Shown: piece after piece, positions 1 through 64,000 of the stretch | How the letters are laid out: each line of letters starts with the position of its first letter | Numbering within the stretch: the first letter of the stretch is position 1 | Assembly (NCBI RefSeq): GCF_001421485.1 | Contig: NZ_LMKK01000001.1 | Location: 563,717 to 627,716, forward strand | Direction: 5' to 3' | DNA: 64,000 bases | DNA from: Agreia sp. Leaf210 | GTDB lineage: Bacteria > Actinomycetota > Actinomycetes > Actinomycetales > Microbacteriaceae | The notes under the pieces: generated by a model | What the model was told of the DNA's origin: nothing | Databases searched by the model: none | Seen by the model: only the letters and a program-made list of their open reading frames with translations | Position numbers and translations under genes: made by a program

Positions 1-216
1 GATGCTGAGGTCGAGCACGACGACATCAGACGGCCGTGTGCCGAGGGCGCGAAGGAGGTCGGGAACGGTCAATCCGACGGCGACGACCTCGTATCCCGCC
101 TCGAGGCAGGCGGCCCGGAGCCCGAGGAGGACCGACTCGTGATCGTCGACGATCGCAACGCGCACCGTCGCCTCGGAGAGGCGATCCGCCGAAGCGCTCG
201 TGTCTGCGGGAATCAT
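1..216 (-). CDS. Two-component response regulator, N-terminal part (cut by window edge)
   Basis: Reading leftward from the ATG at 214-216 gives 72 codons of a receiver (REC) domain: about 17 leader residues, then VRVAIVDDHESVLLGLRAA, which carries the acidic DD pair, and VVVLDLSI, whose first Asp is the expected phosphoacceptor. The remaining receiver and any DNA-binding output domain lie outside the window. The DDHE...VLLGLR pattern is typical of NarL/LuxR-type regulators, but the output domain cannot be seen. The start is supported by a strong purine tract (GGAGGGGGGAG) about seven bases upstream. Its histidine kinase is not in the window. Identification as a REC protein is firm; family and target are inference. 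Confidence 0.85.
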   Translation of the reverse strand, partial: MIPADTSASADRLSEATVRVAIVDDHESVLLGLRAACLEAGYEVVAVGLTVPDLLRALGTRPSDVVVLDLSI

Positions 217-279
217 GCTGGCCTCCCCCCTCCAGGTCTCTCCGATCGTAACGGACAGCGTGCGTCGAACGTTGGAGCG

Positions 280-1566
280 TCAGTCTTTGGTGAGAACGGC
301 CACGGATTCGACGTGATGGGTGTGGGGAAAGAGGTCGAAGGCGCGCATCGAGCGCACACGGTAGCCGCCGCGTTCGAACTGTCCGGCGTCACGGGCGAAC
401 GCGACCGGATCGCATGCCACGTAGACGACCTGGGCGACATCGAGCGCCATCAGGGAGTTGACGACCTGCTTGCCCGCCCCCGCGCGCGGCGGATCGAGGA
501 TCACGGTGGCGCGAGACAACCGCTCGCGCTCCGCGGCCTGGGCGTTCTTCTCGAGCTGGCGCAGATAGCGATCGACCCTGTTCGTCTCGGCGTTCGCCCC
601 GATCCACTCGCTGAGGTTCTCGGCGGCGTAGTCGGTCGCCAGCTCGTTGCCTTCGACGCTGGTGATGCGCAGCCCCGCTCCGACCTTCTCCCCGAGCGCG
701 GCGGCGAGGAGCCCGACGCCGCCGTAGAGGTCGAGGTTGAACGCGCTCGGATCGAGGCGGTCGTCGAGGACCTCGCTGCGGATCGCCCGCGAGAGAGTCG
801 AGGCGGCCCCGCGGTGCACCTGCCAGAACCCCTGCTCGTCGAGCAGGAACTCCCGCCCGTCGACCACCTCGGTGATACTCCGTCCACGACGCGCGGCAGT
901 GCGCGAGCCGCGGGCCTTCTCCGGCGTCTCGGTCGACGTCACGAAGCGAGGCGCACCCTGCGACGGCGCGACCAGGTCGATGTAGCCGTCGGCAGGAAAG
1001 TCCGAGCCGTCGACTCGATCGCCGAGCGGAGCCTCGCGCTCGAGCGCGGGCGTCGCCAGCGGAAGGTCGTCGACGGCGATGACCCGATGCGAACGGGCGG
1101 CGAAAGGGCCGACGCGGCCATCGGCATCCACATGCAGCCGCACTCGCGTTCGCCAACCGAGCCCACCGCGTTCGTCGTCACCGTCGACGGCCTCGACCTC
1201 GATGTCGCGCTCGAGACCGGCGAAGCGCTTCAGCGAGTCGACGATGACCTGACGCTTCAGCTCGCGCTGCCACGGCAGGTCGATGTGACCGAACTCCGCG
1301 CCACCGGCCCTGTCGTCGGGGTCGCGGTCGATCGACGCGGCCTGCCACACGTGGGGCACCCGATGCGGCGACGCCTCGAGCACGCGAACGGTGTCGGCCC
1401 TCCAGAACGATGCATGCTCGTCGTCGGTGATGCGTGCGAGCACCCGTTCACCGGGCAGAGAATCCGTGACGAACACCACGCGGCCATCGAGTCGTGCGAC
1501 CGATATTCCGCCGTGGGCTACGTTGGTAATCTCCAGCTCGACCTGTGTTCCCTGCGCGTCAGCCAT
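280..1566 (-). CDS. TrmA/RumA-family 23S rRNA or tRNA (uracil-5-)-methyltransferase lacking Fe-S cysteines
   Basis: A 428-residue SAM-dependent RNA methyltransferase. It has an N-terminal TRAM-like beta-barrel (LEITNVAHGGISVARLDGRV), a central linker, and a C-terminal Rossmann domain with motif I LDLYGGVGLLAA, the catalytic-loop motif VILDPPRAGAG, and YVACDPVAFARD, whose Cys is the expected nucleophile. Family members add a methyl group to C5 of uridine in rRNA or tRNA. The [4Fe-4S] cysteine set of RumA-type enzymes is absent: the segment where it would lie reads HRVPHVWQAASIDRD...GGAEFGH, with no Cys. The start ATG at 1564-1566 gives MADAQGTQ; an upstream in-frame extension is antisense to maf. 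Divergently arranged with maf. The exact substrate base cannot be told from sequence. Confidence 0.88.
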   Translation of the reverse strand: MADAQGTQVELEITNVAHGGISVARLDGRVVFVTDSLPGERVLARITDDEHASFWRADTVRVLEASPHRVPHVWQAASIDRDPDDRAGGAEFGHIDLPWQRELKRQVIVDSLKRFAGLERDIEVEAVDGDDERGGLGWRTRVRLHVDADGRVGPFAARSHRVIAVDDLPLATPALEREAPLGDRVDGSDFPADGYIDLVAPSQGAPRFVTSTETPEKARGSRTAARRGRSITEVVDGREFLLDEQGFWQVHRGAASTLSRAIRSEVLDDRLDPSAFNLDLYGGVGLLAAALGEKVGAGLRITSVEGNELATDYAAENLSEWIGANAETNRVDRYLRQLEKNAQAAERERLSRATVILDPPRAGAGKQVVNSLMALDVAQVVYVACDPVAFARDAGQFERGGYRVRSMRAFDLFPHTHHVESVAVLTKD

Positions 1567-1602
1567 GGTTCGAGCATCCCATACGAAAGGGCGGTGCTCT
1601 CC

Positions 1603-2247
1603 GTGCGCCTCTATCTCGCATCCACCTCGCCGGCTCGCCTCTCCCTGCTGAGGCAGGTCGGCATCGAACCCGTCGTCGTGCCATCGAACGTCGACGAAGA
1701 GGCCGCGGTGCGGCTCGCGACCGACTCCAACGGCGAACTGGATGCCTCGGCGATGGTCACGCTGCTGGCCAGACTGAAGGCCGAGGCCATTCTCGGCCAG
1801 CAGCCGGATGGCGAGACGATCGACGGCGTGATTCTCGGCGGCGATTCGGCCTTCGAGCTCGACGGCATCATCTACGGCAAGCCTCATGAGCCCCAGATCG
1901 CCCGCGAGCGGTGGCTCGAGCAGCGCGGCAAGACGGGCACGCTGCACTCGGGGCACTGGATCATCGAGGTGAAGAACGGCGAGCCCGCCAGGGCGCTCGG
2001 GGCCACGGCTCACGCGTCGGTGGAGTTCGCCGCCGACATAAGCGAGCAGGAGATCGACGCGTATGTGGCGAGCGGCGAACCTCTGCAGGTGGCCGGAGCG
2101 TTCACGGTCGACGGCCTCGCGGCGCCGTTCATCCGGTCGGTCACCGGGGCCCCGTCCACGGTGATCGGCATGTCGCTGCCGACGCTGCGCACGATGCTGG
2201 CCGAGCTCGATGTCGACATGATGTCGCTTCGGAACATCGACCGATAA
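1603..2247 (+). CDS. maf: Maf family nucleotide pyrophosphatase
   Basis: A 214-residue Maf/HAM1-fold nucleoside triphosphate pyrophosphatase, hydrolysing non-canonical or excess NTPs to NMP and PPi. The N-terminal signature RLYLASTSPARLSLLRQ (P-loop-like S-T-S-P-A-R), the metal/catalytic GGDSAFELDG, and the GKP motif (IIYGKPHEP) are present, followed by the conserved SGEPLQVAGAFTVDG region. The GTG at 1603 is chosen because the family starts immediately before RLYLAS; a GTG at 1594 would add three residues (VLS) and cannot be excluded, since the weak GAAAGG at 1585-1590 sits between the two ideal spacings. Head-to-head with the uridine methyltransferase gene, roughly 35 bases apart, and upstream of accA3; in Actinobacteria maf commonly lies near acyl-CoA carboxylase genes. 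Confidence 0.88.
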   Translation: MRLYLASTSPARLSLLRQVGIEPVVVPSNVDEEAAVRLATDSNGELDASAMVTLLARLKAEAILGQQPDGETIDGVILGGDSAFELDGIIYGKPHEPQIARERWLEQRGKTGTLHSGHWIIEVKNGEPARALGATAHASVEFAADISEQEIDAYVASGEPLQVAGAFTVDGLAAPFIRSVTGAPSTVIGMSLPTLRTMLAELDVDMMSLRNIDR

Positions 2248-2329
2248 GAGGTTCCCACAGGGTCTACACGGCATTTTTGTTCGTGTCTGCCAAAGGAGGG
2301 CAACCTCGGCCCAATAGGCTGGGTGGATT

Positions 2330-4102
2330 ATGCCGCGCATCACCAAGGTACTCATAGCCAACAGAGGCGAGATCGCAGTCCGGGTCATCCGGGCCGCCAA
2401 AGACTCCGGAATCGGATCGGTGGCCGTCTACGCCGACCAGGACCGAGACGCTCTGCACGCCCAGCTCGCCGACGAGGCGTACGCGCTCGAGGGCACGACG
2501 AGTGCCGAGACCTATCTCGTCATTCCGAAGATCCTCTCGATCGCGCGGCGAAGCGGCGCAGACGCCGTACACCCCGGCTACGGGTTCCTCGCCGAGAACG
2601 CCGCGTTCGCGCAAGCGGTGATCGATGCCGGGCTCGTCTGGATCGGGCCCTCGCCCGCAGCCATCGAGAAGCTCGGCGACAAGGTCTCCGCTCGGCACGT
2701 GGCAGAGAAGGTCGGCGCTCCCCTCGCCCCCGGCACGCTCGACCCCGTCAGCGGCGCCGACGAGGTGCTCGAGTTCGTGGCACAGCACGGCCTCCCCGTC
2801 GCCATCAAGGCAGCTTTCGGCGGCGGTGGCCGCGGCCTCAAGATCGCCTACACCGAAGACGAGATCGTCGAGCAGTTCGAGTCGGCCACCCGCGAGGCGA
2901 TCGCCGCCTTCGGTCGCGGCGAGTGCTTCGTCGAGAAGTATCTCGACAAGCCCCGCCACGTCGAGACCCAGTGCCTCGCCGACGCGCACGGCAACGTCGT
3001 CGTCGTCTCGACCCGCGACTGCTCGCTGCAGCGTCGCCATCAGAAGCTCGTCGAGGAGGCCCCGGCCCCGTTCCTCACCGACGCCCAGAATGCCGAGCTG
3101 TATCGCGCATCCAAAGCCATTCTCAAAGAGGTCGGCTACGTGGGCGCCGGAACCTGTGAGTTCCTCGTCGCCGCCGACGGAACGGTGTCGTTCCTCGAGG
3201 TGAACACCCGTCTGCAGGTCGAGCACCCCGTCTCAGAAGAGGTCACGGGAATCGACCTGGTGCGCGAGCAGTTCCGCCTCGCCGAGGGCGGCGTCCTCGA
3301 CTACGACGACCCGGTGCCCCACGGCCACTCCTTCGAGTTCCGCATCAACGGCGAAGACGCCGGCCGCGGATTCCTTCCGAGCCCGGGCCCCATTCACACG
3401 TTCAACGCCCCCGGCGGCCCCGGCGTGCGCATCGACGCGGGCATCAGAGCCGGCGACGTGATCTCGGGCTCGTTCGACTCGCTTCTGGCCAAGCTCATCG
3501 TCACGGGCAGTTCACGCGAGGACGCTCTCGAGCGCTCGCGTCGCGCACTCGACGAGTTCGAGGTGCTCGGCCTGCCCACCGTGCTGCCGTTCCACCGGTC
3601 GATCGTGCGCGACCCGGCCTTCGCCCCCGCAGACGGCCAGCCGTTCTCCATCTTCACCCGGTGGATCGAGACCGAGTACGTCAACGACATCGAGGCGTGG
3701 TCGGGTGAGCTCGACGACTCCGCTCCCGCGGCCGAACGAACGACCGTGGTGCTCGAGGTCGACGGAAAGCGCGTCACCGTCGCGATGCCCGCCACCTTCG
3801 GCGGCGGTTCCTCGGCCGCGCGCTCGGCGACGTCGGGCTCCGCGCCGAAGCGCCGTGGTTCCTCGGCAGGGTTCTCGTCAGCGACGGGCAACTCGGTCAA
3901 GGCGCCGATGCAGGCCACGATCGTGAAGATCGCGGTCGCCGAGGGTGACGCGGTCGTCAAGGGCGATCTCGTGCTCGTGCTCGAGGCCATGAAGATGGAG
4001 CAGCCCATCGCTGCCCACAAAGACGGCACGATCGCGAACATCGCAGCCGCGGTCGGTGCCACGGTGTCATCGGGCACCGTGCTGCTCGACATCGCCGACT
4101 AG
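2330..4102 (+). CDS. accA3: Acetyl/propionyl-CoA carboxylase alpha subunit (biotin carboxylase + BCCP)
   Basis: A 590-residue biotin-dependent acyl-CoA carboxylase alpha chain. The biotin carboxylase domain occupies about residues 1-450 (start [23 protein letters not shown]-grasp glycine loop [11 protein letters not shown], metal/bicarbonate segment [20 protein letters not shown]). A Ser/Ala/Pro linker follows, then the biotinyl domain with EAMKMEQPI, the biotinylated lysine being about K555. It supplies carboxybiotin to separate AccD-type beta subunits (not in the window) to make malonyl- or methylmalonyl-CoA. Full length for the actinobacterial AccA3 family. It converges with the quinone reductase gene, with an inverted repeat between them. 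A TAGGCT box lies at 2315-2320, nine bases before the ATG, and a weak GGGTGG precedes the start. Confidence 0.95.
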
Positions 4103-4112
4103 GTAGTCTCGC

Positions 4113-4168
4113 TCCCTGAGCTTGTCGAAGGGGCAGCCGCTGACGGTTCCCTTCGACAAGCTCAGGGA
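4113..4168. repeat. Perfect 20-bp inverted repeat (REP-like / bidirectional terminator)
   Basis: Arms 4113-4132 and 4149-4168 are exact reverse complements (core CCCTGAGCTTGTCGAAGGG) with a 16-base loop, placed between two convergent genes, so it could end transcription from both sides. A single arm with one substitution (CAAG to CGAG) recurs at 16752-16775 beside deoA/cdd, which makes it look like a dispersed repeat rather than a unique terminator. Motifs of this TTCGACAAGCTCAGGG type recur in many high-GC genomes as far as I recall. Confidence 0.85.
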
Positions 4169-4206
4169 ACGGAATCCGCCTGCCTTCGTCGCGGGGCTAC
4201 TCGATG

Positions 4207-5643
4207 CTAGAGGACGATGTGCATCGCTCGGGCAGCGTCTGAGATGCTGCCCGAGAGCGAGGGGTACACGCTGAACGCGCGCGATACCGCGTCGACCGTG
4301 AGGCGGTGCTCAACGGCGAGCGCGATGGGGAAGATGAGCTCGGACGCGTTGGGAGCCACGACGACACCGCCGATGACCGTGCCGGAGCCCGTGCGTGCGA
4401 AGAGCTTCACGAAGCCCTCCTTGATGCCCATCATCTTGGCGCGAGGATTCTCCGACAGGGGGAGCTTGTAGATGTCGCCCTGAGCGATGCCCTCTTCGAT
4501 CTGGCGCTGGGTCCAGCCGACGGTGGCGATCTGGGGCTGCGTGAAGATGTTCGACGACACGTTGCGAAGCTCGGTCGGATTGACCGCGTCGCCCATGGCG
4601 TGGAACACGGCCGTGCGGCCCTGCATCGACGCGACGGATGCGAGGGGCAGGAAGGTCGTGCAGTCGCCGGCCGCGTAGATCGATGGCATCGACGTGCGGG
4701 CGACCCGGTTGACGCGGATGTGCCCCGACTCCGTGAGCTGCACGCCGGCCTCGGCCAGTCCGATGCCCTCGGTGTTCGGGATCGAGCCGACGGCCATGAG
4801 GCAGTGGCTGCCCTCGACGGTGCGACCATCCGACAGAGTCGCGACGACACCCTTGTCGGTGCGCACGACGGAGTCTGCTCGAGACTTCGAGAGCACGGTC
4901 ATGCCGTTGCGCTTGAAGACATTCTCGATCACCGCGGCGGCGTCGGCGTCTTCGCCGGGAAGAACCTGGTCGCGGCTCGAGATGAGCGTGACCTTCGAGC
5001 CGAGCGCGGTGTAGGCCGACGCGAACTCGGCTCCGGTCACACCTGACCCGACCACGATGAGGTGCTCGGGAACCGTCTTCAGCGTGTAGAGCTGGGTCCA
5101 GGTGAAGATGCGTTCCCCGTCGGGCACCGCCGACGAGAGGATGCGGGGGCTCGCGCCGACCGAGACGACGATGGTGTCGGCCTCGATCTCGTCGAAGTCT
5201 GTGCCCTCCTCGCCCTTCGAGGTCGAGACGATCACGGAGTTGGGGCCATCGAGACGGCCCTCGCCGGTGACGACGCGCACGCCCGAGCGGATGAGACTGG
5301 ACTTCATGTCTTCGGACTGCTGCCGCGCGAGGCCCAGGAGGCGCTTGTTCACCGCGGCCAGGTTCACGGCGATCTCCGGGCGCACGGGTTTTCCGGTTCC
5401 GCCGCGCGTGAAGAACTGCACGCCGAGATCGGCGGCCTCGCCGATGGCGTTCGTGGCCTCGGCCGTGGCGATGAGCGTCTTCGACGGAACGACGTCGGTC
5501 AGAACGGCGGAACCGCCCACGCCGACCCGTTCGATCAGAGTGACGTCGGCGCCCAGCTGAGCTCCCGCAATAGCGGCGTCGTAGCCGCCCGGACCGCCGC
5601 CGAGGACGGCGATTCTCTGCTTGCGCTCGAACTCATAGACCAT
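4207..5643 (-). CDS. lpdA: NAD(P)H-quinone dehydrogenase, LpdA-type flavoprotein
   Basis: A 478-residue pyridine-nucleotide-disulphide-oxidoreductase fold protein: FAD-binding GGGPGGYDAA (about residues 15-24), a second NAD(P)-binding site VVGSGVTGAEFA, the FAD C-terminal motif YAAGDCT, and a dimerisation domain with ENPRAKMMGIKEGFVK. The redox-active CxxxxC of dihydrolipoamide dehydrogenase is missing: GGSAVLTDVVPSK (43-55) has Ala and Val where the cysteines should be. This matches Mycobacterium LpdA (Rv3303c-type) quinone reductases, not lipoamide dehydrogenase. ATG 5641-5643 is chosen because GGGAG lies about ten bases upstream; the ATG three codons earlier (5652) would sit on top of that site. 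Convergent with accA3, divergent from the purine phosphorylase gene. Confidence 0.9.
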   Translation of the reverse strand: MVYEFERKQRIAVLGGGPGGYDAAIAGAQLGADVTLIERVGVGGSAVLTDVVPSKTLIATAEATNAIGEAADLGVQFFTRGGTGKPVRPEIAVNLAAVNKRLLGLARQQSEDMKSSLIRSGVRVVTGEGRLDGPNSVIVSTSKGEEGTDFDEIEADTIVVSVGASPRILSSAVPDGERIFTWTQLYTLKTVPEHLIVVGSGVTGAEFASAYTALGSKVTLISSRDQVLPGEDADAAAVIENVFKRNGMTVLSKSRADSVVRTDKGVVATLSDGRTVEGSHCLMAVGSIPNTEGIGLAEAGVQLTESGHIRVNRVARTSMPSIYAAGDCTTFLPLASVASMQGRTAVFHAMGDAVNPTELRNVSSNIFTQPQIATVGWTQRQIEEGIAQGDIYKLPLSENPRAKMMGIKEGFVKLFARTGSGTVIGGVVVAPNASELIFPIALAVEHRLTVDAVSRAFSVYPSLSGSISDAARAMHIVL

Positions 5644-5729
5644 GACGGCCATTCTCCCGTGTCGCGCGGGCCACCGCCAAACCCGCCGCCCCGCGCATCG
5701 GCCATCCGCCGGTGAACACCGCGTTAATC

Positions 5730-5735
5730 TAAGGT
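5730..5735 (+). promoter_or_regulatory. -10 box TAAGGT, leaderless-type, for pnp
   Basis: TAAGGT ends six bases before the ATG at 5742, the spacing of leaderless actinobacterial promoters. The same bases also read as a Shine-Dalgarno-like AAGGTGG, so either reading is possible; a second candidate TAATCT lies at 5725-5730. Confidence 0.5.
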
Positions 5736-5741
5736 GGTTCA

Positions 5742-6575
5742 ATGCTCACCACGACAGCCAATCCTCTCGATTCCTCCGATGCCGATCCCTTCGAGATCGC
5801 CCGCGAAGCGGCGGCTCAGATCGCCGAGAAGACGGGCATCGCCCGTCACGACATCGCCCTGACCCTCGGCAGCGGATGGGGCAAGGCCGCCGACCTCCTC
5901 GGCGAGACCATCGCCACGGTGGATGCGACGGAGATCGTGGGATTCTCGGCCTCGGCCGTTCCCGGCCACGGCGGCACGCTGCGCTCGATCGCGCTGCCGA
6001 ACGGAAAGCACGCCCTCGTGATCGGTGCACGCACCCACTATTACGAGAACCACGGCGTGAGGCGCGTCGTGCACAGCGTGCGCACCGCGGCGGCCACGGG
6101 CGCCACGACCATGATCCTCACGAACGGGGCCGGCGGCATCCGTGAGACCTGGACCCCGGGAACACCCGTTCTCATCAGCGACCACATCAACCTCACGGCC
6201 GACTCGCCGCTCGAGGGCGCCACGTTCATCGACCTCACCGACCTGTACTCGAGCCGCCTGCGCGACATCGCCCGCACCGTCGACGCCGATCTCGACGAAG
6301 GCGTCTACGTGCAGTTCCGTGGGCCGCACTACGAGACCCCCGCCGAGGTGCAGATGGCGAAGGCGATCGGCGGACACATCGTGGGCATGTCGACCGCGCT
6401 CGAGGCCATCGCGGCTCGCCAGTCCGGCATGGAGATCCTCGGAATGTCGCTCATCACCAACCTGGCCGCGGGAATCCAGAAGACCCCGCTGAGCCACGAA
6501 GAGGTCATCGAGGCCGGTCGAAACGCCGAGGGCCGGATCGGGTCGCTCCTCGCTCGGATCGTGGGTGAACTGTGA
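5742..6575 (+). CDS. punA: Purine-nucleoside phosphorylase
   Basis: A 277-residue trimeric-type (PNP/MTAP family) purine nucleoside phosphorylase, catalysing purine (deoxy)nucleoside + phosphate to base + (deoxy)ribose-1-phosphate. Visible signatures: ALTLGSGWGKAAD (phosphate-binding), VPGHGG, the family pattern ILTNGAGGIRETW...GTPVLISDHINLT, the base/sugar segment FRGPHYETPAEVQ, and GMSTALEAIAARQ. The length matches low-mass PNPs. Its stop overlaps the GTG of the next gene by four bases, so phosphorolysis and the sugar-phosphate mutase are translationally coupled: ribose-1-phosphate from this enzyme is a natural substrate for the downstream mutase. First gene of the nucleoside-salvage island. 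Confidence 0.93.
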   Translation: MLTTTANPLDSSDADPFEIAREAAAQIAEKTGIARHDIALTLGSGWGKAADLLGETIATVDATEIVGFSASAVPGHGGTLRSIALPNGKHALVIGARTHYYENHGVRRVVHSVRTAAATGATTMILTNGAGGIRETWTPGTPVLISDHINLTADSPLEGATFIDLTDLYSSRLRDIARTVDADLDEGVYVQFRGPHYETPAEVQMAKAIGGHIVGMSTALEAIAARQSGMEILGMSLITNLAAGIQKTPLSHEEVIEAGRNAEGRIGSLLARIVGEL

Positions 6576-8272
6576 GCGATTCCGAGCTGCTCGAGGCGGC
6601 TCGCGCGTGGATCGCGCAGGACCCCGACGCCGAGACGCGCGCCGAGCTGTCGGCGCTGATCGACGGTGCCGCCGCGGGTGACCCTTCGTCTCTCGACGAT
6701 CTGCGCGACCGCTTCGAATCTCGCCTCGCCTTCGGCACGGCCGGGCTGCGAGGCGAGATCGCCGCGGGCCCCAACCGCATGAACCGCGTGCTGGTGTCGC
6801 AGGCCGCGGCAGGCCTCGCCGCCTATCTGCTCGAACGCGCCTCCGAGGGTGACAGTACGAGCGTCGTCATCGGCTATGACGGGCGCAAGAACTCGGCCGT
6901 CTTCGCGACCGACACGGCCGAGATCATGGCGGGTGCCGGCATCCGGGCCATTCTGTTGCCGCGTCTGCTGCCGACCCCGCTCGTGGCGTTCGCCGTGCGG
7001 CATCTCGACGTGAGCGCCGGCGTCATGGTGACGGCCTCGCACAACCCGCCGAACGACAACGGCTACAAGGTCTACCTGGGCGGTGCCGATCAGGGCTCGC
7101 AGATCGTGTCGCCCGCCGACGCCGAGATCGCCGAGCAGATCCTCCGGGTCGCGGCAGAAGAGAACGTTCTCGAGTTGCCGCGCTCGGACGCGTACGAGAT
7201 CGCACCCGAATCGGTCGTCGATGCCTACGTGGCACAGACCGCCGCACTCGCCGCGAGGCCGACCGTTCAGCCGAAGGTCGTGTACACGGCGATGCACGGA
7301 GTGGGCTGGCAGACGTTCCGATCGGTGCTCGAGGCCGCCGGATTCGACGAGCCCACGGTCGTGCGCCAGCAGATCGACCCCGACTCCGCCTTCCCGACCG
7401 TCTCGTTCCCCAATCCCGAGGAGCCGGGTGCGCTCGACCTCGCTTTCCAGACCGCCCGCGAGGTCGACGCCGACCTGGTGATCGCGAACGACCCCGACGC
7501 CGACAGGCTGGCCATCGCCATCCGTGATTCGTCGTCACCGGCCACGTTCCGCGCGCTCACCGGCAACGAGGTGGGCGCGCTGCTCGGCTGGCGTGCCGCC
7601 GAGCTTCTGGATGCCGCGGCGCACGACGAGCAGACGGCCTCGGGCACCTTGGCCTGCTCGATCGTGTCGTCGCCCGCGTTGCGCGCGGTCGCCGCCGCAT
7701 ACGGACTCGAGTTCGCCGAGACGCTCACCGGATTCAAGTGGGTCTCCCGCACTCCCGAACTCGCGTTCGGCTTCGAAGAGGCGCTCGGCTATCTCGTCAA
7801 CCCGTCGACCGTTCGCGACAAAGACGGGATCTCGGCCGCTCTGGCGCTACTCGACCTGGCCAGCGGACTCGCGGCTCGCGGTCTCACCCTCGACGACCAG
7901 CTCGACGCGTTCAGCATGCGCTTCGGCCACTTCGCGTCGGGTCAGGTGTCGGTGCGAGTCACCGATCTGTCGCAGATCACCCGGGTGATGGCGAGGCTCC
8001 GGGCCGAACCTCCCGCCGAGATCGGCGGCATCCGCGTCTCGAGCATCGACGACCTGCTCGGCACCGACGGGGCCCTCCCCACGTCAGACGTTCTGCGCAT
8101 CCACCTCGACGACGGCTCGCGCGTGATGGTGCGCCCCAGCGGTACGGAGCCGAAGCTCAAGGTCTACCTCGACACGCAATCGAGCGATGGAACCCTCGAG
8201 GAACGTCGAGCCACGGCCGTCGCCGCGCTCGAACAACTCGAAGAGGGCGTACGCACGCTCATCGCCGAGTAA
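6572..8272 (+). CDS. pmmB: Phospho-sugar mutase (phosphomannomutase/phosphopentomutase, PmmB type)
   Basis: A 566-residue alpha-D-phosphohexomutase superfamily enzyme. The phosphoserine loop is TASHNPPNDNGYKVY (catalytic Ser about residue 156), the metal loop NDPDADRLAIA, the sugar-binding loop GFEEALGY, and the phosphate-binding C-terminal loop RPSGTEPKLKVYL. This long subgroup is annotated PmmB in Actinobacteria and can act on hexose or pentose phosphates. The GTG start at 6572 overlaps the PNP stop (GTGA), placing it in one operon with PNP, which favours a role converting ribose-1-P to ribose-5-P, although mannose-phosphate activity is equally allowed by sequence. It converges directly on the PTS IIB gene, four bases away. 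Confidence 0.9.
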   Translation: MSDSELLEAARAWIAQDPDAETRAELSALIDGAAAGDPSSLDDLRDRFESRLAFGTAGLRGEIAAGPNRMNRVLVSQAAAGLAAYLLERASEGDSTSVVIGYDGRKNSAVFATDTAEIMAGAGIRAILLPRLLPTPLVAFAVRHLDVSAGVMVTASHNPPNDNGYKVYLGGADQGSQIVSPADAEIAEQILRVAAEENVLELPRSDAYEIAPESVVDAYVAQTAALAARPTVQPKVVYTAMHGVGWQTFRSVLEAAGFDEPTVVRQQIDPDSAFPTVSFPNPEEPGALDLAFQTAREVDADLVIANDPDADRLAIAIRDSSSPATFRALTGNEVGALLGWRAAELLDAAAHDEQTASGTLACSIVSSPALRAVAAAYGLEFAETLTGFKWVSRTPELAFGFEEALGYLVNPSTVRDKDGISAALALLDLASGLAARGLTLDDQLDAFSMRFGHFASGQVSVRVTDLSQITRVMARLRAEPPAEIGGIRVSSIDDLLGTDGALPTSDVLRIHLDDGSRVMVRPSGTEPKLKVYLDTQSSDGTLEERRATAVAALEQLEEGVRTLIAE

Positions 8273-8276
8273 CGGG

Positions 8277-8549
8277 TCAGCCGAGGGCGATCTCGAGCTT
8301 GCGGGTGATCTCGTCGAGATCGAAGTAGTTCTCGATCACGACGATGTCGGCGTAGGTCTTGCCGATGAACTTCACGAGCTCGGGCGACGCCAGAATCACC
8401 TGCGCGTCTTCTGCGGCGACGGTGAGACCGGCGATGTCGGTGGCCTCGATATCGGCCTCGATGCCCAGTCGGATGAGGGCACGTTCGGCATTGACTTTGA
8501 GGATGGCCGAGGTGCCGATGCCTGCTCCGCAGAAGGCGATGATCTTCAT
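8277..8549 (-). CDS. PTS system EIIB component (Ula/lactose-like small IIB)
   Basis: A 90-residue stand-alone phosphotransferase IIB domain: MKIIAFCGAGIGTSAILK places the phosphoacceptor Cys at residue 7 in the C-G-A-G-I-G-T-S phosphate loop typical of ascorbate/galactitol-type IIB proteins. It would take phosphate from the adjacent IIA and pass it to the sugar held by a IIC membrane protein, but no IIC is encoded in this window. Last gene of the leftward add-IIA-IIB run, 24 bases after IIA. A TATCGT box (8557-8562) lies seven bases before the start, so a separate leaderless transcript is possible. The transported substrate cannot be deduced. Confidence 0.85.
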   Translation of the reverse strand: MKIIAFCGAGIGTSAILKVNAERALIRLGIEADIEATDIAGLTVAAEDAQVILASPELVKFIGKTYADIVVIENYFDLDEITRKLEIALG

Positions 8550-8573
8550 AGGGTCAACGATAGTGGGCGGGGA

Positions 8574-9029
8574 TCACGGCTCGGGTTGAGCGCGAGCCAG
8601 CACGGCCCTGATCTCGGCGACCGTCGTCGCCTGCGCGATGGCACGGGTGGCCGACGGATCGTTGAACACATTCGCCAGCTCTGCCAGCACCGTCATGTGC
8701 CCCTCATTGCTCGTCACCGCGAGCGCCAGCACGACCTCGACCGGGTCGTTGTGCGGATGCCCGAACACGACCGGCTCGTCGAGCGTCACCACCGCGAGTC
8801 CATCGCGCACGACATCGGGCCCCGGCCGCGCGTGCGCGAGCGCGAGTCCGGGGGCGATCACGATGTAGGCGCCGAATTCCTCGACGACCTGCACCATGCG
8901 CTCGGCGTAGGCATCCGTCGTGACCGCGCCGAGAACGAGCGCCTCGCCCGCGAGACGCACGGCCTCACGCCAATCGCGCGCGTGCGCTCGCAAGACGAAG
9001 ACGTCGTCGGGCAGTTCTCGCAAGCGCAT
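8574..9029 (-). CDS. PTS system EIIA component (mannitol/fructose/Ntr-type)
   Basis: A 151-residue PTS_EIIA type-2 domain protein. The active-site histidine is about H66 in IAPGLALAHARPGPDVV, the canonical A-x-P-H/G...L-A-H-A-R-P arrangement of this family; downstream PVVFGHPHNDPVEVVLALAV is also typical. Start ATG 9027-9029 lies four bases after the adenosine deaminase stop, so the two are translationally coupled. It would shuttle phosphate from HPr to the IIB encoded immediately downstream. Coupling of a PTS pair to adenosine deaminase is unusual; the missing IIC might be elsewhere, or the pair may be regulatory. Confidence 0.88.
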   Translation of the reverse strand: MRLRELPDDVFVLRAHARDWREAVRLAGEALVLGAVTTDAYAERMVQVVEEFGAYIVIAPGLALAHARPGPDVVRDGLAVVTLDEPVVFGHPHNDPVEVVLALAVTSNEGHMTVLAELANVFNDPSATRAIAQATTVAEIRAVLARAQPEP

Positions 9030-9033
9030 ATGG

Positions 9034-10155
9034 CTACGCGCTCTGGAAGCCCGCGATGATCGTGTCTGCCAGATCCTGGCGCTCGTCGAGCGGCAGGAAG
9101 GAGGCATTCGCGGCGTTCAGCTGGAAGACCTCGAAGTCTTCGAGGTCGTAGCCGAACGCGTCGGAGAGCAGCGAGAGCTCGCGGCTGAGCGAGGTGTTGC
9201 TCATCAGTCGGTTGTCGGTGTTGACCGTGACCGTGAAACCGAGCTGGTAGAGCAGATCGAACGGGTGATCGTGCAACTCGTCACCCCAGGCCGCGATCGC
9301 GCCGGTCTGCAGATTCGACGACGGCGAGAGCTCGAGTGCGATCTCGCGGTCTTTGACCCACTGCGCAAGGCTGCCGATGCTGACGAAGGTGTTCTCGTCG
9401 TCGCTCGACTCGATGCTGATGTCTTCGGCGAGCCGCACGCCGTGACCCAGCCGAAGAGCCCGTCCATCGAAGAGGGCGCCGCGGATGCTGTCGAGCCCGT
9501 CGGCCTCGCCCGCGTGCACCGTGACGGGAAAGAAGTTCTGAGCGAGGTAGTCGAATGCCGCGCGCTGGTTGCCCGCGGGGAAGCCCAGCTCGGCGCCGGC
9601 GATATCGAACCCCACGACGCCCCGCTCGCGGTGACGGACGGCGAGCTCGGCGATCTCGAGGCCACGATCGGCGTGACGCATCGCGGTGACCAACTGACCC
9701 ACGCGCAGTGTCTTGCCGTCGTTCCGCGCGTCGTCGATTCCCTGCTCGATGCCCTGCTGCACCGCCTCGACCGTCTGGTCGAGGGTGAGGCCCTTGGCGA
9801 CATGCTGCTCAGGGGCCCAGCGCACCTCGCCGTAGACGACACCGTCGGCGGCGAGATCCTGCACGAACTCGCGCGCCACACGGGTGAGACCCTCGGTCGT
9901 CTGCATCACTCCCACGGTGATGTCGAACGTGGCGAGGTAGTCGACGAGCGAACCCGAGTCGGCCGAGTCTTCGAACCATTCGCCCAGCGAGGCCGCATCC
10001 GAGGCGGGCACCTCGAAGCCGATCGAGTCGGCCAACTCGAGGATCGTGGCGGGGCGGAGGCCGCCGTCGAGGTGATCGTGGAGGGAGACTTTGGGGAGAG
10101 CGTTGATGCTCGTTCGGCCGTTGGCGAGCGTGTACTGCTCTCGTGAATCGTTCAT
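9034..10155 (-). CDS. add: Adenosine deaminase
   Basis: A 373-residue metal-dependent amidohydrolase converting adenosine (and deoxyadenosine) to inosine and ammonia. Zn ligands: LHDHLDGGLR (H26, H28); further signatures VTVHAGEAD, RLGHGVRLAED, LELSPSSNLQTGA and NTDNRLMSNTSLSRE, which supplies the catalytic Asp pair region. Full length for the family. Start ATG 10153-10155 is confirmed by a TAGGCT box ending six bases upstream and overlapping the IclR stop, so add may have its own leaderless promoter within the operon. Inosine produced here can be split by the PNP or nucleoside hydrolase of the same island. Confidence 0.95.
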   Translation of the reverse strand: MNDSREQYTLANGRTSINALPKVSLHDHLDGGLRPATILELADSIGFEVPASDAASLGEWFEDSADSGSLVDYLATFDITVGVMQTTEGLTRVAREFVQDLAADGVVYGEVRWAPEQHVAKGLTLDQTVEAVQQGIEQGIDDARNDGKTLRVGQLVTAMRHADRGLEIAELAVRHRERGVVGFDIAGAELGFPAGNQRAAFDYLAQNFFPVTVHAGEADGLDSIRGALFDGRALRLGHGVRLAEDISIESSDDENTFVSIGSLAQWVKDREIALELSPSSNLQTGAIAAWGDELHDHPFDLLYQLGFTVTVNTDNRLMSNTSLSRELSLLSDAFGYDLEDFEVFQLNAANASFLPLDERQDLADTIIAGFQSA

Positions 10156-10161
10156 GGCATC

Positions 10162-10167
10162 AGCCTA
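10162..10167 (-). promoter_or_regulatory. -10 box TAGGCT, leaderless-type, for add
   Basis: TAGGCT (minus strand) ends exactly six bases before the add ATG and overlaps the stop codon of the upstream IclR gene; no Shine-Dalgarno sequence is visible. Confidence 0.6.
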
Positions 10168-10920
10168 CGGCGTCGATGCGGGGAAGAGGCTGCCGGAGAT
10201 CTGCGACGCCGCGTGCCGCGCGAGCGGCAGGACCTCTTCGGCGCTGAGCACGCTCGCCCGCGTCGCGACATAGGGAACAGTCAACGCGGCGACGGCCGAT
10301 CCGTCGGCCCTCAGCACGGGGAAGACGATGTCGATCACACCGGCGTGAAGCTCGTCGCCGCGCTCGACGTACCCCGCGTCATGGACCGCCCGCAGGGCCG
10401 GCCCGTGCGCATCCGGATCGCTCGAGCGGAACGCCCGCAGAATCTCACCCGTAGCCGATTCGTCGAGCGGGAACAGCGCGCCGACCCGCACGCGGAACCC
10501 GAAGTCGCCGGGGCTCTCGACCTGAGCGACGACGCGCGACAGCCCCGCATCTTCGACGCTGAGACTGCACGACTGCTCGGCCGCGTCGGCCAGAGCGCGC
10601 ATCGGCCCGGCGGATGCCTGCAGCAGGCCGCGCAGAGGATCGTGACGGTGGGCCAGATCGAACAGCCGCAGCGACAGGATGTAGAGCCCCGACTGAGCGT
10701 CGCGGTGCACGTAGCCGCGCCGCTCGAGGGTGCTGAGTACGCGAAAGATCTGGCTGACGCTCCGGCCCACGCCCGACGCGATCTGGGCCTGACTCAACCC
10801 CCCGCTCGTTGCGGCCAGAAGCTCGAGGATGTCGAGCCCTTTGTCGAGCGCGGGGGCCGCGTACTCGGTGTCGGCCGACGCTCCCTTCGCCGAGGTCGAC
10901 GATGTGCCGAGGCCAGTCAT
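10165..10920 (-). CDS. IclR family transcriptional regulator
   Basis: A 251-residue IclR-type regulator: N-terminal winged helix-turn-helix about residues 24-85 (LDKGLDILELLAATSGGLSQ ... VGRSVSQIFRVLSTLERRGYV), then the C-terminal effector-binding domain ending in SVLSAEEVLPLARHAASQI. Members bind a small carbon-source metabolite and control the adjacent catabolic operon. It lies two bases after the S-adenosylhomocysteinase-like gene and ten bases before add, inside a leftward five-gene run. The conspicuous palindrome at 12112-12138, in the divergent promoter region of this run and the nucleoside hydrolase gene, is a plausible binding site. The nucleoside or sugar effector is unknown. Confidence 0.88.
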   Translation of the reverse strand: MTGLGTSSTSAKGASADTEYAAPALDKGLDILELLAATSGGLSQAQIASGVGRSVSQIFRVLSTLERRGYVHRDAQSGLYILSLRLFDLAHRHDPLRGLLQASAGPMRALADAAEQSCSLSVEDAGLSRVVAQVESPGDFGFRVRVGALFPLDESATGEILRAFRSSDPDAHGPALRAVHDAGYVERGDELHAGVIDIVFPVLRADGSAVAALTVPYVATRASVLSAEEVLPLARHAASQISGSLFPASTP

Positions 10921-10922
10921 GG

Positions 10923-12098
10923 CTAGAGGCTCGCACCCATGGCGGCGACCATGCGTCGGGCGATCTCGCGCTCGAGGTCGTCGGGAACGGGCTGGGCTCC
11001 CGCGACCAAGGTGCTCGCACCCGTCGCCACGCGCTCGAGCGAGAGCACCTGCAACAAAAAGCCGAGGTCCATGGAGTCGAGGGAGTTGCCCTTCGGCGCC
11101 GTGCCCGCGAGATTGAACATGCGGCCGCCCGCGATGAGGATCACGTGGCGCCCGTTCGGCAGATCGATGCGTTCGATCGTGTCGTCGATGGCGCGGGTCG
11201 CGGTGGCGGCGGAGCGCAGCGATGCCGTGTCGATCTCCCACGGGAAGTGTCCGCAGTTGGCGAGGATCGCGCCGTCGTTCATATGCTCGATAGCCGACAT
11301 GGTGAGCACGTTCGCGCGGCCCGTGGCGGTGATGAACACCTCGCCCCACTCGGCGAGTCCGTCGGCGGTATCGACCCGGAATCCGTCGAGGGCTGCCTCG
11401 AACGCTTTCAATTCGTCGACCTCGGCGACCGCCACCTTGCCGCCGAGCGCGCGCAGGTACTGCGCGACGCCGCGGCCGCACCACCCGTAGCCGACCACGA
11501 CGAATCGGCGACCAGGAATCATGAGGTTCGTGATGCGCATGAAGCTCTCGACGACCGACTGCCCGACGGCGTGTTTGTTCTCGCCCAACTGCTTGAGCAG
11601 GCTGTCGTTGATCACGATCACCGGAAACGGCACCTGACCCAGGAGCTCGGCTCGAAGCCTGTCGCCGCCCGAGGTCGTCTCCTCGGTGCCGCCGATCAGA
11701 GTCGCCCCCGCACCTCGAGCCACGATGCCGGCGGCCAGATCAGCCCCGTTGTCGAGCAGGATGTCGGGGGTCGAGTCGAGCACGGCGGCGACATTGGCGT
11801 GGTGCTGCTCGAGTGTGTCGTCGCGGCGACCGAAGAGGGTCATGCCCTGACCTTGCAGATAGGCCACCACATCATCCTGCGTGGATCCGTGGTTTCCCGT
11901 GCCGACGATCTCTGCTCCGCCGGCTGCGAGGGTTTCGAGCAGTACGGCGGTCTTGGGCTCGATGTGCAGCGACATGCCGATGCGGTGACCCTCGAAGGGC
12001 CTCGTCGCAGCGAACTGCTCACGCACGGCCGCGAGGAGTCTCATGCGAGACCTGATCCACTCGACGCGGGCGGCTGCGGAATCGATGAGTGCTGTCAT
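10923..12098 (-). CDS. Divergent S-adenosylhomocysteinase-like NAD-binding protein
   Basis: A 391-residue member of the adenosylhomocysteinase superfamily of the short archaeal-like type. Recognisable are SLHIEPKTAVLLETLAAGGA, STQDDVVAYL, GTEETTSGGDRL, NDSLLKQLGENKHAVGQSV, the NAD-binding VVVGYGWCGRGVAQYLR, and FITATGRANVL...GAILANCGHFPWEID. It departs from true SahH: the DDG tract reads DNG, FDN reads GEN, the late G-H-P-S segment is replaced by GTAPKGNSLDSMDLGF, and the C-terminal Lys/Tyr tail that closes the NAD pocket is missing. It begins the leftward operon with IclR, add and PTS IIA/IIB. It may hydrolyse a modified nucleoside thioether rather than AdoHcy; this is inference. Confidence 0.8.
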   Translation of the reverse strand: MTALIDSAAARVEWIRSRMRLLAAVREQFAATRPFEGHRIGMSLHIEPKTAVLLETLAAGGAEIVGTGNHGSTQDDVVAYLQGQGMTLFGRRDDTLEQHHANVAAVLDSTPDILLDNGADLAAGIVARGAGATLIGGTEETTSGGDRLRAELLGQVPFPVIVINDSLLKQLGENKHAVGQSVVESFMRITNLMIPGRRFVVVGYGWCGRGVAQYLRALGGKVAVAEVDELKAFEAALDGFRVDTADGLAEWGEVFITATGRANVLTMSAIEHMNDGAILANCGHFPWEIDTASLRSAATATRAIDDTIERIDLPNGRHVILIAGGRMFNLAGTAPKGNSLDSMDLGFLLQVLSLERVATGASTLVAGAQPVPDDLEREIARRMVAAMGASL

Positions 12099-12111
12099 GG
12101 TCTCAGTGTTG

Positions 12112-12138
12112 CATATATGAATGTCAGTTTCATATATG
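12112..12138. promoter_or_regulatory. 9-bp arm palindrome, candidate operator in divergent promoter
   Basis: CATATATGA (12112-12120) and TCATATATG (12130-12138) are exact reverse complements with a nine-base spacer, an AT-rich island between the S-adenosylhomocysteinase-like gene (leftward) and nucleoside hydrolase (rightward). A -10-like TATGAT (12135-12140) for the rightward gene overlaps the right arm. The IclR protein encoded nearby is the obvious candidate ligand. Confidence 0.7.
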
Positions 12139-12167
12139 ATGTTGGCACCGACTTCAAGGAGCCTGCC

Positions 12168-13115
12168 ATGCCCCGAAAGATCATCCTCGACTGCGACCCC
12201 GGTCACGACGATGCCATCGCGATCCTGCTCGCGCACGGTAATCCGCAGATCGAGTTGCTGGCCGTGACGACGGTGGTGGGCAATCAGACGCTCGAGAAGG
12301 TCACGAGGAACGCCCTCGCCGTGGCCGAGATCGCCGGCATCGTCGGGGTTCCGTTCGCCGCCGGATGCCCCCGGCCGCTGGTGCGCACCATCGAGGTGGC
12401 CGCCGATATCCATGGAGAGTCGGGCATGGACGGCCCCGAACTTCCCGAGTCGAGCCGTGAGCTCGACGGTCGCCACGCCGTCGACCTGATCATCGACACG
12501 ATCATGGCGAGCGAGCCCGGTGAGATCACGCTGGTACCCACGGGCGGGCTCACGAACATCGCGCTGGCGGCGCGCAAAGAGCCGCGCATCGTCTCGCGAG
12601 TACGCGAGGTCGTTCTGATGGGCGGCGGCTTCCACGTCGGAAACTGGTCGGCCACCGCGGAATTCAACATCATCATCGACCCCGAGGCCGCTCACATCGT
12701 CTTCAACGAGTCGTGGCCGTTGACCATGGTGGGCCTCGACCTGACGCACCAGGCGCTCGCCACTCCCGAGGTTCGGGCGCGAATCGAAGCGATCGGCACC
12801 GCACCCTCGCGCTTCGTGGGCGAGTTGCTCGACTTCTTCGCGAGTACATATCTCGAGGCGCAGGGCTTCACCCATCCGCCCGTTCACGACCCGTGCGCGG
12901 TGGCCTACGTGATCGACCCGAGCGTGATGACCGTGCGCAAGACCCCGCTCGACGTGGAACTCACGGGCACGCTGACGCTCGGCATGACCGTGGCCGACTT
13001 CCGCTCACCCCCACCCGCGGACTGCACGACTCAGGTCGCGGTCGACCTCGACACCGAGAAGTTCTGGACCCTCATCGAGGACGCCCTGCACCGCATCGGA
13101 GAGCCCGCGCGCTGA
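12168..13115 (+). CDS. Nucleoside hydrolase (inosine/uridine-preferring type)
   Basis: A 315-residue Ca-dependent N-ribohydrolase, splitting nucleosides to free base and ribose. The N-terminal metal cluster ILDCDPGHDDAIAILLA (Asp 8, 10, 13, 14), VVGNQTLEKVTRNAL, the LVPTGGLTNIALA loop, VLMGGGFHVGNWSATAEFNIIIDPEAA (split here for reading: GGGFHVGN then AEFNIIIDPEAA), and the late metal/active-site VHDPCAVAYVIDP are all present. ATG 12168 is preceded by AAGGAG at 12156-12161. Divergent from the adenosylhomocysteinase-like operon and sharing the palindromic operator region, so likely co-regulated by IclR. Exact base preference cannot be read. Confidence 0.92.
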   Translation: MPRKIILDCDPGHDDAIAILLAHGNPQIELLAVTTVVGNQTLEKVTRNALAVAEIAGIVGVPFAAGCPRPLVRTIEVAADIHGESGMDGPELPESSRELDGRHAVDLIIDTIMASEPGEITLVPTGGLTNIALAARKEPRIVSRVREVVLMGGGFHVGNWSATAEFNIIIDPEAAHIVFNESWPLTMVGLDLTHQALATPEVRARIEAIGTAPSRFVGELLDFFASTYLEAQGFTHPPVHDPCAVAYVIDPSVMTVRKTPLDVELTGTLTLGMTVADFRSPPPADCTTQVAVDLDTEKFWTLIEDALHRIGEPAR

Positions 13116-13150
13116 CCGTTCGACCCGTCGACGAGAAGAGGCCTCGACGA

Positions 13151-13609
13151 TCAGATCGTGACGCCCCTGTTCCTCCAACCCGCGCGACCGAGAACGTCGA
13201 GGAGCGGTGCCGAGACCTGCTCGCGGGTGTGGATGTCCTCGGTAGAGGCATCCTGCGTCGGACGAGAGAGCCTCCTCACAAGGCCGACGATGATGGTGAA
13301 CAGGTTGATCGAGACACCGCGGTTGTAGCCGCGGTACGCGCGGAAGCGACCGTTGTCGATACCGGCGTCTTGCTCGAACCACCGGAAGCTCGCGTCGCCC
13401 GCGGACAGTTTCACTGTGTAACGGAAGTTCGCGGACGCACCGCGAGACGCGTCGAGACGAGTCGCCCACGCTGGATCGTCGAACTTCCAGCGGGCCGTGA
13501 CGACGTCGTCATCGATCGTGTAGACGATCGGTCGTTGCGGGTCATTGAGTGCCAGCACCGCGTAGCGCACCTCATCGATGGGCCAAGGCGCGGAGGGCGT
13601 CGAGCTCAT
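13151..13609 (-). CDS. Hypothetical protein, third gene of WXG100 cassette
   Basis: A 152-residue protein I do not recognise. The first hundred residues look beta-rich (DEVRYAVLALND, IVYTIDDDVVTARWKF, SANFRYTVKLSAGDASFRWFEQDAG), followed by a hydrophobic stretch VSINLFTIIVGLVRRL (about 107-122) and a charged tail. No signal peptide. Its ATG at 13607-13609 overlaps the stop of the upstream gene (ATGA), showing translational coupling to the DUF1795/LpqN-like gene and hence to the WXG100 protein. Position suggests an accessory, chaperone or immunity-type partner of the secreted protein, but there is no direct sequence evidence for any of these. Confidence 0.7.
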   Translation of the reverse strand: MSSTPSAPWPIDEVRYAVLALNDPQRPIVYTIDDDVVTARWKFDDPAWATRLDASRGASANFRYTVKLSAGDASFRWFEQDAGIDNGRFRAYRGYNRGVSINLFTIIVGLVRRLSRPTQDASTEDIHTREQVSAPLLDVLGRAGWRNRGVTI

Positions 13610-14082
13610 ACCGATGCCGTGAGGCTCTGCTGCACGGCCTGAACCTCCGACCACATGGTCTTCGCTTGAGTGGCTGTGGCGCTGCCCGTCACCGTGACCA
13701 GGTCGGACACGCCTCCGTTCGCGACGACGACCACACGCACGGCCTGAACGAGAGTGCCGACCCGAGGGTCGGTGAAACTGAACTCGATACGGAATCCTGG
13801 GAAGCCAGCGATGTCGAGAGTCTCTGAGCCCAGGACGACGGCGTCGGGTATCTCGTTCACGCTCTGCTGCACCGCTTCCACCGCTGACTCGACGCGGTAG
13901 TCGGCCCCGAATCGAGACGTCGTCACGACGACATTCGGAGTGAACTCGTTGGATGAACCCGGCTTGAATGCCGCCAGCACGGTGCCAGAAGTCGGATTGC
14001 CGACCCATCCTTCGGGGAGGTCGAGCGACAGAGCCACCGGCGCGGGAAACTGCGGGCCGGGGTAGGAGATGCGACTCGTCAT
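13606..14082 (-). CDS. LpqN/DcrB (DUF1795)-like protein in WXG100 cassette
   Basis: A 158-residue protein with the layout of PsbP/DcrB/LpqN-fold domains: VALSLDLPEGWVGNP at about residue 16, then FTPNVVVTTSRFG, a helix AVEAVQQSVNEIPDAVVLG, GFPGFRIEFSFTDPRVGTLVQAVRVVVV, and a closing helix. No signal peptide or lipobox is visible, unlike lipoprotein LpqN. In mycobacteria and related genera such domains occur beside ESX genes, and DcrB-like proteins act as chaperones in other secretion systems. It follows the WXG100 gene after a 67-base gap and overlaps the next gene by four bases. Function as chaperone or partner is inference; the fold assignment is by eye. Confidence 0.65.
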   Translation of the reverse strand: MTSRISYPGPQFPAPVALSLDLPEGWVGNPTSGTVLAAFKPGSSNEFTPNVVVTTSRFGADYRVESAVEAVQQSVNEIPDAVVLGSETLDIAGFPGFRIEFSFTDPRVGTLVQAVRVVVVANGGVSDLVTVTGSATATQAKTMWSEVQAVQQSLTASV

Positions 14083-14149
14083 AGGAGCGGGCCTTTCTAC
14101 GTGGATGGAAGGTCGGGTTCAGCAGATGAAGCGGGGCGAAGCACGAGCA

Positions 14150-15316
14150 TCAGATGTGGATGCCGAAGCCGCCGAGCACGTCCCTCGGGCTGAAGGACAC
14201 GTCGAGGCCTGCACCCACTCCCAGACCGTAGGCGATACCGAGGTCGATGCTGAAATGGACATCGTCTTTGGTCACCGCGACGTCCGCATTGGCGACGACA
14301 CCGGCACCCGCGTACCCGGTCACGGAGCCGCCGACATTCGCACCGGCGACCTCCATGCCCGCCTGAGCGGTCGCGGATGCGCCGGCGAGCGCCTGCACTC
14401 CGGCGTTGGCACTGATGCCCTCCGGTCCGATGGAACCACCCGAGGCGACGGCCGCCTGCACTCCGACCATTCCGCCCACCGAACCCTCGACCGAAGAGCC
14501 GTTCCCGCTGTCGAGCTTGCCGCCTGCGCTTGCCTCACCGCCGAAGAATCCACCGGCACTCGCATTCACGTTCGCCTGGCCGTTCTCGTCGATTCCCGCG
14601 TGTGCATCGGCGGTCGTATACCCACCGACGAAAGCGTCGGCCGTGCCGCTCGACGACATGTCGCCGGGGAGGTCGTCATTAGAGCCCTTGACCCCCGCAC
14701 CCGCGCCCCAGAGCGCCTCGGAGTTGGCGTCGTGCGACACCTCACCGTTGGGCCCGTACGTCGTCCCCGCGCTCGCGTCGGCCTCGCCTCCGCCGAAGCT
14801 GTAGCTACCGTCCGGCTGGCCCTCCGTCCACTTGCCCGCGCCGGTGCCGGCACCGAAACCCGGCTTCTTCGGATCTTCGGCGCTGTGCCGCGGCGGGTCG
14901 TCTATGTTGCCTGGATTGCCGTCGATGTCGGGCCGAGGAACGTTGTGGGGAATATCGCCGTCGTCGCTCGGCTTGCCATGGCTCGCGCCAGTGCCCGAGG
15001 GCTGCGACGATCCGCCTGCCGAGCCCGGAGCGCCGGGCCCGCCCGCACCGTCGGTGCTCGCGGTCGTCTGCTCGGCGGCGTTGCGTTTGAGATCTTCAGC
15101 CGCCGCATGCAGGGCACGTACGGTCGACGCGATCCTCTGGCTGTGCTCGCCGTTCCACGACGAGCGGAACTGACTTGCGTCCGGGCCTCTCCAGGCGGCG
15201 ACGCTGTTCACCACCGAGGTCACGGACGCCGAATTCGAACGAAGTTCGTCGGCGGCCTGGCTGAACCGCTGCGCCAGCGATTTGAGTTGTTCGACATCAG
15301 CACCGTATACGGCCAT
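14150..15316 (-). CDS. WXG100-domain protein with Gly/Ala-rich C-terminal domain, putative type VII substrate
   Basis: A 388-residue protein. Residues 1-85 form a WXG100-type helical hairpin with the turn AWRGPDASQF (W42-x-G44). Residues 86-165 are a Pro/Gly/Ser-rich linker. Residues about 170-388 are a Gly/Ala-rich, repetitive segment (GGEADASAGTTYGPNG, ADAFVGGYTTADAHAGID, GGFFGGEASAGGK) ending in LGIAYGLGVGAGLDVSFSP, with alternating small and polar residues suggestive of a beta-structured or membrane-inserting domain. No toxin catalytic motif is visible. ATG 15314-15316 has GGAGA nine bases upstream; an upstream in-frame ATG lacks a ribosome-binding site. No ESX core genes (EccC, EccD, MycP) are in the window, so this would be an orphan substrate cassette. 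Confidence 0.8.
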   Translation of the reverse strand: MAVYGADVEQLKSLAQRFSQAADELRSNSASVTSVVNSVAAWRGPDASQFRSSWNGEHSQRIASTVRALHAAAEDLKRNAAEQTTASTDGAGGPGAPGSAGGSSQPSGTGASHGKPSDDGDIPHNVPRPDIDGNPGNIDDPPRHSAEDPKKPGFGAGTGAGKWTEGQPDGSYSFGGGEADASAGTTYGPNGEVSHDANSEALWGAGAGVKGSNDDLPGDMSSSGTADAFVGGYTTADAHAGIDENGQANVNASAGGFFGGEASAGGKLDSGNGSSVEGSVGGMVGVQAAVASGGSIGPEGISANAGVQALAGASATAQAGMEVAGANVGGSVTGYAGAGVVANADVAVTKDDVHFSIDLGIAYGLGVGAGLDVSFSPRDVLGGFGIHI

Positions 15317-15442
15317 GTGCGTAAGTCTCCCTGTCGTGACGTGGCTGCGATGTCCTATCGGCGGCCGCACTTACGTGCTGCCTCACTCTATGAGGAGAGG
15401 TCCGGTCCGACCATGGGGAGAAGTCCCCATGGTTCGTGCCGA

Positions 15443-16732
15443 CTACTCGATGCGCTCGGCTACCAGCGGTCCCCTCGGCGTCCAGTCGGCGGCGTCGCCG
15501 ATGCTCCACGCGCCCTCGACAGCCTCGAGCGCCCGCTCGAAGCGCTGCGGCTCGTCGGCGGAGAGGGTGAAGAGCGGCTGGCCGGCGGTGACCGTGTCGC
15601 CCGGCTTGACGTGCAGATCGATGCCGGCGGCGTGCTGCACCGGATCTTGCGCACGCGCACGTCCGGCTCCGAGCCGCCACGCGGCGATGCCGAAGGGCAG
15701 GGCCTCCTGCGTGAGCAGAACACCGTCGCGATCGGCCGTCACGACGTGGGTCTCGCGCGCGACCGGCAGAGCGGCATCCGGGTCGCCGCCCTGAGCCTCG
15801 ATGACCCGACGCCAGGTGTCCATGGCGCGGCCGTCGGCCAGCGCCTTCTCGACGTCGGCGTCGGGCTGCCCCGCGAGGCGCAGCATCTCTTTCGCCAGCG
15901 CGATCGTGAGCTCCACCACGTCGGCAGGGCCTCCGCCCGCAAGCACCTCGACCGACTCGCGTACCTCGTTCGCGTTTCCGATGGCCAACCCGAGCGGCAC
16001 GTTCATGTCGGTCAACAGAGCCGTCGTCGATACACCGGCGTCATTGCCGAGATCGACCATCGTGCGCGCGAGCTCACGCGACTTGTCGATGTCGACCATG
16101 AATGCGCCCGAGCCGAACTTGACGTCGAGAACGAGCGAGTCGGTTCCCTCCGCGATCTTCTTCGACATGATGCTGGATGCTATCAGCGGGATGGCCTCGA
16201 CCGTTCCGGTGATGTCGCGCAGCGCGTAGAGCTTCTTGTCGGCGGGAGCGAGACCGGAGCCGGCGGCGCAGATGACGCCGCCCACGTCGCGCAGCTGCGC
16301 GAACATCTCGTCGTTCGTGAGGTCTGCGCGCCACCCGGGAATGCTCTCGAGCTTGTCGAGGGTTCCGCCGGTGTGGCCGAGACCGCGACCCGAGAGCTGA
16401 GGTACGGCGACGCCGAACGACGCGACCAGGGGCATCAGCGGCAGAGTGATCTTGTCGCCCACCCCGCCGGTGGAGTGCTTGTCGACCGTCACCTTGCCGA
16501 GGCCCGCGAAGCTCATGCGCTCACCAGAGGCGATCATCGCGAGTGTCAGGTCGCGGATCTCCTGGCGCTCCATGCCGTTGAGCACGATCGCCATCGCCAT
16601 GGCGGCCATCTGCTCGTTGCCCACGAACCCGCGGGTGTAGGCGTCGACCAGCCAGTCGATTTCGGCGGTACTGAGGGATCCGTGATCGCGCTTGGTGCGG
16701 ATCAGGTCGACGACGTCGAAGGATTCTGACAC
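15443..16732 (-). CDS. deoA: Thymidine phosphorylase
   Basis: A 429-residue pyrimidine-nucleoside phosphorylase: phosphorolysis of thymidine/deoxyuridine to base and deoxyribose-1-phosphate. The family signature SGRGLGHTGGTLDKLESIPG, the phosphate/catalytic segment VDKHSTGGVGDK, and SSIMSKKIAEGTDSLVLDVK are present, with the C-terminal alpha/beta domain (DLHVKPGDTVTAGQPLFTL). GTG 16730-16732 is chosen since it matches the family N-terminus SESFDVVDLIRTKR and has AAAGG about eight bases upstream. Downstream of cdd in the same direction, 47 bases apart, so deoxycytidine can be deaminated and then cleaved. The repeat half-copy at 16752-16775 lies between the two. Confidence 0.94.
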   Translation of the reverse strand: MSESFDVVDLIRTKRDHGSLSTAEIDWLVDAYTRGFVGNEQMAAMAMAIVLNGMERQEIRDLTLAMIASGERMSFAGLGKVTVDKHSTGGVGDKITLPLMPLVASFGVAVPQLSGRGLGHTGGTLDKLESIPGWRADLTNDEMFAQLRDVGGVICAAGSGLAPADKKLYALRDITGTVEAIPLIASSIMSKKIAEGTDSLVLDVKFGSGAFMVDIDKSRELARTMVDLGNDAGVSTTALLTDMNVPLGLAIGNANEVRESVEVLAGGGPADVVELTIALAKEMLRLAGQPDADVEKALADGRAMDTWRRVIEAQGGDPDAALPVARETHVVTADRDGVLLTQEALPFGIAAWRLGAGRARAQDPVQHAAGIDLHVKPGDTVTAGQPLFTLSADEPQRFERALEAVEGAWSIGDAADWTPRGPLVAERIE

Positions 16733-16751
16733 GGATGGAGCCTTTCTGATG

Positions 16752-16775
16752 TTCCCTTCGACGAGCTCAGGGATC
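16752..16775. repeat. Single-arm copy of the 4113-4168 REP-like repeat
   Basis: TTCCCTTCGACGAGCTCAGG, continuing GATC, differs from one arm of the inverted repeat at 4149-4168 by a single base in the core (CAAG to CGAG). It lies in the short cdd-deoA spacer and has no pairing partner nearby. Confidence 0.6.
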
Positions 16776-16779
16776 GGGG

Positions 16780-17223
16780 TTAGTGCGTTTCGACGTAGGC
16801 CTGCAGCGTGCGCGGGCCGAAGGCATCCGGCAACACCTCGTCGATGGTGCGGATGCCGGAGACGGTCTGCAGGAGCATGCCGGGCGCCGAGTGTTCGTAG
16901 AGCAGCTGACGGCAGCGGCCGCAGGGCATGAGCGCGTTGCCGTCGCCGTCGACGCAGGTGAAAGCCACCAGGTGTCCCCCGCCCGTCATGTGCAGCGACG
17001 AGACGAGCGCGCACTCCGCGCACAGCGTGAGCCCGTAGCTGGCGTTCTCGACGTTGCATCCGGAGATCACACGGCCGTCGTCGACGAGGGCTGCGACGCC
17101 GACCGGGAATCTCGAGTACGGGACGTAGGCCTTCTTCATGGCCACGAGGGCCTCGGCGCGCAGCACCCCCCAGTCGATGGCCGCGTCCTGTTCGCTTCCG
17201 GATGCCTGTTCGATGTCGGTCAT
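16780..17223 (-). CDS. cdd: Cytidine deaminase
   Basis: A 147-residue zinc cytidine deaminase, converting (deoxy)cytidine to (deoxy)uridine. Substrate-binding FPVGVAALVDDG...SGCNVENASYG is followed by zinc ligand and proton shuttle C-A-E (C68, E70) and the P-C-G-R-C pair (C101, C104), the tetrameric-type three-cysteine arrangement. Start ATG 17221-17223 has AGGAGAG six bases upstream. It follows the nucleoside permease by ten bases and precedes deoA, forming a leftward import-deaminate-cleave operon. Confidence 0.94.
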   Translation of the reverse strand: MTDIEQASGSEQDAAIDWGVLRAEALVAMKKAYVPYSRFPVGVAALVDDGRVISGCNVENASYGLTLCAECALVSSLHMTGGGHLVAFTCVDGDGNALMPCGRCRQLLYEHSAPGMLLQTVSGIRTIDEVLPDAFGPRTLQAYVETH

Positions 17224-17233
17224 ATCGGCTCTC

Positions 17234-18538
17234 CTAGGACTTTATATACGCTTTGCCGGATGCGGCAGGCCCTCGGACACGGCCGACCACCCCCGCGACC
17301 GCGAAGATCGTCACGAGGTAGGGCAGCATCAGCATGAACTCGCTGGGCACGGGTGAACCGATGATGCTCAGCACACTCTGCAGGTTCGACGCGAATCCGA
17401 AGAGGAGGGCGGCGAGCGTCGCCCTGATCGGATCCCAGCGGCCGAAGATGACCGCCGCCAGCGCGATGAATCCGGCTCCGGCCGTCATCTCTTTGTTGAA
17501 TGACCCGACAGAGCCCATGGTGAAGTACGCACCACCGAGACCGGCGATCGCTCCGGCGAGCGAGACGTTCCAGAACCGGGTGCGGGCGACGTTGATTCCC
17601 ACGGTGTCGGCAGCCTGCGGGTGCTCGCCCACGGCGCGCAGACGCAGCCCCCAGCGCGTCTTGAAGAGGGCGAAGAAGACGACGGCGACCGCGACGTAGA
17701 GGATGTAGACGATGATCGTCTGGCGGAACAGCACAGGCCCGAGAATCGGGATCTCGCTGAGGCCGGGGATCGGGAGCCGGGGCAGCCGGATGGTGGCGCT
17801 GTTGTTGAGCAGATCGGTGTTCTTGGTCAGCACCTGCGAGTAGAGGAAGCTCGTGAGGCCCGTGACCAGCACGTTGAGAACGACACCCACGATGACCTGG
17901 TCGACGAAGTACTTGATCGAGAACGCCGCCAGCACGAACGACACGAGCACACCGGCGGCCATGGCCGAGATGAGACCGAGCACGGCCTGGCCGGTGACCG
18001 ACGCGACCACGGCCGAGACGAACGCGCCCGCGAGCAGCTGCCCCTCGATGGCGACGTTCACCACACCGACGCGCTCGGAGATGACGCCGCCGAGGGCTCC
18101 GAAGACGAGCGGAACGCTCAGACCGACCGCTCCGACGAGGAGACCGGGAACGGGGATCGTGGCGCCGGCCGCTGCCCATGTGAGGAATGCGACGAGGAAC
18201 AGGAGGGCGAACACGACCGTGATCCAGAGCCGGACAGGCCGGTTGCGCGACACGAGGAATGCACTGTAGGCGGCCAGGGCCACCAGCAGAACGGTGAGCA
18301 CGATGCCGGTCGCACGCGTCGGCGCCTCGATCGTGGGGATCTGTACGAAGTCGGAGTCGGTCGACAGCCGGAATCCGCTGACGCCCTCTCGGCCGAAGAC
18401 GACGAAGAGGAGGATCGCGATGATCGAGAAGATGCCGAAGGCGATCGGTGCCTTCCAGCTCTTGACGACGGTCTTCTCGAGAGCCGGCGGAACGGAGTCC
18501 GGATGGTTGTGCTGCAGCGGCGCGTCTTGGATGGTCAC
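17234..18538 (-). CDS. Nucleoside ABC transporter permease (second subunit)
   Basis: A 434-residue integral membrane permease of the BPD_transp_2/YufQ-NupC family, about ten membrane segments (for example IAFGIFSIIAILLFVVFG near residue 33 and a run of helices from about 95). The conserved EAA-like/family segment FALFKTRWGLRLRAVGEHPQ and NVSLAGAIAGLGGAYFTMG are visible. It pairs with the upstream permease to form the channel of a nucleoside importer fed by BMP lipoproteins. GTG 18536-18538 overlaps the stop of the first permease (GTGA). Followed ten bases later by cdd. Confidence 0.9.
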   Translation of the reverse strand: MTIQDAPLQHNHPDSVPPALEKTVVKSWKAPIAFGIFSIIAILLFVVFGREGVSGFRLSTDSDFVQIPTIEAPTRATGIVLTVLLVALAAYSAFLVSRNRPVRLWITVVFALLFLVAFLTWAAAGATIPVPGLLVGAVGLSVPLVFGALGGVISERVGVVNVAIEGQLLAGAFVSAVVASVTGQAVLGLISAMAAGVLVSFVLAAFSIKYFVDQVIVGVVLNVLVTGLTSFLYSQVLTKNTDLLNNSATIRLPRLPIPGLSEIPILGPVLFRQTIIVYILYVAVAVVFFALFKTRWGLRLRAVGEHPQAADTVGINVARTRFWNVSLAGAIAGLGGAYFTMGSVGSFNKEMTAGAGFIALAAVIFGRWDPIRATLAALLFGFASNLQSVLSIIGSPVPSEFMLMLPYLVTIFAVAGVVGRVRGPAASGKAYIKS

Positions 18539-19821
18539 TTGGTCGCCTCCGCAGTCTGAGTGCGCGGTCGTCGGAGTTTGACACCGCTCGGTTTGGGCAG
18601 CCGGAACACCGCGCGCACGAGCGGGGGCGCCGCGATGAAGAGCACGATGAGGGATTGGATCACGACGACGATGTCGATGGGGATTCCCTCCGACGCCTGC
18701 ATGGCGAAACCGCCGGCCTTGAATGCGCCGAACAGGATTCCGGCGAAGAAGATGCCCCACGGCTTGGAGCGACCGAGCAGCGCCACGGTGATGGCGTCGA
18801 AGCCGATGCCCGCGTCGATGCCCGAACTGAATCCGGTCGTGACCGTGCCGAGAACCTGCGCGACGCCGGCGAGGCCGACGAGGCCGCCCGACAGGAGCAT
18901 CGCGTAGATGTACATCTTGTTGACGCTGATGCCCGCGACGCGAGCGGCGTTCGGATTCTCGCCCACCGCGCGGAACTGGAAGCCGAGATTCGACCGGTTG
19001 AGCAGGTACCAGACGTAGATCGTGGCCGCGATCACGAAGATGAATCCCCAGTGCAGATTGAACTGCGGGCCGAGGAGGTCGGGGAACACGGCTGTGGGGA
19101 GCGCAGCCGGCGTCTTCGGGTTGTTCGAGCCGGGAGCCTGGAGCAGTCCGGGGGTCTTCAGCATGAACGAGATCAGGTAGAGGGCCACGAAGTTGAGCAT
19201 GATCGTGACGATCACCTCGTGCGCTCCCGTTCTCGCCTTCAGCAGTCCGACGATTCCGCCCCAGAGAGCACCACCGATGATGCCGGCGGCGACGGCGAGA
19301 ATGAGGTGCAGTCCGTAGGGCAGCTCGAACGACCAGCTGACCCACCCGGCGCACGCGGCGGCGATGAGCATCTGGCCGCGGCCGCCGATGTTGAAGAGTC
19401 CGACGCGGAACGCCAGCCCCACACCGAGACCCGCCGCGATGAGCGGGGTGGCGAAGGTGAGCGTCTCGGTGAGCGGCTTGATGCCGGCGATGAAGCCGGG
19501 GCGACGGAAGTTGTACACCGCACCCTGGAACAGCGAGGTGTAGGCGCCCGAGACGGAATCCCAGACCGCCTTGATCAGGTCGCCGGGGCGGGCGAAGAAG
19601 TACCCCGCGGCCGTAGAGACCTTGTCATCGGTGAGGGCGATCAGGATTCCGCCCGCGAGCATCGCCAGCACGACGGCCAGAACCGAGATCATGGCGCTTC
19701 CGCCCACGATCTCGCGCATGACTCCGTGCCAGCGCGGCTCGGCGATGGACGCGTCGGGCTTCTGGGGCGAGGATGCGACGGGTGGGCCGGAATCGACGGG
19801 TGGGACTGTGGGCTGGCTCAC
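18535..19821 (-). CDS. Nucleoside ABC transporter permease (first subunit)
   Basis: A 428-residue membrane permease of the YufP-NupB type: a Pro-rich cytoplasmic N-terminus of about 30 residues, then hydrophobic segments from MISVLAVVLAMLAGGILIALT onward (listed up to ILIA for length reasons), the loop LGVGLAFRVGLFNIGGRGQM characteristic of the family, and NLGFQFRAVGENPNAARVAG. GTG 19819-19821 overlaps the ATPase stop by four bases. Together with its partner and the double-NBD ATPase it forms a nucleoside importer; substrate assignment rests on the BMP receptor and on the neighbouring cdd/deoA/pnp genes. Confidence 0.9.
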   Translation of the reverse strand: MSQPTVPPVDSGPPVASSPQKPDASIAEPRWHGVMREIVGGSAMISVLAVVLAMLAGGILIALTDDKVSTAAGYFFARPGDLIKAVWDSVSGAYTSLFQGAVYNFRRPGFIAGIKPLTETLTFATPLIAAGLGVGLAFRVGLFNIGGRGQMLIAAACAGWVSWSFELPYGLHLILAVAAGIIGGALWGGIVGLLKARTGAHEVIVTIMLNFVALYLISFMLKTPGLLQAPGSNNPKTPAALPTAVFPDLLGPQFNLHWGFIFVIAATIYVWYLLNRSNLGFQFRAVGENPNAARVAGISVNKMYIYAMLLSGGLVGLAGVAQVLGTVTTGFSSGIDAGIGFDAITVALLGRSKPWGIFFAGILFGAFKAGGFAMQASEGIPIDIVVVIQSLIVLFIAAPPLVRAVFRLPKPSGVKLRRPRTQTAEATK

Positions 19822-21353
19822 GCGGCCGCTCCTTCGGGTGGGGAGGTGACGGAATCGGGTACTTCGCCGGCCATCATGAGTCCGAGCACGTCGCGAGACG
19901 TGTCGCCCGGCACGATGCCCACGATCGTTCCCCGGTACATCACGGCGATGCGATCGGCGAGCGCGACGACCTCGTCGAGCTCGGTCGACACGACGATGAC
20001 CGGAATGCCGGAGTCGCGCGTCGCAACGATGCGCTTGTGCACGAACTCGATCGAGCCGACGTCGATTCCGCGGGTCGGCTGGGCCGCCATGAAGAGGCGC
20101 AGGTCGCGGCTGAGCTCGCGAGCGAGCACGACCTTCTGCTGGTTTCCGCCGGAGAGACGGCCGACCGGAGTGGTGATGCCCTGGCTGCGGACGTCGAACT
20201 CCTTCGACTTCTGCTCGGCGAATTCCTTGAGGTAGTTGAGCTGGAGTGTTCCCGCTTTGACGAACGGCGGCCCGTCGCTGCGGTCGAGCATCAGGTTCTC
20301 GGCGATCGTGAACTCGCCGACGAGACCGTCTTCTTTTCGGTCTTCCGGCACGAAGCCGATTCCCGACGCGAGCACCTGCTTCACAGACAGACCCCGGATC
20401 GACTTGCCGTCGAGCGTGATCTCGCCGCGCACGCGCTGCTGCAGACCCATGATGGCCTCGGTGAGCTCGGTCTGGCCGTTGCCCTGGACACCGGCGATCG
20501 CGAGGATCTCACCCGCCCGAACGTCGAAGCTCACATTGTTGACCACCAGCTGGCCGTGGGGGTCGACCACCGAGAGATTGGAGACGACGAAGGCGTCTGC
20601 TCCCGGGGTGGCCGGATCTTTGTGCACGGTCAGCTCGACCGCGCGACCCACCATGAGCGAGGCCAGCTCGGCATTCGTCGCCGTCGGCGACGCCTCGCCG
20701 ACGACCTTGCCGAGGCGGATGACCGTAATGCGGTCGGCCACCTCACGCACCTCGCGGAGCTTGTGGGTGATGAAGACGATGGACGTACCGGCGGCTTTCA
20801 GCTGCCTCATGATGGCCATGAGCTCATCGGTCTCCTGAGGCGTGAGCACGGCGGTGGGCTCGTCGAACACGAGCACCTTGGCGTCGCGCGACAGCGCCTT
20901 GATGATCTCGACCCGCTGCTGCACACCGACGGGCAGATCGTCGACCAGCGCATCCGGGTCGACGTGGAAGCCGAACCTCTCGCTGATCTCACGCACCTTC
21001 TCGCGTGCGGCGCCGAGGTCGAGCACGCCGGCCGCGTTCGTCTTCTCGTGGCCGAGCATCACGTTCTCGGCGACAGTGAACACGGGGATGAGCATGAAGT
21101 GCTGGTGCACCATACCGATTCCCGCCGCCATGGCATCGCCCGGCCCTGCGAAGTGCTGCACGACATCGTCGAGCAGAATGTCTCCCTCTTCGGCCTTGTA
21201 GAGGCCGTAGAGCACGTTCATCAACGTCGACTTGCCTGCGCCGTTCTCACCGAGGAGACAGTGGATCTCGCCCGGCTCGATCGTGAGGTCGATGTGGTCG
21301 TTGGCCGTGAGTGCGCCGAAGCGCTTGGTAATGCCACGGAGTTCGAGCTTCAT
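19818..21353 (-). CDS. Nucleoside ABC transporter, double-domain ATP-binding protein
   Basis: A 511-residue tandem ATPase of the carbohydrate/nucleoside uptake (CUT2-like, YufO/NupA) class. NBD1 has Walker A GENGAGKSTL (about 36-45), a degenerate signature DLPVGVQQRVEIIKAL and Walker B VLVFDEP. NBD2 has a degenerate Walker A AGVQGNGQTEL and a good signature LSGGNQQKVVLAREL followed by LFMAAQPTRGID. The asymmetry is normal for the family. ATG 21351-21353 is supported by a TAGATT box exactly six bases upstream. It lies about 108 bases after the first BMP gene, with a hairpin between, so its expression may be partly independent of the receptor. Confidence 0.93.
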   Translation of the reverse strand: MKLELRGITKRFGALTANDHIDLTIEPGEIHCLLGENGAGKSTLMNVLYGLYKAEEGDILLDDVVQHFAGPGDAMAAGIGMVHQHFMLIPVFTVAENVMLGHEKTNAAGVLDLGAAREKVREISERFGFHVDPDALVDDLPVGVQQRVEIIKALSRDAKVLVFDEPTAVLTPQETDELMAIMRQLKAAGTSIVFITHKLREVREVADRITVIRLGKVVGEASPTATNAELASLMVGRAVELTVHKDPATPGADAFVVSNLSVVDPHGQLVVNNVSFDVRAGEILAIAGVQGNGQTELTEAIMGLQQRVRGEITLDGKSIRGLSVKQVLASGIGFVPEDRKEDGLVGEFTIAENLMLDRSDGPPFVKAGTLQLNYLKEFAEQKSKEFDVRSQGITTPVGRLSGGNQQKVVLARELSRDLRLFMAAQPTRGIDVGSIEFVHKRIVATRDSGIPVIVVSTELDEVVALADRIAVMYRGTIVGIVPGDTSRDVLGLMMAGEVPDSVTSPPEGAAA

Positions 21354-21359
21354 AGAGAC

Positions 21360-21365
21360 AATCTA
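21360..21365 (-). promoter_or_regulatory. -10 box TAGATT, leaderless-type, for nucleoside ABC ATPase
   Basis: Minus-strand TAGATT-N6-ATG; the whole string TAGATTGTCTCTATG differs by one base from the one before holB at the other end of the window. Confidence 0.6.
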
Positions 21366-21405
21366 CCCATCAGTTCGATGCGTGAAGAGCGCGCTTAACG
21401 CGATC

Positions 21406-21431
21406 GGGGGACCAGCCTTGGCTGGCCCCCC
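21406..21431 (-). terminator. Hairpin between BMP receptor and ATPase genes
   Basis: GGGGG-A-CCAGCC / GGCTGG-C-CCCCC, an 11-pair stem with one A-C mismatch and a two-base loop, right after the BMP gene. There is no T-run, so it may act as a 3'-end stabiliser or partial terminator that keeps receptor expression above that of the channel genes. Confidence 0.6.
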
Positions 21432-21461
21432 GATTTCACGCGGGTTGAACGGTTCGTACGA

Positions 21462-22541
21462 CTACTTGCTCAGGTACGAGGAGACCTTGACGTCGCCCGA
21501 GACGATCTTCGCCTTCAGGTCGTCGATCTCGCCCTGGAGCGAGGGGTTCACCTTCGACTCGAAGTCGTGGAACGACGCCATGCCGACTCCGTCGTTCTCG
21601 AGCGTTCCGACGTAGGGCTCGCTCGAGAAGTCACCGGCAGCGGCGTCGGTGACGACCGTGTCGGTGGCCGTCTTGATGCCCTTGAGGATCGACGTCAGGT
21701 AGAGGTCCTTGTAGGTGGGGTCGCTCTCGTAGAGGTCGGAGTCGACACCGACCATGGCGATGTCCTTGCCGGACTCCTGGATCGCGACGCCCGCGCTCTG
21801 GTAGATCGGTCCACCGACCGGCAGCAGGATGTCTGCGCCCTGGTCGATGAAGTTCTGAGCGGTGGTCTTGGCGACGTCGTTGGCTTCGAAGCCACCGGTG
21901 AAGGTAGCGGAGTCGGGGTTGTCGAGGTCGTAGCCCAGAACCTTGACGTCCTTGGACTTCTGCTCGTTGTAGTACTTGACGCCCTGTGCGAAGCCGTCCA
22001 TGAAGATGGTGACGGTGGGGAAGTTCATTCCGCCCCAGGTGGCGACGATGCCCGACTTCGAGTAGTCGGCGGCCGCGTAGCCAGCGAGGAATGCGGCACC
22101 GGCGGTGTCGAACGTGATCGGCTTGACATTGTCGGCCGTGATGGAGGCATCGTCGATGATCGCGAACTCGATGTCGGAGTTCGCTTCGGCAGCAGCCTTG
22201 GTCGCGTCGGCGAGCGCGAAGCCGACCGTGACGATCAGCGTGCAGTTCTGGTCGACGAGGCTCGAGATGTTCGGAGCGAACGCGGTCTCGGAGTCGGACT
22301 GAACGGTGACGGGCTCGACGCCCAGCTTCTTCGCGGCGTCGTTGAGACCCTCGAAGCCAGCCTGGTTGAAGGACTTGTCATCGAATCCACCAGCGTCGGA
22401 AACCATGCAGGGAAGCGCGTTCGAAGCGGCGGCGTCTGTCGAACCGGTTTCGGCCGGCGCGGATGCGCAACCGGCGAGGAGTGCGGCGAAGCCGAGGGTG
22501 GCGATGCCGCCCATGGCGGCACGGCGGATGGTCTTGCTCAA
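21462..22541 (-). CDS. BMP family nucleoside-binding lipoprotein (receptor 1)
   Basis: A 359-residue substrate-binding lipoprotein of the BMP/PnrA family. Signal peptide with lipobox LLAGC (lipidated Cys about residue 25), then MVSDAGGFDDKSFNQAGFEG, TLIVTVGFALADATKAAA, GGMNFPTVTIFMDGFAQGV and DQGADILLPVGGPI, the nucleoside-pocket motifs of the family. Start is a TTG at 22539-22541: GGAGG lies five bases upstream and the Lys/Arg-rich signal-peptide n-region (SKTIRR) follows directly; no ATG fits. First gene of the importer operon. A palindromic candidate operator is at 22598-22615, 57 bases upstream. A paralogous receptor is encoded immediately upstream. Confidence 0.92.
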   Translation of the reverse strand: MSKTIRRAAMGGIATLGFAALLAGCASAPAETGSTDAAASNALPCMVSDAGGFDDKSFNQAGFEGLNDAAKKLGVEPVTVQSDSETAFAPNISSLVDQNCTLIVTVGFALADATKAAAEANSDIEFAIIDDASITADNVKPITFDTAGAAFLAGYAAADYSKSGIVATWGGMNFPTVTIFMDGFAQGVKYYNEQKSKDVKVLGYDLDNPDSATFTGGFEANDVAKTTAQNFIDQGADILLPVGGPIYQSAGVAIQESGKDIAMVGVDSDLYESDPTYKDLYLTSILKGIKTATDTVVTDAAAGDFSSEPYVGTLENDGVGMASFHDFESKVNPSLQGEIDDLKAKIVSGDVKVSSYLSK

Positions 22542-22597
22542 GATGTCCTCCAAGGATTGCCCCGCGATGAAAGCGGAGCGCAGGGCTGTGTGGTTTC

Positions 22598-22615
22598 TCA
22601 CGTTACCTAATGTGA
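22598..22615. promoter_or_regulatory. 18-bp imperfect palindrome upstream of BMP receptor 1
   Basis: TCACGTTACCTAATGTGA: arms TCAC-N-TTA and TAA-N-GTGA pair at 14 of 18 positions, 57 bases upstream of the TTG start of the importer operon. A good size for a dimeric regulator site; the ligand protein is unknown. Confidence 0.5.
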
Positions 22616-22757
22616 CGCGAGTCGAGACGCCTGCGCACGGCATCGCGGCCCAGTCGTTACAAAGACGCGTTCGCGCCGAAACAACCCCGAAATGTTCACC
22701 GCGAAAAAGCCCGAAAGACGCCGGCTGCGCCGCTCGGCACGGCGTCGAGCGGACCGG

Positions 22758-23813
22758 CTACGGCGTGCTGGGGCTCGTGACCTCGAGTGCGCCCGAGACG
22801 ATGTCGGCCTTCAGCCCGTCGAGTTCGGCCTGCAACTCGGGCGTGACCGCGGCCGCCTTGTCGTGGTAGGGCGCCAGCGCCACTCCCCCGTTCTCGAGGG
22901 TTCCCACGAAGGGCGTGTTGTCGAACGAGCCGTCGAGGTCGTCGCCGACGATCTGCACGACGGCGTCGCCGGTGTTCTTCAGCACGCTCGTGAGGATGAT
23001 CGACTTGTAGGTCGCCGGCAGCGTCTCGTAGCCGTCGTTGTCGACCCAGACGATCGACACGTTGGGGTTCTCGAGCGCCGCCGCTGCCGCACCCTCGCCC
23101 ACCTGGCCGGCCACGGGCAGGATCACGTCGGCTCCCTGGTCGATGAACGCCTGGGTCGTGACCTTGCCCTTGTTGATGTCTTCGAAGTCTCCGGTGAACA
23201 CACCGTCCTGGGCATCCTTGTTCCATCCGAGGGCCTGCACGGCGGTGCCGTGCACCGCGTTGTACTTGGCGACGCCGTCGACGAAGCCGTCCATGAAGAG
23301 GGTCACGGGGGGCTGGTTTCCCCCGCCGAAAGTAGCGACCTTGCCGGTCGCGCTCGTTCCCGCCGCGAGGTATCCGGCCAGGTACGCGGCCTGGGCGGTG
23401 TCGAAGACGATCGGTTTGATGTTCTCGCCGTCGACCTGCTCGTCGACGATCGCGAAGTGCACGTCGGGGTTCGCCTTGGCGGCAGCCGTGGTCGCGTCGG
23501 CCAGCTCGTAGCCGACCGTCAGAACGAACTGGCATCCGCTGTCGACGGCCTGGGTCACGTTGGGCGCCAGGTCGGTCTCGTTGGTCGACACGATCACCTC
23601 GGCGTCGATCGAGAGGTCGGCCTTGGCCTTCTCGAGGCCCTCCCAACTCGACTGGTTGAACGAGCGGTCCTCGAGGCCGCCGGAGTTGGTGACCATTCGG
23701 GCGCAGTAGTCGCTGGCCGTCTCGGAGGTCTCGGGCGCCGGAGCGCATCCGGCGAGCACGAGGGCCGACGCGGCCACGACGACGACGGAGCGCAGAACAG
23801 ATGAGGTCGACAT
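22758..23813 (-). CDS. BMP family nucleoside-binding lipoprotein (receptor 2)
   Basis: A 351-residue BMP/PnrA-family lipoprotein, paralogous to the next gene: lipobox VLAGC (Cys about 23), MVTNSGGLEDRSFNQSSWEG, FVLTVGYELADATTAAA, GGGNQPPVTLFMDGFVDGV, DQGADVILPVAGQ, and a C-terminal helix pair ending PELQAELDGLKADIVSG. The N-terminal pocket differs from receptor 1 (GGLEDRS versus GGFDDKS), and the region after the lipobox is shorter, consistent with a different ligand preference. Same orientation, ending about 216 bases upstream of receptor 1's start. Only one ABC channel is encoded, so the two receptors may share it. Confidence 0.9.
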   Translation of the reverse strand: MSTSSVLRSVVVVAASALVLAGCAPAPETSETASDYCARMVTNSGGLEDRSFNQSSWEGLEKAKADLSIDAEVIVSTNETDLAPNVTQAVDSGCQFVLTVGYELADATTAAAKANPDVHFAIVDEQVDGENIKPIVFDTAQAAYLAGYLAAGTSATGKVATFGGGNQPPVTLFMDGFVDGVAKYNAVHGTAVQALGWNKDAQDGVFTGDFEDINKGKVTTQAFIDQGADVILPVAGQVGEGAAAAALENPNVSIVWVDNDGYETLPATYKSIILTSVLKNTGDAVVQIVGDDLDGSFDNTPFVGTLENGGVALAPYHDKAAAVTPELQAELDGLKADIVSGALEVTSPSTP

Positions 23814-23851
23814 GCAGAAGACACTAGTGGCTCGGTGGCCCGAGCATGAGG

Positions 23852-24970
23852 TCAGAGAACGTCGCCCGAACCGCCGAGGCGGAGAGCGTCGACGACCGAC
23901 TTGACCCGCTGAGCGTGCTCGCTGGTGGTGACGAGCAGCGCATCCGGGGTATCGACGACCACGATGTCCTTGACGCCGATGAGGCTGATCACGCGGCCGC
24001 TCTGCGAGACCACGACACCGCTCGACGAGTCGGAGAGCACGCGTGCGTTCTTGCCCAGGATGGCGAGCTCGGAACCGCGACCGGTGGAGTGCAGTTTGGC
24101 GATGGAGGCGAAGTCTCCGACGTCGTCCCAGCTGAAGTCGCCGGGCACGACCGCGAGCGTGCCGTCGAGGGCAGCGGGCTCGGCCACCGTGTAGTCGATG
24201 GCGATCTTCTTGAGCTTGGGCCAGACCTGGTCGACCACGGCGCCGCGGCGAGGGGTGTCCCACGCATCGGCCAGCTCGAGCAGACCCGCGAGCAGTTCGG
24301 GTTCGGCCTTGCCGAGCTGCTCGAGCAGCTTGTCGGCACGCGCGATGAACATGCCGCCGTTCCACAGGTACTTCTTGCTCTTCAAGTACTTCTTGGCCGT
24401 CTCGAGGTCGGGCTTCTCTACGAAGCGCTTCGCGACCATCGCGGTCGAGGCGCCAGGCAGGTCGAGGGCATCGCCGGTCAGGATGTAGCCGAAACCGACA
24501 GACGGCTCGGTCGGAGTGATGCCGATGGTCACGATGTAGCCGGCGTCGGCGGCGTTCACGGCCTGCACGACGGTGTCGCGGAAGGCCTCGGTCTGGGTGA
24601 TCACGTGGTCGGCGGCGAACGAGCCGATGATGACGCCCGGCTCACGGTGCTCGAGGATCGCGGCGGCCAGTCCGATGGCGGCGGACGACTCGCGCGGCTC
24701 GCTCTCGAGCACCACGTTGATGTCGGCGAGCTCGGGGATCTGCTGCTCGACGGCGGCACGGTGGGCTCGCCCCGTGACGACCATCACCCGCTGCTCGCCG
24801 GAGATGGGGGCGAGGCGCTCCCAGGTGTCGCGCAGCAGGCTGCGTCCCGATCCGCTCAGGTCGTGCAGGAACTTCGGCGCGTCCGCGCGGGAGAGCGGCC
24901 AGAGTCTCGAGCCGATGCCTCCGGCCGGAATGACACTGTAGAAACGGTCCATCGCAGAGTTCTCAGCCAT
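23852..24970 (-). CDS. manC: Mannose-1-phosphate guanylyltransferase
   Basis: A 372-residue nucleotidyltransferase making GDP-mannose from mannose-1-phosphate and GTP. N-terminal pyrophosphorylase loop IPAGGIGSRLWPLSRADAPKF, followed by FAADHVI, GFGYILTGD, RFVEKPDLETAKKYL, and WNGGMFIARADKLL, all typical of the type-II GDP-mannose pyrophosphorylase; no C-terminal isomerase domain. ATG 24968-24970 is supported by TATGGT exactly six bases upstream; an internal ATG (24952) before DRFYSVIPAGG is less likely. Divergent from the GT4 mannosyltransferase gene, which probably uses its product. Confidence 0.93.
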   Translation of the reverse strand: MAENSAMDRFYSVIPAGGIGSRLWPLSRADAPKFLHDLSGSGRSLLRDTWERLAPISGEQRVMVVTGRAHRAAVEQQIPELADINVVLESEPRESSAAIGLAAAILEHREPGVIIGSFAADHVITQTEAFRDTVVQAVNAADAGYIVTIGITPTEPSVGFGYILTGDALDLPGASTAMVAKRFVEKPDLETAKKYLKSKKYLWNGGMFIARADKLLEQLGKAEPELLAGLLELADAWDTPRRGAVVDQVWPKLKKIAIDYTVAEPAALDGTLAVVPGDFSWDDVGDFASIAKLHSTGRGSELAILGKNARVLSDSSSGVVVSQSGRVISLIGVKDIVVVDTPDALLVTTSEHAQRVKSVVDALRLGGSGDVL

Positions 24971-24976
24971 GGCCCC

Positions 24977-24982
24977 ACCATA
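24977..24982 (-). promoter_or_regulatory. -10 box TATGGT, leaderless-type, for manC
   Basis: Minus-strand TATGGT followed by six bases and the ATG of manC; no other ribosome-binding signal is better placed. Confidence 0.6.
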
Positions 24983-25111
24983 CCCATCCGAGCGTCGTGG
25001 CGATTGAACGGATGCTCACCTCGCCGCCACCGTCTATTAACCCCTGCGCCACCCGCCGCTCGTAGCGTTCGAAGCGTGCCCGGTGCATCCCCGGGCCGAC
25101 GGGAGCAGCCC

Positions 25112-26263
25112 ATGAGAGTCGCCGTCGTCACGGAGAGCTTTCTGCCCACAGTCAACGGAGTCACGAACAGCGTCTGCAAGGTGCTCGACTTCCTTGCGGA
25201 CTCGGGGCACGAGGCGATTCTGATCGCACCTGCAGCGCGGAACACGCCGTCGAGCTACCGAGGGTTCGCCGTGCACGCGGTTCCTGCGGTCGCCTATCGG
25301 CAGTTCCCGGTCGGACTCCCGAATCCCCAGGTGCAGCGTGTGCTGTCGGCCTTCGCGCCCGACGTGCTGCACGCCGCCTCCCCGTTCCTGCTCGGGGCGC
25401 AGGCCATCTCGGCCGCGAACCGCATCGGCGTGCCGAGCGTGGCGATCTTCCAGACGGATGTCGCGGGGTACGCCAAACGCAATCATCTCGGCAAGGCCGC
25501 GGCTCTGGCCTGGCGCTTCGTCCGGTGGATCCACGAGGCCGCCGACCTCACCCTCGTTCCCTCATCGAGCTCGGAGCGCGACCTCGTCGCCGCGGGCGTC
25601 ACCCGCCTGGCGCGGTGGGGCCGGGGCGTCGACACCGAGCGATACCACCCGCGGTTGCGCACGCATCCGGATGCCGTCGACCTGCACACGCGTCTGTCTC
25701 CGAACGGAGAGGTCGTGCTCGGCTATGTCGGCCGCGTCGCTCCGGAGAAGCAGCTCGAGCGCTTCGATGAGCTCCGCGGAATCGACGGGATCTCACTGGC
25801 CATCGTCGGAGACGGGCCGTCGACGCCATCCGTCGGCCGGCTGCTGCGCGGGATGCCCGTGGCCTGGCTGGGCAGGATGGGCGGGCAACGCCTCGCCGTC
25901 GCGTATGCGAGCTTCGACGTGTTCGTGCACACGGGAACAGAGGAGACGTTCGGCCAGACGATCCAGGAGGCGCACGCGGCCGGTCTTCCGGTCGTGGCAC
26001 CCCGTGCCGGAGGGCCCGTCGACCTCGTGCACGACGGCGCGGACGGATACCTCTTCGATCCCGACGCCCGGAGCGGTGACTCGAGCATGCGCACGCTCGT
26101 CGAGGATCTCGTCATATCGAGAGACCTGCGCCTTCGCATGGGAGAGTCGGGACGACGCGCCGTGCGTGCAACCACCTGGAACTCCGTCTGCACGGAACTG
26201 CTCGGGCACTACAGGCACGTGATCGCCGCTCGTCGGCCCGTTCCCGTCGTCGAGGCAGTGTAA
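25112..26263 (+). CDS. GT4 glycosyltransferase, probable GDP-mannose-dependent alpha-mannosyltransferase
   Basis: A 383-residue GT-B enzyme. N-terminal MRVAVVTESFLPTVNGVTNS and VGLPNPQ, the acceptor-side IFQTDVAGYAKRNHLG, the inter-domain WGRGVDTERYHP, nucleotide-sugar site VGRVAPEKQLERF, and the C-terminal EX7E-type block TGTEETFGQTIQEAHAAGLP are all seen. Closest in pattern to mycobacterial/corynebacterial MgtA, which transfers mannose to glycolipids, and to other TESFLPTVNGV family members. The ATG at 25112 has GGGAG seven bases upstream. Divergent from manC, suggesting a GDP-mannose-to-glycolipid step at the membrane. The acceptor is not knowable from sequence. Confidence 0.85.
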   Translation: MRVAVVTESFLPTVNGVTNSVCKVLDFLADSGHEAILIAPAARNTPSSYRGFAVHAVPAVAYRQFPVGLPNPQVQRVLSAFAPDVLHAASPFLLGAQAISAANRIGVPSVAIFQTDVAGYAKRNHLGKAAALAWRFVRWIHEAADLTLVPSSSSERDLVAAGVTRLARWGRGVDTERYHPRLRTHPDAVDLHTRLSPNGEVVLGYVGRVAPEKQLERFDELRGIDGISLAIVGDGPSTPSVGRLLRGMPVAWLGRMGGQRLAVAYASFDVFVHTGTEETFGQTIQEAHAAGLPVVAPRAGGPVDLVHDGADGYLFDPDARSGDSSMRTLVEDLVISRDLRLRMGESGRRAVRATTWNSVCTELLGHYRHVIAARRPVPVVEAV

Positions 26264-26276
26264 GCGCCCTCGTTGC

Positions 26277-26295
26277 TTAGGGATACCTAACAAGC
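26277..26295. promoter_or_regulatory. DtxR/IdeR-like iron box upstream of sdhCDAB
   Basis: TTAGG-N4-CCTAAC (26277-26291) matches both conserved flanks of the DtxR/IdeR consensus (TTAGGTTAGCCTAACCTAA). It lies just upstream of a -10-like TATAAA at 26312-26317 and so overlaps the -35 region. Confidence 0.55.
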
Positions 26296-26311
26296 ATGGC
26301 CAGTCAGAACT

Positions 26312-26317
26312 TATAAA
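26312..26317 (+). promoter_or_regulatory. -10 box TATAAA of the sdhCDAB promoter
   Basis: TATAAA (with TAAACT overlapping at 26314-26319) is the best -10 match in the 185-base GT4-sdhC gap, giving a leader of about 120 bases before sdhC; no consensus -35 is seen. Confidence 0.5.
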
Positions 26318-26448
26318 CTGAAGACCATCTTCGCCTTCGCCCGATCCTGATGAACCTGCACGAGAAGACCGGCACGACCGCGACGAGCCATCTCCACCGA
26401 TGATCTCCACCGCGAGATCAGGGCTTTCTCAACCAAGGAGGGTTGTTC

Positions 26449-26883
26449 GTGTCCAGAACCGAGACAGGAACCCAAGCGCCGGGTTCCCTTGCGCCCACAG
26501 GTAAGAGGCCCCAGGGCACTCTGTACCGCGGCCGCGAGGGAATGTGGTCGTGGGTGCTGCACCGCATCACCGGTATCGCCATCTTCTTCTTCCTGCTGGT
26601 GCACATCCTCGACACCGCGCTGGTGCGTGTCGCGCCCGAGGCGTACAACGCCGTGATGAGCACCTACAAGAACCCGATCATGGGGCTCGGCGAGACCGCT
26701 CTCGTCGGCGCCATCGCGTTCCACGCCTACAACGGCATCCGCATCATCCTCATCGACTTCTGGACCAAGGGTCCGAAGTACCAGAAGGTGATGTTCTACG
26801 TGGTCATCGGACTCTGGGTCGTCACCATGGCCGGATTCGTTCCCCGCCATCTCATCAACGTCTTCAGCGAGGTGGGTCACTGA
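26449..26883 (+). CDS. sdhC: Succinate dehydrogenase cytochrome b556 subunit
   Basis: A 144-residue membrane anchor of complex II with three helices. [20 protein letters not shown] carries the conserved Ser/Arg of the quinone site and HRITG; the haem-axial His is likely in [15 protein letters not shown] 26449 is chosen because AAGGAGGG (26435-26442) lies six bases upstream; the in-frame TTG at 26443 directly abuts that site and is rejected. First gene of sdhCDAB; its stop overlaps sdhD (TGATG). Confidence 0.93.
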
Positions 26884-27335
26884 TGGCCACGACGATCGAA
26901 GCCCCCCGCAGTCCGTACTCCCGTGCACCGCGATCGCGCGGCATCAACTGGGAGAAGTGGGGCTGGATGTACATGCGCGCCTCCGGCCTCGTGCTGGTCG
27001 TGCTCATCTTCGGCCACCTCATCGTGAACCTCGTTCTCGGCGATGGCATCAAGGCCATCGACTTCGCCTTCGTCGGCGGCAAGTGGTCGAACCCGTTCTG
27101 GCAGGTGTGGGACTGCCTGATGCTGTGGCTCGCCATGATCCACGGCGCGAACGGCATGCGCACCCTCGTCAACGACTACGCATCTCACCGCACCACCCGG
27201 GGCATCCTCAAGGGCGCCCTGCTCTTCTCAGTCATCGTCCTCATAACGCTCGGAACTCTTGTGATCTTCACGTTCGACCCCTGCCCCGCCGGCGCACCCG
27301 CCGACCTCCTCGCCTCGTTCTGCTCGGCGAGCTGA
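26883..27335 (+). CDS. sdhD: Succinate dehydrogenase hydrophobic membrane anchor subunit
   Basis: A 150-residue three-helix anchor protein. Features: [20 protein letters not shown] (first helix with the conserved Arg and a candidate haem-ligand His), [20 protein letters not shown] (second helix with a further His), and a third helix [16 protein letters not shown] 26883 shares one base with the sdhC stop. Small size, position between sdhC and sdhA, and the HGANGMR motif support the assignment. Confidence 0.92.
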
Positions 27336-27346
27336 CGGCACCTGAT

Positions 27347-29149
27347 ATGACCGAGTACGCAGACGGATCCGTCGTAGACGGAGTTCACTACCACCAGTTC
27401 GACATCGTCATCGTGGGCGCCGGCGGCGCCGGCATGAGGGCGGCCATCGAGGCCGGCCCCAAGGCGAAGACGGCAGTCATCTCGAAGCTCTACCCGACCC
27501 GCAGCCACACCGGTGCGGCGCAGGGCGGCATGGCAGCCGCCCTCGCGAACGTCGAGGAAGACAGCTGGGAGTGGCACACCTTCGACACCGTCAAGGGCGG
27601 CGACTACCTCGTCGACCAGGATGCCGCGGAGATCCTGGCCAAGGAGGCCATCGACGCGGTCATCGACCTCGAGAACATGGGCCTGCCGTTCAACCGCACG
27701 CCCGAGGGCAAGATCGACCAGCGACGCTTCGGTGGCCACACCCGCGATCACGGCAAGGCGCCCGTTCGCCGTGCCTGCTACGCCGCCGACCGCACGGGTC
27801 ACATGATCCTGCAGACGCTCTATCAGAACTGCGTCAAGTTCGGTATCAACTTCTTCAACGAGTACTACGTGCTCGACCTCGTGATGGTCAGCGACGGATT
27901 CGGCGGACAGCAGCCGGCCGGTGTCGTGGCCTTCGAACTCGCCACGGGCGAGATCCACGTCTTCCAGTCGAAGGCCGTGATCTTCGCAACCGGTGGATTC
28001 GGCAAGATCTACAAGACCACGTCCAACGCGCACACCCTCACCGGCGACGGCGTCGGAATCATCTGGCGTAAGGGTCTGCCGCTCGAGGACATGGAGTTCT
28101 TCCAGTTCCACCCGACCGGCCTGGCCGGCCTGGGCATCCTGCTCTCCGAAGCGGCCCGCGGCGAGGGCGCGATCCTTCGCAACAGCGAGGGCGAGCGTTT
28201 TATGGAGCGCTACGCGCCCACGATCAAGGACCTCGCGCCTCGCGACATCGTCGCCCGCTGCATGGCGCTCGAGATCCGTGAGGGACGAGGCGCTGGTCCG
28301 CACAAGGACTACGTCTACCTCGACATCACCCACCTCGACCCCGCGGTCATCGACGCCAAGCTGCCCGACATCACCGAGTTCGCTCGCACCTACCTCGGAG
28401 TCGAGCCGTACACCGAGCCGGTCCCCGTCCTTCCCACCGCGCACTACGCGATGGGCGGAATCCCCACCAACGTCCAGGCAGAGGTTCTCTCAGACAACAC
28501 CACCGTCGTTCCCGGCCTGTACGCGGCCGGCGAGTGCGCCTGCGTCTCGGTGCACGGCTCCAACCGACTGGGTACGAACTCGCTGCTCGACATCAACGTC
28601 TTCGGCAAGCGCGCCGGCAACGCGGCGGCCGAGTACGTGCAGACCGCGCCGTGGGTCGAACTGCCCGACGACCCGGCGGCCGGCGTGCGCGAGCTCATCG
28701 AGAACGCCCGCAACTCGAACGGCACGGAGCGCATCGCGGTCATCCGGCGCGAGCTGCAGGAGTCGATGGACCGCAACGCCCAGGTCTTCAGAACCGAGGA
28801 GAGCCTCACCGAGGTGACCGAGGTCATCCACAACCTGCGTGAGCGCTACAAGAACATCCTCGTTCAAGACAAGGGCAAGCGGTTCAACACCGACCTGCTC
28901 GAGGCCGTCGAGCTGGGCTTCCTGCTCGACCTGGCCGAGGTGGTCGTGTACTCGGCGCGCAACCGCAAGGAGAGCCGCGGCGCTCACATGCGCGAGGACT
29001 TCCCGACCCGCGACGACGCGAACCACATGCAGCACACGATGGCCTATCTCTCGGGCGACCCCATGTCGGCCGACGCAGGAGACCACATCAGACTCGACTG
29101 GAAGCCGGTCGTCGTGACCCGTTACCAGCCCATGGAGAGGAAGTACTAA
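27347..29149 (+). CDS. sdhA: Succinate dehydrogenase flavoprotein subunit
   Basis: A 600-residue FAD subunit oxidising succinate to fumarate. FAD-binding [13 protein letters not shown], the covalent-flavin histidine context [16 protein letters not shown], substrate loop [20 protein letters not shown] (H and R residues), FHPTGLAG, and the C-terminal [21 protein letters not shown] are all intact. Electrons pass to SdhB, then to menaquinone through SdhCD. Eleven bases separate it from sdhD; its TAA overlaps the sdhB ATG by one base. Confidence 0.97.
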
Positions 29150-29907
29150 TGAGTACAGCAACCCTGGATTCTCCGCCGGCACCCGCTGACGACGTCATCC
29201 CCACCTTCACCGTCACGCTCATCATCCGTCGGTTCAACCCCGACACCGACGACGAGCCCACGTGGCAGAACTTCGATGTCGAGATGTACCCCACCGATCG
29301 CGTGCTCGATGCCCTGCACAAGATCAAGTGGGAGCAGGACGGTTCACTCACGTTCCGTCGCTCGTGCGCGCACGGCATCTGCGGGTCGGATGCCATGCGT
29401 ATCAACGGCCGCAACCGCCTGGCCTGCAAGACGCTCATCAAAGACCTCGACATCACGAAGCCCATCTACGTGGAGGCCATCAAGGGCCTGCCGCTCGAGA
29501 AGGACCTCGTCGTAGACATGGAGCCGTTCTTCGCGTCGTTCCGCGAGGTGCAGCCGTTCCTCATCGCTTCGTCGAAGCCCGAGAAGGAGCGCCTGCAGTC
29601 GGCGACGGAGCGCGCACGCTTCGACGACACCACGAAGTGCATCCTCTGCGCCGCGTGCACGTCGAGCTGCCCGGTCTTCTGGACCGACGGCCAGTACTTC
29701 GGCCCGGCCGCCATCGTCAACGCTCACCGCTTCATCTTCGACAGCCGCGATGAGGGCGCCAACGTGCGTCTCGACATCCTCAACGACAAAGAGGGCGTGT
29801 GGCGCTGCCGCACCACCTTCAACTGCTCCGAGGCATGCCCGCGCGGAATCCAGGTGACCCAGGCCATCGCCGAGGTCAAGCAGGCGATCATGCGGGGCAA
29901 GCCCTAG
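29149..29907 (+). CDS. sdhB: Succinate dehydrogenase iron-sulfur subunit
   Basis: A 252-residue Fe-S subunit with all three clusters: [2Fe-2S] ligands in SCAHGICGSDAM and RLACKTL, [4Fe-4S] CILCAACTSSCP, and [3Fe-4S] CRTTFNCSEACPRGI. The typical PIYVEAIKGLPLEKDLVVDM segment links the two domains. Last gene of the operon; a 72-bp hairpin repeat begins four bases after its stop and may serve as its terminator. Confidence 0.97.
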   Translation: MSTATLDSPPAPADDVIPTFTVTLIIRRFNPDTDDEPTWQNFDVEMYPTDRVLDALHKIKWEQDGSLTFRRSCAHGICGSDAMRINGRNRLACKTLIKDLDITKPIYVEAIKGLPLEKDLVVDMEPFFASFREVQPFLIASSKPEKERLQSATERARFDDTTKCILCAACTSSCPVFWTDGQYFGPAAIVNAHRFIFDSRDEGANVRLDILNDKEGVWRCRTTFNCSEACPRGIQVTQAIAEVKQAIMRGKP

Positions 29908-29910
29908 CGA

Positions 29911-29982
29911 CTGCTCTCCTGAGTGTGCAGAAACGGCCCGTTGCGTGAAGACGCACGGGCCGTCTCTGCACACTCGACACCC
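29911..29982. repeat. 72-bp hairpin repeat, copy 1 (left flank of DUF559 gene)
   Basis: Nearly a complete palindrome: GAGTGTGCAGA (29921-29931) pairs with TCTGCACACTC (29964-29974), ACGGCCCG with CGGGCCGT, and TGCGT with ACGCA around a GAAG loop, about 25 paired bases with a bulged T. Copy 2 at 30959-31030 matches 64 of 72 positions in the same orientation. Confidence 0.9.
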
Positions 29983-29983
29983 G

Positions 29984-30901
29984 TCATTGACGCCAACCCT
30001 TGGCAAGGAGGGCGTTCCGGACCCGAGTCACTATGTCGGCACGGTCGGCATTCATGTGCTCCTTGAGGACTCGAACCACTCTCCAGTCGTTATCGGAGAG
30101 CTCTTCTAGACGGTTTACATCTCTGTGGAATTGGCGGCGGTCATCGGCATGCTGTGAGCCGTCGTATTCGACGAGCACCTTGTGACGGCGGTAGACGAGG
30201 TCGCCTCTGCCGATGAATCTGCCGTTCTTTCCGAATACGTCGATGTTCAGTTCCGGCTGCGGCAGACCTCCGCGGATCAGAAGCAGACGAAGCTCGGTCT
30301 CCCTGGGCGACTCCGAACCTGGCCGCACCAACTCGAGTGCAGCCACCAGCGAGCGGGAGCCTCGAACTCCTCGTCGAGAGTCGACGGCTCGCCGCAGCTG
30401 ACCTGTCGTCTTCTGCGGATACCTGCCGCCGACGAGATGGTCACCTGCAATGACGAGCTCGTCAATCGAGAGCAGCGTCGCGCATTGGCACCACGCGTCG
30501 AGGATCGATACGACGCGTAGTCGCCGCAGCGACGCAGGCTCGACGGTGCCCGGCTTGAGCCGATGTCCCACGATGCCCACCACCCGCGGGCTCTGCGCTG
30601 GCGAGAACGTCGATACATGCAGTGGTGCGGTGTCGAATCGGCGAGGCAGCGGTATTCCGTGCAGCGCGGCGGCGGTGATGTGGGAGAACAACTGGCCGGG
30701 CGGCATGCGCACCGCGTACGCGCGACACCGCAACCAGACATCGCCGGCGTCGTGGTCTGCGGCCGAAACCCGGACTCCGTGGAAAGGGGCGGTCAGATCC
30801 TGTCGTCTGAGCCGGCCCGGGGAGACTCCGAGATCGAGGGCTGCACGCACCGAGAAGGCTCGCCCGTCGAGCCCATCGGGTAGATCGCGCCGTCGAGTCA
30901 T
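29984..30901 (-). CDS. AbiEi-like N-terminus with DUF559 (Vsr-like PD-(D/E)XK) endonuclease domain
   Basis: A 305-residue protein. Residues about 15-50 resemble the AbiEi-type winged-helix domain (FSVRAALDLGVSPGRLRRQ), a middle domain contains FSHITAAALHGIPLP (70-85), and the C-terminus (about 195-305) is a DUF559 nuclease-like domain: SPRETELRLLLIRGGLP (E201/E203), RGDLVYRRHKVLVEYDGSQH (D234, E245, D247) and LEELSDNDWRVVRVLK, the expected Asp-Glu metal-site pattern. Start ATG 30899-30901 gives MTRRRDLPDG; a longer upstream extension would read through a repeat. The gene fills the space between two 72-bp hairpin repeats, its stop two bases from copy 1. Biological role of this widespread actinobacterial family is unknown to me. 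Confidence 0.85.
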   Translation of the reverse strand: MTRRRDLPDGLDGRAFSVRAALDLGVSPGRLRRQDLTAPFHGVRVSAADHDAGDVWLRCRAYAVRMPPGQLFSHITAAALHGIPLPRRFDTAPLHVSTFSPAQSPRVVGIVGHRLKPGTVEPASLRRLRVVSILDAWCQCATLLSIDELVIAGDHLVGGRYPQKTTGQLRRAVDSRRGVRGSRSLVAALELVRPGSESPRETELRLLLIRGGLPQPELNIDVFGKNGRFIGRGDLVYRRHKVLVEYDGSQHADDRRQFHRDVNRLEELSDNDWRVVRVLKEHMNADRADIVTRVRNALLAKGWRQ

Positions 30902-30958
30902 GCCTCGATGATGCCGATGTCGTCGCGCGCCCGCGAAAGTTATCCCCACATCGCTCCG

Positions 30959-31030
30959 CTGCTCTCCCGAGTGTGCAGAAACGGCCCGCTGCGTGAAGAC
31001 GCACGGGCCGTTTTCGCACACTCGGCGCCT
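30959..31030. repeat. 72-bp hairpin repeat, copy 2 (right flank of DUF559 gene)
   Basis: Same orientation as copy 1 with eight substitutions, mostly transitions; the stem (GAGTGTGC ... GCACACTC, GGCCCG ... CGGGCC, TGCGT ... ACGCA, loop GAAG) is preserved. Lies 57 bases upstream of the nuclease start codon and just before the yihY promoter. Confidence 0.9.
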
Positions 31031-31085
31031 CGCTCGGGCGACACGGGCGCGCGTCAAGCGGGCAGGGACAATCCCGACTCCTGCG

Positions 31086-31091
31086 TAGGGT
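31086..31091 (+). promoter_or_regulatory. -10 box TAGGGT, leaderless-type, for yihY
   Basis: TAGGGT followed by six G/T bases and the GTG start at 31098. Confidence 0.6.
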
Positions 31092-31097
31092 TGGGGG

Positions 31098-32207
31098 GTG
31101 ACCAACAGCAGCGACGACTCCGACAAACCGGCCACCGGCATCCCCGCCCTCGTGCAGAGGGTGATGAAGCTCAAGCCCGTCCGGGTGTTCCAGCACTACG
31201 CGTCGAACGGCGGACCGCTGATGGCGGCCGGCATGTCGTATCAGGCCCTGTTCGCAGTGTTCGCCGCTCTCTGGGCCGGGTTCTCGATCGCCGGGCTCGT
31301 GCTCGCCTCGAACAGACCGCTGCTCGAGGAGTTGATCACGCTCATCGGCAGCGCGGTTCCGGGCCTCATCGGAGAAGGCGGCGCCGTCGACGCGGATGCC
31401 CTGCTGAACACACCCGCCCTCAGCTGGTCGGGCGCCATTGCCCTCGTCGGACTCGCGTTCACGGCCCTCGGGTGGCTCGCGTCCGCGCGCGACGCCATCC
31501 GGCGCATCTTCTCGGTCGGCCCCGACACGACGTTCTTTCTACTCCTCAAACTGAAGGATGCCGGACTCGCCATCGGGTTCGGTATCGTGCTCGTCGTCTC
31601 GGCCGGCATCAGCATCGGCAGCACCACGCTCATCGGTCTCGCCTTCGACCTGATCGGGGTCGACAACACCTCGGGCTTCGCGGTGGTCGTGGCACGCATC
31701 GTCGGGCTGCTGATCGCGTTCGCACTGGACACCCTGGTGCTGCTCGTCTTCTACCGGGTGCTGACCGGTATCAAGATTCCCTTCCGACGCGTGATCAGCG
31801 GAGCGCTCATCGGGGCTGCGGCGCTGGGCCTGCTGAAGGCACTCGGTGGTCTGCTGCTCGGAGGGGCGAGCAACAACCCCCTCATCGCCTCGTTCGCCGT
31901 GATCGCCGGTCTGTTGATCTTCTTCAACCTCATCTGCCAGGTCATACTCATCACGGCCGCGTGGATCTCCGTCGGAGTCACCGACGTGGGCCTCGACGTG
32001 CGCGGACTCTCGCCCGAACAGCTCGACGCGGAGGCGCAGGTGAAACAGGCGGAGGCCCGAGTGGTGATCGCCGCGGCCGAGCGGGCGCGTCTCGAAGACG
32101 AGCTCCGGGATGCTCGCGGCCTGCGCCGCCGAGGCATCTCTCGACGTCTGAAGAACGCCGTCCGCGAGGAGTCGCGGTTGAAGAACGAGACCCCTCCTCC
32201 TCGCTAA
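31098..32207 (+). CDS. YihY/BrkB family inner-membrane protein
   Basis: A 369-residue polytopic protein with about six hydrophobic segments between residues 45 and 300 and the family motif GGPLMAAGMSYQALFAVFAA near residue 38, then GLAFTALGWLASARDAIRRIF and FYRVLTGIKIPFRRVISGAL. The C-terminus (about 300-369) is a charged coiled-coil-like tail (AQVKQAEARVVIAAAERARLEDEL). Members are often mislabelled RNase BN; function is not firmly established. GTG start fixed by the TAGGGT-N6 spacing. Ends ten bases before xthA, in the same direction. Confidence 0.88.
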   Translation: MTNSSDDSDKPATGIPALVQRVMKLKPVRVFQHYASNGGPLMAAGMSYQALFAVFAALWAGFSIAGLVLASNRPLLEELITLIGSAVPGLIGEGGAVDADALLNTPALSWSGAIALVGLAFTALGWLASARDAIRRIFSVGPDTTFFLLLKLKDAGLAIGFGIVLVVSAGISIGSTTLIGLAFDLIGVDNTSGFAVVVARIVGLLIAFALDTLVLLVFYRVLTGIKIPFRRVISGALIGAAALGLLKALGGLLLGGASNNPLIASFAVIAGLLIFFNLICQVILITAAWISVGVTDVGLDVRGLSPEQLDAEAQVKQAEARVVIAAAERARLEDELRDARGLRRRGISRRLKNAVREESRLKNETPPPR

Positions 32208-32210
32208 ACT
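32205..32210 (+). promoter_or_regulatory. -10 box TAAACT, leaderless-type, for xthA
   Basis: TAAACT includes the TAA stop of yihY and ends six bases before the xthA ATG; the GAGG inside the six-base gap is too close to act as a ribosome-binding site. Confidence 0.6.
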
Positions 32211-32216
32211 GAGGCA

Positions 32217-33065
32217 ATGTCTTCGACGAAAACCGGCACGTCCCTCCGCATCGCCTCTGTCAACGTCAACGGGGTGCGGGCCGCATTCCGCAACGGCATG
32301 GGAGCCTGGCTCGACAAGCGTGAGGTCGACATCCTCGCTCTGCAAGAGGTGCGGGCGGCAACGAGCGACCTCGAGAATCTGCTCGGAGACGAGTGGGACA
32401 TCCTGCACGACGCGGCCACGGCCAAAGGCCGAGCCGGAGTGGCACTCGCCAGCCGCAACAAGGCTTCTATCCACCGGGTAACCCTGGGCGCCGACGACTT
32501 CGACAGCGCCGGCCGGTGGCTCGAGGCCGACTACGAGGTGGGTGGCAAGGTCGTCACGGTGGTGTCGACGTACGTGCACTCCGGCGAGGCGGGAACTCCC
32601 AAGCAGGTCGAGAAGTACAAGTTCCTCGACGCCATGGTCGAGCGGCTCCCCCGGCTGATGGAGCATAATCCCCTCTCGGTGGTCGTCGGCGACCTCAACG
32701 TCGGGCACCGCACCCTCGACATCAAGAACTGGAAGGGCAACGTGAAGCGCGCCGGCTTCCTGCCGGAAGAGCGTGCCTACTTCGACCGCTTCCTCGGCTC
32801 CGAGGGCGACCCCGACTACAACGCGGGTGCGGGCTTCGGTTTCGTCGACATCGGGCGCCATGCGGCAGGCGAGGTCGAGGGGCCGTACACCTGGTGGTCT
32901 GCTCGTGGACAGGCTTTCGACAACAACACCGGTTGGCGTATCGACTACCAGCTCGCCACCCCAGAATTGGCAGCGAAGGTCACCGACTACACCGTCGACC
33001 GCGCTGCAAGCTACGCCGAACGCTGGAGCGACCACGCTCCGGTGGTCGTCGACTACTCGATCTAG
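32217..33065 (+). CDS. xthA: Exodeoxyribonuclease III
   Basis: A 282-residue Mg-dependent AP endonuclease/3'-exonuclease of the EEP superfamily used in base-excision repair. Motifs: IASVNVNGVRAA (Asn), LALQEVRA (metal Glu), VVVGDLNVGHRTLDIKNWKG (Asp/Asn pair), WRIDYQLA and the catalytic SDHAPVVVDY. Length and motif order match ExoIII rather than the shorter Nape type. Ten bases downstream of yihY, 57 bases upstream of trpS. Confidence 0.93.
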   Translation: MSSTKTGTSLRIASVNVNGVRAAFRNGMGAWLDKREVDILALQEVRAATSDLENLLGDEWDILHDAATAKGRAGVALASRNKASIHRVTLGADDFDSAGRWLEADYEVGGKVVTVVSTYVHSGEAGTPKQVEKYKFLDAMVERLPRLMEHNPLSVVVGDLNVGHRTLDIKNWKGNVKRAGFLPEERAYFDRFLGSEGDPDYNAGAGFGFVDIGRHAAGEVEGPYTWWSARGQAFDNNTGWRIDYQLATPELAAKVTDYTVDRAASYAERWSDHAPVVVDYSI

Positions 33066-33122
33066 GTCCCGGCCTCCAGAAAGGCTCGGGGAACGAACAC
33101 TAAGCTCAGGAACGCATCGACC

Positions 33123-34133
33123 ATGACCAGCAAACCCCGTCTCCTCTCCGGCATGCAGCCCTCGGCCGCATCGCTCCACCTCGGCAACTACATCGGCGCG
33201 CTGATGAGCTGGAAGACGTTGCAGGAGACGCACGACGCGTTCTTCTTCATCGCAGACCTGCACGCCATCACCGTGCCCCAAGACCCCACGACATTGCGCG
33301 AGAACACGCGTCTCACCGCAGCGCAGTACATCGCCGCCGGCATCGATCCGTCGAAATCGACGCTGTTCGTGCAGTCGCAGGTTCCCGCTCATGCCCAGCT
33401 CGCGTGGGTGCTCAACACGCTCACGGGCTTCGGCGAGGCGGGCCGTATGACGCAGTTCAAAGACAAGGCGGCGAAACAGGGATCCGACGCGGCGTCGGTC
33501 GGCCTCTTCACGTACCCGATCCTGCAGGCCGGCGACATCCTGCTGTACCAGGCCGCCGAGGTGCCCGTCGGCGAGGACCAGCGCCAGCACATCGAGCTGA
33601 CCCGCGATCTCGCGACGCGCTTCAACTCGCGCTTCGGCGAGACCTTCCGCATCCCGGAGCCCTACATCCTCAAAGAGACGGCCAAGATCTTCGATCTGCA
33701 GAATCCTCAGTCGAAGATGTCGAAGTCGTCGGAGTCACCGGCGGGCATCGTGTGGTTGCTCGATGACGCCAAGACCACGGCGAAGAAGATCATGCGTGCG
33801 GTGACGGATGCCGACGGCGAGATCGTCTTCGACCGTGACGCGAAGCCCGGGGTCGCCAATCTGCTGACGATCTTCTCGGTGCTGGGTGACGTTCCGATCG
33901 CCACCCTCGAGGCGGAGTTCGCGGGTCGCGGGTACGGAGATCTGAAGAAGGCGCTGGTCGAGGTCGTCGATTCGACTCTCGGACCGGTTCGAGAGCGCAC
34001 CCTCGAGCTGCTGGCCGATCCCGCCGAGCTCGACCGCATCCTCGCCGCGAATGCCGACCGGGCGAACGAGGTGGCCTCGGCCACACTCGCCGACGTGTAC
34101 GACAAGGTCGGGTTCCTGCCGCGATCGAGCTGA
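33123..34133 (+). CDS. trpS: Tryptophanyl-tRNA synthetase
   Basis: A 336-residue class-I aminoacyl-tRNA synthetase. The HIGH-equivalent [11 protein letters not shown] (about residues 18-28), [18 protein letters not shown], and the KMSKS loop [13 protein letters not shown] are intact. Charges tRNA-Trp in the cytoplasm. An AGGA lies about 12 bases upstream of ATG 33123 and a TAAGCT box is further upstream, suggesting a short leader. The stop is followed by a strong hairpin shared with the convergent FUSC gene. Confidence 0.96.
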
Positions 34134-34136
34134 CAG

Positions 34137-34169
34137 AGAGCGTGCGGCGCCGTCAGCGCCGCACGCTCT
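34137..34169. terminator. Bidirectional hairpin terminator overlapping FUSC 3' end
   Basis: Perfect 14-bp stem AGAGCGTGCGGCGC / GCGCCGCACGCTCT with loop CGTCA. It follows trpS directly; the FUSC stop codon is in the loop and its last codons form one arm. No T-run on either side. Confidence 0.75.
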
Positions 34170-35286
34170 GCCCGGCCTCGACGACGACCTCGTGTACTCG
34201 GCGCAGATCCTCGATGAGCGAGCCGATGAGAATCCAGTGCGTCGGGCTCGGGGTGACGACCTGGAACGGTGCCGTCAAGGCGGGCAGCTCTGCCGTGCGC
34301 GGCAAGGGCTCGACGGTCTGGAGGTCGGACTCCTGCATCACGAGCCGCAGGTCGTGAGCAGCCTTTCTCATCTCGTCGGCGAGCCCGGCGACGGTGCTCT
34401 CGCTGTGCAGTGACTCGTCGTAGTTGTCGGCGAGGCCGCGCACCATGCCCGGCACCCGGCCCACAATGACGCCCAGCATGGCGAGCAGATCGTCATCGAG
34501 CTCCAACGCGTCGGAGTTGGCGCGTCTGCGAGGGTTGAACCGCAAGCTCTCCTCGGCACCCGTGACGGCCGCTCGGGCCTTGGTCAGCATCGGCGCGAGC
34601 AGCCGCACCTCGACGAGAGCGCGGTTGCGGTCGGCAGCGGTCGAGGGTTCGACGAGAAGTCGGGCGAGGCCGTCGAGACACGCGGCAGTCTCCCGTCCGA
34701 GGGCAGCCACGGCGTCGTGGGCCGGCTGGAGCCTCACCGGCGGCACGATCACGAGATTGATCACGACGGCGACGATGGCTCCCAGAGCGGTCTCGACGAT
34801 GCGACCCGCCGCGTAGCCCGGGGTCTGTGAGCCGATCGAGAGCACGAGCATCGCGCTGATCGGCAGTTGCACGGTCGTCGACTGACTCAAGCGGAGCGCC
34901 CAGCCGGTCAGAAGGGCGAGGATGATGGCGAGCAAGACGATCCACGTCGACGGACCGAAGGCCAGCTCCACGAGGTACGCGATGATGACCCCGACGATCA
35001 CTCCGACGGTTCGTTCGAGAGCTTTGGCGAACGACTGGTTCACGCTCGGTTGAACGACGATGATCGCGGCGATGGCACCGAAAACGGGCACCTGCTCCGG
35101 CAGGATGGCCAGGCAGACGATCCAGGCGAGGGAGGCCGCGACCGCCGTCTTCACGATCTGCAGCAGAGGCGCCCTGTCGTCTGACTGCAGCACCCGCGCG
35201 TACCGTGCCGGAGCGAGTCCCGCCTCCACCATGCGGCGGGCGAACACGCCTCGTCCGGGAGTCTCCGCCGAACGTGGTCTGGTCAC
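34153..35286 (-). CDS. FUSC family (aromatic acid exporter-like) membrane protein
   Basis: A 377-residue protein with an N-terminal block of about six membrane helices (LLQIVKTAVAASLAWIVCLA, VFGAIAAIIVVQPSVNQSF, IVLLAIILALLTGWAL, AGRIVETALGAIVAVVINLV) and a cytoplasmic helical C-terminal half. VQPSVNQSFAKALERTVGVI and ARIVETALG-type segments are characteristic of FUSC/ArAE proteins, which export aromatic acids or related compounds. GTG 35284-35286 is chosen because TAGGCT ends exactly six bases upstream. Divergent from the rbsD-like gene, only 42 bases away; both promoters look leaderless. Confidence 0.85.
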   Translation of the reverse strand: MTRPRSAETPGRGVFARRMVEAGLAPARYARVLQSDDRAPLLQIVKTAVAASLAWIVCLAILPEQVPVFGAIAAIIVVQPSVNQSFAKALERTVGVIVGVIIAYLVELAFGPSTWIVLLAIILALLTGWALRLSQSTTVQLPISAMLVLSIGSQTPGYAAGRIVETALGAIVAVVINLVIVPPVRLQPAHDAVAALGRETAACLDGLARLLVEPSTAADRNRALVEVRLLAPMLTKARAAVTGAEESLRFNPRRRANSDALELDDDLLAMLGVIVGRVPGMVRGLADNYDESLHSESTVAGLADEMRKAAHDLRLVMQESDLQTVEPLPRTAELPALTAPFQVVTPSPTHWILIGSLIEDLRRVHEVVVEAGQSVRR

Positions 35287-35292
35287 CTCTCC

Positions 35293-35298
35293 AGCCTA
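35293..35298 (-). promoter_or_regulatory. -10 box TAGGCT, leaderless-type, for FUSC gene
   Basis: Minus-strand TAGGCT-N6-GTG; fixes the GTG at 35286 as the start. Confidence 0.6.
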
Positions 35299-35316
35299 TT
35301 GCGCTGACAGGGCCGC

Positions 35317-35322
35317 GATAAT
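35317..35322 (+). promoter_or_regulatory. -10 box GATAAT, leaderless-type, for rbsD-like gene
   Basis: GATAAT followed by six bases and ATG 35329; no ribosome-binding site present. Confidence 0.6.
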
Positions 35323-35328
35323 GGACGC

Positions 35329-35763
35329 ATGCTCAAGGGAATCGATCCACTGCTCAATGGCGACCTGCTGAAGATCCTCGACGACATGGGACACGGCGAC
35401 CAGCTCCTCGTCGTCGATCGCAACTATCCCGCCCATGCCGCCGGCAAGCCTCTGGTCTGGCTGGGCGAGGTATCGATGGAACGGGCGGCCTCGGCCATCC
35501 TCAGCGTGCTGCCTCTCGACACCTTTCTCGACAAGCCGCTCGCCAGAATGGAGGTCGACGACGACCCGATCATCGTCACGCCCATCCAGGAGGCCGTGCT
35601 CGAGCTCGCCCAGCGTGACCACGCCTCAGCCCTCGAATACGAGATCGTCCCGCGACTCGATTTCTACGACCGGGCGAAAGAGGTCTTCGCCGTCGTGCAG
35701 ACGCTGGAGGACCAGCCCTACGCGTGTTTCATCCTGACCAAGGGCGTCATCTTCCCCACCTGA
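35329..35763 (+). CDS. RbsD/FucU family sugar mutarotase
   Basis: A 144-residue RbsD_FucU fold protein: MLKGIDPLLNGDLLKILDDM, the catalytic-site segment MGHGDQLLVVDRNYPAHA (His about 22), a Tyr-containing late segment and TKGVIFPT C-terminus. FucU-type enzymes interconvert anomers of fucose or ribose. Length matches FucU. It converges on the RbsABC-type transporter operon, so it probably acts on the imported sugar, though it is transcribed separately from a leaderless promoter. Confidence 0.9.
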   Translation: MLKGIDPLLNGDLLKILDDMGHGDQLLVVDRNYPAHAAGKPLVWLGEVSMERAASAILSVLPLDTFLDKPLARMEVDDDPIIVTPIQEAVLELAQRDHASALEYEIVPRLDFYDRAKEVFAVVQTLEDQPYACFILTKGVIFPT

Positions 35764-35787
35764 CGCGCACGGGGACCGGCCGACGCA

Positions 35788-35824
35788 GAGCGGGAATCGA
35801 GGTGAGCGGAAGAACATCCCGCTC
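35788..35824. terminator. Hairpin between convergent mutarotase and sugar-binding protein genes
   Basis: GAGCGGGA (35788-35795) pairs with TCCCGCTC (35817-35824); an alternative stem GGTGAGCGG/CCGCTCCACC overlaps it. No T-run; low-to-moderate support. Confidence 0.45.
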
Positions 35825-35864
35825 CACCCCGACTCCCGCGAATCCTGCTGGTCGGTGAGGTCGT

Positions 35865-36869
<1,005 letters not shown>

Positions 36870-36913
36870 TCAAAGTTCCCGCGGGCGTCATCGTCAGCGG
36901 GTGCTGCATCCGT

Positions 36914-38035
36914 TCAGGTTCGAGACAGAACCGGTTCGGAATCCTTGGTCTTGTTCGCGGCCGCCAGCTCCGCGTTCTTGTTGCGCTTGATGCGCTGCTG
37001 GGCCTGATCGAGCATCACGGCGAGGATGATGACCGCACCCTTGATGAGCATCTGCCAGAAGGTCGACACTCCGACGAGGACGAGTCCGTCCGACAGGAAT
37101 CCGATGACGAAGGCTCCGATGAGGGTTCCCTGCACGTTTCCCCGGCCGCCGGTCAGCGCCGCTCCTCCGATGACGACGGCCGCGATCGCGTTGAGCTCGA
37201 AAGACTCTCCCGTCTGAGGCGCCGCACTCGTGAGTTCGGACGAGATGATGATTCCCACGATCGCGGCACAGAAGCCAGACACCATGTACACCCAGAGCTT
37301 GACCTTCTTGACCGGAACGCCCGCGAGCTCGGCCGCCCGCTCGTTGCCGCCCGTCGCGTAGAGCCAGCGCCCGAACGGCGTCTTGCGAATCACGAACACC
37401 GAGATGGCGACGATCACGATCAGAATCCAGATCGCGTTGGGGATGCCCAGGATGTTGCCGCCACCGATCGCGAGGAAGCCCTGGTTTCCGAGTTCGGGCT
37501 TACCGGCGAGCTTCGGGTAGGTGCTCCCGTTCGAGATGAGCAACGCTGCACCTCGGGCGACGTAGAGCATGCCCAGCGTGGCGATGAAGGGCGCGACGTT
37601 GAACCGCGTCACGAGCAGGCCGTTGATGAAGCCGACCAGTGTGCCGATGGCGACCGAGCAGAGAACGACGACCCACACGGCGGGGTAGAGCACCACGTCG
37701 AACGAATCGATCTGCAGTCCGTGCAACAGCACACCCGCGATGACTCCGGAGAGGCCGACGGTCGAGCCCACCGACAGGTCGATTCCGCCCTTCAAGATGA
37801 CGAAGAGCATGCCGATCGCGAGGATCGCGTTGTACGCCACGTGCTTGGTCATCGTGATCAGGTTGCCCGGCGACAGGAAGACGTCGCTGAGCAGCGAGAA
37901 GATGATGATCAGCACGATCAGGGCGATGAAAGCGCGACCCTCGAGGATGATCGACAGCACGTCGATGTTCGAGCGGGAGAAGCGCGACGGGCGCTTCTCT
38001 CGGGGCGAGCGGGCGGGTGTGGTGGTGGACGTCAT
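36914..38035 (-). CDS. Sugar ABC transporter permease (RbsC-like)
   Basis: A 373-residue BPD_transp_2 permease with about ten helices. N-terminal cytoplasmic KRPSRFSRSNIDVLSI, then FIALIVLIIIFSLLSDVFLS, the family segment GIDLSVGSTVGLSGVIAGVL and FGRWLYATGGNERAAELAGV, and late INALTGGRG-type ALTGGRGNVQGTLIGAFVIG. ATG 38033-38035 overlaps the ATPase stop by four bases. Forms the channel with the neighbouring ATPase. Confidence 0.93.
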   Translation of the reverse strand: MTSTTTPARSPREKRPSRFSRSNIDVLSIILEGRAFIALIVLIIIFSLLSDVFLSPGNLITMTKHVAYNAILAIGMLFVILKGGIDLSVGSTVGLSGVIAGVLLHGLQIDSFDVVLYPAVWVVVLCSVAIGTLVGFINGLLVTRFNVAPFIATLGMLYVARGAALLISNGSTYPKLAGKPELGNQGFLAIGGGNILGIPNAIWILIVIVAISVFVIRKTPFGRWLYATGGNERAAELAGVPVKKVKLWVYMVSGFCAAIVGIIISSELTSAAPQTGESFELNAIAAVVIGGAALTGGRGNVQGTLIGAFVIGFLSDGLVLVGVSTFWQMLIKGAVIILAVMLDQAQQRIKRNKNAELAAANKTKDSEPVLSRT

Positions 38036-39651
38036 CGGCCCTCTCCAGTCAGATCGTCGAGTGAATTCTTTTCGTCGGTGAGCGCATCGGCGACCACCTC
38101 GTCGGTTGCCTCGCCAGAGGCCACCATGACCTCTTCGCGGGTCGAGCTACGCGGGTCGAAGTCGCGCACGATACGGCCCTTCGACATCACGATGATGCGG
38201 TTGGATGCGCCGAGAGCCTCGCCGACCTCGCTGGTCGCATAGAGCACTCCGAGCCCGCGACGGGCCTCTCTCGCCATCAGGCCGAAGATCTCGGCCTTGG
38301 CGCCCACGTCGATACCCCGGCTCGGCTCGTCGAGCAGCAGGACGTCGGGATTGGTCATCAGCACCTTGCCGATAACGACCTTCTGCTGGTTTCCTCCCGA
38401 CAGCGAGGTGATCGCGGCGGTCGGGCCGGCCGCCTTCACCCTCACGTCGCCGAACTGCTCTGCGACGGCCGCCTTCTCGGGGGCCTTCGCCATCCACAGA
38501 CCTTTCACGAACGAGAGGATGCTCGCCAACGAGATGTTGTCGCCGACCGACATCGTCTGCACGAGCCCGTCGCGCTGGCGGTCTTCGGGAACCAGGGCCA
38601 TGCCGAGGGCGATGCGCTCGGCGATGCTCTGGTCTCGAATGTCGATGCCCTTCACCGTGATGCGCCCGCTCTGCACCGGCAGCCGGCCTGCAAGAGCCTC
38701 GAGCAGCTCGGTACGACCGGCCCCCATGAGGCCGTAGAGGCAGACGATTTCGCCCTTCCGCACGGTGAGCGAGAGCCTGTCGACGGCCAGCCGGCCCGGG
38801 TTGCTCGGGTCGACGATGGTCACCTCGTCGAGCTCGAGCACCGGCTCACCGAACTCCTCGAGCAGATCGGGCGACAGGTCTTCGGCCTGCCGACCGACCA
38901 TGTTCGAGATGATCCAGTTGAGGTCGATATCGGATGCGTCGGCCGTGGCCACGAGTTCGCCGTCGCGGAACACCACGGCGTAGTCGGCGATCTCCAGCGC
39001 TTCTTCGAGGTGATGCGAGATGTAGACGATCGCGACGCCGGCCTCGGTGAGCTCGTGGATGACGCGGAACAGGACCTCCACCTCGCTGCCGGACAGGGCC
39101 GATGTGGGCTCATCCATGATCAGCACGCGGGCGTCGCCGGCGATCGCTCGAGCGATCTCCACGACCTGCTGCTGGCCGAGCCGCAGATCGGCGACGAGGG
39201 TCTTCGGGCTGAGGTCCTCCTCGAGCCTCTCGAGCAAGGCGCGGGTCGTGGCCGCCTCGGCACCGAAGTCGACCACGCCTCGGCGCGTGACCTCGCGCCC
39301 CATGAAGATGTTGTCGCGCACGCTGAGATTCGGGCACAGGCTCAACTCCTGGTGGATGATCGCGATTCCTCGACGCGAGGCGTCCACCGTGTTCGCAAGG
39401 GCGATAGCCTCGCCGTCGAGTTCGAGCACGCCGTCGGTGGGGGTCTCGACGCCCGACAGGATCTTCATCAGGGTCGACTTGCCGGCGCCGTTCTCGCCGA
39501 AGAGCACCGTGACCTTGCCTCGGCGGATGTCGAAGTCGACGCCCTTCAGGGCGCGGGTGACGCCATAGACCTTGGTGATGCCGCGAGCGCTCATCACCAC
39601 GTCGGATGCGGTTGTCGACGAAGCAGCCGGTCCGGTGGATGCGGGGGTCAC
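38032..39651 (-). CDS. Sugar ABC transporter double-domain ATPase (RbsA-like)
   Basis: A 539-residue CUT2 ATPase. NBD1: FGENGAGKSTLMKIL, IIHQELSLCPNLSVRDNIFMG, signature LRLGQQQVVEIARAI and Walker B VLIMDEPTSAL. NBD2: degenerate Walker A GLMGAGRTELLEAL, VPEDRQRDGL, signature SLSGGNQQKVVIGKVL and LLLDEPSRGIDVGAKAEI. GTG 39649-39651 overlaps the DUF2291 stop (GTGA), so it is coupled to that gene. An Ala/Ser-rich stretch of about 18 residues precedes the ABC domain. Confidence 0.94.
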   Translation of the reverse strand: MTPASTGPAASSTTASDVVMSARGITKVYGVTRALKGVDFDIRRGKVTVLFGENGAGKSTLMKILSGVETPTDGVLELDGEAIALANTVDASRRGIAIIHQELSLCPNLSVRDNIFMGREVTRRGVVDFGAEAATTRALLERLEEDLSPKTLVADLRLGQQQVVEIARAIAGDARVLIMDEPTSALSGSEVEVLFRVIHELTEAGVAIVYISHHLEEALEIADYAVVFRDGELVATADASDIDLNWIISNMVGRQAEDLSPDLLEEFGEPVLELDEVTIVDPSNPGRLAVDRLSLTVRKGEIVCLYGLMGAGRTELLEALAGRLPVQSGRITVKGIDIRDQSIAERIALGMALVPEDRQRDGLVQTMSVGDNISLASILSFVKGLWMAKAPEKAAVAEQFGDVRVKAAGPTAAITSLSGGNQQKVVIGKVLMTNPDVLLLDEPSRGIDVGAKAEIFGLMAREARRGLGVLYATSEVGEALGASNRIIVMSKGRIVRDFDPRSSTREEVMVASGEATDEVVADALTDEKNSLDDLTGEGR

Positions 39652-40295
39652 GGTGACACCTCGAGCTTCACCGGAACAACGGAGACCAGGGCCGGATTGA
39701 CCCGGGTGTACGCACCCGTGACGGTCACCGTCTTGCCCGCTAGGGATGCGACGTCGAGCGAGTCGAGGACCGTCGCCTTGACCTGGTTGTTGAGCTCGGT
39801 GCCGACCTTCTGGTACTCGAGTTGATTGGTGAACTGGTCGAACGAGATCGTCCCCGTGACGTCGCGCAGCGCCGTGCCATTCAGAGCAGGACCGACTTGC
39901 AGCTGCACCGTGACGTCGGCGGGCACACCGTCGACGGCGATGGGCACCACTCCCCCGGCGGGCGTTCCTGCCACACCGCTGAAGGTCACGGGAAAGCTGT
40001 ACGAGCTCGCAGTTCCCGAGCTGTTGCCGAAGTCGGCCTCGTCGGCACCGCCGGCCAGGTCTGTGAGAAGTGTCGCCAGCGGCACAGCCTCCTTCTCGAT
40101 CTGCGGCACGATCTCGGTCTCGTAGTTCTCGACGGCGAACGAGGCCGGGTCGAACGCATCGGGACTGGCCGCGGTCGCATCGGCGATGCTCACGACCTTG
40201 ACGTTGAAGAACACGGCCACGACGACCACGATGAGGACCACGACCTGGACGTGCCAGGGCCTGATCGGTGAACGGGGCCGGGTATCGGATGCCAT
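39648..40295 (-). CDS. DUF2291 family protein of sugar ABC operon
   Basis: A 215-residue protein with a single N-terminal membrane segment (VQVVVLIVVVVAVFFNVKVV, about 20-39) and an extracytoplasmic domain with FDPASFAVENYETEIVPQIE, YSFPVTFSGVAGT, VDGVPADVTVQLQVGPALNG and a C-terminal TVTGAYTRVNPALVSVVPVKLEVSP. The family is recurrently found next to RbsABC-type importers in Actinobacteria and rhizobia; its role (lipoprotein-like accessory?) is unknown. ATG 40293-40295 has GGAG upstream. Coupled to the ATPase by overlap. Confidence 0.85.
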   Translation of the reverse strand: MASDTRPRSPIRPWHVQVVVLIVVVVAVFFNVKVVSIADATAASPDAFDPASFAVENYETEIVPQIEKEAVPLATLLTDLAGGADEADFGNSSGTASSYSFPVTFSGVAGTPAGGVVPIAVDGVPADVTVQLQVGPALNGTALRDVTGTISFDQFTNQLEYQKVGTELNNQVKATVLDSLDVASLAGKTVTVTGAYTRVNPALVSVVPVKLEVSP

Positions 40296-40351
40296 CTGGT
40301 GCTGCTCCTTTGCAGAGGGTGAAAGAGGAAGGTGGGGTGGATCGACCGGTC

Positions 40352-42172
40352 TCAGCCGGGTTCGGCGGCATAGCCGTGGCCGCCGGTGAGCCCCGTGAAA
40401 CGCCGGACCTCGCCGGGACCGATGACGATGGGCACGGCGCTGCCAGGAAGACGGAAGTCGCGGGATCGTGGACTGAGGTTGCCGACGAGAACGGCGGCTG
40501 ATGACACGCCGCCGCGACCCGCCGCGAACGCCGCGAGCCCGGGCGCGTGCACCGATCGGACGGGCTGGCCCTCGAGTTCCGACAGCCAGGAGAGCACCTG
40601 GATCGCCGATTCGTGCGCGGGCGAACGCGGACCCCACTCCTCCAGGTACGACACGGAGAGCACCCTCGGCCCGACCAGAGCCGAAAAGCTGGCGAGCAGC
40701 CAGGCCCCGAGCGAGGCTGCTCCGCTTCTCTCCTCGGTCGCACCGGGCACTTGCGCGGCCGCGTATCCTCGGCTGAGATCGTGCCCGGTGGGTACCGATC
40801 TCGGAGTCGTCGCGACGGCATTGAAGCGGGCGCCCAGGGTGATCGGGCCGATATGCAGGGGGCGGTGTCCCGCGAGTCGACGGGCGTTCTCCGCGACCTC
40901 GCGTTGCATCGCGATCGACTCCACCAGCTGGTGGCCGGACGTGTCGTGCATGAACGGCGTGATGCTGAAGGTCAGAGGCCCGCGCCACGCGTCGAGCCGG
41001 TCGATCGATCGATTGAGTTCGGTGAAATGGGCTCTTGTACCCGCGATCACCTGGATGTCGAGCCCGCGCTCGTCGAGCGCGGTCAAGAGCGACCGGGCTG
41101 TCTCGGGGTCTGCACAATGCTCTCGTCGGTTGAACAGGGCGATACGGGCTATCTCGGGCGCCGGGTGCTCCGCGAGCGCATCGAGAATAGGCCCTGCCTC
41201 ATCGACACTGTCGGCGACCAGACGAACGTCGAGGGGGCGACCCGCCGCATCCGCGATCGCCCGGGCGAGAGCCGCCTGCCACGCGCTCCACGACGGATCG
41301 AGCTCGACGAGAAGGATTCGTGCCCAGGTCGCCTGTACCCGGCCTTCGTCAGACTCAGCGGAGGCCGCCGTGGAGGCTGTCGTCGTGAGAGCGGGCACGG
41401 TCACTTCTCGCACGATGTCACCGATGACGAGTTCGGAGGCGTTTCTCTCGTCATGCGTCGCCGTCACCGAGCCGCGCGATGCGCAACGAAGTACGACGGC
41501 CTGTTCCACGACCTCGCCCGATCGAACGGCGACGGGGAACGGGAGGGAGAGGGGGGTGGAATAGGTCTTGTACGACGCATCGGTCCAGTTGCGCTGGTCT
41601 TCCATCTCGAACACGTCGCCCGAGAAGTCGAGGGCACACCTCGTGCTGCCGCCGTCAGCCGCCACGACCCAGTCGAGGCCGCGCACATCGACGGCCGGCT
41701 GGTGCGGAGAGATCTCGCCGGGGAAGACGGTCGACGTCACACCGCCGGACGCATGCCGCACCTCGAGCCCCGTGCCCGCCAGTTCGGGCGAGTGCAACAC
41801 GATCAGACCCAGCCGGTTTCGAAGAAAATCGCTCTGCGCCTCAGCACGGTACGCGATGCTCAACTCGTCGCCGACGAAAGTGACCTCGAGTCGCCAGCTG
41901 AGCTCGACCCGCTCGTCGTGCGTGCGTGCCTCGATGACGAGCAGACCGGCATCCAAGTCGGCGCCGTGGACACGCTCGACGATGGATGGCACGGTGCGCC
42001 AGTTCTCATCCCGCACGACGGCGCGGACGCTGCGAAGTACGAGAAGACCCCCGTGTCGGATGTCGTCTAGCTCGCCGGCGCGGAGCTCGATCGTCCACGG
42101 GCCGCGGCGCACGACGGAGGTCGTCTGCTCGTCGTGGCGGAGCAGATCGTGAGGAGGAGCGCTGGACATCAT
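40352..42172 (-). CDS. apnL: D-apionate lactonase-like protein
   Basis: A 606-residue protein. Its N-terminal half matches my memory of D-apionate lactonase (ApnL) proteins: RHGGLLVLRSVRAVVRDENW, FLRNRLGLIVLHSP, and the highly specific FEMEDQRNWTDASYKTY (about residues 185-205). The second half resembles the TIM-barrel part, with ARIALFNRREHCADPETA, HFTELNRSIDRLD, FMHDTSGHQLVESI and HIGPITLGARFN. ApnL opens D-apionolactone to D-apionate in apiose catabolism. Two ATGs (42172, 42169) are adjacent; no good ribosome-binding site is visible. It lies 24 bases after the SDR and 56 before DUF2291. The name rests on motif recognition; activity is unverified. Confidence 0.72.
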   Translation of the reverse strand: MMSSAPPHDLLRHDEQTTSVVRRGPWTIELRAGELDDIRHGGLLVLRSVRAVVRDENWRTVPSIVERVHGADLDAGLLVIEARTHDERVELSWRLEVTFVGDELSIAYRAEAQSDFLRNRLGLIVLHSPELAGTGLEVRHASGGVTSTVFPGEISPHQPAVDVRGLDWVVAADGGSTRCALDFSGDVFEMEDQRNWTDASYKTYSTPLSLPFPVAVRSGEVVEQAVVLRCASRGSVTATHDERNASELVIGDIVREVTVPALTTTASTAASAESDEGRVQATWARILLVELDPSWSAWQAALARAIADAAGRPLDVRLVADSVDEAGPILDALAEHPAPEIARIALFNRREHCADPETARSLLTALDERGLDIQVIAGTRAHFTELNRSIDRLDAWRGPLTFSITPFMHDTSGHQLVESIAMQREVAENARRLAGHRPLHIGPITLGARFNAVATTPRSVPTGHDLSRGYAAAQVPGATEERSGAASLGAWLLASFSALVGPRVLSVSYLEEWGPRSPAHESAIQVLSWLSELEGQPVRSVHAPGLAAFAAGRGGVSSAAVLVGNLSPRSRDFRLPGSAVPIVIGPGEVRRFTGLTGGHGYAAEPG

Positions 42173-42196
42173 CGGCCGCGTCTGTCTGTTCGATTT

Positions 42197-42949
42197 CTAC
42201 AGCGTCGTCATGCCGCCGTCGACGCGGAACAACGCGCCCGTGGCAAAACTCGACTCGTCGCTGGCGAGGTAGATCATGATGCCCTCGACATCGGATGCCT
42301 GCCCCGCGCGCCCCAAGGGAATACGGGAGACGATCGCCGCGCGCGCCTCAGCATCGCCGGAGATGGCCGTCACCAGAGGCGTCTCGGTGTAGCCGGGAAC
42401 GACGGTGTTGACTCGGATTCCCTCTGACGCGTACGCGGCGGCGACGGTGCGCCCGAGACCGTGGATACCCGCTTTCGAGGAGCTGTACGCGGTGAAGTCT
42501 TGACCCTCTCCGTTGAGACCCGTCGGGCTTCCGGTGAGGACGATCGACCCTCCTCGGCCGAGCATCGAGCGTACGGCGTGCTTCACCGTGAGGAACGTGC
42601 CCGTCAGATTGATCTCGATCGTGCGCTTCCACACGTCGAGGTCGAGGTCTGCGATCTTCGCATCGTGCCCGAAGAGCTGCACCCCCGCGTTGGCGACGAC
42701 CACATCGGGGGCGAAGCCGTCGGCGTCGAGCCGCTCGAACGCGTCGGAGACGCTCCGCTCGTCGGAGATGTCGAGTTCGATGGCGATCGCGGTCGGCCAC
42801 GCCGCGGCGGCCGACTCCGCAGCGGCCAGGTCTCGATCAGAGAACGCCACTCGGGCGCCCTCGCGGGCGAAACTCTCAGCGACGCTTCGACCGATACCCG
42901 ATCCGGCACCTGTGACGAGTGCGGTCTTTGCCTCAAGCCGTGCGGTCAT
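42197..42949 (-). CDS. SDR family NAD(P)-dependent oxidoreductase
   Basis: A 250-residue classical short-chain dehydrogenase: TGAGSGIGRSVAESFA (cofactor loop), D-R-D after beta-2 suggesting NAD preference (FSDRDLAAAE), NNAG-equivalent VANAGVQ, catalytic Ser in VLTGSPTG, YSSSKAG (Tyr, Lys), and PGYTETPLV. ATG 42947-42949 has AGGAG nine bases upstream; the ATG at 42958 abuts that site. First gene of the sugar operon, so probably oxidises the imported sugar or a pathway intermediate. A palindrome lies at 42997-43020 in its promoter region. Substrate unknown; in published apiose routes the first dehydrogenase is a Gfo/Idh enzyme, so this SDR could be an alternative. Confidence 0.88.
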   Translation of the reverse strand: MTARLEAKTALVTGAGSGIGRSVAESFAREGARVAFSDRDLAAAESAAAAWPTAIAIELDISDERSVSDAFERLDADGFAPDVVVANAGVQLFGHDAKIADLDLDVWKRTIEINLTGTFLTVKHAVRSMLGRGGSIVLTGSPTGLNGEGQDFTAYSSSKAGIHGLGRTVAAAYASEGIRVNTVVPGYTETPLVTAISGDAEARAAIVSRIPLGRAGQASDVEGIMIYLASDESSFATGALFRVDGGMTTL

Positions 42950-42996
42950 GTCTGCCATCTCCTGTGAAAGCATCTGCGGTCGAACGGCTTCACTGT

Positions 42997-43020
42997 ACAC
43001 CGGAATTGGTCAACCGGTGT
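42997..43020. promoter_or_regulatory. 24-bp palindrome with 7-bp arms, candidate operator of the sugar operon
   Basis: ACACCGG (42997-43003) and CCGGTGT (43014-43020) are exact inverted repeats around a ten-base spacer that holds a -35-like TTGACC (minus strand, 43008-43013). It is about 50 bases upstream of the SDR start. The cognate regulator is not encoded in the window. Confidence 0.55.
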
Positions 43021-43121
43021 GCCACCGTTACCAAGCGTGATGTGAGGCGCGCGATCAGCGCAGAGAGATATGACAGGAGAGAGCGGTCGACACGCCCGCC
43101 GGAGCGCGGCGCGTCAGCGGA

Positions 43122-43652
43122 TCAGGAGGAACGAGTCGCGGTATCCGAGACCACGGCGATAGGAGCCGTGACCGAGACGGTGTCGAGCGAACGCGACGCG
43201 TTGAAGACCCAGAAGCGGTAGAGAACGAAGCGGAATGCGGCTCCGAGCACGAGGCCGATGACGTTGCCCGAGATGTTGTCCGCCAGCACGCTGCGGAATC
43301 CGAGCACGTAGTGCGAGAACCACAGGCATCCGAGGCCGATCATCATGCCGACGACGCTCACGGCGAAGAACTCCACGCTCTCGCGCACGATCTTCGTCTG
43401 CCGCTTCGAGCGGAACGTCCAGTATCGGTTGCCGAGCCAGTTGACGACGATGGCGAGAAGAGTAGACACCAGCATCGCGAGGATCGGGCCCGCGTGAATC
43501 ACGGTGGGAGAGAAGACGGTCGAGCGCAGGGCGTTGAACACGGAGACCTGGACGACGAAGCCGACTCCGCCGACCATGCCGAACTGCACGAGTTCGAGCA
43601 CGAGTTTGCGGTAGCGCGGAGGCACGAAGCCGAGCAGGTCGATCGAAGCCAT
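43122..43652 (-). CDS. GtrA family membrane protein
   Basis: A 176-residue four-helix GtrA-like protein: LVQFGMVGGVGFVVQVSVFN, a second and third helix (ILAMLVSTLLAIVVNWLGNR, with the conserved NRYWTF), and a fourth ending AAFRFVLYRFWVF. Members are thought to flip polyprenol-phosphate-linked sugars. ATG 43650-43652 (MASIDLLGF) has GGAA six bases upstream; a TTG 39 bases earlier is possible but less likely. Divergent from a polyprenol-phosphate-mannose synthase-like gene, which fits a synthesise-then-flip pair. Confidence 0.87.
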   Translation of the reverse strand: MASIDLLGFVPPRYRKLVLELVQFGMVGGVGFVVQVSVFNALRSTVFSPTVIHAGPILAMLVSTLLAIVVNWLGNRYWTFRSKRQTKIVRESVEFFAVSVVGMMIGLGCLWFSHYVLGFRSVLADNISGNVIGLVLGAAFRFVLYRFWVFNASRSLDTVSVTAPIAVVSDTATRSS

Positions 43653-43930
43653 GAATGTTCCAAACGCAAAAAGGAGTATTGGGTGGTTCAACAGCGCTGT
43701 CGAGCTCCATCGAGGCTAGCAACGACCGCCCCATCAATACTGGGAACCGGCCCAGGCTTGACTTTGCGTTCACACAGAGTCCACTTGCGCGACACCTCCC
43801 GTGCGCTCCGTCTCGGCACACTCAACAGAACACCAGGCAACGCCCAGCTATCTCGGCGGTACGGCCCCCTAGAGTGACCACTGCTCCAGCCGCGATCGGC
43901 TGCCGTACGGTTTTGTCAGAGAGGCACCCC

Positions 43931-44704
43931 ATGTCATCCACCCTTGTCGTCATCCCGACGTACAACGAGCTGCGCACCCTGCCCGAGGCGATCGAGCGCA
44001 CGTTGCGCGCCGTGCCGACCACACGCATCCTCGTCGTCGATGACAACAGCCCCGACGGCACCGGGCGTCTCGCCGACGACATCGCCGCCCGTGACGACCG
44101 CGTGAGCGTGATGCACCGCTCAGAGAAGAACGGTCTGGGTGCCGCGTACATCGCGGGATTCCGCTGGGCCGAGGATCACGACGTCGACTTCATCATCGAG
44201 ATGGACGCCGACGGCTCGCACCAGCCCGAAGAGCTCCCCCTGATGATCGCGCAGCTCGAACGCGGCGCCGACCTCTCGATCGGCGCCCGCTGGATTCCGG
44301 GAGGCAAGACCCGCAATTGGCCCCTGTATCGGCGCCTGATCTCACGCGGAGGCACGGTGTACGCCCGCATCCTGCTCCGCTCGAAGCTGCACGACATCAC
44401 CTCCGGTTTCCGCGGATTCCGCGTAGACACGCTGAGAAAGATCGACTTCGACAGCGTCGCCAGCCAGGGCTACTGCTTTCAGATCGAGATGGCTTGGCTC
44501 ATCGAGAAGACGGGTGGAGACGTGCGCGAGTTTCCCATCACCTTCGTCGAGCGGGTCGAGGGCGCGTCGAAGATGAGCTCTGCGATCGTCGTCGAGGCCC
44601 TCCTCAAAGTCACGTCGTGGGGCCTCGCCGACCGCTTCGGCTCGTCACGCAGCGACATGGAATATTCGCGACGCCCCGGCGTTGGGGGTATAAGTAGTAA
44701 GTGA
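43931..44704 (+). CDS. Polyprenol monophosphomannose synthase (DPM1-like GT2)
   Basis: A 257-residue GT-A glycosyltransferase: VVIPTYNELRTLPEAIERTL, VVDDNSPDGTGRLAD, EMDADGSHQPEELPLMI (DxD-type metal site), GARWIPGGKTRNWPLYRRLI and SGFRGFR, all hallmarks of dolichol/polyprenol-phosphate mannosyltransferases. It lacks the membrane domains of longer relatives. Uses GDP-mannose and polyprenol phosphate at the inner membrane face. ATG 43931 has GAGAGG about seven bases upstream. Ends just before the FMN riboswitch. Confidence 0.92.
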   Translation: MSSTLVVIPTYNELRTLPEAIERTLRAVPTTRILVVDDNSPDGTGRLADDIAARDDRVSVMHRSEKNGLGAAYIAGFRWAEDHDVDFIIEMDADGSHQPEELPLMIAQLERGADLSIGARWIPGGKTRNWPLYRRLISRGGTVYARILLRSKLHDITSGFRGFRVDTLRKIDFDSVASQGYCFQIEMAWLIEKTGGDVREFPITFVERVEGASKMSSAIVVEALLKVTSWGLADRFGSSRSDMEYSRRPGVGGISSK

Positions 44705-44737
44705 CCTCGCCGCAAGGCAGGTCAAGCTTTTGCACTA

Positions 44738-44907
44738 CGTGCTCCGGGGTCGGTGGAATTCCGAACCGGCGGTTATAGTCCGCGAGCCGCAGACGACGCG
44801 TTCTCATCTCGAGAGCGAACACTCTTCGGTTGACCTGGTGAAACTCCGGGACCGACGGTAACGAGGCGAGATTCTTCGCCTCCAAAGTCCGGATGAGAGG
44901 ATGCACG
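44738..44907 (+). promoter_or_regulatory. FMN riboswitch (RFN element)
   Basis: All RFN landmarks are present in order: P1 strand CGTGC (44738-44742), CCGGGGTCGGTGGAATTCCG, ACCGGCGGTTATAGTCCGCG, a variable stem around 44790-44830, TTGACCTGGTGAAACTCCGG, GACCGACGGTAACGAGGCG, AAAGTCCGGATGAGAGG, and the closing P1 strand GCACG (44903-44907). The ribD start is 90 bases downstream. FMN binding is expected to lower expression of ribD-ribE-ribBA-ribH. Confidence 0.95.
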
Positions 44908-44913
44908 CGCACC

Positions 44914-44939
44914 GCAGTTCCGCGCCCTCGCGCGGCTGC
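44914..44939 (+). promoter_or_regulatory. Hairpin in riboswitch expression platform
   Basis: GCAG-TT-CCGCGC / GCGCGG-CTGC around a CCTC loop, ten pairs with a two-base bulge, located between the aptamer and ribD. No T-run follows, so translational or Rho-dependent control is more likely than intrinsic termination. Confidence 0.5.
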
Positions 44940-44997
44940 ATCATGCGAACTCGTCGACCGACGGGGCCCCGGAACACGTCGACCAGACGGAGACCGG

Positions 44998-46053
44998 ATG
45001 ACCAGCCAGAGACACGAGGCCGACGCGATGCGTCGCGCCATCGATCTGTCGCGGCGTGGGCCGGCAAACGGCGCGAATCCGCGCGTCGGCTGCGTGATTC
45101 TGGATGCCGCGGGTCGCCTCATCGCCGAGGGCTGGCACCGAGGTCGAGGCACGGCGCACGCCGAGGTCGCAGCGCTCGACGACCTGGCGGATCGATCACT
45201 CGCCGTCGGAGCCACGGCCGTCGTCACGCTCGAGCCGTGCAATCACACGGGCGCCACAGGGCCGTGCAGCGAGGCCCTCATCGACGCCGGAGTCGGCCGC
45301 GTCGTCTACGCGGTGGCCGATCCGGGCGCCTCGTCGTCGGGCGGTGGCGACCGACTTCGATCGGCCGGCATCGACGTCGAGACCGGACTTCTCGCCGACG
45401 AGGCCGAGGCGAACATCCGGCCGTGGCTCATCGCGATGCGACGCGGCACCCCCTTCGTCACCGTCAAGTGGGCGTCCAGCCTCGACGGTCGCGCCGCTGC
45501 CGCCGACGGCACCAGTCGATGGATCACCGGTGCGTCCGCTCGGGCCGACGTGCATCGCCGCCGCGCCGAAGCCGGCGCCATCGCCGTGGGCACCGGCACC
45601 GTGTTCTCCGACGATCCCTCTCTCACGGCGCGGGATCCCGACGGCAAAGAGCTGTCCGAGCAGCCGATTCCCGTGATCGTGGGCCGCCGGTCCGTGCCGC
45701 GCGACTCGCGCGTCCTCGCGCATCCGGCGGGCGTGATCGAGTATCCGAGCCGCGATCTACGGGGCCTGCTGCAGATGCTCGCCGAGCGCGACATACGCCA
45801 CGTCTTCGTCGAAGGAGGCCCGGCCCTGGCGAGCGCATTCCTTGCCGCCGGACTAGCCGACGACGTGCTGGTCTATATCGCCCCCACCCTGCTGGGCGGG
45901 CCGCTGACCGCGATCACCGATCTCGGCGTGCGCACCATCTCAGAGCAGACGCGCATGCACTTCGATCACATCGAGCTGCTCGGCGACGACGTGCTTCTCG
46001 TCGCCCGGCCCCTCTCTCCGAACACCCTGCCCACGACGAAAGAAGACGACTGA
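44998..46053 (+). CDS. ribD: Bifunctional riboflavin deaminase/reductase
   Basis: A 351-residue two-domain enzyme. Residues about 1-145 are the pyrimidine deaminase (GANPRVGCVIL, zinc ligand HAEVAALDDL, PCNHTGATGPC with the two Cys ligands). Residues about 150-351 are the reductase (VTVKWASSLDGRAAAADGTS, RRRAEAGAIAVGTGT, FVEGGPALASAFL). It turns the GTP-cyclohydrolase II product into 5-amino-6-ribitylamino-uracil phosphate. ATG 44998-45000 has GGAG about six bases upstream. One base separates its stop from ribE's ATG. Confidence 0.95.
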   Translation: MTSQRHEADAMRRAIDLSRRGPANGANPRVGCVILDAAGRLIAEGWHRGRGTAHAEVAALDDLADRSLAVGATAVVTLEPCNHTGATGPCSEALIDAGVGRVVYAVADPGASSSGGGDRLRSAGIDVETGLLADEAEANIRPWLIAMRRGTPFVTVKWASSLDGRAAAADGTSRWITGASARADVHRRRAEAGAIAVGTGTVFSDDPSLTARDPDGKELSEQPIPVIVGRRSVPRDSRVLAHPAGVIEYPSRDLRGLLQMLAERDIRHVFVEGGPALASAFLAAGLADDVLVYIAPTLLGGPLTAITDLGVRTISEQTRMHFDHIELLGDDVLLVARPLSPNTLPTTKEDD

Positions 46054-46054
46054 C

Positions 46055-46666
46055 ATGTTCACCGGAATCATCGAAGAGCGCGGAACCGTCGTCGAGGTCG
46101 TTCCGTCGCACGACGCGCTTCGGCTGACCGTTCGCGGCCCCCTATCGGTGTCGGATGCCCGGCACGGCGACTCCATCTCTGTGAGCGGGGTGTGCCTGAC
46201 CGTCGTGGATCGGAACGAGGACACCTTCACCGCCGACGTGATGGCCCAGACCTTGACCATGTCGACCATCGCTTCGCTCACCCCGGGGGCCGAGGTCAAC
46301 CTCGAGCGCGCTGCTCTGGTGGGCGACAGGCTCGGCGGCCACATCGTGCAGGGGCACATCGACGGCACGGCGACCGTCATCTCGGTATCTCCCGGCGAAG
46401 CATGGAGCGTACTGCGCTTCCGCCTCGCCGACGACCTCGCTCGCCTCGTCGTCGACAAGGGGTCGATCGCGGTCTCTGGAGTCTCGCTGACCGTGTCGAG
46501 CATCGGCCGCGACGACGCGGGCGAATGGTTCGAGGTCTCCCTGATTCCCGAGACGCTGACGGCCACGACCCTCGGGGCCCTCGCGGTCGGCGATCGGGTG
46601 AACATCGAGACGGACATCCTCGCGCGACACGTGGAACGTCTCCTGGCGATGGGATCACGGTCATGA
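46055..46666 (+). CDS. ribE: Riboflavin synthase alpha chain
   Basis: A 203-residue protein of two tandem lumazine-binding domains: first MFTGIIEERGTVVEV ... GDSISVSGVCLTVVD, second GHIVQGHIDGTATVIS ... KGSIAVSGVSLTVSS. It dismutates two 6,7-dimethyl-8-ribityllumazine molecules to riboflavin. Its TGA overlaps the next ATG (ATGA). Confidence 0.96.
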   Translation: MFTGIIEERGTVVEVVPSHDALRLTVRGPLSVSDARHGDSISVSGVCLTVVDRNEDTFTADVMAQTLTMSTIASLTPGAEVNLERAALVGDRLGGHIVQGHIDGTATVISVSPGEAWSVLRFRLADDLARLVVDKGSIAVSGVSLTVSSIGRDDAGEWFEVSLIPETLTATTLGALAVGDRVNIETDILARHVERLLAMGSRS

Positions 46667-48009
46667 GCACCGCGCTGTCGCCCCTGGTCACTCCCCTCTC
46701 TCCGATGGCGGAGGTGCTCGATGCGCTGCGCTCCGGGCGGCCCGTTATCGTCGCCGATGCTGAGAATCGCGAGAACGAGGGCGACGCGATCCTCGCGGCC
46801 GAACTCGCGAGCCCCGAGTGGATCGCGTGGATGGTGCGGCACACCTCCGGGTTCCTGTGCGCGCCCATGACCCGGGAGACGAGCGACCGACTCGGCCTTC
46901 CGGGCATGGTCGAACGCAATCAGGATTCGCTGCGCACCGACTACACCGTGACCGTCGACGCGTCGTCCGGCATCACCACCGGAATCAGCGCATCCGACAG
47001 AGCAGAGACCTTCCGTCGCCTCGCCGACCCGGAGTCGACGCCGCAGAGCTTCATCCGCCCGGGCCACGTCCTGCCGGTACGCTCCGTGCCCGGCGGCGTC
47101 CGAGTGCGCCCGGGCCACACGGAGGCCACCATCGATCTGCTCACGCTCGCGGGCCTCACTCCAGTGGGCGTCATCGGTGAGATCGTCGCCGACGACGGAG
47201 AGATGATGCGGCTCCCCGGGCTGCTCGCGCTGGGCGCCGAGGCCGGGCTGCCGGTCACGACGATCGCCGCGCTGATCGATTACCTCGACGGGGTGGATGC
47301 CGCGGCGCGGCTCGTCGGCACGGAGCCCGAGGCCATCGTCACGGCTCCCGAGGCCGCCGCAGAACCCCTTCGCGTCACCTTCGAGGTCGAGACCACGGTT
47401 CCCACCGTGCACGGCGACTTCCGCATCCGGGCCTACCACGACACCTCCACGGGTTACGAGCATCTGGCCCTCGTATCGGGTGACCCGACGGCCGAGTCCG
47501 CCGTCGTGCGCATCCACTCCGAATGCCTCACGGGCGAGGCGTTCGGCTCGTTGAAGTGCGAGTGCGGCCCGCAACTGCAGGAGGCTCTGGATCAGGTGCA
47601 CACCACCGGCGGAGCGGTCATCTACCTTCGCGGCCACGAGGGACGCGGCATCGGGCTCCTCAACAAGCTGCGGGCGTATCGGCTTCAGGAGGATGGACTC
47701 GACACGCTCGATGCGAACCTCGCGCTCGGTCTTCCGGCCGATGCCCGCGACTACGGCGCAGCCGTCGCGATCCTCGAAGACCTCGGAGTGCGATCGGTTC
47801 GACTGCTCACGAACAATCCCGACAAGGTCAGCCAGCTCGAGGAGCATGGGGTGACCGTCTCGGAACGCGTGCCCCTCATCGTCGGCGTCGACGCCGCCAA
47901 CACCGGCTACCTCTCGGCCAAGGCCGCCCGCATGGGCCATGTCATTCCCGCCTGGGTCACCGATACCCCTCTGAACCCCACCACCCCCGACGAAAGGCCC
48001 TCATCATGA
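46663..48009 (+). CDS. ribBA: Bifunctional DHBP synthase / GTP cyclohydrolase II
   Basis: A 448-residue fusion. The N-terminal DHBP synthase (about 1-215) shows VIVADAENRENEGDAILAAE, HTSGFLCAPMT, GISASDRAETFR, and RPGHTEATIDLLTLAGL. The C-terminal GTP cyclohydrolase II (about 225-430) has zinc ligands in SECLTGEAFGSLKCECGPQL and RGHEGRGIGLLNKLRAY. The fusion supplies both precursors of lumazine. ATG 46663 overlaps the ribE stop; its own stop overlaps ribH. Confidence 0.95.
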   Translation: MSTALSPLVTPLSPMAEVLDALRSGRPVIVADAENRENEGDAILAAELASPEWIAWMVRHTSGFLCAPMTRETSDRLGLPGMVERNQDSLRTDYTVTVDASSGITTGISASDRAETFRRLADPESTPQSFIRPGHVLPVRSVPGGVRVRPGHTEATIDLLTLAGLTPVGVIGEIVADDGEMMRLPGLLALGAEAGLPVTTIAALIDYLDGVDAAARLVGTEPEAIVTAPEAAAEPLRVTFEVETTVPTVHGDFRIRAYHDTSTGYEHLALVSGDPTAESAVVRIHSECLTGEAFGSLKCECGPQLQEALDQVHTTGGAVIYLRGHEGRGIGLLNKLRAYRLQEDGLDTLDANLALGLPADARDYGAAVAILEDLGVRSVRLLTNNPDKVSQLEEHGVTVSERVPLIVGVDAANTGYLSAKAARMGHVIPAWVTDTPLNPTTPDERPSS

Positions 48010-48485
48010 GCGGTGCAGGATCCCCCACTTTGAACACCGACGGCACCGGCCTCAAGGTCACGATCGTGGCCGGTATGTGGCACGAGACCATCACGAACGG
48101 TCTGCTCGCGGGCGCGCACCGCGTACTCGATGCCGCGGGCGCCGAGGTCACGGAGATCCGTGTACCGGGCAGCTTCGAGCTGCCCGTCGTGGCCAAGGCC
48201 GCGCTCGAGGCCGGAGCAGACGCGGTGGTGGCTCTCGGCGTCATCATCCGTGGTGGTACGCCGCACTTCGAATACGTGTCGGATGCCGCGACCTCCGGCC
48301 TCACGCACGTCAGCATCCAGACGGGAAAGCCTGTCGGTTTCGGCGTTCTCACTCTCGACGACGAGCAGCAGGGGCTCGACCGCGCCGGCCTGCCCGACTC
48401 GAAAGAAGACAAGGGCGCCGAGGCTGCAGAGGCGGCGATCGCGACGGCGCGCGCCATTCAGACGATCATGAAGTTGCGCCGCTGA
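48006..48485 (+). CDS. ribH: 6,7-dimethyl-8-ribityllumazine synthase
   Basis: A 159-residue lumazine synthase: KVTIVAGMWHETITNGLLAG, VPGSFELPVVAKAAL, VVALGVIIRGGTPHFEYVSD (catalytic His), and GFGVLTLDDEQQGLDRAG. The usual GET before PHFEYV reads GGT. ATG 48006 overlaps the ribBA stop by four bases. Last gene of the riboflavin operon, convergent with ribokinase 34 bases away. Confidence 0.95.
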   Translation: MSGAGSPTLNTDGTGLKVTIVAGMWHETITNGLLAGAHRVLDAAGAEVTEIRVPGSFELPVVAKAALEAGADAVVALGVIIRGGTPHFEYVSDAATSGLTHVSIQTGKPVGFGVLTLDDEQQGLDRAGLPDSKEDKGAEAAEAAIATARAIQTIMKLRR

Positions 48486-48519
48486 GGCCTCGGGCGGGGT
48501 CTCCGGTCGATCCGGCCGG

Positions 48520-49335
48520 TCAGTCCTGCTGTGCGCCGACCCAGGAGACGGCGCGACCCGCCGCGTCGCTAGCGGCCTGCATGGCGGCGTGCGCATCCAT
48601 GCCAGCGGCCAGGCCGGCGGCGAGCGTGCCGCAGTAGCTGTCTCCCGCACCCGTGGTGTCGACGACGTGCTCGACCCGGGCCGCCTGTACCTCGATCGAG
48701 CCCCAGCGCGAGCCGGCGGCGCCGAGAGTCACCAGCAGAGACGGCGGTGTCACCCCGGACTGATCGAGCTGCTGAGCCTCGTGCTCGTTGACGACCACGG
48801 GGTCGGCGAAAGCGAGGACCTCGGCTGGAAGCTCGGCGAAGGGCGCCAGGTTGAGCACGACGCGAGCGCCGCGCGATCGGGCGATCCTCGCGGCCTCGGC
48901 GATGACGTCGAGACCGGATTCCAGGGGCGCGAGCAGCACATCGCCCGGCTGCATGGCCTCGAGCGGCCCCAGATCGGCCAGGGCGAGTCTCGCGTTCGCC
49001 CCCGGCGACACGATGATGGTGTTCTCGGCCCGGGCATCCAAAGCGATCATCGCGTGGCCGGTGGTGGAGCCGGGCGTCACTGTGACCCCTGCGGCATCGA
49101 TTCCGCGCTCAGTGAGCCGGGCGATGTAATCGTGCCCGCCGGAGTCGTCGCCGACCCGCCCGATGAAAAAGACCTCGGCTCCGGCAGCAGCCGCCGCGAC
49201 CGCCTGGTTGGCACCCTTGCCCCCGAAGAAGGTGGCCACATCGCCGCCCATCAACGTCTCTCCGGGCAGTGGATGCCGCTCCACCTCGACCACCGAGTCG
49301 ATGTTGAGCGAGCCGACGACGTAGACGCGGGGCAT
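48520..49335 (-). CDS. rbsK: Ribokinase
   Basis: A 271-residue PfkB-family sugar kinase, somewhat short for RbsK: VYVVGSLNIDSVVEVERHPLPGETL, the GGKGANQAVAAAA motif 1, and the catalytic VDTTGAGDSYCGTLAAGLA motif 2 with the Asp base. Phosphorylates ribose or a similar pentose at C5; ribose could come from nucleoside hydrolase or the RbsABC-type importer. Stand-alone gene between convergent ribH and divergent MFS transporter. Confidence 0.88.
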   Translation of the reverse strand: MPRVYVVGSLNIDSVVEVERHPLPGETLMGGDVATFFGGKGANQAVAAAAAGAEVFFIGRVGDDSGGHDYIARLTERGIDAAGVTVTPGSTTGHAMIALDARAENTIIVSPGANARLALADLGPLEAMQPGDVLLAPLESGLDVIAEAARIARSRGARVVLNLAPFAELPAEVLAFADPVVVNEHEAQQLDQSGVTPPSLLVTLGAAGSRWGSIEVQAARVEHVVDTTGAGDSYCGTLAAGLAAGMDAHAAMQAASDAAGRAVSWVGAQQD

Positions 49336-49465
49336 TGTCCATCCATCCTGAGCAGCCTCCGTGGCGTGCCCGGCACAATCCTAGGCGAGCCGATCACTGC
49401 CGCCGAGAGAGTCCGATCGGCGCTGAGCCCCGCGATTGCGGCCTCTTTCTGCCGAGACACGCCCT

Positions 49466-49502
49466 AAAATGGTGGAGGCGCGGAACCCGCGCCACCATTT
49501 TT
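49466..49502. promoter_or_regulatory. GC/AT hairpin ending in T-run in rbsK-MFS divergent region
   Basis: AAAATGGTGG (49466-49475) pairs exactly with CCACCATTTT (49492-49501), with an inner CGCGG/CCGCG stem and a T-run on the plus strand. It resembles an intrinsic terminator but lies about 108 bases upstream of the MFS start, so it could be an attenuator in that leader. A TAAAAT at 49465-49470 also resembles a -10 box. Confidence 0.6.
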
Positions 49503-49610
49503 CGCATCGATGGCGCCTCCCGAGACGCGACGAACAACGCCGGTCTTGTCGAGCAGCACCCCGATGCCCTCCCTCTCGTCGAGCCTCGACGCATTCACCG
49601 AAAGCCCGCC

Positions 49611-51011
49611 ATGTCATCCGCAGCCCCGGCCGCAACCGCGCCCGCGCCCAAGACCAATCCCCGCTCGCGCGTCGTCCTCGCCAGCCTCATCGGCACCTCG
49701 ATCGAGTTCTACGACTTCTACGTCTACGCCACCGCAGCCGTTCTCGTCTTTCCGAAGCTCTTCTTTCCGAACGCCGACGACACCACCGCGCTGCTGAGCT
49801 CCTTCGCCGCGTTCGGTGCGGCGTTCGTCGCCCGCCCGATCGGCTCGATCATCTTCGGCCACTTCGGCGACAGGATCGGACGCAAGGGCACGCTCGTGGC
49901 ATCGCTGCTCACCATGGGCATCGCGACCGTGCTGATCGGATGCCTGCCCACCGCGAGTGTCGACGGCTGGATCGTGCTCGCCCCGACCTTCCTGGTCGTT
50001 CTGCGTTTCTGCCAGGGCCTCGGCCTCGGTGGCGAGTGGAGCGGCGCGGCCCTGCTGGCGACCGAGAACGCGCCCAAGGGCAAGCGGGCCATCTACGGCA
50101 CGTTCCCGCAGCTGGGCGCCCCTATCGGATTCATCGTGGCCAACGGCGTCTTCCTGTGGCTCTCGCTCGGCCTGAGCCCGGAGGACTTCGCCTCGTGGGG
50201 CTGGCGCATCCCGTTCCTCGGCAGCGCGCTGCTGGTGGCGGTCGGCCTCTACGTGCGCTTCAAGCTCATCGAGACGCCGGCCTTCCAGAAGGTCGTCGAA
50301 AAGGGCGAGGTCGCGAAACTCCCCCTGGCGCGCGTCTTCAAGACGAGCTGGCAGCCGCTCATTCTCGGCACGTTCATCATGCTCGCGACGTACGTGCTCT
50401 TCTACCTGATGACCACGTTCACCCTCACCTTCGGAACCACGCCCTCGACGGTCGAGGCGGGCAAGGCGGCTGCGGAGAAGGCCGGAAAGGCGTTCTCGGC
50501 CGACACGTTCGTGGCCGGACTCGGTTACCCGCGCAACGACTTCCTCATCATGCTGATCGTCGGCGTCGTCTTCTTCGGAATCTTCACCCTGGTCGCGGGT
50601 CCTCTCGCCGAGAAGTACGGGCGTCGCAAGACGCTCATCTGGGTGACCGTGGCAATCATCGTCTTCGGCCTGCTTTTCGTTCCGCTCTTCGGAGGTGGAT
50701 TCGTTGGTGTGATGGCTCTGCTCATCATCGGCTTCACACTGATGGGGCTCACTTTCGGTCCCATGGGATCGGTCCTGCCCGAGCTCTTCCCGACCAACGT
50801 GCGCTACACCGGTTCTGCGATCAGCTACAACGTCGCCAGCATCCTCGGCGCCGCCGTGGCTCCGTTCATCGCCGTGGCCCTGTGGACCGCGGCCGACGGC
50901 AGCACCTGGCTGGTCGGCCTCTACCTCAGCGTCATGGCCGTCATCACACTCGTCGCCCTGATCCTGAGCAAGGAGACGAAAGACGTCGACTACGAGGCGA
51001 ACGTCTCCTAG
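49611..51011 (+). CDS. MFS transporter, metabolite:H+ symporter (MHS) family
   Basis: A 466-residue 12-helix transporter. VVLASLIGTSIEFYDFYVYA, PIGSIIFGHFGDRIGRKGTL (loop 2-3 signature), RFCQGLGLGGEWSGAALLATENAP and MGSVLPELFPTNVRYTGSAIS are the MHS hallmarks (ProP/ShiA/KgtP-like carriers of osmolytes, shikimate or dicarboxylates). Substrate cannot be told. ATG 49611 follows a weak GAAAG. A strong hairpin (51034-51076) follows the stop. Confidence 0.9.
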   Translation: MSSAAPAATAPAPKTNPRSRVVLASLIGTSIEFYDFYVYATAAVLVFPKLFFPNADDTTALLSSFAAFGAAFVARPIGSIIFGHFGDRIGRKGTLVASLLTMGIATVLIGCLPTASVDGWIVLAPTFLVVLRFCQGLGLGGEWSGAALLATENAPKGKRAIYGTFPQLGAPIGFIVANGVFLWLSLGLSPEDFASWGWRIPFLGSALLVAVGLYVRFKLIETPAFQKVVEKGEVAKLPLARVFKTSWQPLILGTFIMLATYVLFYLMTTFTLTFGTTPSTVEAGKAAAEKAGKAFSADTFVAGLGYPRNDFLIMLIVGVVFFGIFTLVAGPLAEKYGRRKTLIWVTVAIIVFGLLFVPLFGGGFVGVMALLIIGFTLMGLTFGPMGSVLPELFPTNVRYTGSAISYNVASILGAAVAPFIAVALWTAADGSTWLVGLYLSVMAVITLVALILSKETKDVDYEANVS

Positions 51012-51033
51012 GCCCCGTCACCGCACGCATCCA

Positions 51034-51076
51034 CGAGCCTGCGAGCCGCCGATCTATCCGGCGGTTCGCAGGCTCG
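51034..51076 (+). terminator. 18-bp stem hairpin downstream of MFS gene
   Basis: CGAGCCTGCGAGCCGCCG pairs with CGGCGGTTCGCAGGCTCG (one G-T wobble) around loop ATCTATC, starting 22 bases after the MFS stop. No T-run. Confidence 0.75.
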
Positions 51077-51081
51077 CGGCG

Positions 51082-51087
51082 TATGGT
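51082..51087 (+). promoter_or_regulatory. -10 box TATGGT, leaderless-type, for small ORF 51094-51288
   Basis: TATGGT followed by six bases and an ATG; same geometry as ten other genes in the window. Confidence 0.5.
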
Positions 51088-51093
51088 TCGACC

Positions 51094-51288
51094 ATGTCGA
51101 TTCATCCGGGCACGCCGTGGCACCACGCCGGGTCGTGGCGCGGCGCCGAGCCGCACCGGGCCGTTCGCGCCTGGCTCGTCGCATCCGGTCTCGGCGGCCT
51201 GACGCTCGCCGCCCTTCTCCTCGCTCCCCCGGCCTCGACTCCGCCGCAGACAGTCGACGGTTCGTCGCTCGTCGTCAGCCCGCGGTGA
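51094..51288 (+). CDS. Small single-pass membrane protein (hypothetical)
   Basis: A 64-residue ORF with no family I recognise. A polar, His/Trp/Arg-rich N-terminus (HPGTPWHHAGSWRGAEPHR) precedes one hydrophobic segment (AWLVASGLGGLTLAALLLA, about 26-44), then a Pro/Ser/Thr-rich tail. No ribosome-binding site, but a TATGGT box exactly six bases before the ATG supports a leaderless mRNA. It occupies most of the gap between the MFS hairpin and the ABC exporter. Real gene status is uncertain. Confidence 0.45.
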   Translation: MSIHPGTPWHHAGSWRGAEPHRAVRAWLVASGLGGLTLAALLLAPPASTPPQTVDGSSLVVSPR

Positions 51289-51395
51289 CCTCGCGCGCAC
51301 CACGCGCGGTGCACAATTACTAGGGAGCCGCGCGACCGAGTCCGTCGGTGTCGCGCGGGTTCGACCGCCCCGTTTCACGCATCAGAGAGTTTCGA

Positions 51396-53228
51396 ATGAG
51401 CACGAGTACGCAACCACGCCGCAGGATGGGCCGATCGCCGAAACCCGACGATGGCCCTCGCGCACGCTTCAGCCAGCTTCTGCCCTATCTCGCAGAGCAC
51501 CGGCCGATCCTCGCCGTCGTCATCGTGCTCAGCATTCTCGGCGCCGCGGCAAGCCTGGCCCAGCCCCTGCTCGTGAGCCAGGTCATCACGGTGGTGCAGG
51601 CGGGCGACCCGCTCGGCACGCTCGTCACAGCACTCGTGGTGCTCGTCGTCGTGTCCGGGCTCATCAGCGGATTCCAGCACTACCTGCTGCAACGAACGGG
51701 CACGGCGGTCGTGCTGTCGGCCCGTCGCCAGCTGGTGCGTCGCATGCTGCGCCTGCCGATCCGCGAGTTCGATGTGCGCCGCACCGGCGACCTCGTGAGC
51801 CGAGTGGGCAGCGACACCACGCTGCTGTACGCCGTCATCACCCAGGGGCTCGTCGATGCCATCGGCGGTTCGCTCGTGTTCTTCGGCGCGCTCATCGCCA
51901 TGCTCATCATCGACCCGGTTCTTCTCGGCCTCACCGTCGCCGTGATCGCGGTGTCTGTCGTCACCGTCGTGCTCATCTCGGGCCGCGTGCGCACCGCGAG
52001 CCGCAAGCAGCAAGAGAAGGTGGGCGACCTCGCCGCCTCCGTCGAGCGATCCCTCGGAGCGATCCGCACCGTGCGTGCATCGAATGCCACCGATCGCGAG
52101 ATCGCCGCGATCGAGGTGGATGCGCGCGGTGCGTTCGACATGGGCGTGCGGGTCGCGAAGATCTCGGCCCTCGTCGTTCCGATCGCGGGAATCGCGCTGC
52201 AGGTCTCACTCCTCGTCGTCCTCGGCGTCGGAGGATTCCGTGTGGCCGACGGCTCCATCACCATCGCCAACCTGATCTCGTTCATCCTCTTCCTCTTCAT
52301 GATGATCATGCCGCTGGGCCAGGCCTTCGGTGCTCTCAACTCGGTGAACCAGGCGCTCGGCGCTCTCGGCCGCATCCAGGAGATCATCGAACTGCCGGTC
52401 GAGACGCAGTTCGACGCTGACATCGCGCGGAGCGCTGCTCCGTCTATCCCCGTCGACGGCATCGCACTCGAGTTCGACGACGTGCACTTCGCCTACGCCG
52501 GCACGCCCGTCGCGGACGCCGACGTTCCGGCCGGCGGACCGATGGCATCCGGTGTTCTGCACGGCGTGAGTTTCGCCGCGCGCCAGGGCCAGCGCACGGC
52601 TCTCGTCGGCCCCTCGGGAGCGGGCAAGAGCACCATGCTCGCGCTCATCGAGCGGTTCTACGACCCCACATCGGGAACCGTTCGCCTCGGAGGCATCGAC
52701 CTCAAGGCGATCGATCGCGAGACGCTGAGGTCGCAGATCGGCTACGTGGAGCAGGACGCGCCCGTACTCGCCGGAACCATCCGGCAGAACCTGCTGCTCG
52801 CCTCGCCCGATGCGAGCGACGCGCAGTGCATCGAGGTGCTGCACGCGGTGAACCTCGGAGAGGTGCTCGACCGCAACGACGCCGGGCTCGACGCGGCCGT
52901 CGGAGAAGACGGTGTGATGCTCTCGGGCGGCGAACGCCAGCGGCTCGCCATCGCCCGAGCCCTGCTCGCGGCCCCGCCCATCCTGCTGCTCGACGAGTCG
53001 ACGTCGAGCCTCGACGGCCTGAACGAGCAGATGCTGCGCGAGGCCATCGACGCCGTCGCTGAGAACCGCACGCTCATCGTGATCGCGCACCGCCTCTCGA
53101 CGGTCGTCGACTCAGACCAGATCGTGGTGCTCGAGCACGGCCGCGTCGTCGGCGTGGGAACGCACTCGGAGCTCGTGGTGTCGACGCCTCTCTACAAGGA
53201 CCTCGCGAAGCACCAGTTGCTGGTGTGA
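51396..53228 (+). CDS. ABC transporter, fused permease/ATPase (exporter type)
   Basis: A 610-residue half-transporter. Six-helix membrane domain about residues 35-330 (FSQLLPYLAEHRPILAVVIV; the intracellular-loop REFDVRRTGDLVSRVGSDTT), then an ATPase: Walker A GPSGAGKSTMLALIERFYDP, Q-loop IGYVEQDAPVLAGTIRQNLL, signature MLSGGERQRLAIARALL, Walker B ILLLDESTSSLDG and switch His IVIAHRLSTV. Architecture of lipid/drug exporters (MsbA/LmrA-like); acts as a dimer. Start ATG 51396 follows a weak GAGAG. Convergent with the aldehyde dehydrogenase gene. Confidence 0.92.
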   Translation: MSTSTQPRRRMGRSPKPDDGPRARFSQLLPYLAEHRPILAVVIVLSILGAAASLAQPLLVSQVITVVQAGDPLGTLVTALVVLVVVSGLISGFQHYLLQRTGTAVVLSARRQLVRRMLRLPIREFDVRRTGDLVSRVGSDTTLLYAVITQGLVDAIGGSLVFFGALIAMLIIDPVLLGLTVAVIAVSVVTVVLISGRVRTASRKQQEKVGDLAASVERSLGAIRTVRASNATDREIAAIEVDARGAFDMGVRVAKISALVVPIAGIALQVSLLVVLGVGGFRVADGSITIANLISFILFLFMMIMPLGQAFGALNSVNQALGALGRIQEIIELPVETQFDADIARSAAPSIPVDGIALEFDDVHFAYAGTPVADADVPAGGPMASGVLHGVSFAARQGQRTALVGPSGAGKSTMLALIERFYDPTSGTVRLGGIDLKAIDRETLRSQIGYVEQDAPVLAGTIRQNLLLASPDASDAQCIEVLHAVNLGEVLDRNDAGLDAAVGEDGVMLSGGERQRLAIARALLAAPPILLLDESTSSLDGLNEQMLREAIDAVAENRTLIVIAHRLSTVVDSDQIVVLEHGRVVGVGTHSELVVSTPLYKDLAKHQLLV

Positions 53229-53301
53229 CTGGTTCACGATACGGCCGCTTCGCAGCTCCCTGAATCGCCCGGACTGTTCTGCCCAAGCAATCTGTCCTCC
53301 T

Positions 53302-54768
53302 CTACGAGTTCGGGATGAGCGTGTACTTGGTCGACAGGTACTCGTGGATTCCCTCCAGGCCGCCCTCGCGTCCGAGCCCAGACTGCTTGACGCCGCCGAA
53401 CGGCGCTGCGGCATTCGACACCACACCGACGTTGAGGCCCATCATGCCGGTCTCGAGACGCTCGATCATGCGCTGACCGCGCGCGAGGTCTGCGGTGAAC
53501 ACATAGCTCACCAGCCCGTATTGCGTGTCGTTCGCGAGGCGCACGCCCTCGTCTTCGTTTGCGAACGTCACGATCGACACGACGGGTCCGAAGATCTCCT
53601 CACGCAGAATCTCGCTGCCGGCGACGACACCGGATACGACGGTGGGCTCGTAGAAGCTGCCCGGGCCGTCGACGCGCTTGCCGCCCGTGACCACACGCGC
53701 ACCTCGCGACACGGCGTCTTGCACCAGGCCGTCGGCCTTGTCGACCGCCTTGTCGTTGATCAACGGGCCGATGTCGACGCCCTGCTCGGTGCCGCGGCCG
53801 ATCGACAGCCCCTTCACCCGCTCGGCGATGCGCCGTGCGAACTCGTCGGCGACCGCCTCGTGCACGATGAATCGATTCGCGGCGGTGCACGCCTGACCGA
53901 TGTTGCGGAATTTGGCGAGCATCGCGCCGTCGACGGCCTTGTCGAGATCTGCGTCGTCGAACACGACGAAGGGCGCATTGCCGCCCAGCTCCATCGACGT
54001 GCGCAGCACGTTCGCTGCCGACTGGGCGATGAGCTTCTGGCCGACCCCCGTCGAGCCGGTGAAGCTGAGCTTGCGAAGGCGGGGATCGGAGATGATCGGC
54101 TCGGAGACCGCACCCGACGCCGACGTCGTGATCACGTTGAGCACTCCGGCGGGCAGGCCGGCGTCTTCGAGCAGCTTGGCGAAGAACAGCGTCGTCAGCG
54201 GGGTGAGCTCGGCAGGCTTGACGACCACGGTGCAGCCGGCCGCGAGCGCGGGCGCGATCTTGCGCGTGGCCATGGCCAGAGGGAAGTTCCACGGGGTGAT
54301 CAGGAAGCACGGTCCCACGGGGCGCTGCGAGACGACCATCGTGCCCGTTCCCTCGGGGTTCTGGCCGTAGCGGCCCGAGATGCGCACCGCCTCTTCGCTG
54401 AACCAGCGCAGGAACTCGCCGCCGTACGCGACCTCGCCGGCCGCCTCGGCAAGAGGCTTGCCCATCTCGAGGGTCATCAGCAACGCGAACTCGGCCTTGC
54501 GCTCCTGGAGCATGTCGAATGCCCGGCGCAGGATCTCGCCGCGTACGCGCGGCGCGGTCGCCGCCCAGTCGGCCTGGGCCGCGACAGCGGCATCCAGAGC
54601 GCGGATGCCGTCGGCCGGGCTCGCATCGGCGATGGTGCGGATGGAACGACCCGTGGCCGGGTCATCGACCTCGATGGTGCGTCCGCCCTCGGCGTCGATC
54701 CAACGCCCACCGATGTAGAGCTGGTTCGGCACCGATTCGAGAAGCGTGGATTCGGACGTCGTTGTCAT
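53302..54768 (-). CDS. gabD: NAD(P)-dependent succinate-semialdehyde dehydrogenase
   Basis: A 488-residue aldehyde dehydrogenase: ITPWNFPLAMATRKIAPALA (Asn of oxyanion hole), FTGSTGVGQKLI, general base in MELGGNAPFVVFDDADLD, nucleophile Cys in NIGQACTAANRF, and EEIFGPVVSIV. The pattern best matches GabD-type SSADH oxidising succinate semialdehyde to succinate. ATG 54766-54768 has GGAGA close upstream. It follows the MMPL gene by 21 bases, so it is probably in the pncA-mmpL operon, an unexplained combination. Confidence 0.88.
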   Translation of the reverse strand: MTTTSESTLLESVPNQLYIGGRWIDAEGGRTIEVDDPATGRSIRTIADASPADGIRALDAAVAAQADWAATAPRVRGEILRRAFDMLQERKAEFALLMTLEMGKPLAEAAGEVAYGGEFLRWFSEEAVRISGRYGQNPEGTGTMVVSQRPVGPCFLITPWNFPLAMATRKIAPALAAGCTVVVKPAELTPLTTLFFAKLLEDAGLPAGVLNVITTSASGAVSEPIISDPRLRKLSFTGSTGVGQKLIAQSAANVLRTSMELGGNAPFVVFDDADLDKAVDGAMLAKFRNIGQACTAANRFIVHEAVADEFARRIAERVKGLSIGRGTEQGVDIGPLINDKAVDKADGLVQDAVSRGARVVTGGKRVDGPGSFYEPTVVSGVVAGSEILREEIFGPVVSIVTFANEDEGVRLANDTQYGLVSYVFTADLARGQRMIERLETGMMGLNVGVVSNAAAPFGGVKQSGLGREGGLEGIHEYLSTKYTLIPNS

Positions 54769-54789
54769 GGTTCTCCGTACTGCTGAGCG

Positions 54790-57018
54790 CTAACGAGATG
54801 GCGTGGCGACGCCCTCGGGCGCCTTCGCCAGTTTACTCGGCCACCAGACGACCCGGCCCAGATCGTATGCCAACGCGGGAACCAGGAGCGACCTCACGAG
54901 GAGGGTGTCGAGCAGCACGCCGAACGCCACGATGAAGGCGATCTGAGCCAGGAAGAGAACCGGAATGACCCCCAGCGCCGAGAAGGTCGCCGCCAACACG
55001 ATTCCCGCCGATGTGATGACGCCACCGGTCACTGTCAGGCCGCGCAGGATGCCGCGACGCGTGCCATGCGTGATCGATTCCTCTCGCACACGCGTCATCA
55101 AGAAGATGTTGTAGTCGATGCCGAGGGCGACGAGGAAGACGAAGCCGTAGAGGGGCACCGAGGGATCGGCCCCGGGGAACTGGAAGAGGTGATTGAAGAC
55201 CAGCGCGGAGACACCGAGCGCCGCGGCGAACGACACGACCACGCTAAGGATCAGCAGGACGGGCGCCAGAATCGAGCGCAGGAGCAGCATGAGGATGAAC
55301 AGGATGACGACCAGGACGATCGGGATGATCGTGTTGCGATCGTGCAGACCTGCCGTGTCGGAATCGATGGCCGTGGCGGTCACCCCTCCGACCAGCGCCC
55401 CGGTCGAGCCGTCGGCCAGAGCCGAGCGCAACGCGCGCACCGTGTCCTTGGCGGCATCCGAGTCTGCGGCGTCGGACAGGGTGGCCTGCAGCAGTACCTG
55501 GCCCTCGACGACGGTGGGTTGGACTGCGATGAGCGTCTGAGCGCCGCCCGGCGCGGAGAGCGCGCCGTCGCTGTCGACATTCGCAGACCCCGAGGGAGAG
55601 TTCGCGCTCGTCACCGTGAGCGAGGTCACCCCGTCGGTCGACAGCACGGTGGATGCGACATCGCCGAGATCGGCCTCGGGCGCGACGATCAGCGCGGGGC
55701 TCCCGGACCCACCGGGGAAGTGCTCTCCCAAGGCGATCTGTCCGTCTCGCGCCTCGGACTGGCCGAGGATCAGATCGCTCTGGGGGACACCGTTCGCCTG
55801 CAGCTGCAGGACTCCCGTTCCGGCGGCGAGAAGCACCACCGTGGTCACGATCCAGATCGTGCGGGGCCGCCAGGAGATGAAGGACTCCAGCCGCGGCCAG
55901 AAGCCCTTCGGCGCGCCGTGTGCTGTCTTGTGCTCCGCGAAACCGTGACGGGCGGGCTCGGCGTCGACGCGCACGGTCGCCCCATCCGGCCCCGCGTACT
56001 TGGGCCGCAGCGGCCAGAACGACGCGCGTCCGCAGGCGAGCAGCAAAGCGGGCAGCAGGGTCAGCGAGGCGAGCACGCTGAAGGCCACTCCGACGGCGGA
56101 CACCGGCCCGAGGGCCTTGTTCGAGTTGAGGTCGGAGAAGAGCAGGCACAGGAGTCCGGCGATCACCGTGCCTCCCGAGGCGACGATCGGCTCGAGGGAT
56201 ACCCGCAGGGCCGCCCACGTCGCATCCCAGCGTTTCTCGTGCGTGCGCAGGGCCTCTTTGTAGCGCGAGACGTAGAGCAGCGAGTAGTCGGTGGCGGCGC
56301 CGATCACGAGGATGAACAGGATGCCCTGCACCTGCCCGTTCAGCGTGAAGACCCCGGCCTTCGCGAGCCACCAGACGGTGAGCAGGCTCGTCGTCAGAGC
56401 GAAGAGCGACGTTCCGAGCACCAGGAACGGAAGCAGCGGTGACCGATACACGATGAACAGGATCACGAAGACGGCGCCCAGAGCGGTCAGGAGAAGAATG
56501 CCGTCGATGCCCGCGAAGGCGTCTCCGATGTCGGCCGTGAAGCCGGCGGGCCCTGTGACGAAACCCGTCACCCCCTCGACGGAGCCCTCTCGAAGCAGGT
56601 ACGAACGCATCGAGTCGACCGTGTCGCGCACCTCGCCCGACGCATCGATGGGCACGAACACCTCGACCGCCTGCTGGTCTTGCGACGCGATCGCCGGCGA
56701 GATGTCGTCGGTGACCCCGCCGACCGTCGAGAGCCCCTCGACCTGGGTCTGGATCTCGGCACGCTGCTGGTCGGTGAGCGCGGCTCCGTCGTCGGTGCGG
56801 AACACGACGATCGCGGGGATGGCGTCGGAGTCGGTGAATTGCTTCTGCAGGGCGCTGACCCGGGTGGCATCAGCGCTGGCGGGCAAGTACGTGGTCTGGT
56901 CGTTGCTCGACACCTCGTCGATGCGGCCGAAATACGGGCCGCCGATGGCCGCGGCGGTCAGCCACACGAGAATCAGCACGGCGGGCAGGAGGACTCTCAG
57001 CCACCGTGGAACGCGCAT
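54790..57018 (-). CDS. MMPL/RND family membrane transporter
   Basis: A 742-residue RND-type permease with about 11-12 helices in two repeats, each with a large extracytoplasmic loop (about 30-160 and 375-520). GQVQGILFILVIGAATDYSLLY and PLYGFVFLVALGIDYNIFLM are the two helix-4 segments carrying the proton-relay Asp-Tyr pairs typical of MMPL proteins. It would export lipids or drugs, or contribute to tolerance. ATG 57016-57018 starts MRVPRWLRVLLP two bases after the pncA stop. Upstream extension would merge into the pncA frame and is rejected. Confidence 0.9.
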   Translation of the reverse strand: MRVPRWLRVLLPAVLILVWLTAAAIGGPYFGRIDEVSSNDQTTYLPASADATRVSALQKQFTDSDAIPAIVVFRTDDGAALTDQQRAEIQTQVEGLSTVGGVTDDISPAIASQDQQAVEVFVPIDASGEVRDTVDSMRSYLLREGSVEGVTGFVTGPAGFTADIGDAFAGIDGILLLTALGAVFVILFIVYRSPLLPFLVLGTSLFALTTSLLTVWWLAKAGVFTLNGQVQGILFILVIGAATDYSLLYVSRYKEALRTHEKRWDATWAALRVSLEPIVASGGTVIAGLLCLLFSDLNSNKALGPVSAVGVAFSVLASLTLLPALLLACGRASFWPLRPKYAGPDGATVRVDAEPARHGFAEHKTAHGAPKGFWPRLESFISWRPRTIWIVTTVVLLAAGTGVLQLQANGVPQSDLILGQSEARDGQIALGEHFPGGSGSPALIVAPEADLGDVASTVLSTDGVTSLTVTSANSPSGSANVDSDGALSAPGGAQTLIAVQPTVVEGQVLLQATLSDAADSDAAKDTVRALRSALADGSTGALVGGVTATAIDSDTAGLHDRNTIIPIVLVVILFILMLLLRSILAPVLLILSVVVSFAAALGVSALVFNHLFQFPGADPSVPLYGFVFLVALGIDYNIFLMTRVREESITHGTRRGILRGLTVTGGVITSAGIVLAATFSALGVIPVLFLAQIAFIVAFGVLLDTLLVRSLLVPALAYDLGRVVWWPSKLAKAPEGVATPSR

Positions 57019-57020
57019 CT

Positions 57021-57614
57021 CTAGCCTTCGATCTGGTCGGAGCGCACCAGGTCGGCGCCGGCGCGAGCCACCTCGGCGAGCGCCTCGCGGCTCGATTCGG
57101 GGGCGACGCCGGCGACGAGATCGGTGATGACCCGCACCTCGCGCCCGTTCTGCAAAGCGTCTAGTGCGGAGGCCCGCACGCAGTAGTCGGTCGCGAGACC
57201 GGCGATGTCGATGGCGGTGATACCGCGCGCGTCGAGGAGCTCGGCGACGGAGCCGCCCTTCTCCACCGTTCCCTCGAAGATCGAGTAGGCGGGCTTTCCC
57301 TGGCCCTTGCGAATGTGCACGTCGATCGACCGGGTCGTGAGTTCGTCGTTGTACTCCGCGCCGAACGTACCGGCGACGCAGTGCACGGGCCAGGTGTCGA
57401 CGAAGTCCGGAGCCTCGTCGCGGGCGAAGTGCCCGCCGTTGTCGTTGTCTGCGTCGTGCCAATCGCGCGAAGCGACGACCAGGTCGTAGGCACCGCGATG
57501 CCCGGCCAGCAGCGCGGAGATGCCGGCCGCCACGGCCCGCCCGCCCTCGACGCCCAGGGCCCCGCCCTCGGTGAAGTCGTTCTGAACGTCCACGATGAAC
57601 AGCGCGCGGCCCAT
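57021..57614 (-). CDS. pncA: Nicotinamidase (isochorismatase fold)
   Basis: A 197-residue cysteine hydrolase: FIVDVQNDFTEGGALGV (catalytic Asp about 9), metal-site DWHDADNDNGGHFA, HIRKGQGKPAYSIFEG (Lys) and the nucleophile in GLATDYCVRASALDAL. Converts nicotinamide to nicotinate for NAD salvage. First gene of a leftward run with mmpL and gabD; the 57675-57696 palindrome lies about 60 bases upstream. Confidence 0.93.
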   Translation of the reverse strand: MGRALFIVDVQNDFTEGGALGVEGGRAVAAGISALLAGHRGAYDLVVASRDWHDADNDNGGHFARDEAPDFVDTWPVHCVAGTFGAEYNDELTTRSIDVHIRKGQGKPAYSIFEGTVEKGGSVAELLDARGITAIDIAGLATDYCVRASALDALQNGREVRVITDLVAGVAPESSREALAEVARAGADLVRSDQIEG

Positions 57615-57674
57615 GCCGTCTCACTCTCTCTTGCCCGTCGACGTGATTGGCGTCGAGTCGATGTCGCCGGTCGA

Positions 57675-57696
57675 ATTAGTCAGCCGGCTTACTAAT
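57675..57696. promoter_or_regulatory. 22-bp near-perfect palindrome, candidate TetR-type operator
   Basis: ATTAGT-C-AGCCGGCT-T-ACTAAT pairs at 20 of 22 positions and sits just downstream of a minus-strand TAGGAT -10-like box (57699-57704), so a bound protein would cover the start of transcription of pncA-mmpL-gabD. A TetR gene is encoded about 3 kb away (60417-61055). Confidence 0.7.
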
Positions 57697-57715
57697 CGAT
57701 CCTAGAGCACGAACG

Positions 57716-59173
57716 TCACTGATTCGACAGGTTGTTTCCGCAACGATAGGCGGCGGCGGTGATGGTGTCGAGAGCCTGCTTCGAACTGTCCGAGACATTA
57801 TCGAGGGCGAAGAAAGCGAAGGTGAGCACGGAGCCGTCGGCGGCATTGATGATGCCGGACAGGGTGTAGCCCGTGTCGATCCAGCCGGTCTTCGCGATCA
57901 CGTGGCCCGCGGCATCCGAATTCGAGCCGGTGAATCGGCCGCCGAGCGTGCCGCTCTCACCCGCCACAGGCAGGCCGTCGGCGATGATGCCGAGGTTGCC
58001 TTCGCGCGCAGCGATCTTGGCGAACAGCGCGGTGAGGAAGTTCGGGGAGACACCGTTGTCGTCAGACAGGCCGGACCCGTCGACGATCACGAGCCCCGCC
58101 GTATCGAGACCGTAACTCGCGAGGGCCGACGGGGTGGATGCGCCCAGCGCCGAGAACGTGTTGCCCGAGCCCTGCGCGATCGCGGTGAGGCGCGCCAACA
58201 TCTCGGCCTCGGTGTTGTCGGAGCGGAGGAGGGCGTCTTGCACCATGGTCGACACCGGCGCCGACTGCACCTGACCGAGCGTCGCCGCGCCCGCCGGAGC
58301 CACGCCCTGACTGATCGGCGCACCCGTCGCACCCAACGCACTCGCGAATGCCGCGCCCGCCCGACCGATCGGGTCTTCGCTGCGAGCCGATTGACTGCTC
58401 GACGGGTCGGCGCGGTCGCCATCGACCTGCAGTGCGGTCACCTCGCTCGACCAGCCGTCGAACAACTCCTTGCGGTTCCACGAGGGCTGCCACGCATCTC
58501 CGGCGAACGCCGACGAGTCGAGAACGATCGACGTGACGGGGACTCCCCCGAGAGACGAGTTCACCTGCGCGGCCAGGTCGAGCATGCTGGCGGCGCCGGG
58601 ATAGATGTTGGAGGAGCCGCTGGCCAGGGTGATGTCTCCCCCGCCCACCAGCACGACCTGGCCAGGCTGAGCACCGGCGACGACCGTTGTGGTCGCCCGG
58701 TAGTCGGGGCCGAGTACGGCAAGCGCTGCGGCGCTCGTGAGGACCTTCATCACGCTCGCCGTTCGGGAGAAGGTGGCGCCGCCATGGTCGTAGAGGATCT
58801 CGCCGGTCGTGGCGTTGCGTACGCTGCCGGAGAAGGTGCCGAGACGCGAGTCGGATGCGGCCTCGGCGATGGAGCAGGTGCGCACAGGCTGAGCCGGGGG
58901 AACAGCGGCGGGAACGGCGCGCGCCGCAGGGGTCGGCGTGGGAGTCGGGGTCGGCGTCGGCGATGCGCTCGCCGTCGACAGCGTCGAGACGCGGGCGACG
59001 ACATCCGAGTCCGGCGTGCCGACGGCGGCCCCGGCCACGAGTCCCCCGCCACCGAGAACGATCAGTGCGGCGGCCGCGGCAGTCGCGGCGAAAACACGCG
59101 GATGCGCTCGGGCGCGTCGTACGAGCCCGCTGAGCGTCGCGGGCCGCGGCTTCGGTGCAGGCGTCTCGGACAT
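57716..59173 (-). CDS. dacB: D-alanyl-D-alanine carboxypeptidase/endopeptidase, PBP4 (DacB) type
   Basis: A 485-residue class-C penicillin-binding protein. Cytoplasmic Pro/Arg-rich start, one membrane anchor (about 28-52), a (TP)n linker at 72-82, then the peptidase with SxxK at S140-V-M-K143 (TASVMKVLTSAAALA), SGLSDDNGVSP as the SxN motif and AKTGWIDTGYT as KTG. Trims or cleaves peptidoglycan peptides outside the membrane. ATG 59171-59173 is set by TAGCAT exactly six bases upstream. Confidence 0.92.
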   Translation of the reverse strand: MSETPAPKPRPATLSGLVRRARAHPRVFAATAAAAALIVLGGGGLVAGAAVGTPDSDVVARVSTLSTASASPTPTPTPTPTPAARAVPAAVPPAQPVRTCSIAEAASDSRLGTFSGSVRNATTGEILYDHGGATFSRTASVMKVLTSAAALAVLGPDYRATTTVVAGAQPGQVVLVGGGDITLASGSSNIYPGAASMLDLAAQVNSSLGGVPVTSIVLDSSAFAGDAWQPSWNRKELFDGWSSEVTALQVDGDRADPSSSQSARSEDPIGRAGAAFASALGATGAPISQGVAPAGAATLGQVQSAPVSTMVQDALLRSDNTEAEMLARLTAIAQGSGNTFSALGASTPSALASYGLDTAGLVIVDGSGLSDDNGVSPNFLTALFAKIAAREGNLGIIADGLPVAGESGTLGGRFTGSNSDAAGHVIAKTGWIDTGYTLSGIINAADGSVLTFAFFALDNVSDSSKQALDTITAAAYRCGNNLSNQ

Positions 59174-59179
59174 CGCTCC

Positions 59180-59185
59180 ATGCTA
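59180..59185 (-). promoter_or_regulatory. -10 box TAGCAT, leaderless-type, for dacB
   Basis: Minus-strand TAGCAT, six bases, then ATG; the GGAG within the gap is too close to serve as ribosome-binding site. Confidence 0.55.
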
Positions 59186-59216
59186 ACCCGGCCCGCGAAA
59201 GCCTCGTCGGTGGGTC

Positions 59217-60203
59217 TTATTCGCCGGGGTAGACGACACCGACCTGGCGCCGGGCCTCGTCGAGCACGGCCATGACCGCGACGCTCTCGTCGACGGGAAG
59301 GAGGTCGCTCTCGCCGCGGCCGTCTCGGACGACGCGTTCGAGCTCCCACGCCTGGTACTGCATGCCGCGGGAGACCACGTCTTCTTCGTAGCGCTCGAGC
59401 ACCTCTCCGCTCGTGCCCGCGTAGACGGTGAAGCTCGTCTGGGTGTACCAGACGGAGTCGATCTCGATGCGTGCCTCGGTGCCCACGATGGTGGCGGTGT
59501 TCGCGCCCTGCGTGTCGAGCGCGGTGTGCAGAACCGAGATCGCGCCGCCATCGTGCTCGAGAATCAGCGCGACCTGTCGGTCGACCCCCGTCGCCGTCTT
59601 GTCACCCTTCGCTGTCACCGAGGTCGGTGCGCCGAACAGATCGACCGCGAACGACACGGGGTAGACGCCGAGGTCGAGCAGAGCTCCCCCGCCGAGCTCG
59701 GGATTGTTGATGCGGTGCTGCGGATCGGACGGCAGCAACTGGTCGTGGTCGGCGATGAGCGTGCGCACCTCGCCGAGCGTTCCGGCAGCGATGATCTCGC
59801 GGATACGCACCATCGCCGGCAGAAACCGGGTCCACATCGCCTCGAGCACGACGACGCCCGCGTTGCGCGCCGCCTCTCTGACCTGGGCCGCTTCGTCGGC
59901 GTTCAGCGTGAAGGGCTTCTCGATCAGCACGTGCTTTCCGGCGGCGATGGCGAGGAGAGCGTTCTCGGCGTGCATTGGATGCGGCGTGGCCACGTAGATC
60001 GCATCCACGTCGGGGTCGGCGACCAGAGCCTCGTACGACGGATGCCGGGCTGCGATGTCGAAGCGGGCACCGAACACGTCTGCCGACGCCTGGCTGCGAG
60101 AACCGACGGCGGCGATGTCTATGCCCGTGGCCCGCAGGTCGGTGACGAACATCTCGGCGATCCCGCCGGTGCCGAGGATGCCCCAGCGCAATGGAGTGGA
60201 CAC
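59217..60203 (-). CDS. Gfo/Idh/MocA family oxidoreductase
   Basis: A 328-residue NAD(P)-dependent dehydrogenase: Rossmann RWGILGTGGIAEMFV, AVGSRSQASADVF, IYVATPHPMHAENALLAIAA, the catalytic-loop HVLIEKPFTLNADEA (EKP), and GGGALLDLGVYPVSF (metal/substrate-side Asp). Substrate unknown; family acts on sugars, inositols or dihydrodiols. GTG 60201-60203 has AAGGAG six bases upstream. Transcription start unclear; a terminator hairpin (60236-60262) separates it from tRNA-Thr. Confidence 0.88.
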   Translation of the reverse strand: MSTPLRWGILGTGGIAEMFVTDLRATGIDIAAVGSRSQASADVFGARFDIAARHPSYEALVADPDVDAIYVATPHPMHAENALLAIAAGKHVLIEKPFTLNADEAAQVREAARNAGVVVLEAMWTRFLPAMVRIREIIAAGTLGEVRTLIADHDQLLPSDPQHRINNPELGGGALLDLGVYPVSFAVDLFGAPTSVTAKGDKTATGVDRQVALILEHDGGAISVLHTALDTQGANTATIVGTEARIEIDSVWYTQTSFTVYAGTSGEVLERYEEDVVSRGMQYQAWELERVVRDGRGESDLLPVDESVAVMAVLDEARRQVGVVYPGE

Positions 60204-60235
60204 GATTCTCCTTCGAAGTCGGACACCCAACGAAA

Positions 60236-60262
60236 GAAAGCCCGGATCATCCGGGCTTTCTC
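60236..60262. terminator. Bidirectional terminator hairpin between tRNA-Thr and Gfo/Idh gene
   Basis: GAAAGCCCGGAT (60236-60247) pairs perfectly with ATCCGGGCTTTC (60249-60260), with a T-rich tail on the minus strand (CTTTCTTTC); it would terminate tRNA-Thr transcription. Confidence 0.85.
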
Positions 60263-60269
60263 TTGGTGG

Positions 60270-60342
60270 GGCCGCCTATCAGAATCGAACTGATGACCTA
60301 TTCATTACGAGTGAATCGCTCTACCGACTGAGCTAAGGCGGC
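60270..60342 (-). tRNA. tRNA-Thr (anticodon CGT)
   Basis: Reading the minus strand from 60342: acceptor GCCGCCT/AGGCGGC, D-arm GCTC AGTCGGTA GAGC, anticodon stem ATTCA/TGAAT with loop CTCGTAA (anticodon CGT), T-arm ATCAG TTCGATT CTGAT. All stems pair. The discriminator reads C, followed by encoded CCA at 60269-60267. No intron. Confidence 0.95.
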
Positions 60343-60416
60343 CTGGCCACCGCATTTCACCGCGAATGGCACAGCAACAAATCCTAGCCGATGTTGGCAG
60401 GCTTCGCTGACACTCT

Positions 60417-61055
60417 TCAGAGCACCTGCCTCAGCAGGGCGAACGACTCGACGAGCTTCTCGGCGAGCGACTCGTCGTCTTCTCCGTCGGCCCACAGGGT
60501 GAAGGCGTGCCGCATGGCCGCCATGGCGACCAGGGCCGTGAGCCGAGCCCGCGCTTCGAACGAACCCCCGGCATCCACCGAATCGGATGCCGCGTGCTGC
60601 TTGATCAGGCGGCGCTCGATCGCGTCGGCCAGCGCGGCTTCGAACCCGCGCATGCCCGAGATCTTCAGGACGAACAGCTCGGGGTAGTCACGCAGAACCT
60701 GGCGGCGGAGCTGATGCAGCTCTCGATCGCCGGTGCCGAGGAGGGCCATCTGCTGCATCAGCTCGAGCAGACCGTCGAATGTGTCGCGGTCGGAGTCGTG
60801 CGTGACGAAGGCCTCGATGAGCTCGGACTGCACCGCGAGGGGGTTCTCGCCCACCATCGCGGCCTCTTTCGAGGGGAAGTAGTTGAAGAAGGTGCGGGGA
60901 GAGATGTTAGCGATGCGGCTGATCTCGTCGACCGTCACCTGCTCGAGACCTCTCTCTGCCGCCAGCTCGAGCACCGTGAATTGAATGCTGCGGCTCGTGG
61001 CACGCCGCTTGCGCTCACGGAGGCCGACGCCCTCGTCTAGGACTGCAGAGCTCAT
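60417..61055 (-). CDS. TetR family transcriptional regulator
   Basis: A 212-residue regulator: N-terminal HTH about residues 14-60 (RATSRSIQFTVLELAAERGL, VTVDEISRIANISPRTFFNYFPSKEAA), then a helical ligand-binding domain. ATG 61053-61055 lies two bases after the stop of the hydrolase gene, so it is coupled to holB-hydrolase. The palindrome at 57675-57696 in front of pncA-mmpL is a candidate target because MMPL exporters are often TetR-regulated; this is inference. Confidence 0.9.
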   Translation of the reverse strand: MSSAVLDEGVGLRERKRRATSRSIQFTVLELAAERGLEQVTVDEISRIANISPRTFFNYFPSKEAAMVGENPLAVQSELIEAFVTHDSDRDTFDGLLELMQQMALLGTGDRELHQLRRQVLRDYPELFVLKISGMRGFEAALADAIERRLIKQHAASDSVDAGGSFEARARLTALVAMAAMRHAFTLWADGEDDESLAEKLVESFALLRQVL

Positions 61056-61057
61056 CG

Positions 61058-62635
61058 TCAGCTCGTGCACCGCGGATCGGAGGCGGGCACGGTTCCCTCG
61101 AGGAAGTACGCGTCGACGAGCTGCTTGACGCAGCTCGACGTGCCGTAGGCCGTGTGTCCCTCTCCGACGAACGTGATCAGCTGACCGCTCGACAGCTGGC
61201 CGGCGAGGCTCTCTGCCCACGCGTACGGCGTCGCCGGGTCGCCTGTGGTGCCGACGACCAGAATCGGCGCTGCCCCCTGTGCCGTAACGGCGTGGGGCGT
61301 GCGCGTCGTCTTGTCAGGCCAGGCGTCGCACGAGATGTCGCCGTAGCTCCACCACGGGCCGACGGTCGGGGCGGCCGCGACGAGATCGGCATTCTGCTTC
61401 TGCACGGTGGCCGGGTCGTTCGTGTAGGCGTAGTCGAGGCAGTTGATCGCCATGAAGGCCTCTGTCGAGTTGTCGGCGTACGTGCCGTCGGCGCCGCGGC
61501 CGTTGTAGCCGTCCGCGAACTGCATGGCGTAGTCGGCGTTGCCCGCGAGGACATCTGAGAACATGTCGCTCAGATAGTCCCAGTTCTGGGCGTTGTAGAG
61601 CGGGTAGATGATGGCCGTCAGCATGGTCGACGATCCCAGTTCACGCCCGTCAGATGCCCTGATCGGGCTGGCGTCGACCTGCCCGATCAGCTCGCCGATT
61701 CTCGCCATTCCGTCGTCGACGCTGCCTTCGAAGGGGCACGACGACTTCGTGAGGCAGTCGGTGAGATAGGCCTTCAACGCGTTCTCGAAGCCGACGGCCT
61801 GACCGACGCTCACGTCGAAGTTGCTCGACGTCGGGTCGAGGGCGCCGTCGAGAACGAGCCGGCCCACCTTCTGCGGGTACAGGTCGGCGTAGGTCGATCC
61901 CAGGAAGGTTCCGTACGAGTATCCGAGGTAGTTGAGCTTGCTGTCGCCGAGAGTGGCGCGCAGCAGGTCGAGATCGCGTGCCGCGCTGACCGTGTCGACG
62001 TGCCCCAGCAGATCGGCGCTGTTCTTCTCGCACGAGGTAGCGAACTGTGCCGCCGAGGCCGTGTAGGCGTCGAGCCACTCCTGGGAGCCGCGCGCGCCGG
62101 GAAGGATGTCGTAGAGGTACGCATCCATCTCTTTGTCGGTGAGGCAGCTGACCGCCGACGAGCGACCGACGCCGCGCGGGTCGAAACCGACCACGTCGTA
62201 CTGAGCCTGCAACGCATCGCTGACCGCGAAGTCGAGGCTGTCTTTGACGAAGTCGTAGCCGGAGCCTCCGGGTCCTCCCGGGTTGACGAGCAGCGAGCCG
62301 AGGCGTGCGCCCGGGCCACTGGCAGGATGCTTCACGAGCGCCAGGGAGACGTCCGACGCGGAGGGGTCCTTCCAATCGAGCGGGGCCTTCGCCTCAGCGC
62401 ACTGCAGGCCGTCGCCGCAGTCCGTCCAGGTGAGCACCTGATCGTAGAACGGGCGCAGATCTGCATCGACGTCTTCGGCCGACGGGGTCGACTCGGCCAC
62501 GGGCCTGTCGCTGCCACCGGACGAGCTGCGGTCGACGAACCACGTCGAGCAGCCGGACACGAGAACGGTGACCGCGAGAGCGGCCACGGCGAGGGAGGCG
62601 AACCGTCGCCTGCGGCGCGGAGTGGTGGCGGTCAC
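61058..62635 (-). CDS. Secreted alpha/beta hydrolase lipoprotein (TAP-like / SlpD-E type)
   Basis: A 525-residue exported hydrolase: Arg-rich n-region, lipobox VLVSGC (Cys about 29), oxyanion loop LLVNPGGPGGSGYDFV, FDPRGVGRSSAVSC, nucleophile Ser in NYLGYSYGTFLGSTYADLYP, and a C-terminal TAP-like segment ILVVGTTGDPATPYAWA (Asp) and GEGHTAYGTSSC (His). Related to Streptomyces tripeptidyl aminopeptidases. GTG 62633-62635 overlaps the holB stop (GTGA). Acts outside the membrane on peptides, by family inference. Confidence 0.9.
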   Translation of the reverse strand: MTATTPRRRRRFASLAVAALAVTVLVSGCSTWFVDRSSSGGSDRPVAESTPSAEDVDADLRPFYDQVLTWTDCGDGLQCAEAKAPLDWKDPSASDVSLALVKHPASGPGARLGSLLVNPGGPGGSGYDFVKDSLDFAVSDALQAQYDVVGFDPRGVGRSSAVSCLTDKEMDAYLYDILPGARGSQEWLDAYTASAAQFATSCEKNSADLLGHVDTVSAARDLDLLRATLGDSKLNYLGYSYGTFLGSTYADLYPQKVGRLVLDGALDPTSSNFDVSVGQAVGFENALKAYLTDCLTKSSCPFEGSVDDGMARIGELIGQVDASPIRASDGRELGSSTMLTAIIYPLYNAQNWDYLSDMFSDVLAGNADYAMQFADGYNGRGADGTYADNSTEAFMAINCLDYAYTNDPATVQKQNADLVAAAPTVGPWWSYGDISCDAWPDKTTRTPHAVTAQGAAPILVVGTTGDPATPYAWAESLAGQLSSGQLITFVGEGHTAYGTSSCVKQLVDAYFLEGTVPASDPRCTS

Positions 62636-63789
62636 GGAGTTGTCCTTCGTTGGCGGGTTGCGGTGATGAGAGCGGCCTCGAGGGCGAGGGCAGGTGCGAC
62701 GTTGGCGGCGATCCGCCGACGCGCGACGGCGAGCGCGTCGAGCACCGCAAGGGTGTCTGCGGGGTCGCTGCCTGCGGCGACCTCGTCGAGACGCTGCTGG
62801 ATGGCGGAGTTGATGGTGGGCAGCCCAGAACCCAGCTGCACGAGGAGGATGTCTCGATAGAGCGACATGAGATCGACGAGGATGCGGTCGAGCCCGTCGC
62901 GGAGACTTCGGGTGGCACGGCGCTTCTGATCGTCTTCGAGCGTCTTGATCTGCGAACGGAGCGCGGGTGGCACGGCCTGCCCAGACTCGACGCCCATGGA
63001 ACGCAGCGTGCTCTCACGCTCCTCCGCATCGCGCTCGAGAGTGATCGCCTTCGCGTCGTCGCCGGCGATCTCCATCAGGCGCGCGGCCGCGACGACGGCC
63101 TGCGGCACGTTCTGGATGCCCAGGGCGAGACTCAGCGTCTCGTCGCGACGGGCGCGCGCCTCGTCGTTCGTGGCGAGGCGGTGCGCCATGCCGATGTGGC
63201 TCTGCGCCTCTCGAGCAGCTCGCTCGGCAACCTGCGGATCGACGTTGTCGCGCCGTTCGATGAGCGCGGCGACCTCGTCGACGCGAGGCACCCGGAGGCG
63301 GACCGACCGGACACGCGAGCGGATGGTCGGGATGAGATCGGCCTCGCTGGGCGCACAGAGGATCCACACCGTGCGCTCCGGCGGTTCTTCGAGGGCCTTC
63401 AGCAGCACGTTGCTGGTGCGCTCGACCATGCGGTCGGCATCTTCGATGACCATCACCCGGTAGCGCCCGACCGACGGCGAGAACTGAGAACTCGAGACGA
63501 GTTTGCGTACCTCGTCGATCGAGATGATGACCCGCTCGGTGGTGAGCACCGCCAGGTCGGGATGGGTGCGAGCCTCGACCTGGCGCGTGGTGGCCGGGTC
63601 GCCGTCGGCTCCCTGCCTGCTGAGCAGAGCGGCCGCGAATGCATACGCCAGATTGGAACGCCCCGATCCGGGAGGACCGGTGATGAGCCAGGAGTGCGTC
63701 ATCGAATCGCCCGAGTTCGCGGGGTCTGCCGCGGCGCGGAAAATGGCGATCGCATCGTCCTGGCCGGTCAAGTCGTTCCACACGGTCAT
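62632..63789 (-). CDS. holB: DNA polymerase III subunit delta'
   Basis: A 385-residue clamp-loader AAA+ protein: TGPPGSGRSNLAYAFAAAL (Walker A-like, with Arg replacing the usual Lys), VIISIDEVRKLVSSSQFSP, VMVIEDADRMVERTSNVLLKALEEPP (delta' signature, split here: VMVIEDADRM then NVLLKALEEPP), and CAPSEADLIPTIRSR. No zinc-finger cysteines are seen. The altered Walker A fits a non-hydrolysing delta'. ATG 63787-63789 is fixed by TAGGTT six bases upstream. Lies 34 bases after tmk, a common pairing. Confidence 0.92.
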   Translation of the reverse strand: MTVWNDLTGQDDAIAIFRAAADPANSGDSMTHSWLITGPPGSGRSNLAYAFAAALLSRQGADGDPATTRQVEARTHPDLAVLTTERVIISIDEVRKLVSSSQFSPSVGRYRVMVIEDADRMVERTSNVLLKALEEPPERTVWILCAPSEADLIPTIRSRVRSVRLRVPRVDEVAALIERRDNVDPQVAERAAREAQSHIGMAHRLATNDEARARRDETLSLALGIQNVPQAVVAAARLMEIAGDDAKAITLERDAEERESTLRSMGVESGQAVPPALRSQIKTLEDDQKRRATRSLRDGLDRILVDLMSLYRDILLVQLGSGLPTINSAIQQRLDEVAAGSDPADTLAVLDALAVARRRIAANVAPALALEAALITATRQRRTTP

Positions 63790-63795
63790 AGAGAC

Positions 63796-63801
63796 AACCT
63801 A
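63796..63801 (-). promoter_or_regulatory. -10 box TAGGTT, leaderless-type, for holB
   Basis: Minus-strand TAGGTT-GTCTCT-ATG; nearly the same 15 bases precede the nucleoside ABC ATPase gene. Confidence 0.6.
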
Positions 63802-63823
63802 CCTGGAGCCGGTGACAGCGACC

Positions 63824-64000
<177 letters not shown>

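Follow-up and report, generated by a model that had tools for sequence, protein, structure and literature searches.

Palindromes around DUF559 genes in Agreia: a possible REP-like system with an unrelated enzyme

In one chromosome of Agreia, a bacterium of soils and plants, a gene for a DUF559 protein lies between sdhB and a gene for a YihY/BrkB-like membrane protein, with a copy of one hairpin at each of its ends. Are these hairpins terminators, operators, or parts of a unit that has moved? The window (the whole stretch of DNA that was analysed, 64,000 nt of the 3.54-Mb host genome, G000) had been read in an initial annotation as showing the layout of REP sequences around a RAYT transposase, with a Vsr/DUF559-type nuclease as the cargo. 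The features concerned are listed below.

29149–29907, plus strand: sdhB, conserved left neighbour (context)
29911–29982, no strand: stop-side (downstream) hairpin copy; palindrome core 29921–29975, outer arms GAGTGTGCAG/CTGCACACTC
29984–30901, minus strand: DUF559 (MTES_1575-like) nuclease gene, 305 aa, from a family with AbiEi-like members (ORF and Pfam)
30008–30313, minus strand: putative C-terminal PD-(D/E)XK-type domain, residues ~197–298 (E201, D234, E245, D247, D261); limits approximate, from Pfam and invariant columns
30902–30958, minus strand: 57-bp gap from the start codon to the upstream hairpin (sequence reading)
30959–31030, no strand: start-side (upstream) hairpin copy; core 30967–31025
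31098–32207, plus strand: YihY/BrkB-like membrane protein gene, conserved right neighbour (context)

The gene and its two hairpins

The framing described in the initial annotation is real. The two 72-bp copies lie in direct orientation and are identical at 64 of 72 positions; RNA folding gave −47.8 and −49.4 kcal/mol (z −9.3 and −8.6), and none of 200 shuffles did as well. The spacing of 2 and 57 bp first given holds on the start side, while on the stop side a single base separates the left copy from the stop codon. The 57-bp gap would leave room for the nuclease gene's own promoter. The stop-side copy is flanked by convergent genes (sdhB and the nuclease gene) and the start-side copy by divergent ones; a hairpin of the stop-side type also follows sdhB in G001 and G002, and stands alone in G005. 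A search of the host genome at E ≤ 0.001 returned no copy of the 72-mer beyond these two. A repeat confined to this locus had been named beforehand as evidence against a mobile unit, and for the window hairpin taken by itself that is the outcome.

Two other palindromes in the window may be recorded here. The first, at 4110–4171, is bounded by a TTCGACAAGCTCAGGG arm at either side; nine loci, some of them overlapping, also contain this 16-mer, so this may be another dispersed palindrome family, to which no gene is assigned. The second is a strong palindrome (CCACGAGCCTGCGAGCCGCCG...CGGCGGTTCGCAGGCTCGCGG) at 51031–51079.

Pfam places the window protein in DUF559 (E 2.9e-6), with MTES_1575 below the cut-off; both matches fall in the C-terminal third and span residues 234–298. 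When 27 Agreia homologues are aligned, E201, D234 and D261 do not vary at all and E245 hardly does. The acidic residues originally singled out are therefore conserved in part: E201, D234 and E245 stand as candidate catalytic residues, while E203 and D247 are neither invariant nor near-invariant. Pfam AbiEi_4 matches six of the 27 members and the PADLOC AbiEi models up to 17, with no match from either source for the window protein itself. Similarity to solved structures was weak (best 3hrl, an endonuclease-like protein, E 0.087; PvuRts1I, E ~0.9) and a two-sequence AlphaFold model reached a pLDDT of 34, so that it is the family matches, together with residue conservation, that support the assignment as a nuclease. 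On the best reading of these sequences, proteins of the family pair an AbiEi-like part with a PD-(D/E)XK-type (DUF559) nuclease-like part. Homologues in plasmid and phage records are few and distant (five plasmid records and one unannotated phage record).

Hairpin pairs around DUF559 genes and their gene-less copies

The initial annotation had also proposed looking for repeats around other DUF559 genes, and many of these do possess hairpin pairs of their own. A homology search of eight Agreia genomes gave 63 matches, 54 of which were used as loci; those left out were two fragments of G007:C110 (L030), the second fragment in three cases of a split gene, and four matches whose intervals (L135, L138, L140 and L143) were added later for occupancy. 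The upstream and downstream flanks of the same gene matched with a score of at least 18 at 37 of the 53 loci usable in the flank test, against 0.9% of flank pairs taken from different sites. The corresponding control on sdhB, with 30 loci whose sdhB ends were located, 28 usable and two dropped as short, yielded 0/28 at that score, the highest being 15.8; an earlier version of the control on 30 loci contained one score of 131, which was ascribed to a contig-edge locus. In 29 other genera of the family, flanks matched at 33 of 68 usable loci out of 69, with a null of 1.3%; these 33 were taken without a hairpin filter and include some matches that are short or extend into the coding sequence (e.g. 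L220, L227, L236). Bracketing is hence a property of the majority of Agreia loci and of about half of those in other genera. A significant flank match was absent from 16 of 53 and 35 of 68 loci, respectively, and failed at site A in all five loci, at C in four of five and at N in two of three. At site N, G001 and G002 retain the stop-side hairpin, and their start-side hairpin shares little except the outer arms.

The 54 loci map to 13 shared and five single chromosomal sites, and each shared site is occupied in three to five of the eight genomes, counting the four added intervals at sites L and M. Hairpin sequences are private, differing between gene lineages; the clearest hairpins common to different sites are those of site E and L040, whose proteins are 68–71% identical. 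A broad coevolution of hairpin and protein across sites was considered and rejected (Spearman −0.04 over 5,106 pairs). Separately, both flanks of the DUF559 gene L276 (G052) carry a GGTCTCGATACG...GCTACTCGACC repeat, a motif also seen in Agreia L116, L024, L096 and L179; we take it to be common in Actinobacteria, where it may represent a widespread palindrome of this kind.

Palindromes of the family measure 55–70 bp, and those of several lineages are also scattered, without a gene, in intergenic gaps that are mainly convergent among the copies examined. This dispersal and its link with the presence of the gene are clearest for type K. Three genomes, G001, G003 and G004, have a K gene, and a genome-wide search located the K hairpin there at 17, 15 and 14 distinct places, respectively, two of which in each genome flank that gene; in G000, G002, G005, G006 and G007, which lack it, there were 1, 2, 0, 0 and 0. 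The reading frame of the K gene is intact in G003 and G004, but in G001, the genome with most K copies, a stop codon interrupts it. Among 27 K-type loci, 23 align as a 60-nt element (L147, L148 and L152, from genomes without a K gene, and L165 were left out) with a mean column identity of 92%, variable internal-loop columns and a consensus that starts TGTTGC, and the copies sit in unrelated flanks. Selection for pairing within K copies was rejected, no base pair having changed on both sides, a result for which 92% identity leaves little power; judged from the sequences, this lack of paired changes would be consistent with decay after spread. Convergent-gene gaps hold 11 of 14 K-type places according to a GC3-based gene call, with two of the 14 representing one orthologous gap and some neighbours lying several hundred bp away. 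The six solo K copies of G001 have mixed counterparts: L165 (gap s4) and L168 (site C) lie in gaps that also hold a K copy in G003 or G004, L170 has a neighbouring gene in common with a G003 copy, and for L155, L158 and L162 there was no counterpart in other genomes among the matches listed. The spread thus looks partly older than these species and partly not.

Type H behaves similarly, with solo copies at no fewer than 18, 16, 16 and 14 places, respectively, in G000, G001, G003 and G004, all of which have the H gene, and also at no fewer than 11 in G005, where the H site is empty, and at least one in G002. Types M, E, L, D and J each have a few solo copies among the matches listed, including M-type copies in G001, where the M site is empty. 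These hand counts are lower bounds from a multi-type search in which 40 candidates, from 71–109 found, were scored in each of G000–G005; G006 gave four hits, outside the matches listed. A DUF559 site may also house the hairpin of another type: site C, without its gene, has a K-type hairpin in G003 and G001, both of which have the K gene elsewhere, and site L, without its gene, an H-type hairpin in G003. A solo palindrome at the gene-less site H of G006 (L124) has arms, GAGCA..GCGTC / GACGCAA.CTGCTCT, that by eye recur in the hairpin close to L024 (G003), a single DUF559 gene, and is possibly one more solo copy with its cognate. A known RNA family was also sought for the palindromes and rejected, the search giving just two microRNA matches far below the gathering score.

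An unbiased scan of an independent genus approaches the question from the opposite side. Within 800 kb of G014, 76 strong palindromes included four repeated families of 9, 4, 3 and 2 members. The two-member family is low-complexity sequence, taken as coding; the three non-coding families all match flanks of G014 DUF559 genes. Those of four and three members comprise the flanks of the sample's two long DUF559 genes plus two and one solo copies, respectively (one of the two, the palindrome at 463718, is tied to its family through one flank copy, the other flank copy scoring 11, no match). In the largest family, each of the nine palindromes scores 29–47 against a flank of L222, a third DUF559 gene 2.4 Mb beyond the sample, the next of the 76 palindromes scoring 10.8. 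A shorter third DUF559-like ORF inside the sample is without a repeated palindrome. Six of eight G014 solo copies lie between convergent genes.

Several explanations other than mobility compete at this point. Stable hairpins between convergent genes could be plain bidirectional terminators that were duplicated or converted around the gene, as the initial annotation had allowed, and terminator-like hairpins of other types do occupy some gaps (e.g. at site G, and after sdhB of G006). However, the genes on either side of the window's upstream copy are divergent, some orthologous gaps are without copies, and sdhB, the control, gave no matching flanks in 28 loci. Because the hairpins form dispersed sequence families (as in the K alignment), concentrated in certain genomes, we reject terminators as the sole explanation and consider it highly improbable.

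The placement of the hairpins, among the matches listed commonly 0–10 bp past the stop codon and ending ~30–115 bp before the start, lends itself to another account, in which the protein would be an AbiEi-type DNA-binding regulator or defence nuclease, the palindromes its operators, the upstream copy a means of autoregulation, and the dispersed copies further sites spread in some other way. The upstream position in many loci and the AbiEi models that match up to 17 of 27 members agree with it, as does the binding of inverted repeats by AbiEi and Rv2827c, each at its own promoter (as described in PMC7319586). An operator has no obvious role just past the stop codon, however, where the second copy lies; solo copies occur mostly between convergent genes, both for K and in G014, rather than at promoters, and copies of the same type descend from one sequence, without compensatory change. 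We regard this account as rather unlikely.

It is also conceivable, if distinctly unlikely, that another enzyme or host repair moves the palindromes and that DUF559 genes merely hitch-hike between two copies. Orphan copies without a gene would fit, as would the abundance of K copies in G001 despite its interrupted gene; the window type, moreover, has no dispersed copies, and we infer rather than observe any action of the protein on palindromes. Against it, every palindrome type corresponds to a single gene lineage, copies of the K type follow the presence of the K gene, and every non-coding repeated family of the unbiased G014 sample belongs to DUF559 genes. A Y1/HUH transposase (PF01797, Transposase_17/Y1_Tnp), moreover, was found in none of the eight Agreia genomes; in a control on 14 genomes the same model matched six, including E. 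coli. A RAYT was rejected as the partner of the Agreia palindromes on these grounds.

Orthologous gaps differ in palindromes and genes

Four orthologous gaps were aligned (s2, s3, s4 and s7; s1, s5 and s6 were left out), and palindromes are present in some genomes and absent from others. Gap s2, between convergent genes, holds a K palindrome in G001 and only a few bases in G000 and G005. At s4 a K-type palindrome is present in G001–G004, degraded in G000 and absent from G005. At s7, with types assigned by eye, G001 has the K type, G000 a K-like remnant, G002 and G005 an L-type palindrome, and G003, G004 and G006 none of these three; G002 and G005 both carry an L-lineage gene (L138 and L135). 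Inspection of the four aligned gaps by eye revealed no target-site duplication or other insertion footprint.

The window locus itself varies in the same manner. Between sdhB and yihY, the gene is present in G000, G001 and G002; in G005 a lone hairpin stands without it; and both are missing from G003, G004 and G006 (G007 lay outside the comparison). The possibility, raised at the outset, that the gene is fixed here in all relatives is therefore set aside, and a single repeat at an empty site, which was to be looked for, does exist, in the sister species G005. The hairpin there combines one copy's left flank with the other copy's right flank, and G000 pairs with G005 in a small tree of seven genomes; recombination between the two copies, with loss of the gene, is accordingly the simplest history. 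Where the gene persists it has diverged quickly, site-N nuclease orthologues sharing 75–77% protein identity vs 92% for the neighbouring YihY. Sites A, C and K contain DUF559 copies that are broken or split (L016/L019, L046, L078, L083 and L088), which is what would be expected of genes in a cycle of gain, decay and loss.

Patchy occupancy invites a further explanation, that of a site-specific homing-endonuclease gene, each lineage of which invades one intergenic target, with the palindrome as the duplicated target. Each shared lineage does occupy one site in three to five of eight genomes, broken copies occur, a single palindrome was left in G005, and Vsr-like nucleases are known as homing enzymes. 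The gene-less intervals tell against it. Across all sites there are 37 of them, without any DUF559-like ORF, and for the ten hairpin types tested (A, F and G were not among these) the site's own type was found in two (N in G005 and J in G006), another type in three, and none in 32; most empty sites are hence without the supposed homing target. Ten of the 37 were placed by one flank (L106, L107, L112, L121, L126, L128, L136, L137, L139 and L142). Since homing alone would also leave the dispersed solo palindromes unexplained, we hold it to be quite improbable. Some gene-less intervals are long, with ~3.5 kb between the flanks in L113 (G005) and L114 (G001) at site D and ~1.5 kb in L129–L131 at site K; these are longer than an empty site and so probably contain other genes.

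The explanation we favour places the window locus within a large family of palindrome–nuclease elements, and we think it probable that this family, including the mechanism proposed below, constitutes a REP/RAYT-like pair with a non-homologous enzyme. AbiEi antitoxins recognise inverted repeats at the promoter of their own gene; by analogy, the AbiEi-like part would recognise the cognate palindrome. The nuclease part might then nick or cut DNA at the palindrome or at its target, and repair could copy the palindrome into new sites and, rarely, the whole palindrome–gene–palindrome unit. Recombination between the two flanking copies would delete the gene and leave one palindrome, as in G005. Recognition, cutting, copying by repair and loss of this kind would together work like a REP/RAYT pair; that the nuclease is what moves the hairpins is our inference. 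The REP/RAYT-like layout with Vsr/DUF559-type cargo that was initially suggested is thus borne out for the family, through bracketing, dispersal, patchy occupancy and the G005 hairpin, but not as a self-propagating unit at the window locus, whose hairpin has no other copies. Weighing against the favoured explanation are the orphan copies (H-type in G005 and M-type in G001, both with the site empty), the stop codon in the K gene of G001 and copy numbers of up to ~20, below those of most classical REPs.

A broader statement has, in our estimation, a somewhat better than even chance of being correct: that AbiEi–DUF559 proteins are nucleases specific for palindromes and copy their own hairpins to other places in the chromosome, forming a second, independently evolved bacterial REP system in which a PD-(D/E)XK-type enzyme takes the place of a tyrosine HUH transposase and one genome holds many parallel private pairs. 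Its novelty rests on the unrelated enzyme and would be smaller if the protein proved to be only a passenger or a regulator. To our knowledge, no enzyme family other than the RAYTs is accepted as a dedicated partner of bacterial extragenic palindromes, and in the open-access literature (subscription papers and preprints lay outside our scope) we found no report linking DUF559/AbiEi genes with flanking palindromes. If the statement is true, repeats that occur without a RAYT may be explained by a second gene family, not homologous to RAYTs, in which each lineage is tied to a private palindrome; DUF559/MTES_1575 proteins, currently of unknown function or labelled AbiEi, would gain a testable role; and a new family of possibly site-selective nucleases would be available with many natural enzyme–target pairs. 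Given the pairing of gene and palindrome, the flanks of each gene predict which DNA its protein targets, and bench scientists could test this directly.

Comparison with known systems

Vsr-like/DUF559 nucleases, which include the EDxHD homing endonucleases, belong to the same broad superfamily and share the patchy, site-specific occupancy and the decayed copies. The genes described here differ in being intergenic and in having palindromes of their own, which also occur without the gene.

With AbiE type IV toxin–antitoxin systems the family shares matches of many members to AbiEi models and inverted-repeat DNA near the gene. It differs in its nuclease-like C-terminus and in palindromes that stand at both ends and, for several types, are dispersed; beside the window gene, whose neighbours are sdhB and the BrkB/YihY gene, there is no AbiEii (DUF1814) toxin. 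AbiEi and Rv2827c each bind the inverted repeats of their own promoter but not those of the other (PMC7319586), and this offers a mechanism by which palindromes might be recognised.

CGTC-tagged REPs, such as rickettsial palindromic elements, are reported in PMC3733652 as lacking a dedicated transposase. They resemble the present palindromes in being dispersed without a RAYT; the K consensus, however, has a CGTC tag at neither end, and a candidate dedicated gene exists here.

Classical REPs are partnered by Y1/HUH RAYTs. The hallmarks given for RAYTs in PMC2817692 include two flanking REPs, coevolution, fast evolution and an abundance tied to the gene, and those given for classical REPs include a GT(A/G)G head and a copy number usually above 100. 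Agreia genes of the family likewise lie between two palindromes of their own type and, at site N, evolve faster than the neighbouring gene; intergenic copies are dispersed, with an abundance tied to the cognate gene (cleanly for K, largely for H, given the G005 orphans), and cognate palindromes are dispersed in G014 as well, unlike the window's own type. Coevolution is mirrored weakly (Spearman −0.04 across sites), and the 'always flanked' stated for RAYTs fails, since a flank match is missing from the rest of the 53 and 68 loci. There are also differences. The enzyme is of DUF559/PD-(D/E)XK type with AbiEi-like parts and not a Y1/HUH transposase; the K consensus, from 23 copies, has no GTAG head; palindromes measure ~55–70 bp rather than 20–40; they occupy ~1–20 places per genome (14–17 for K where its gene is present) rather than usually more than 100; and flanking copies are direct as well as inverted, in actinobacterial hosts. 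Because enzyme, head and copy number do not fit, we do not file the DUF559 system as a RAYT. The pattern looks like a means of spreading small mobile DNA that evolved independently.
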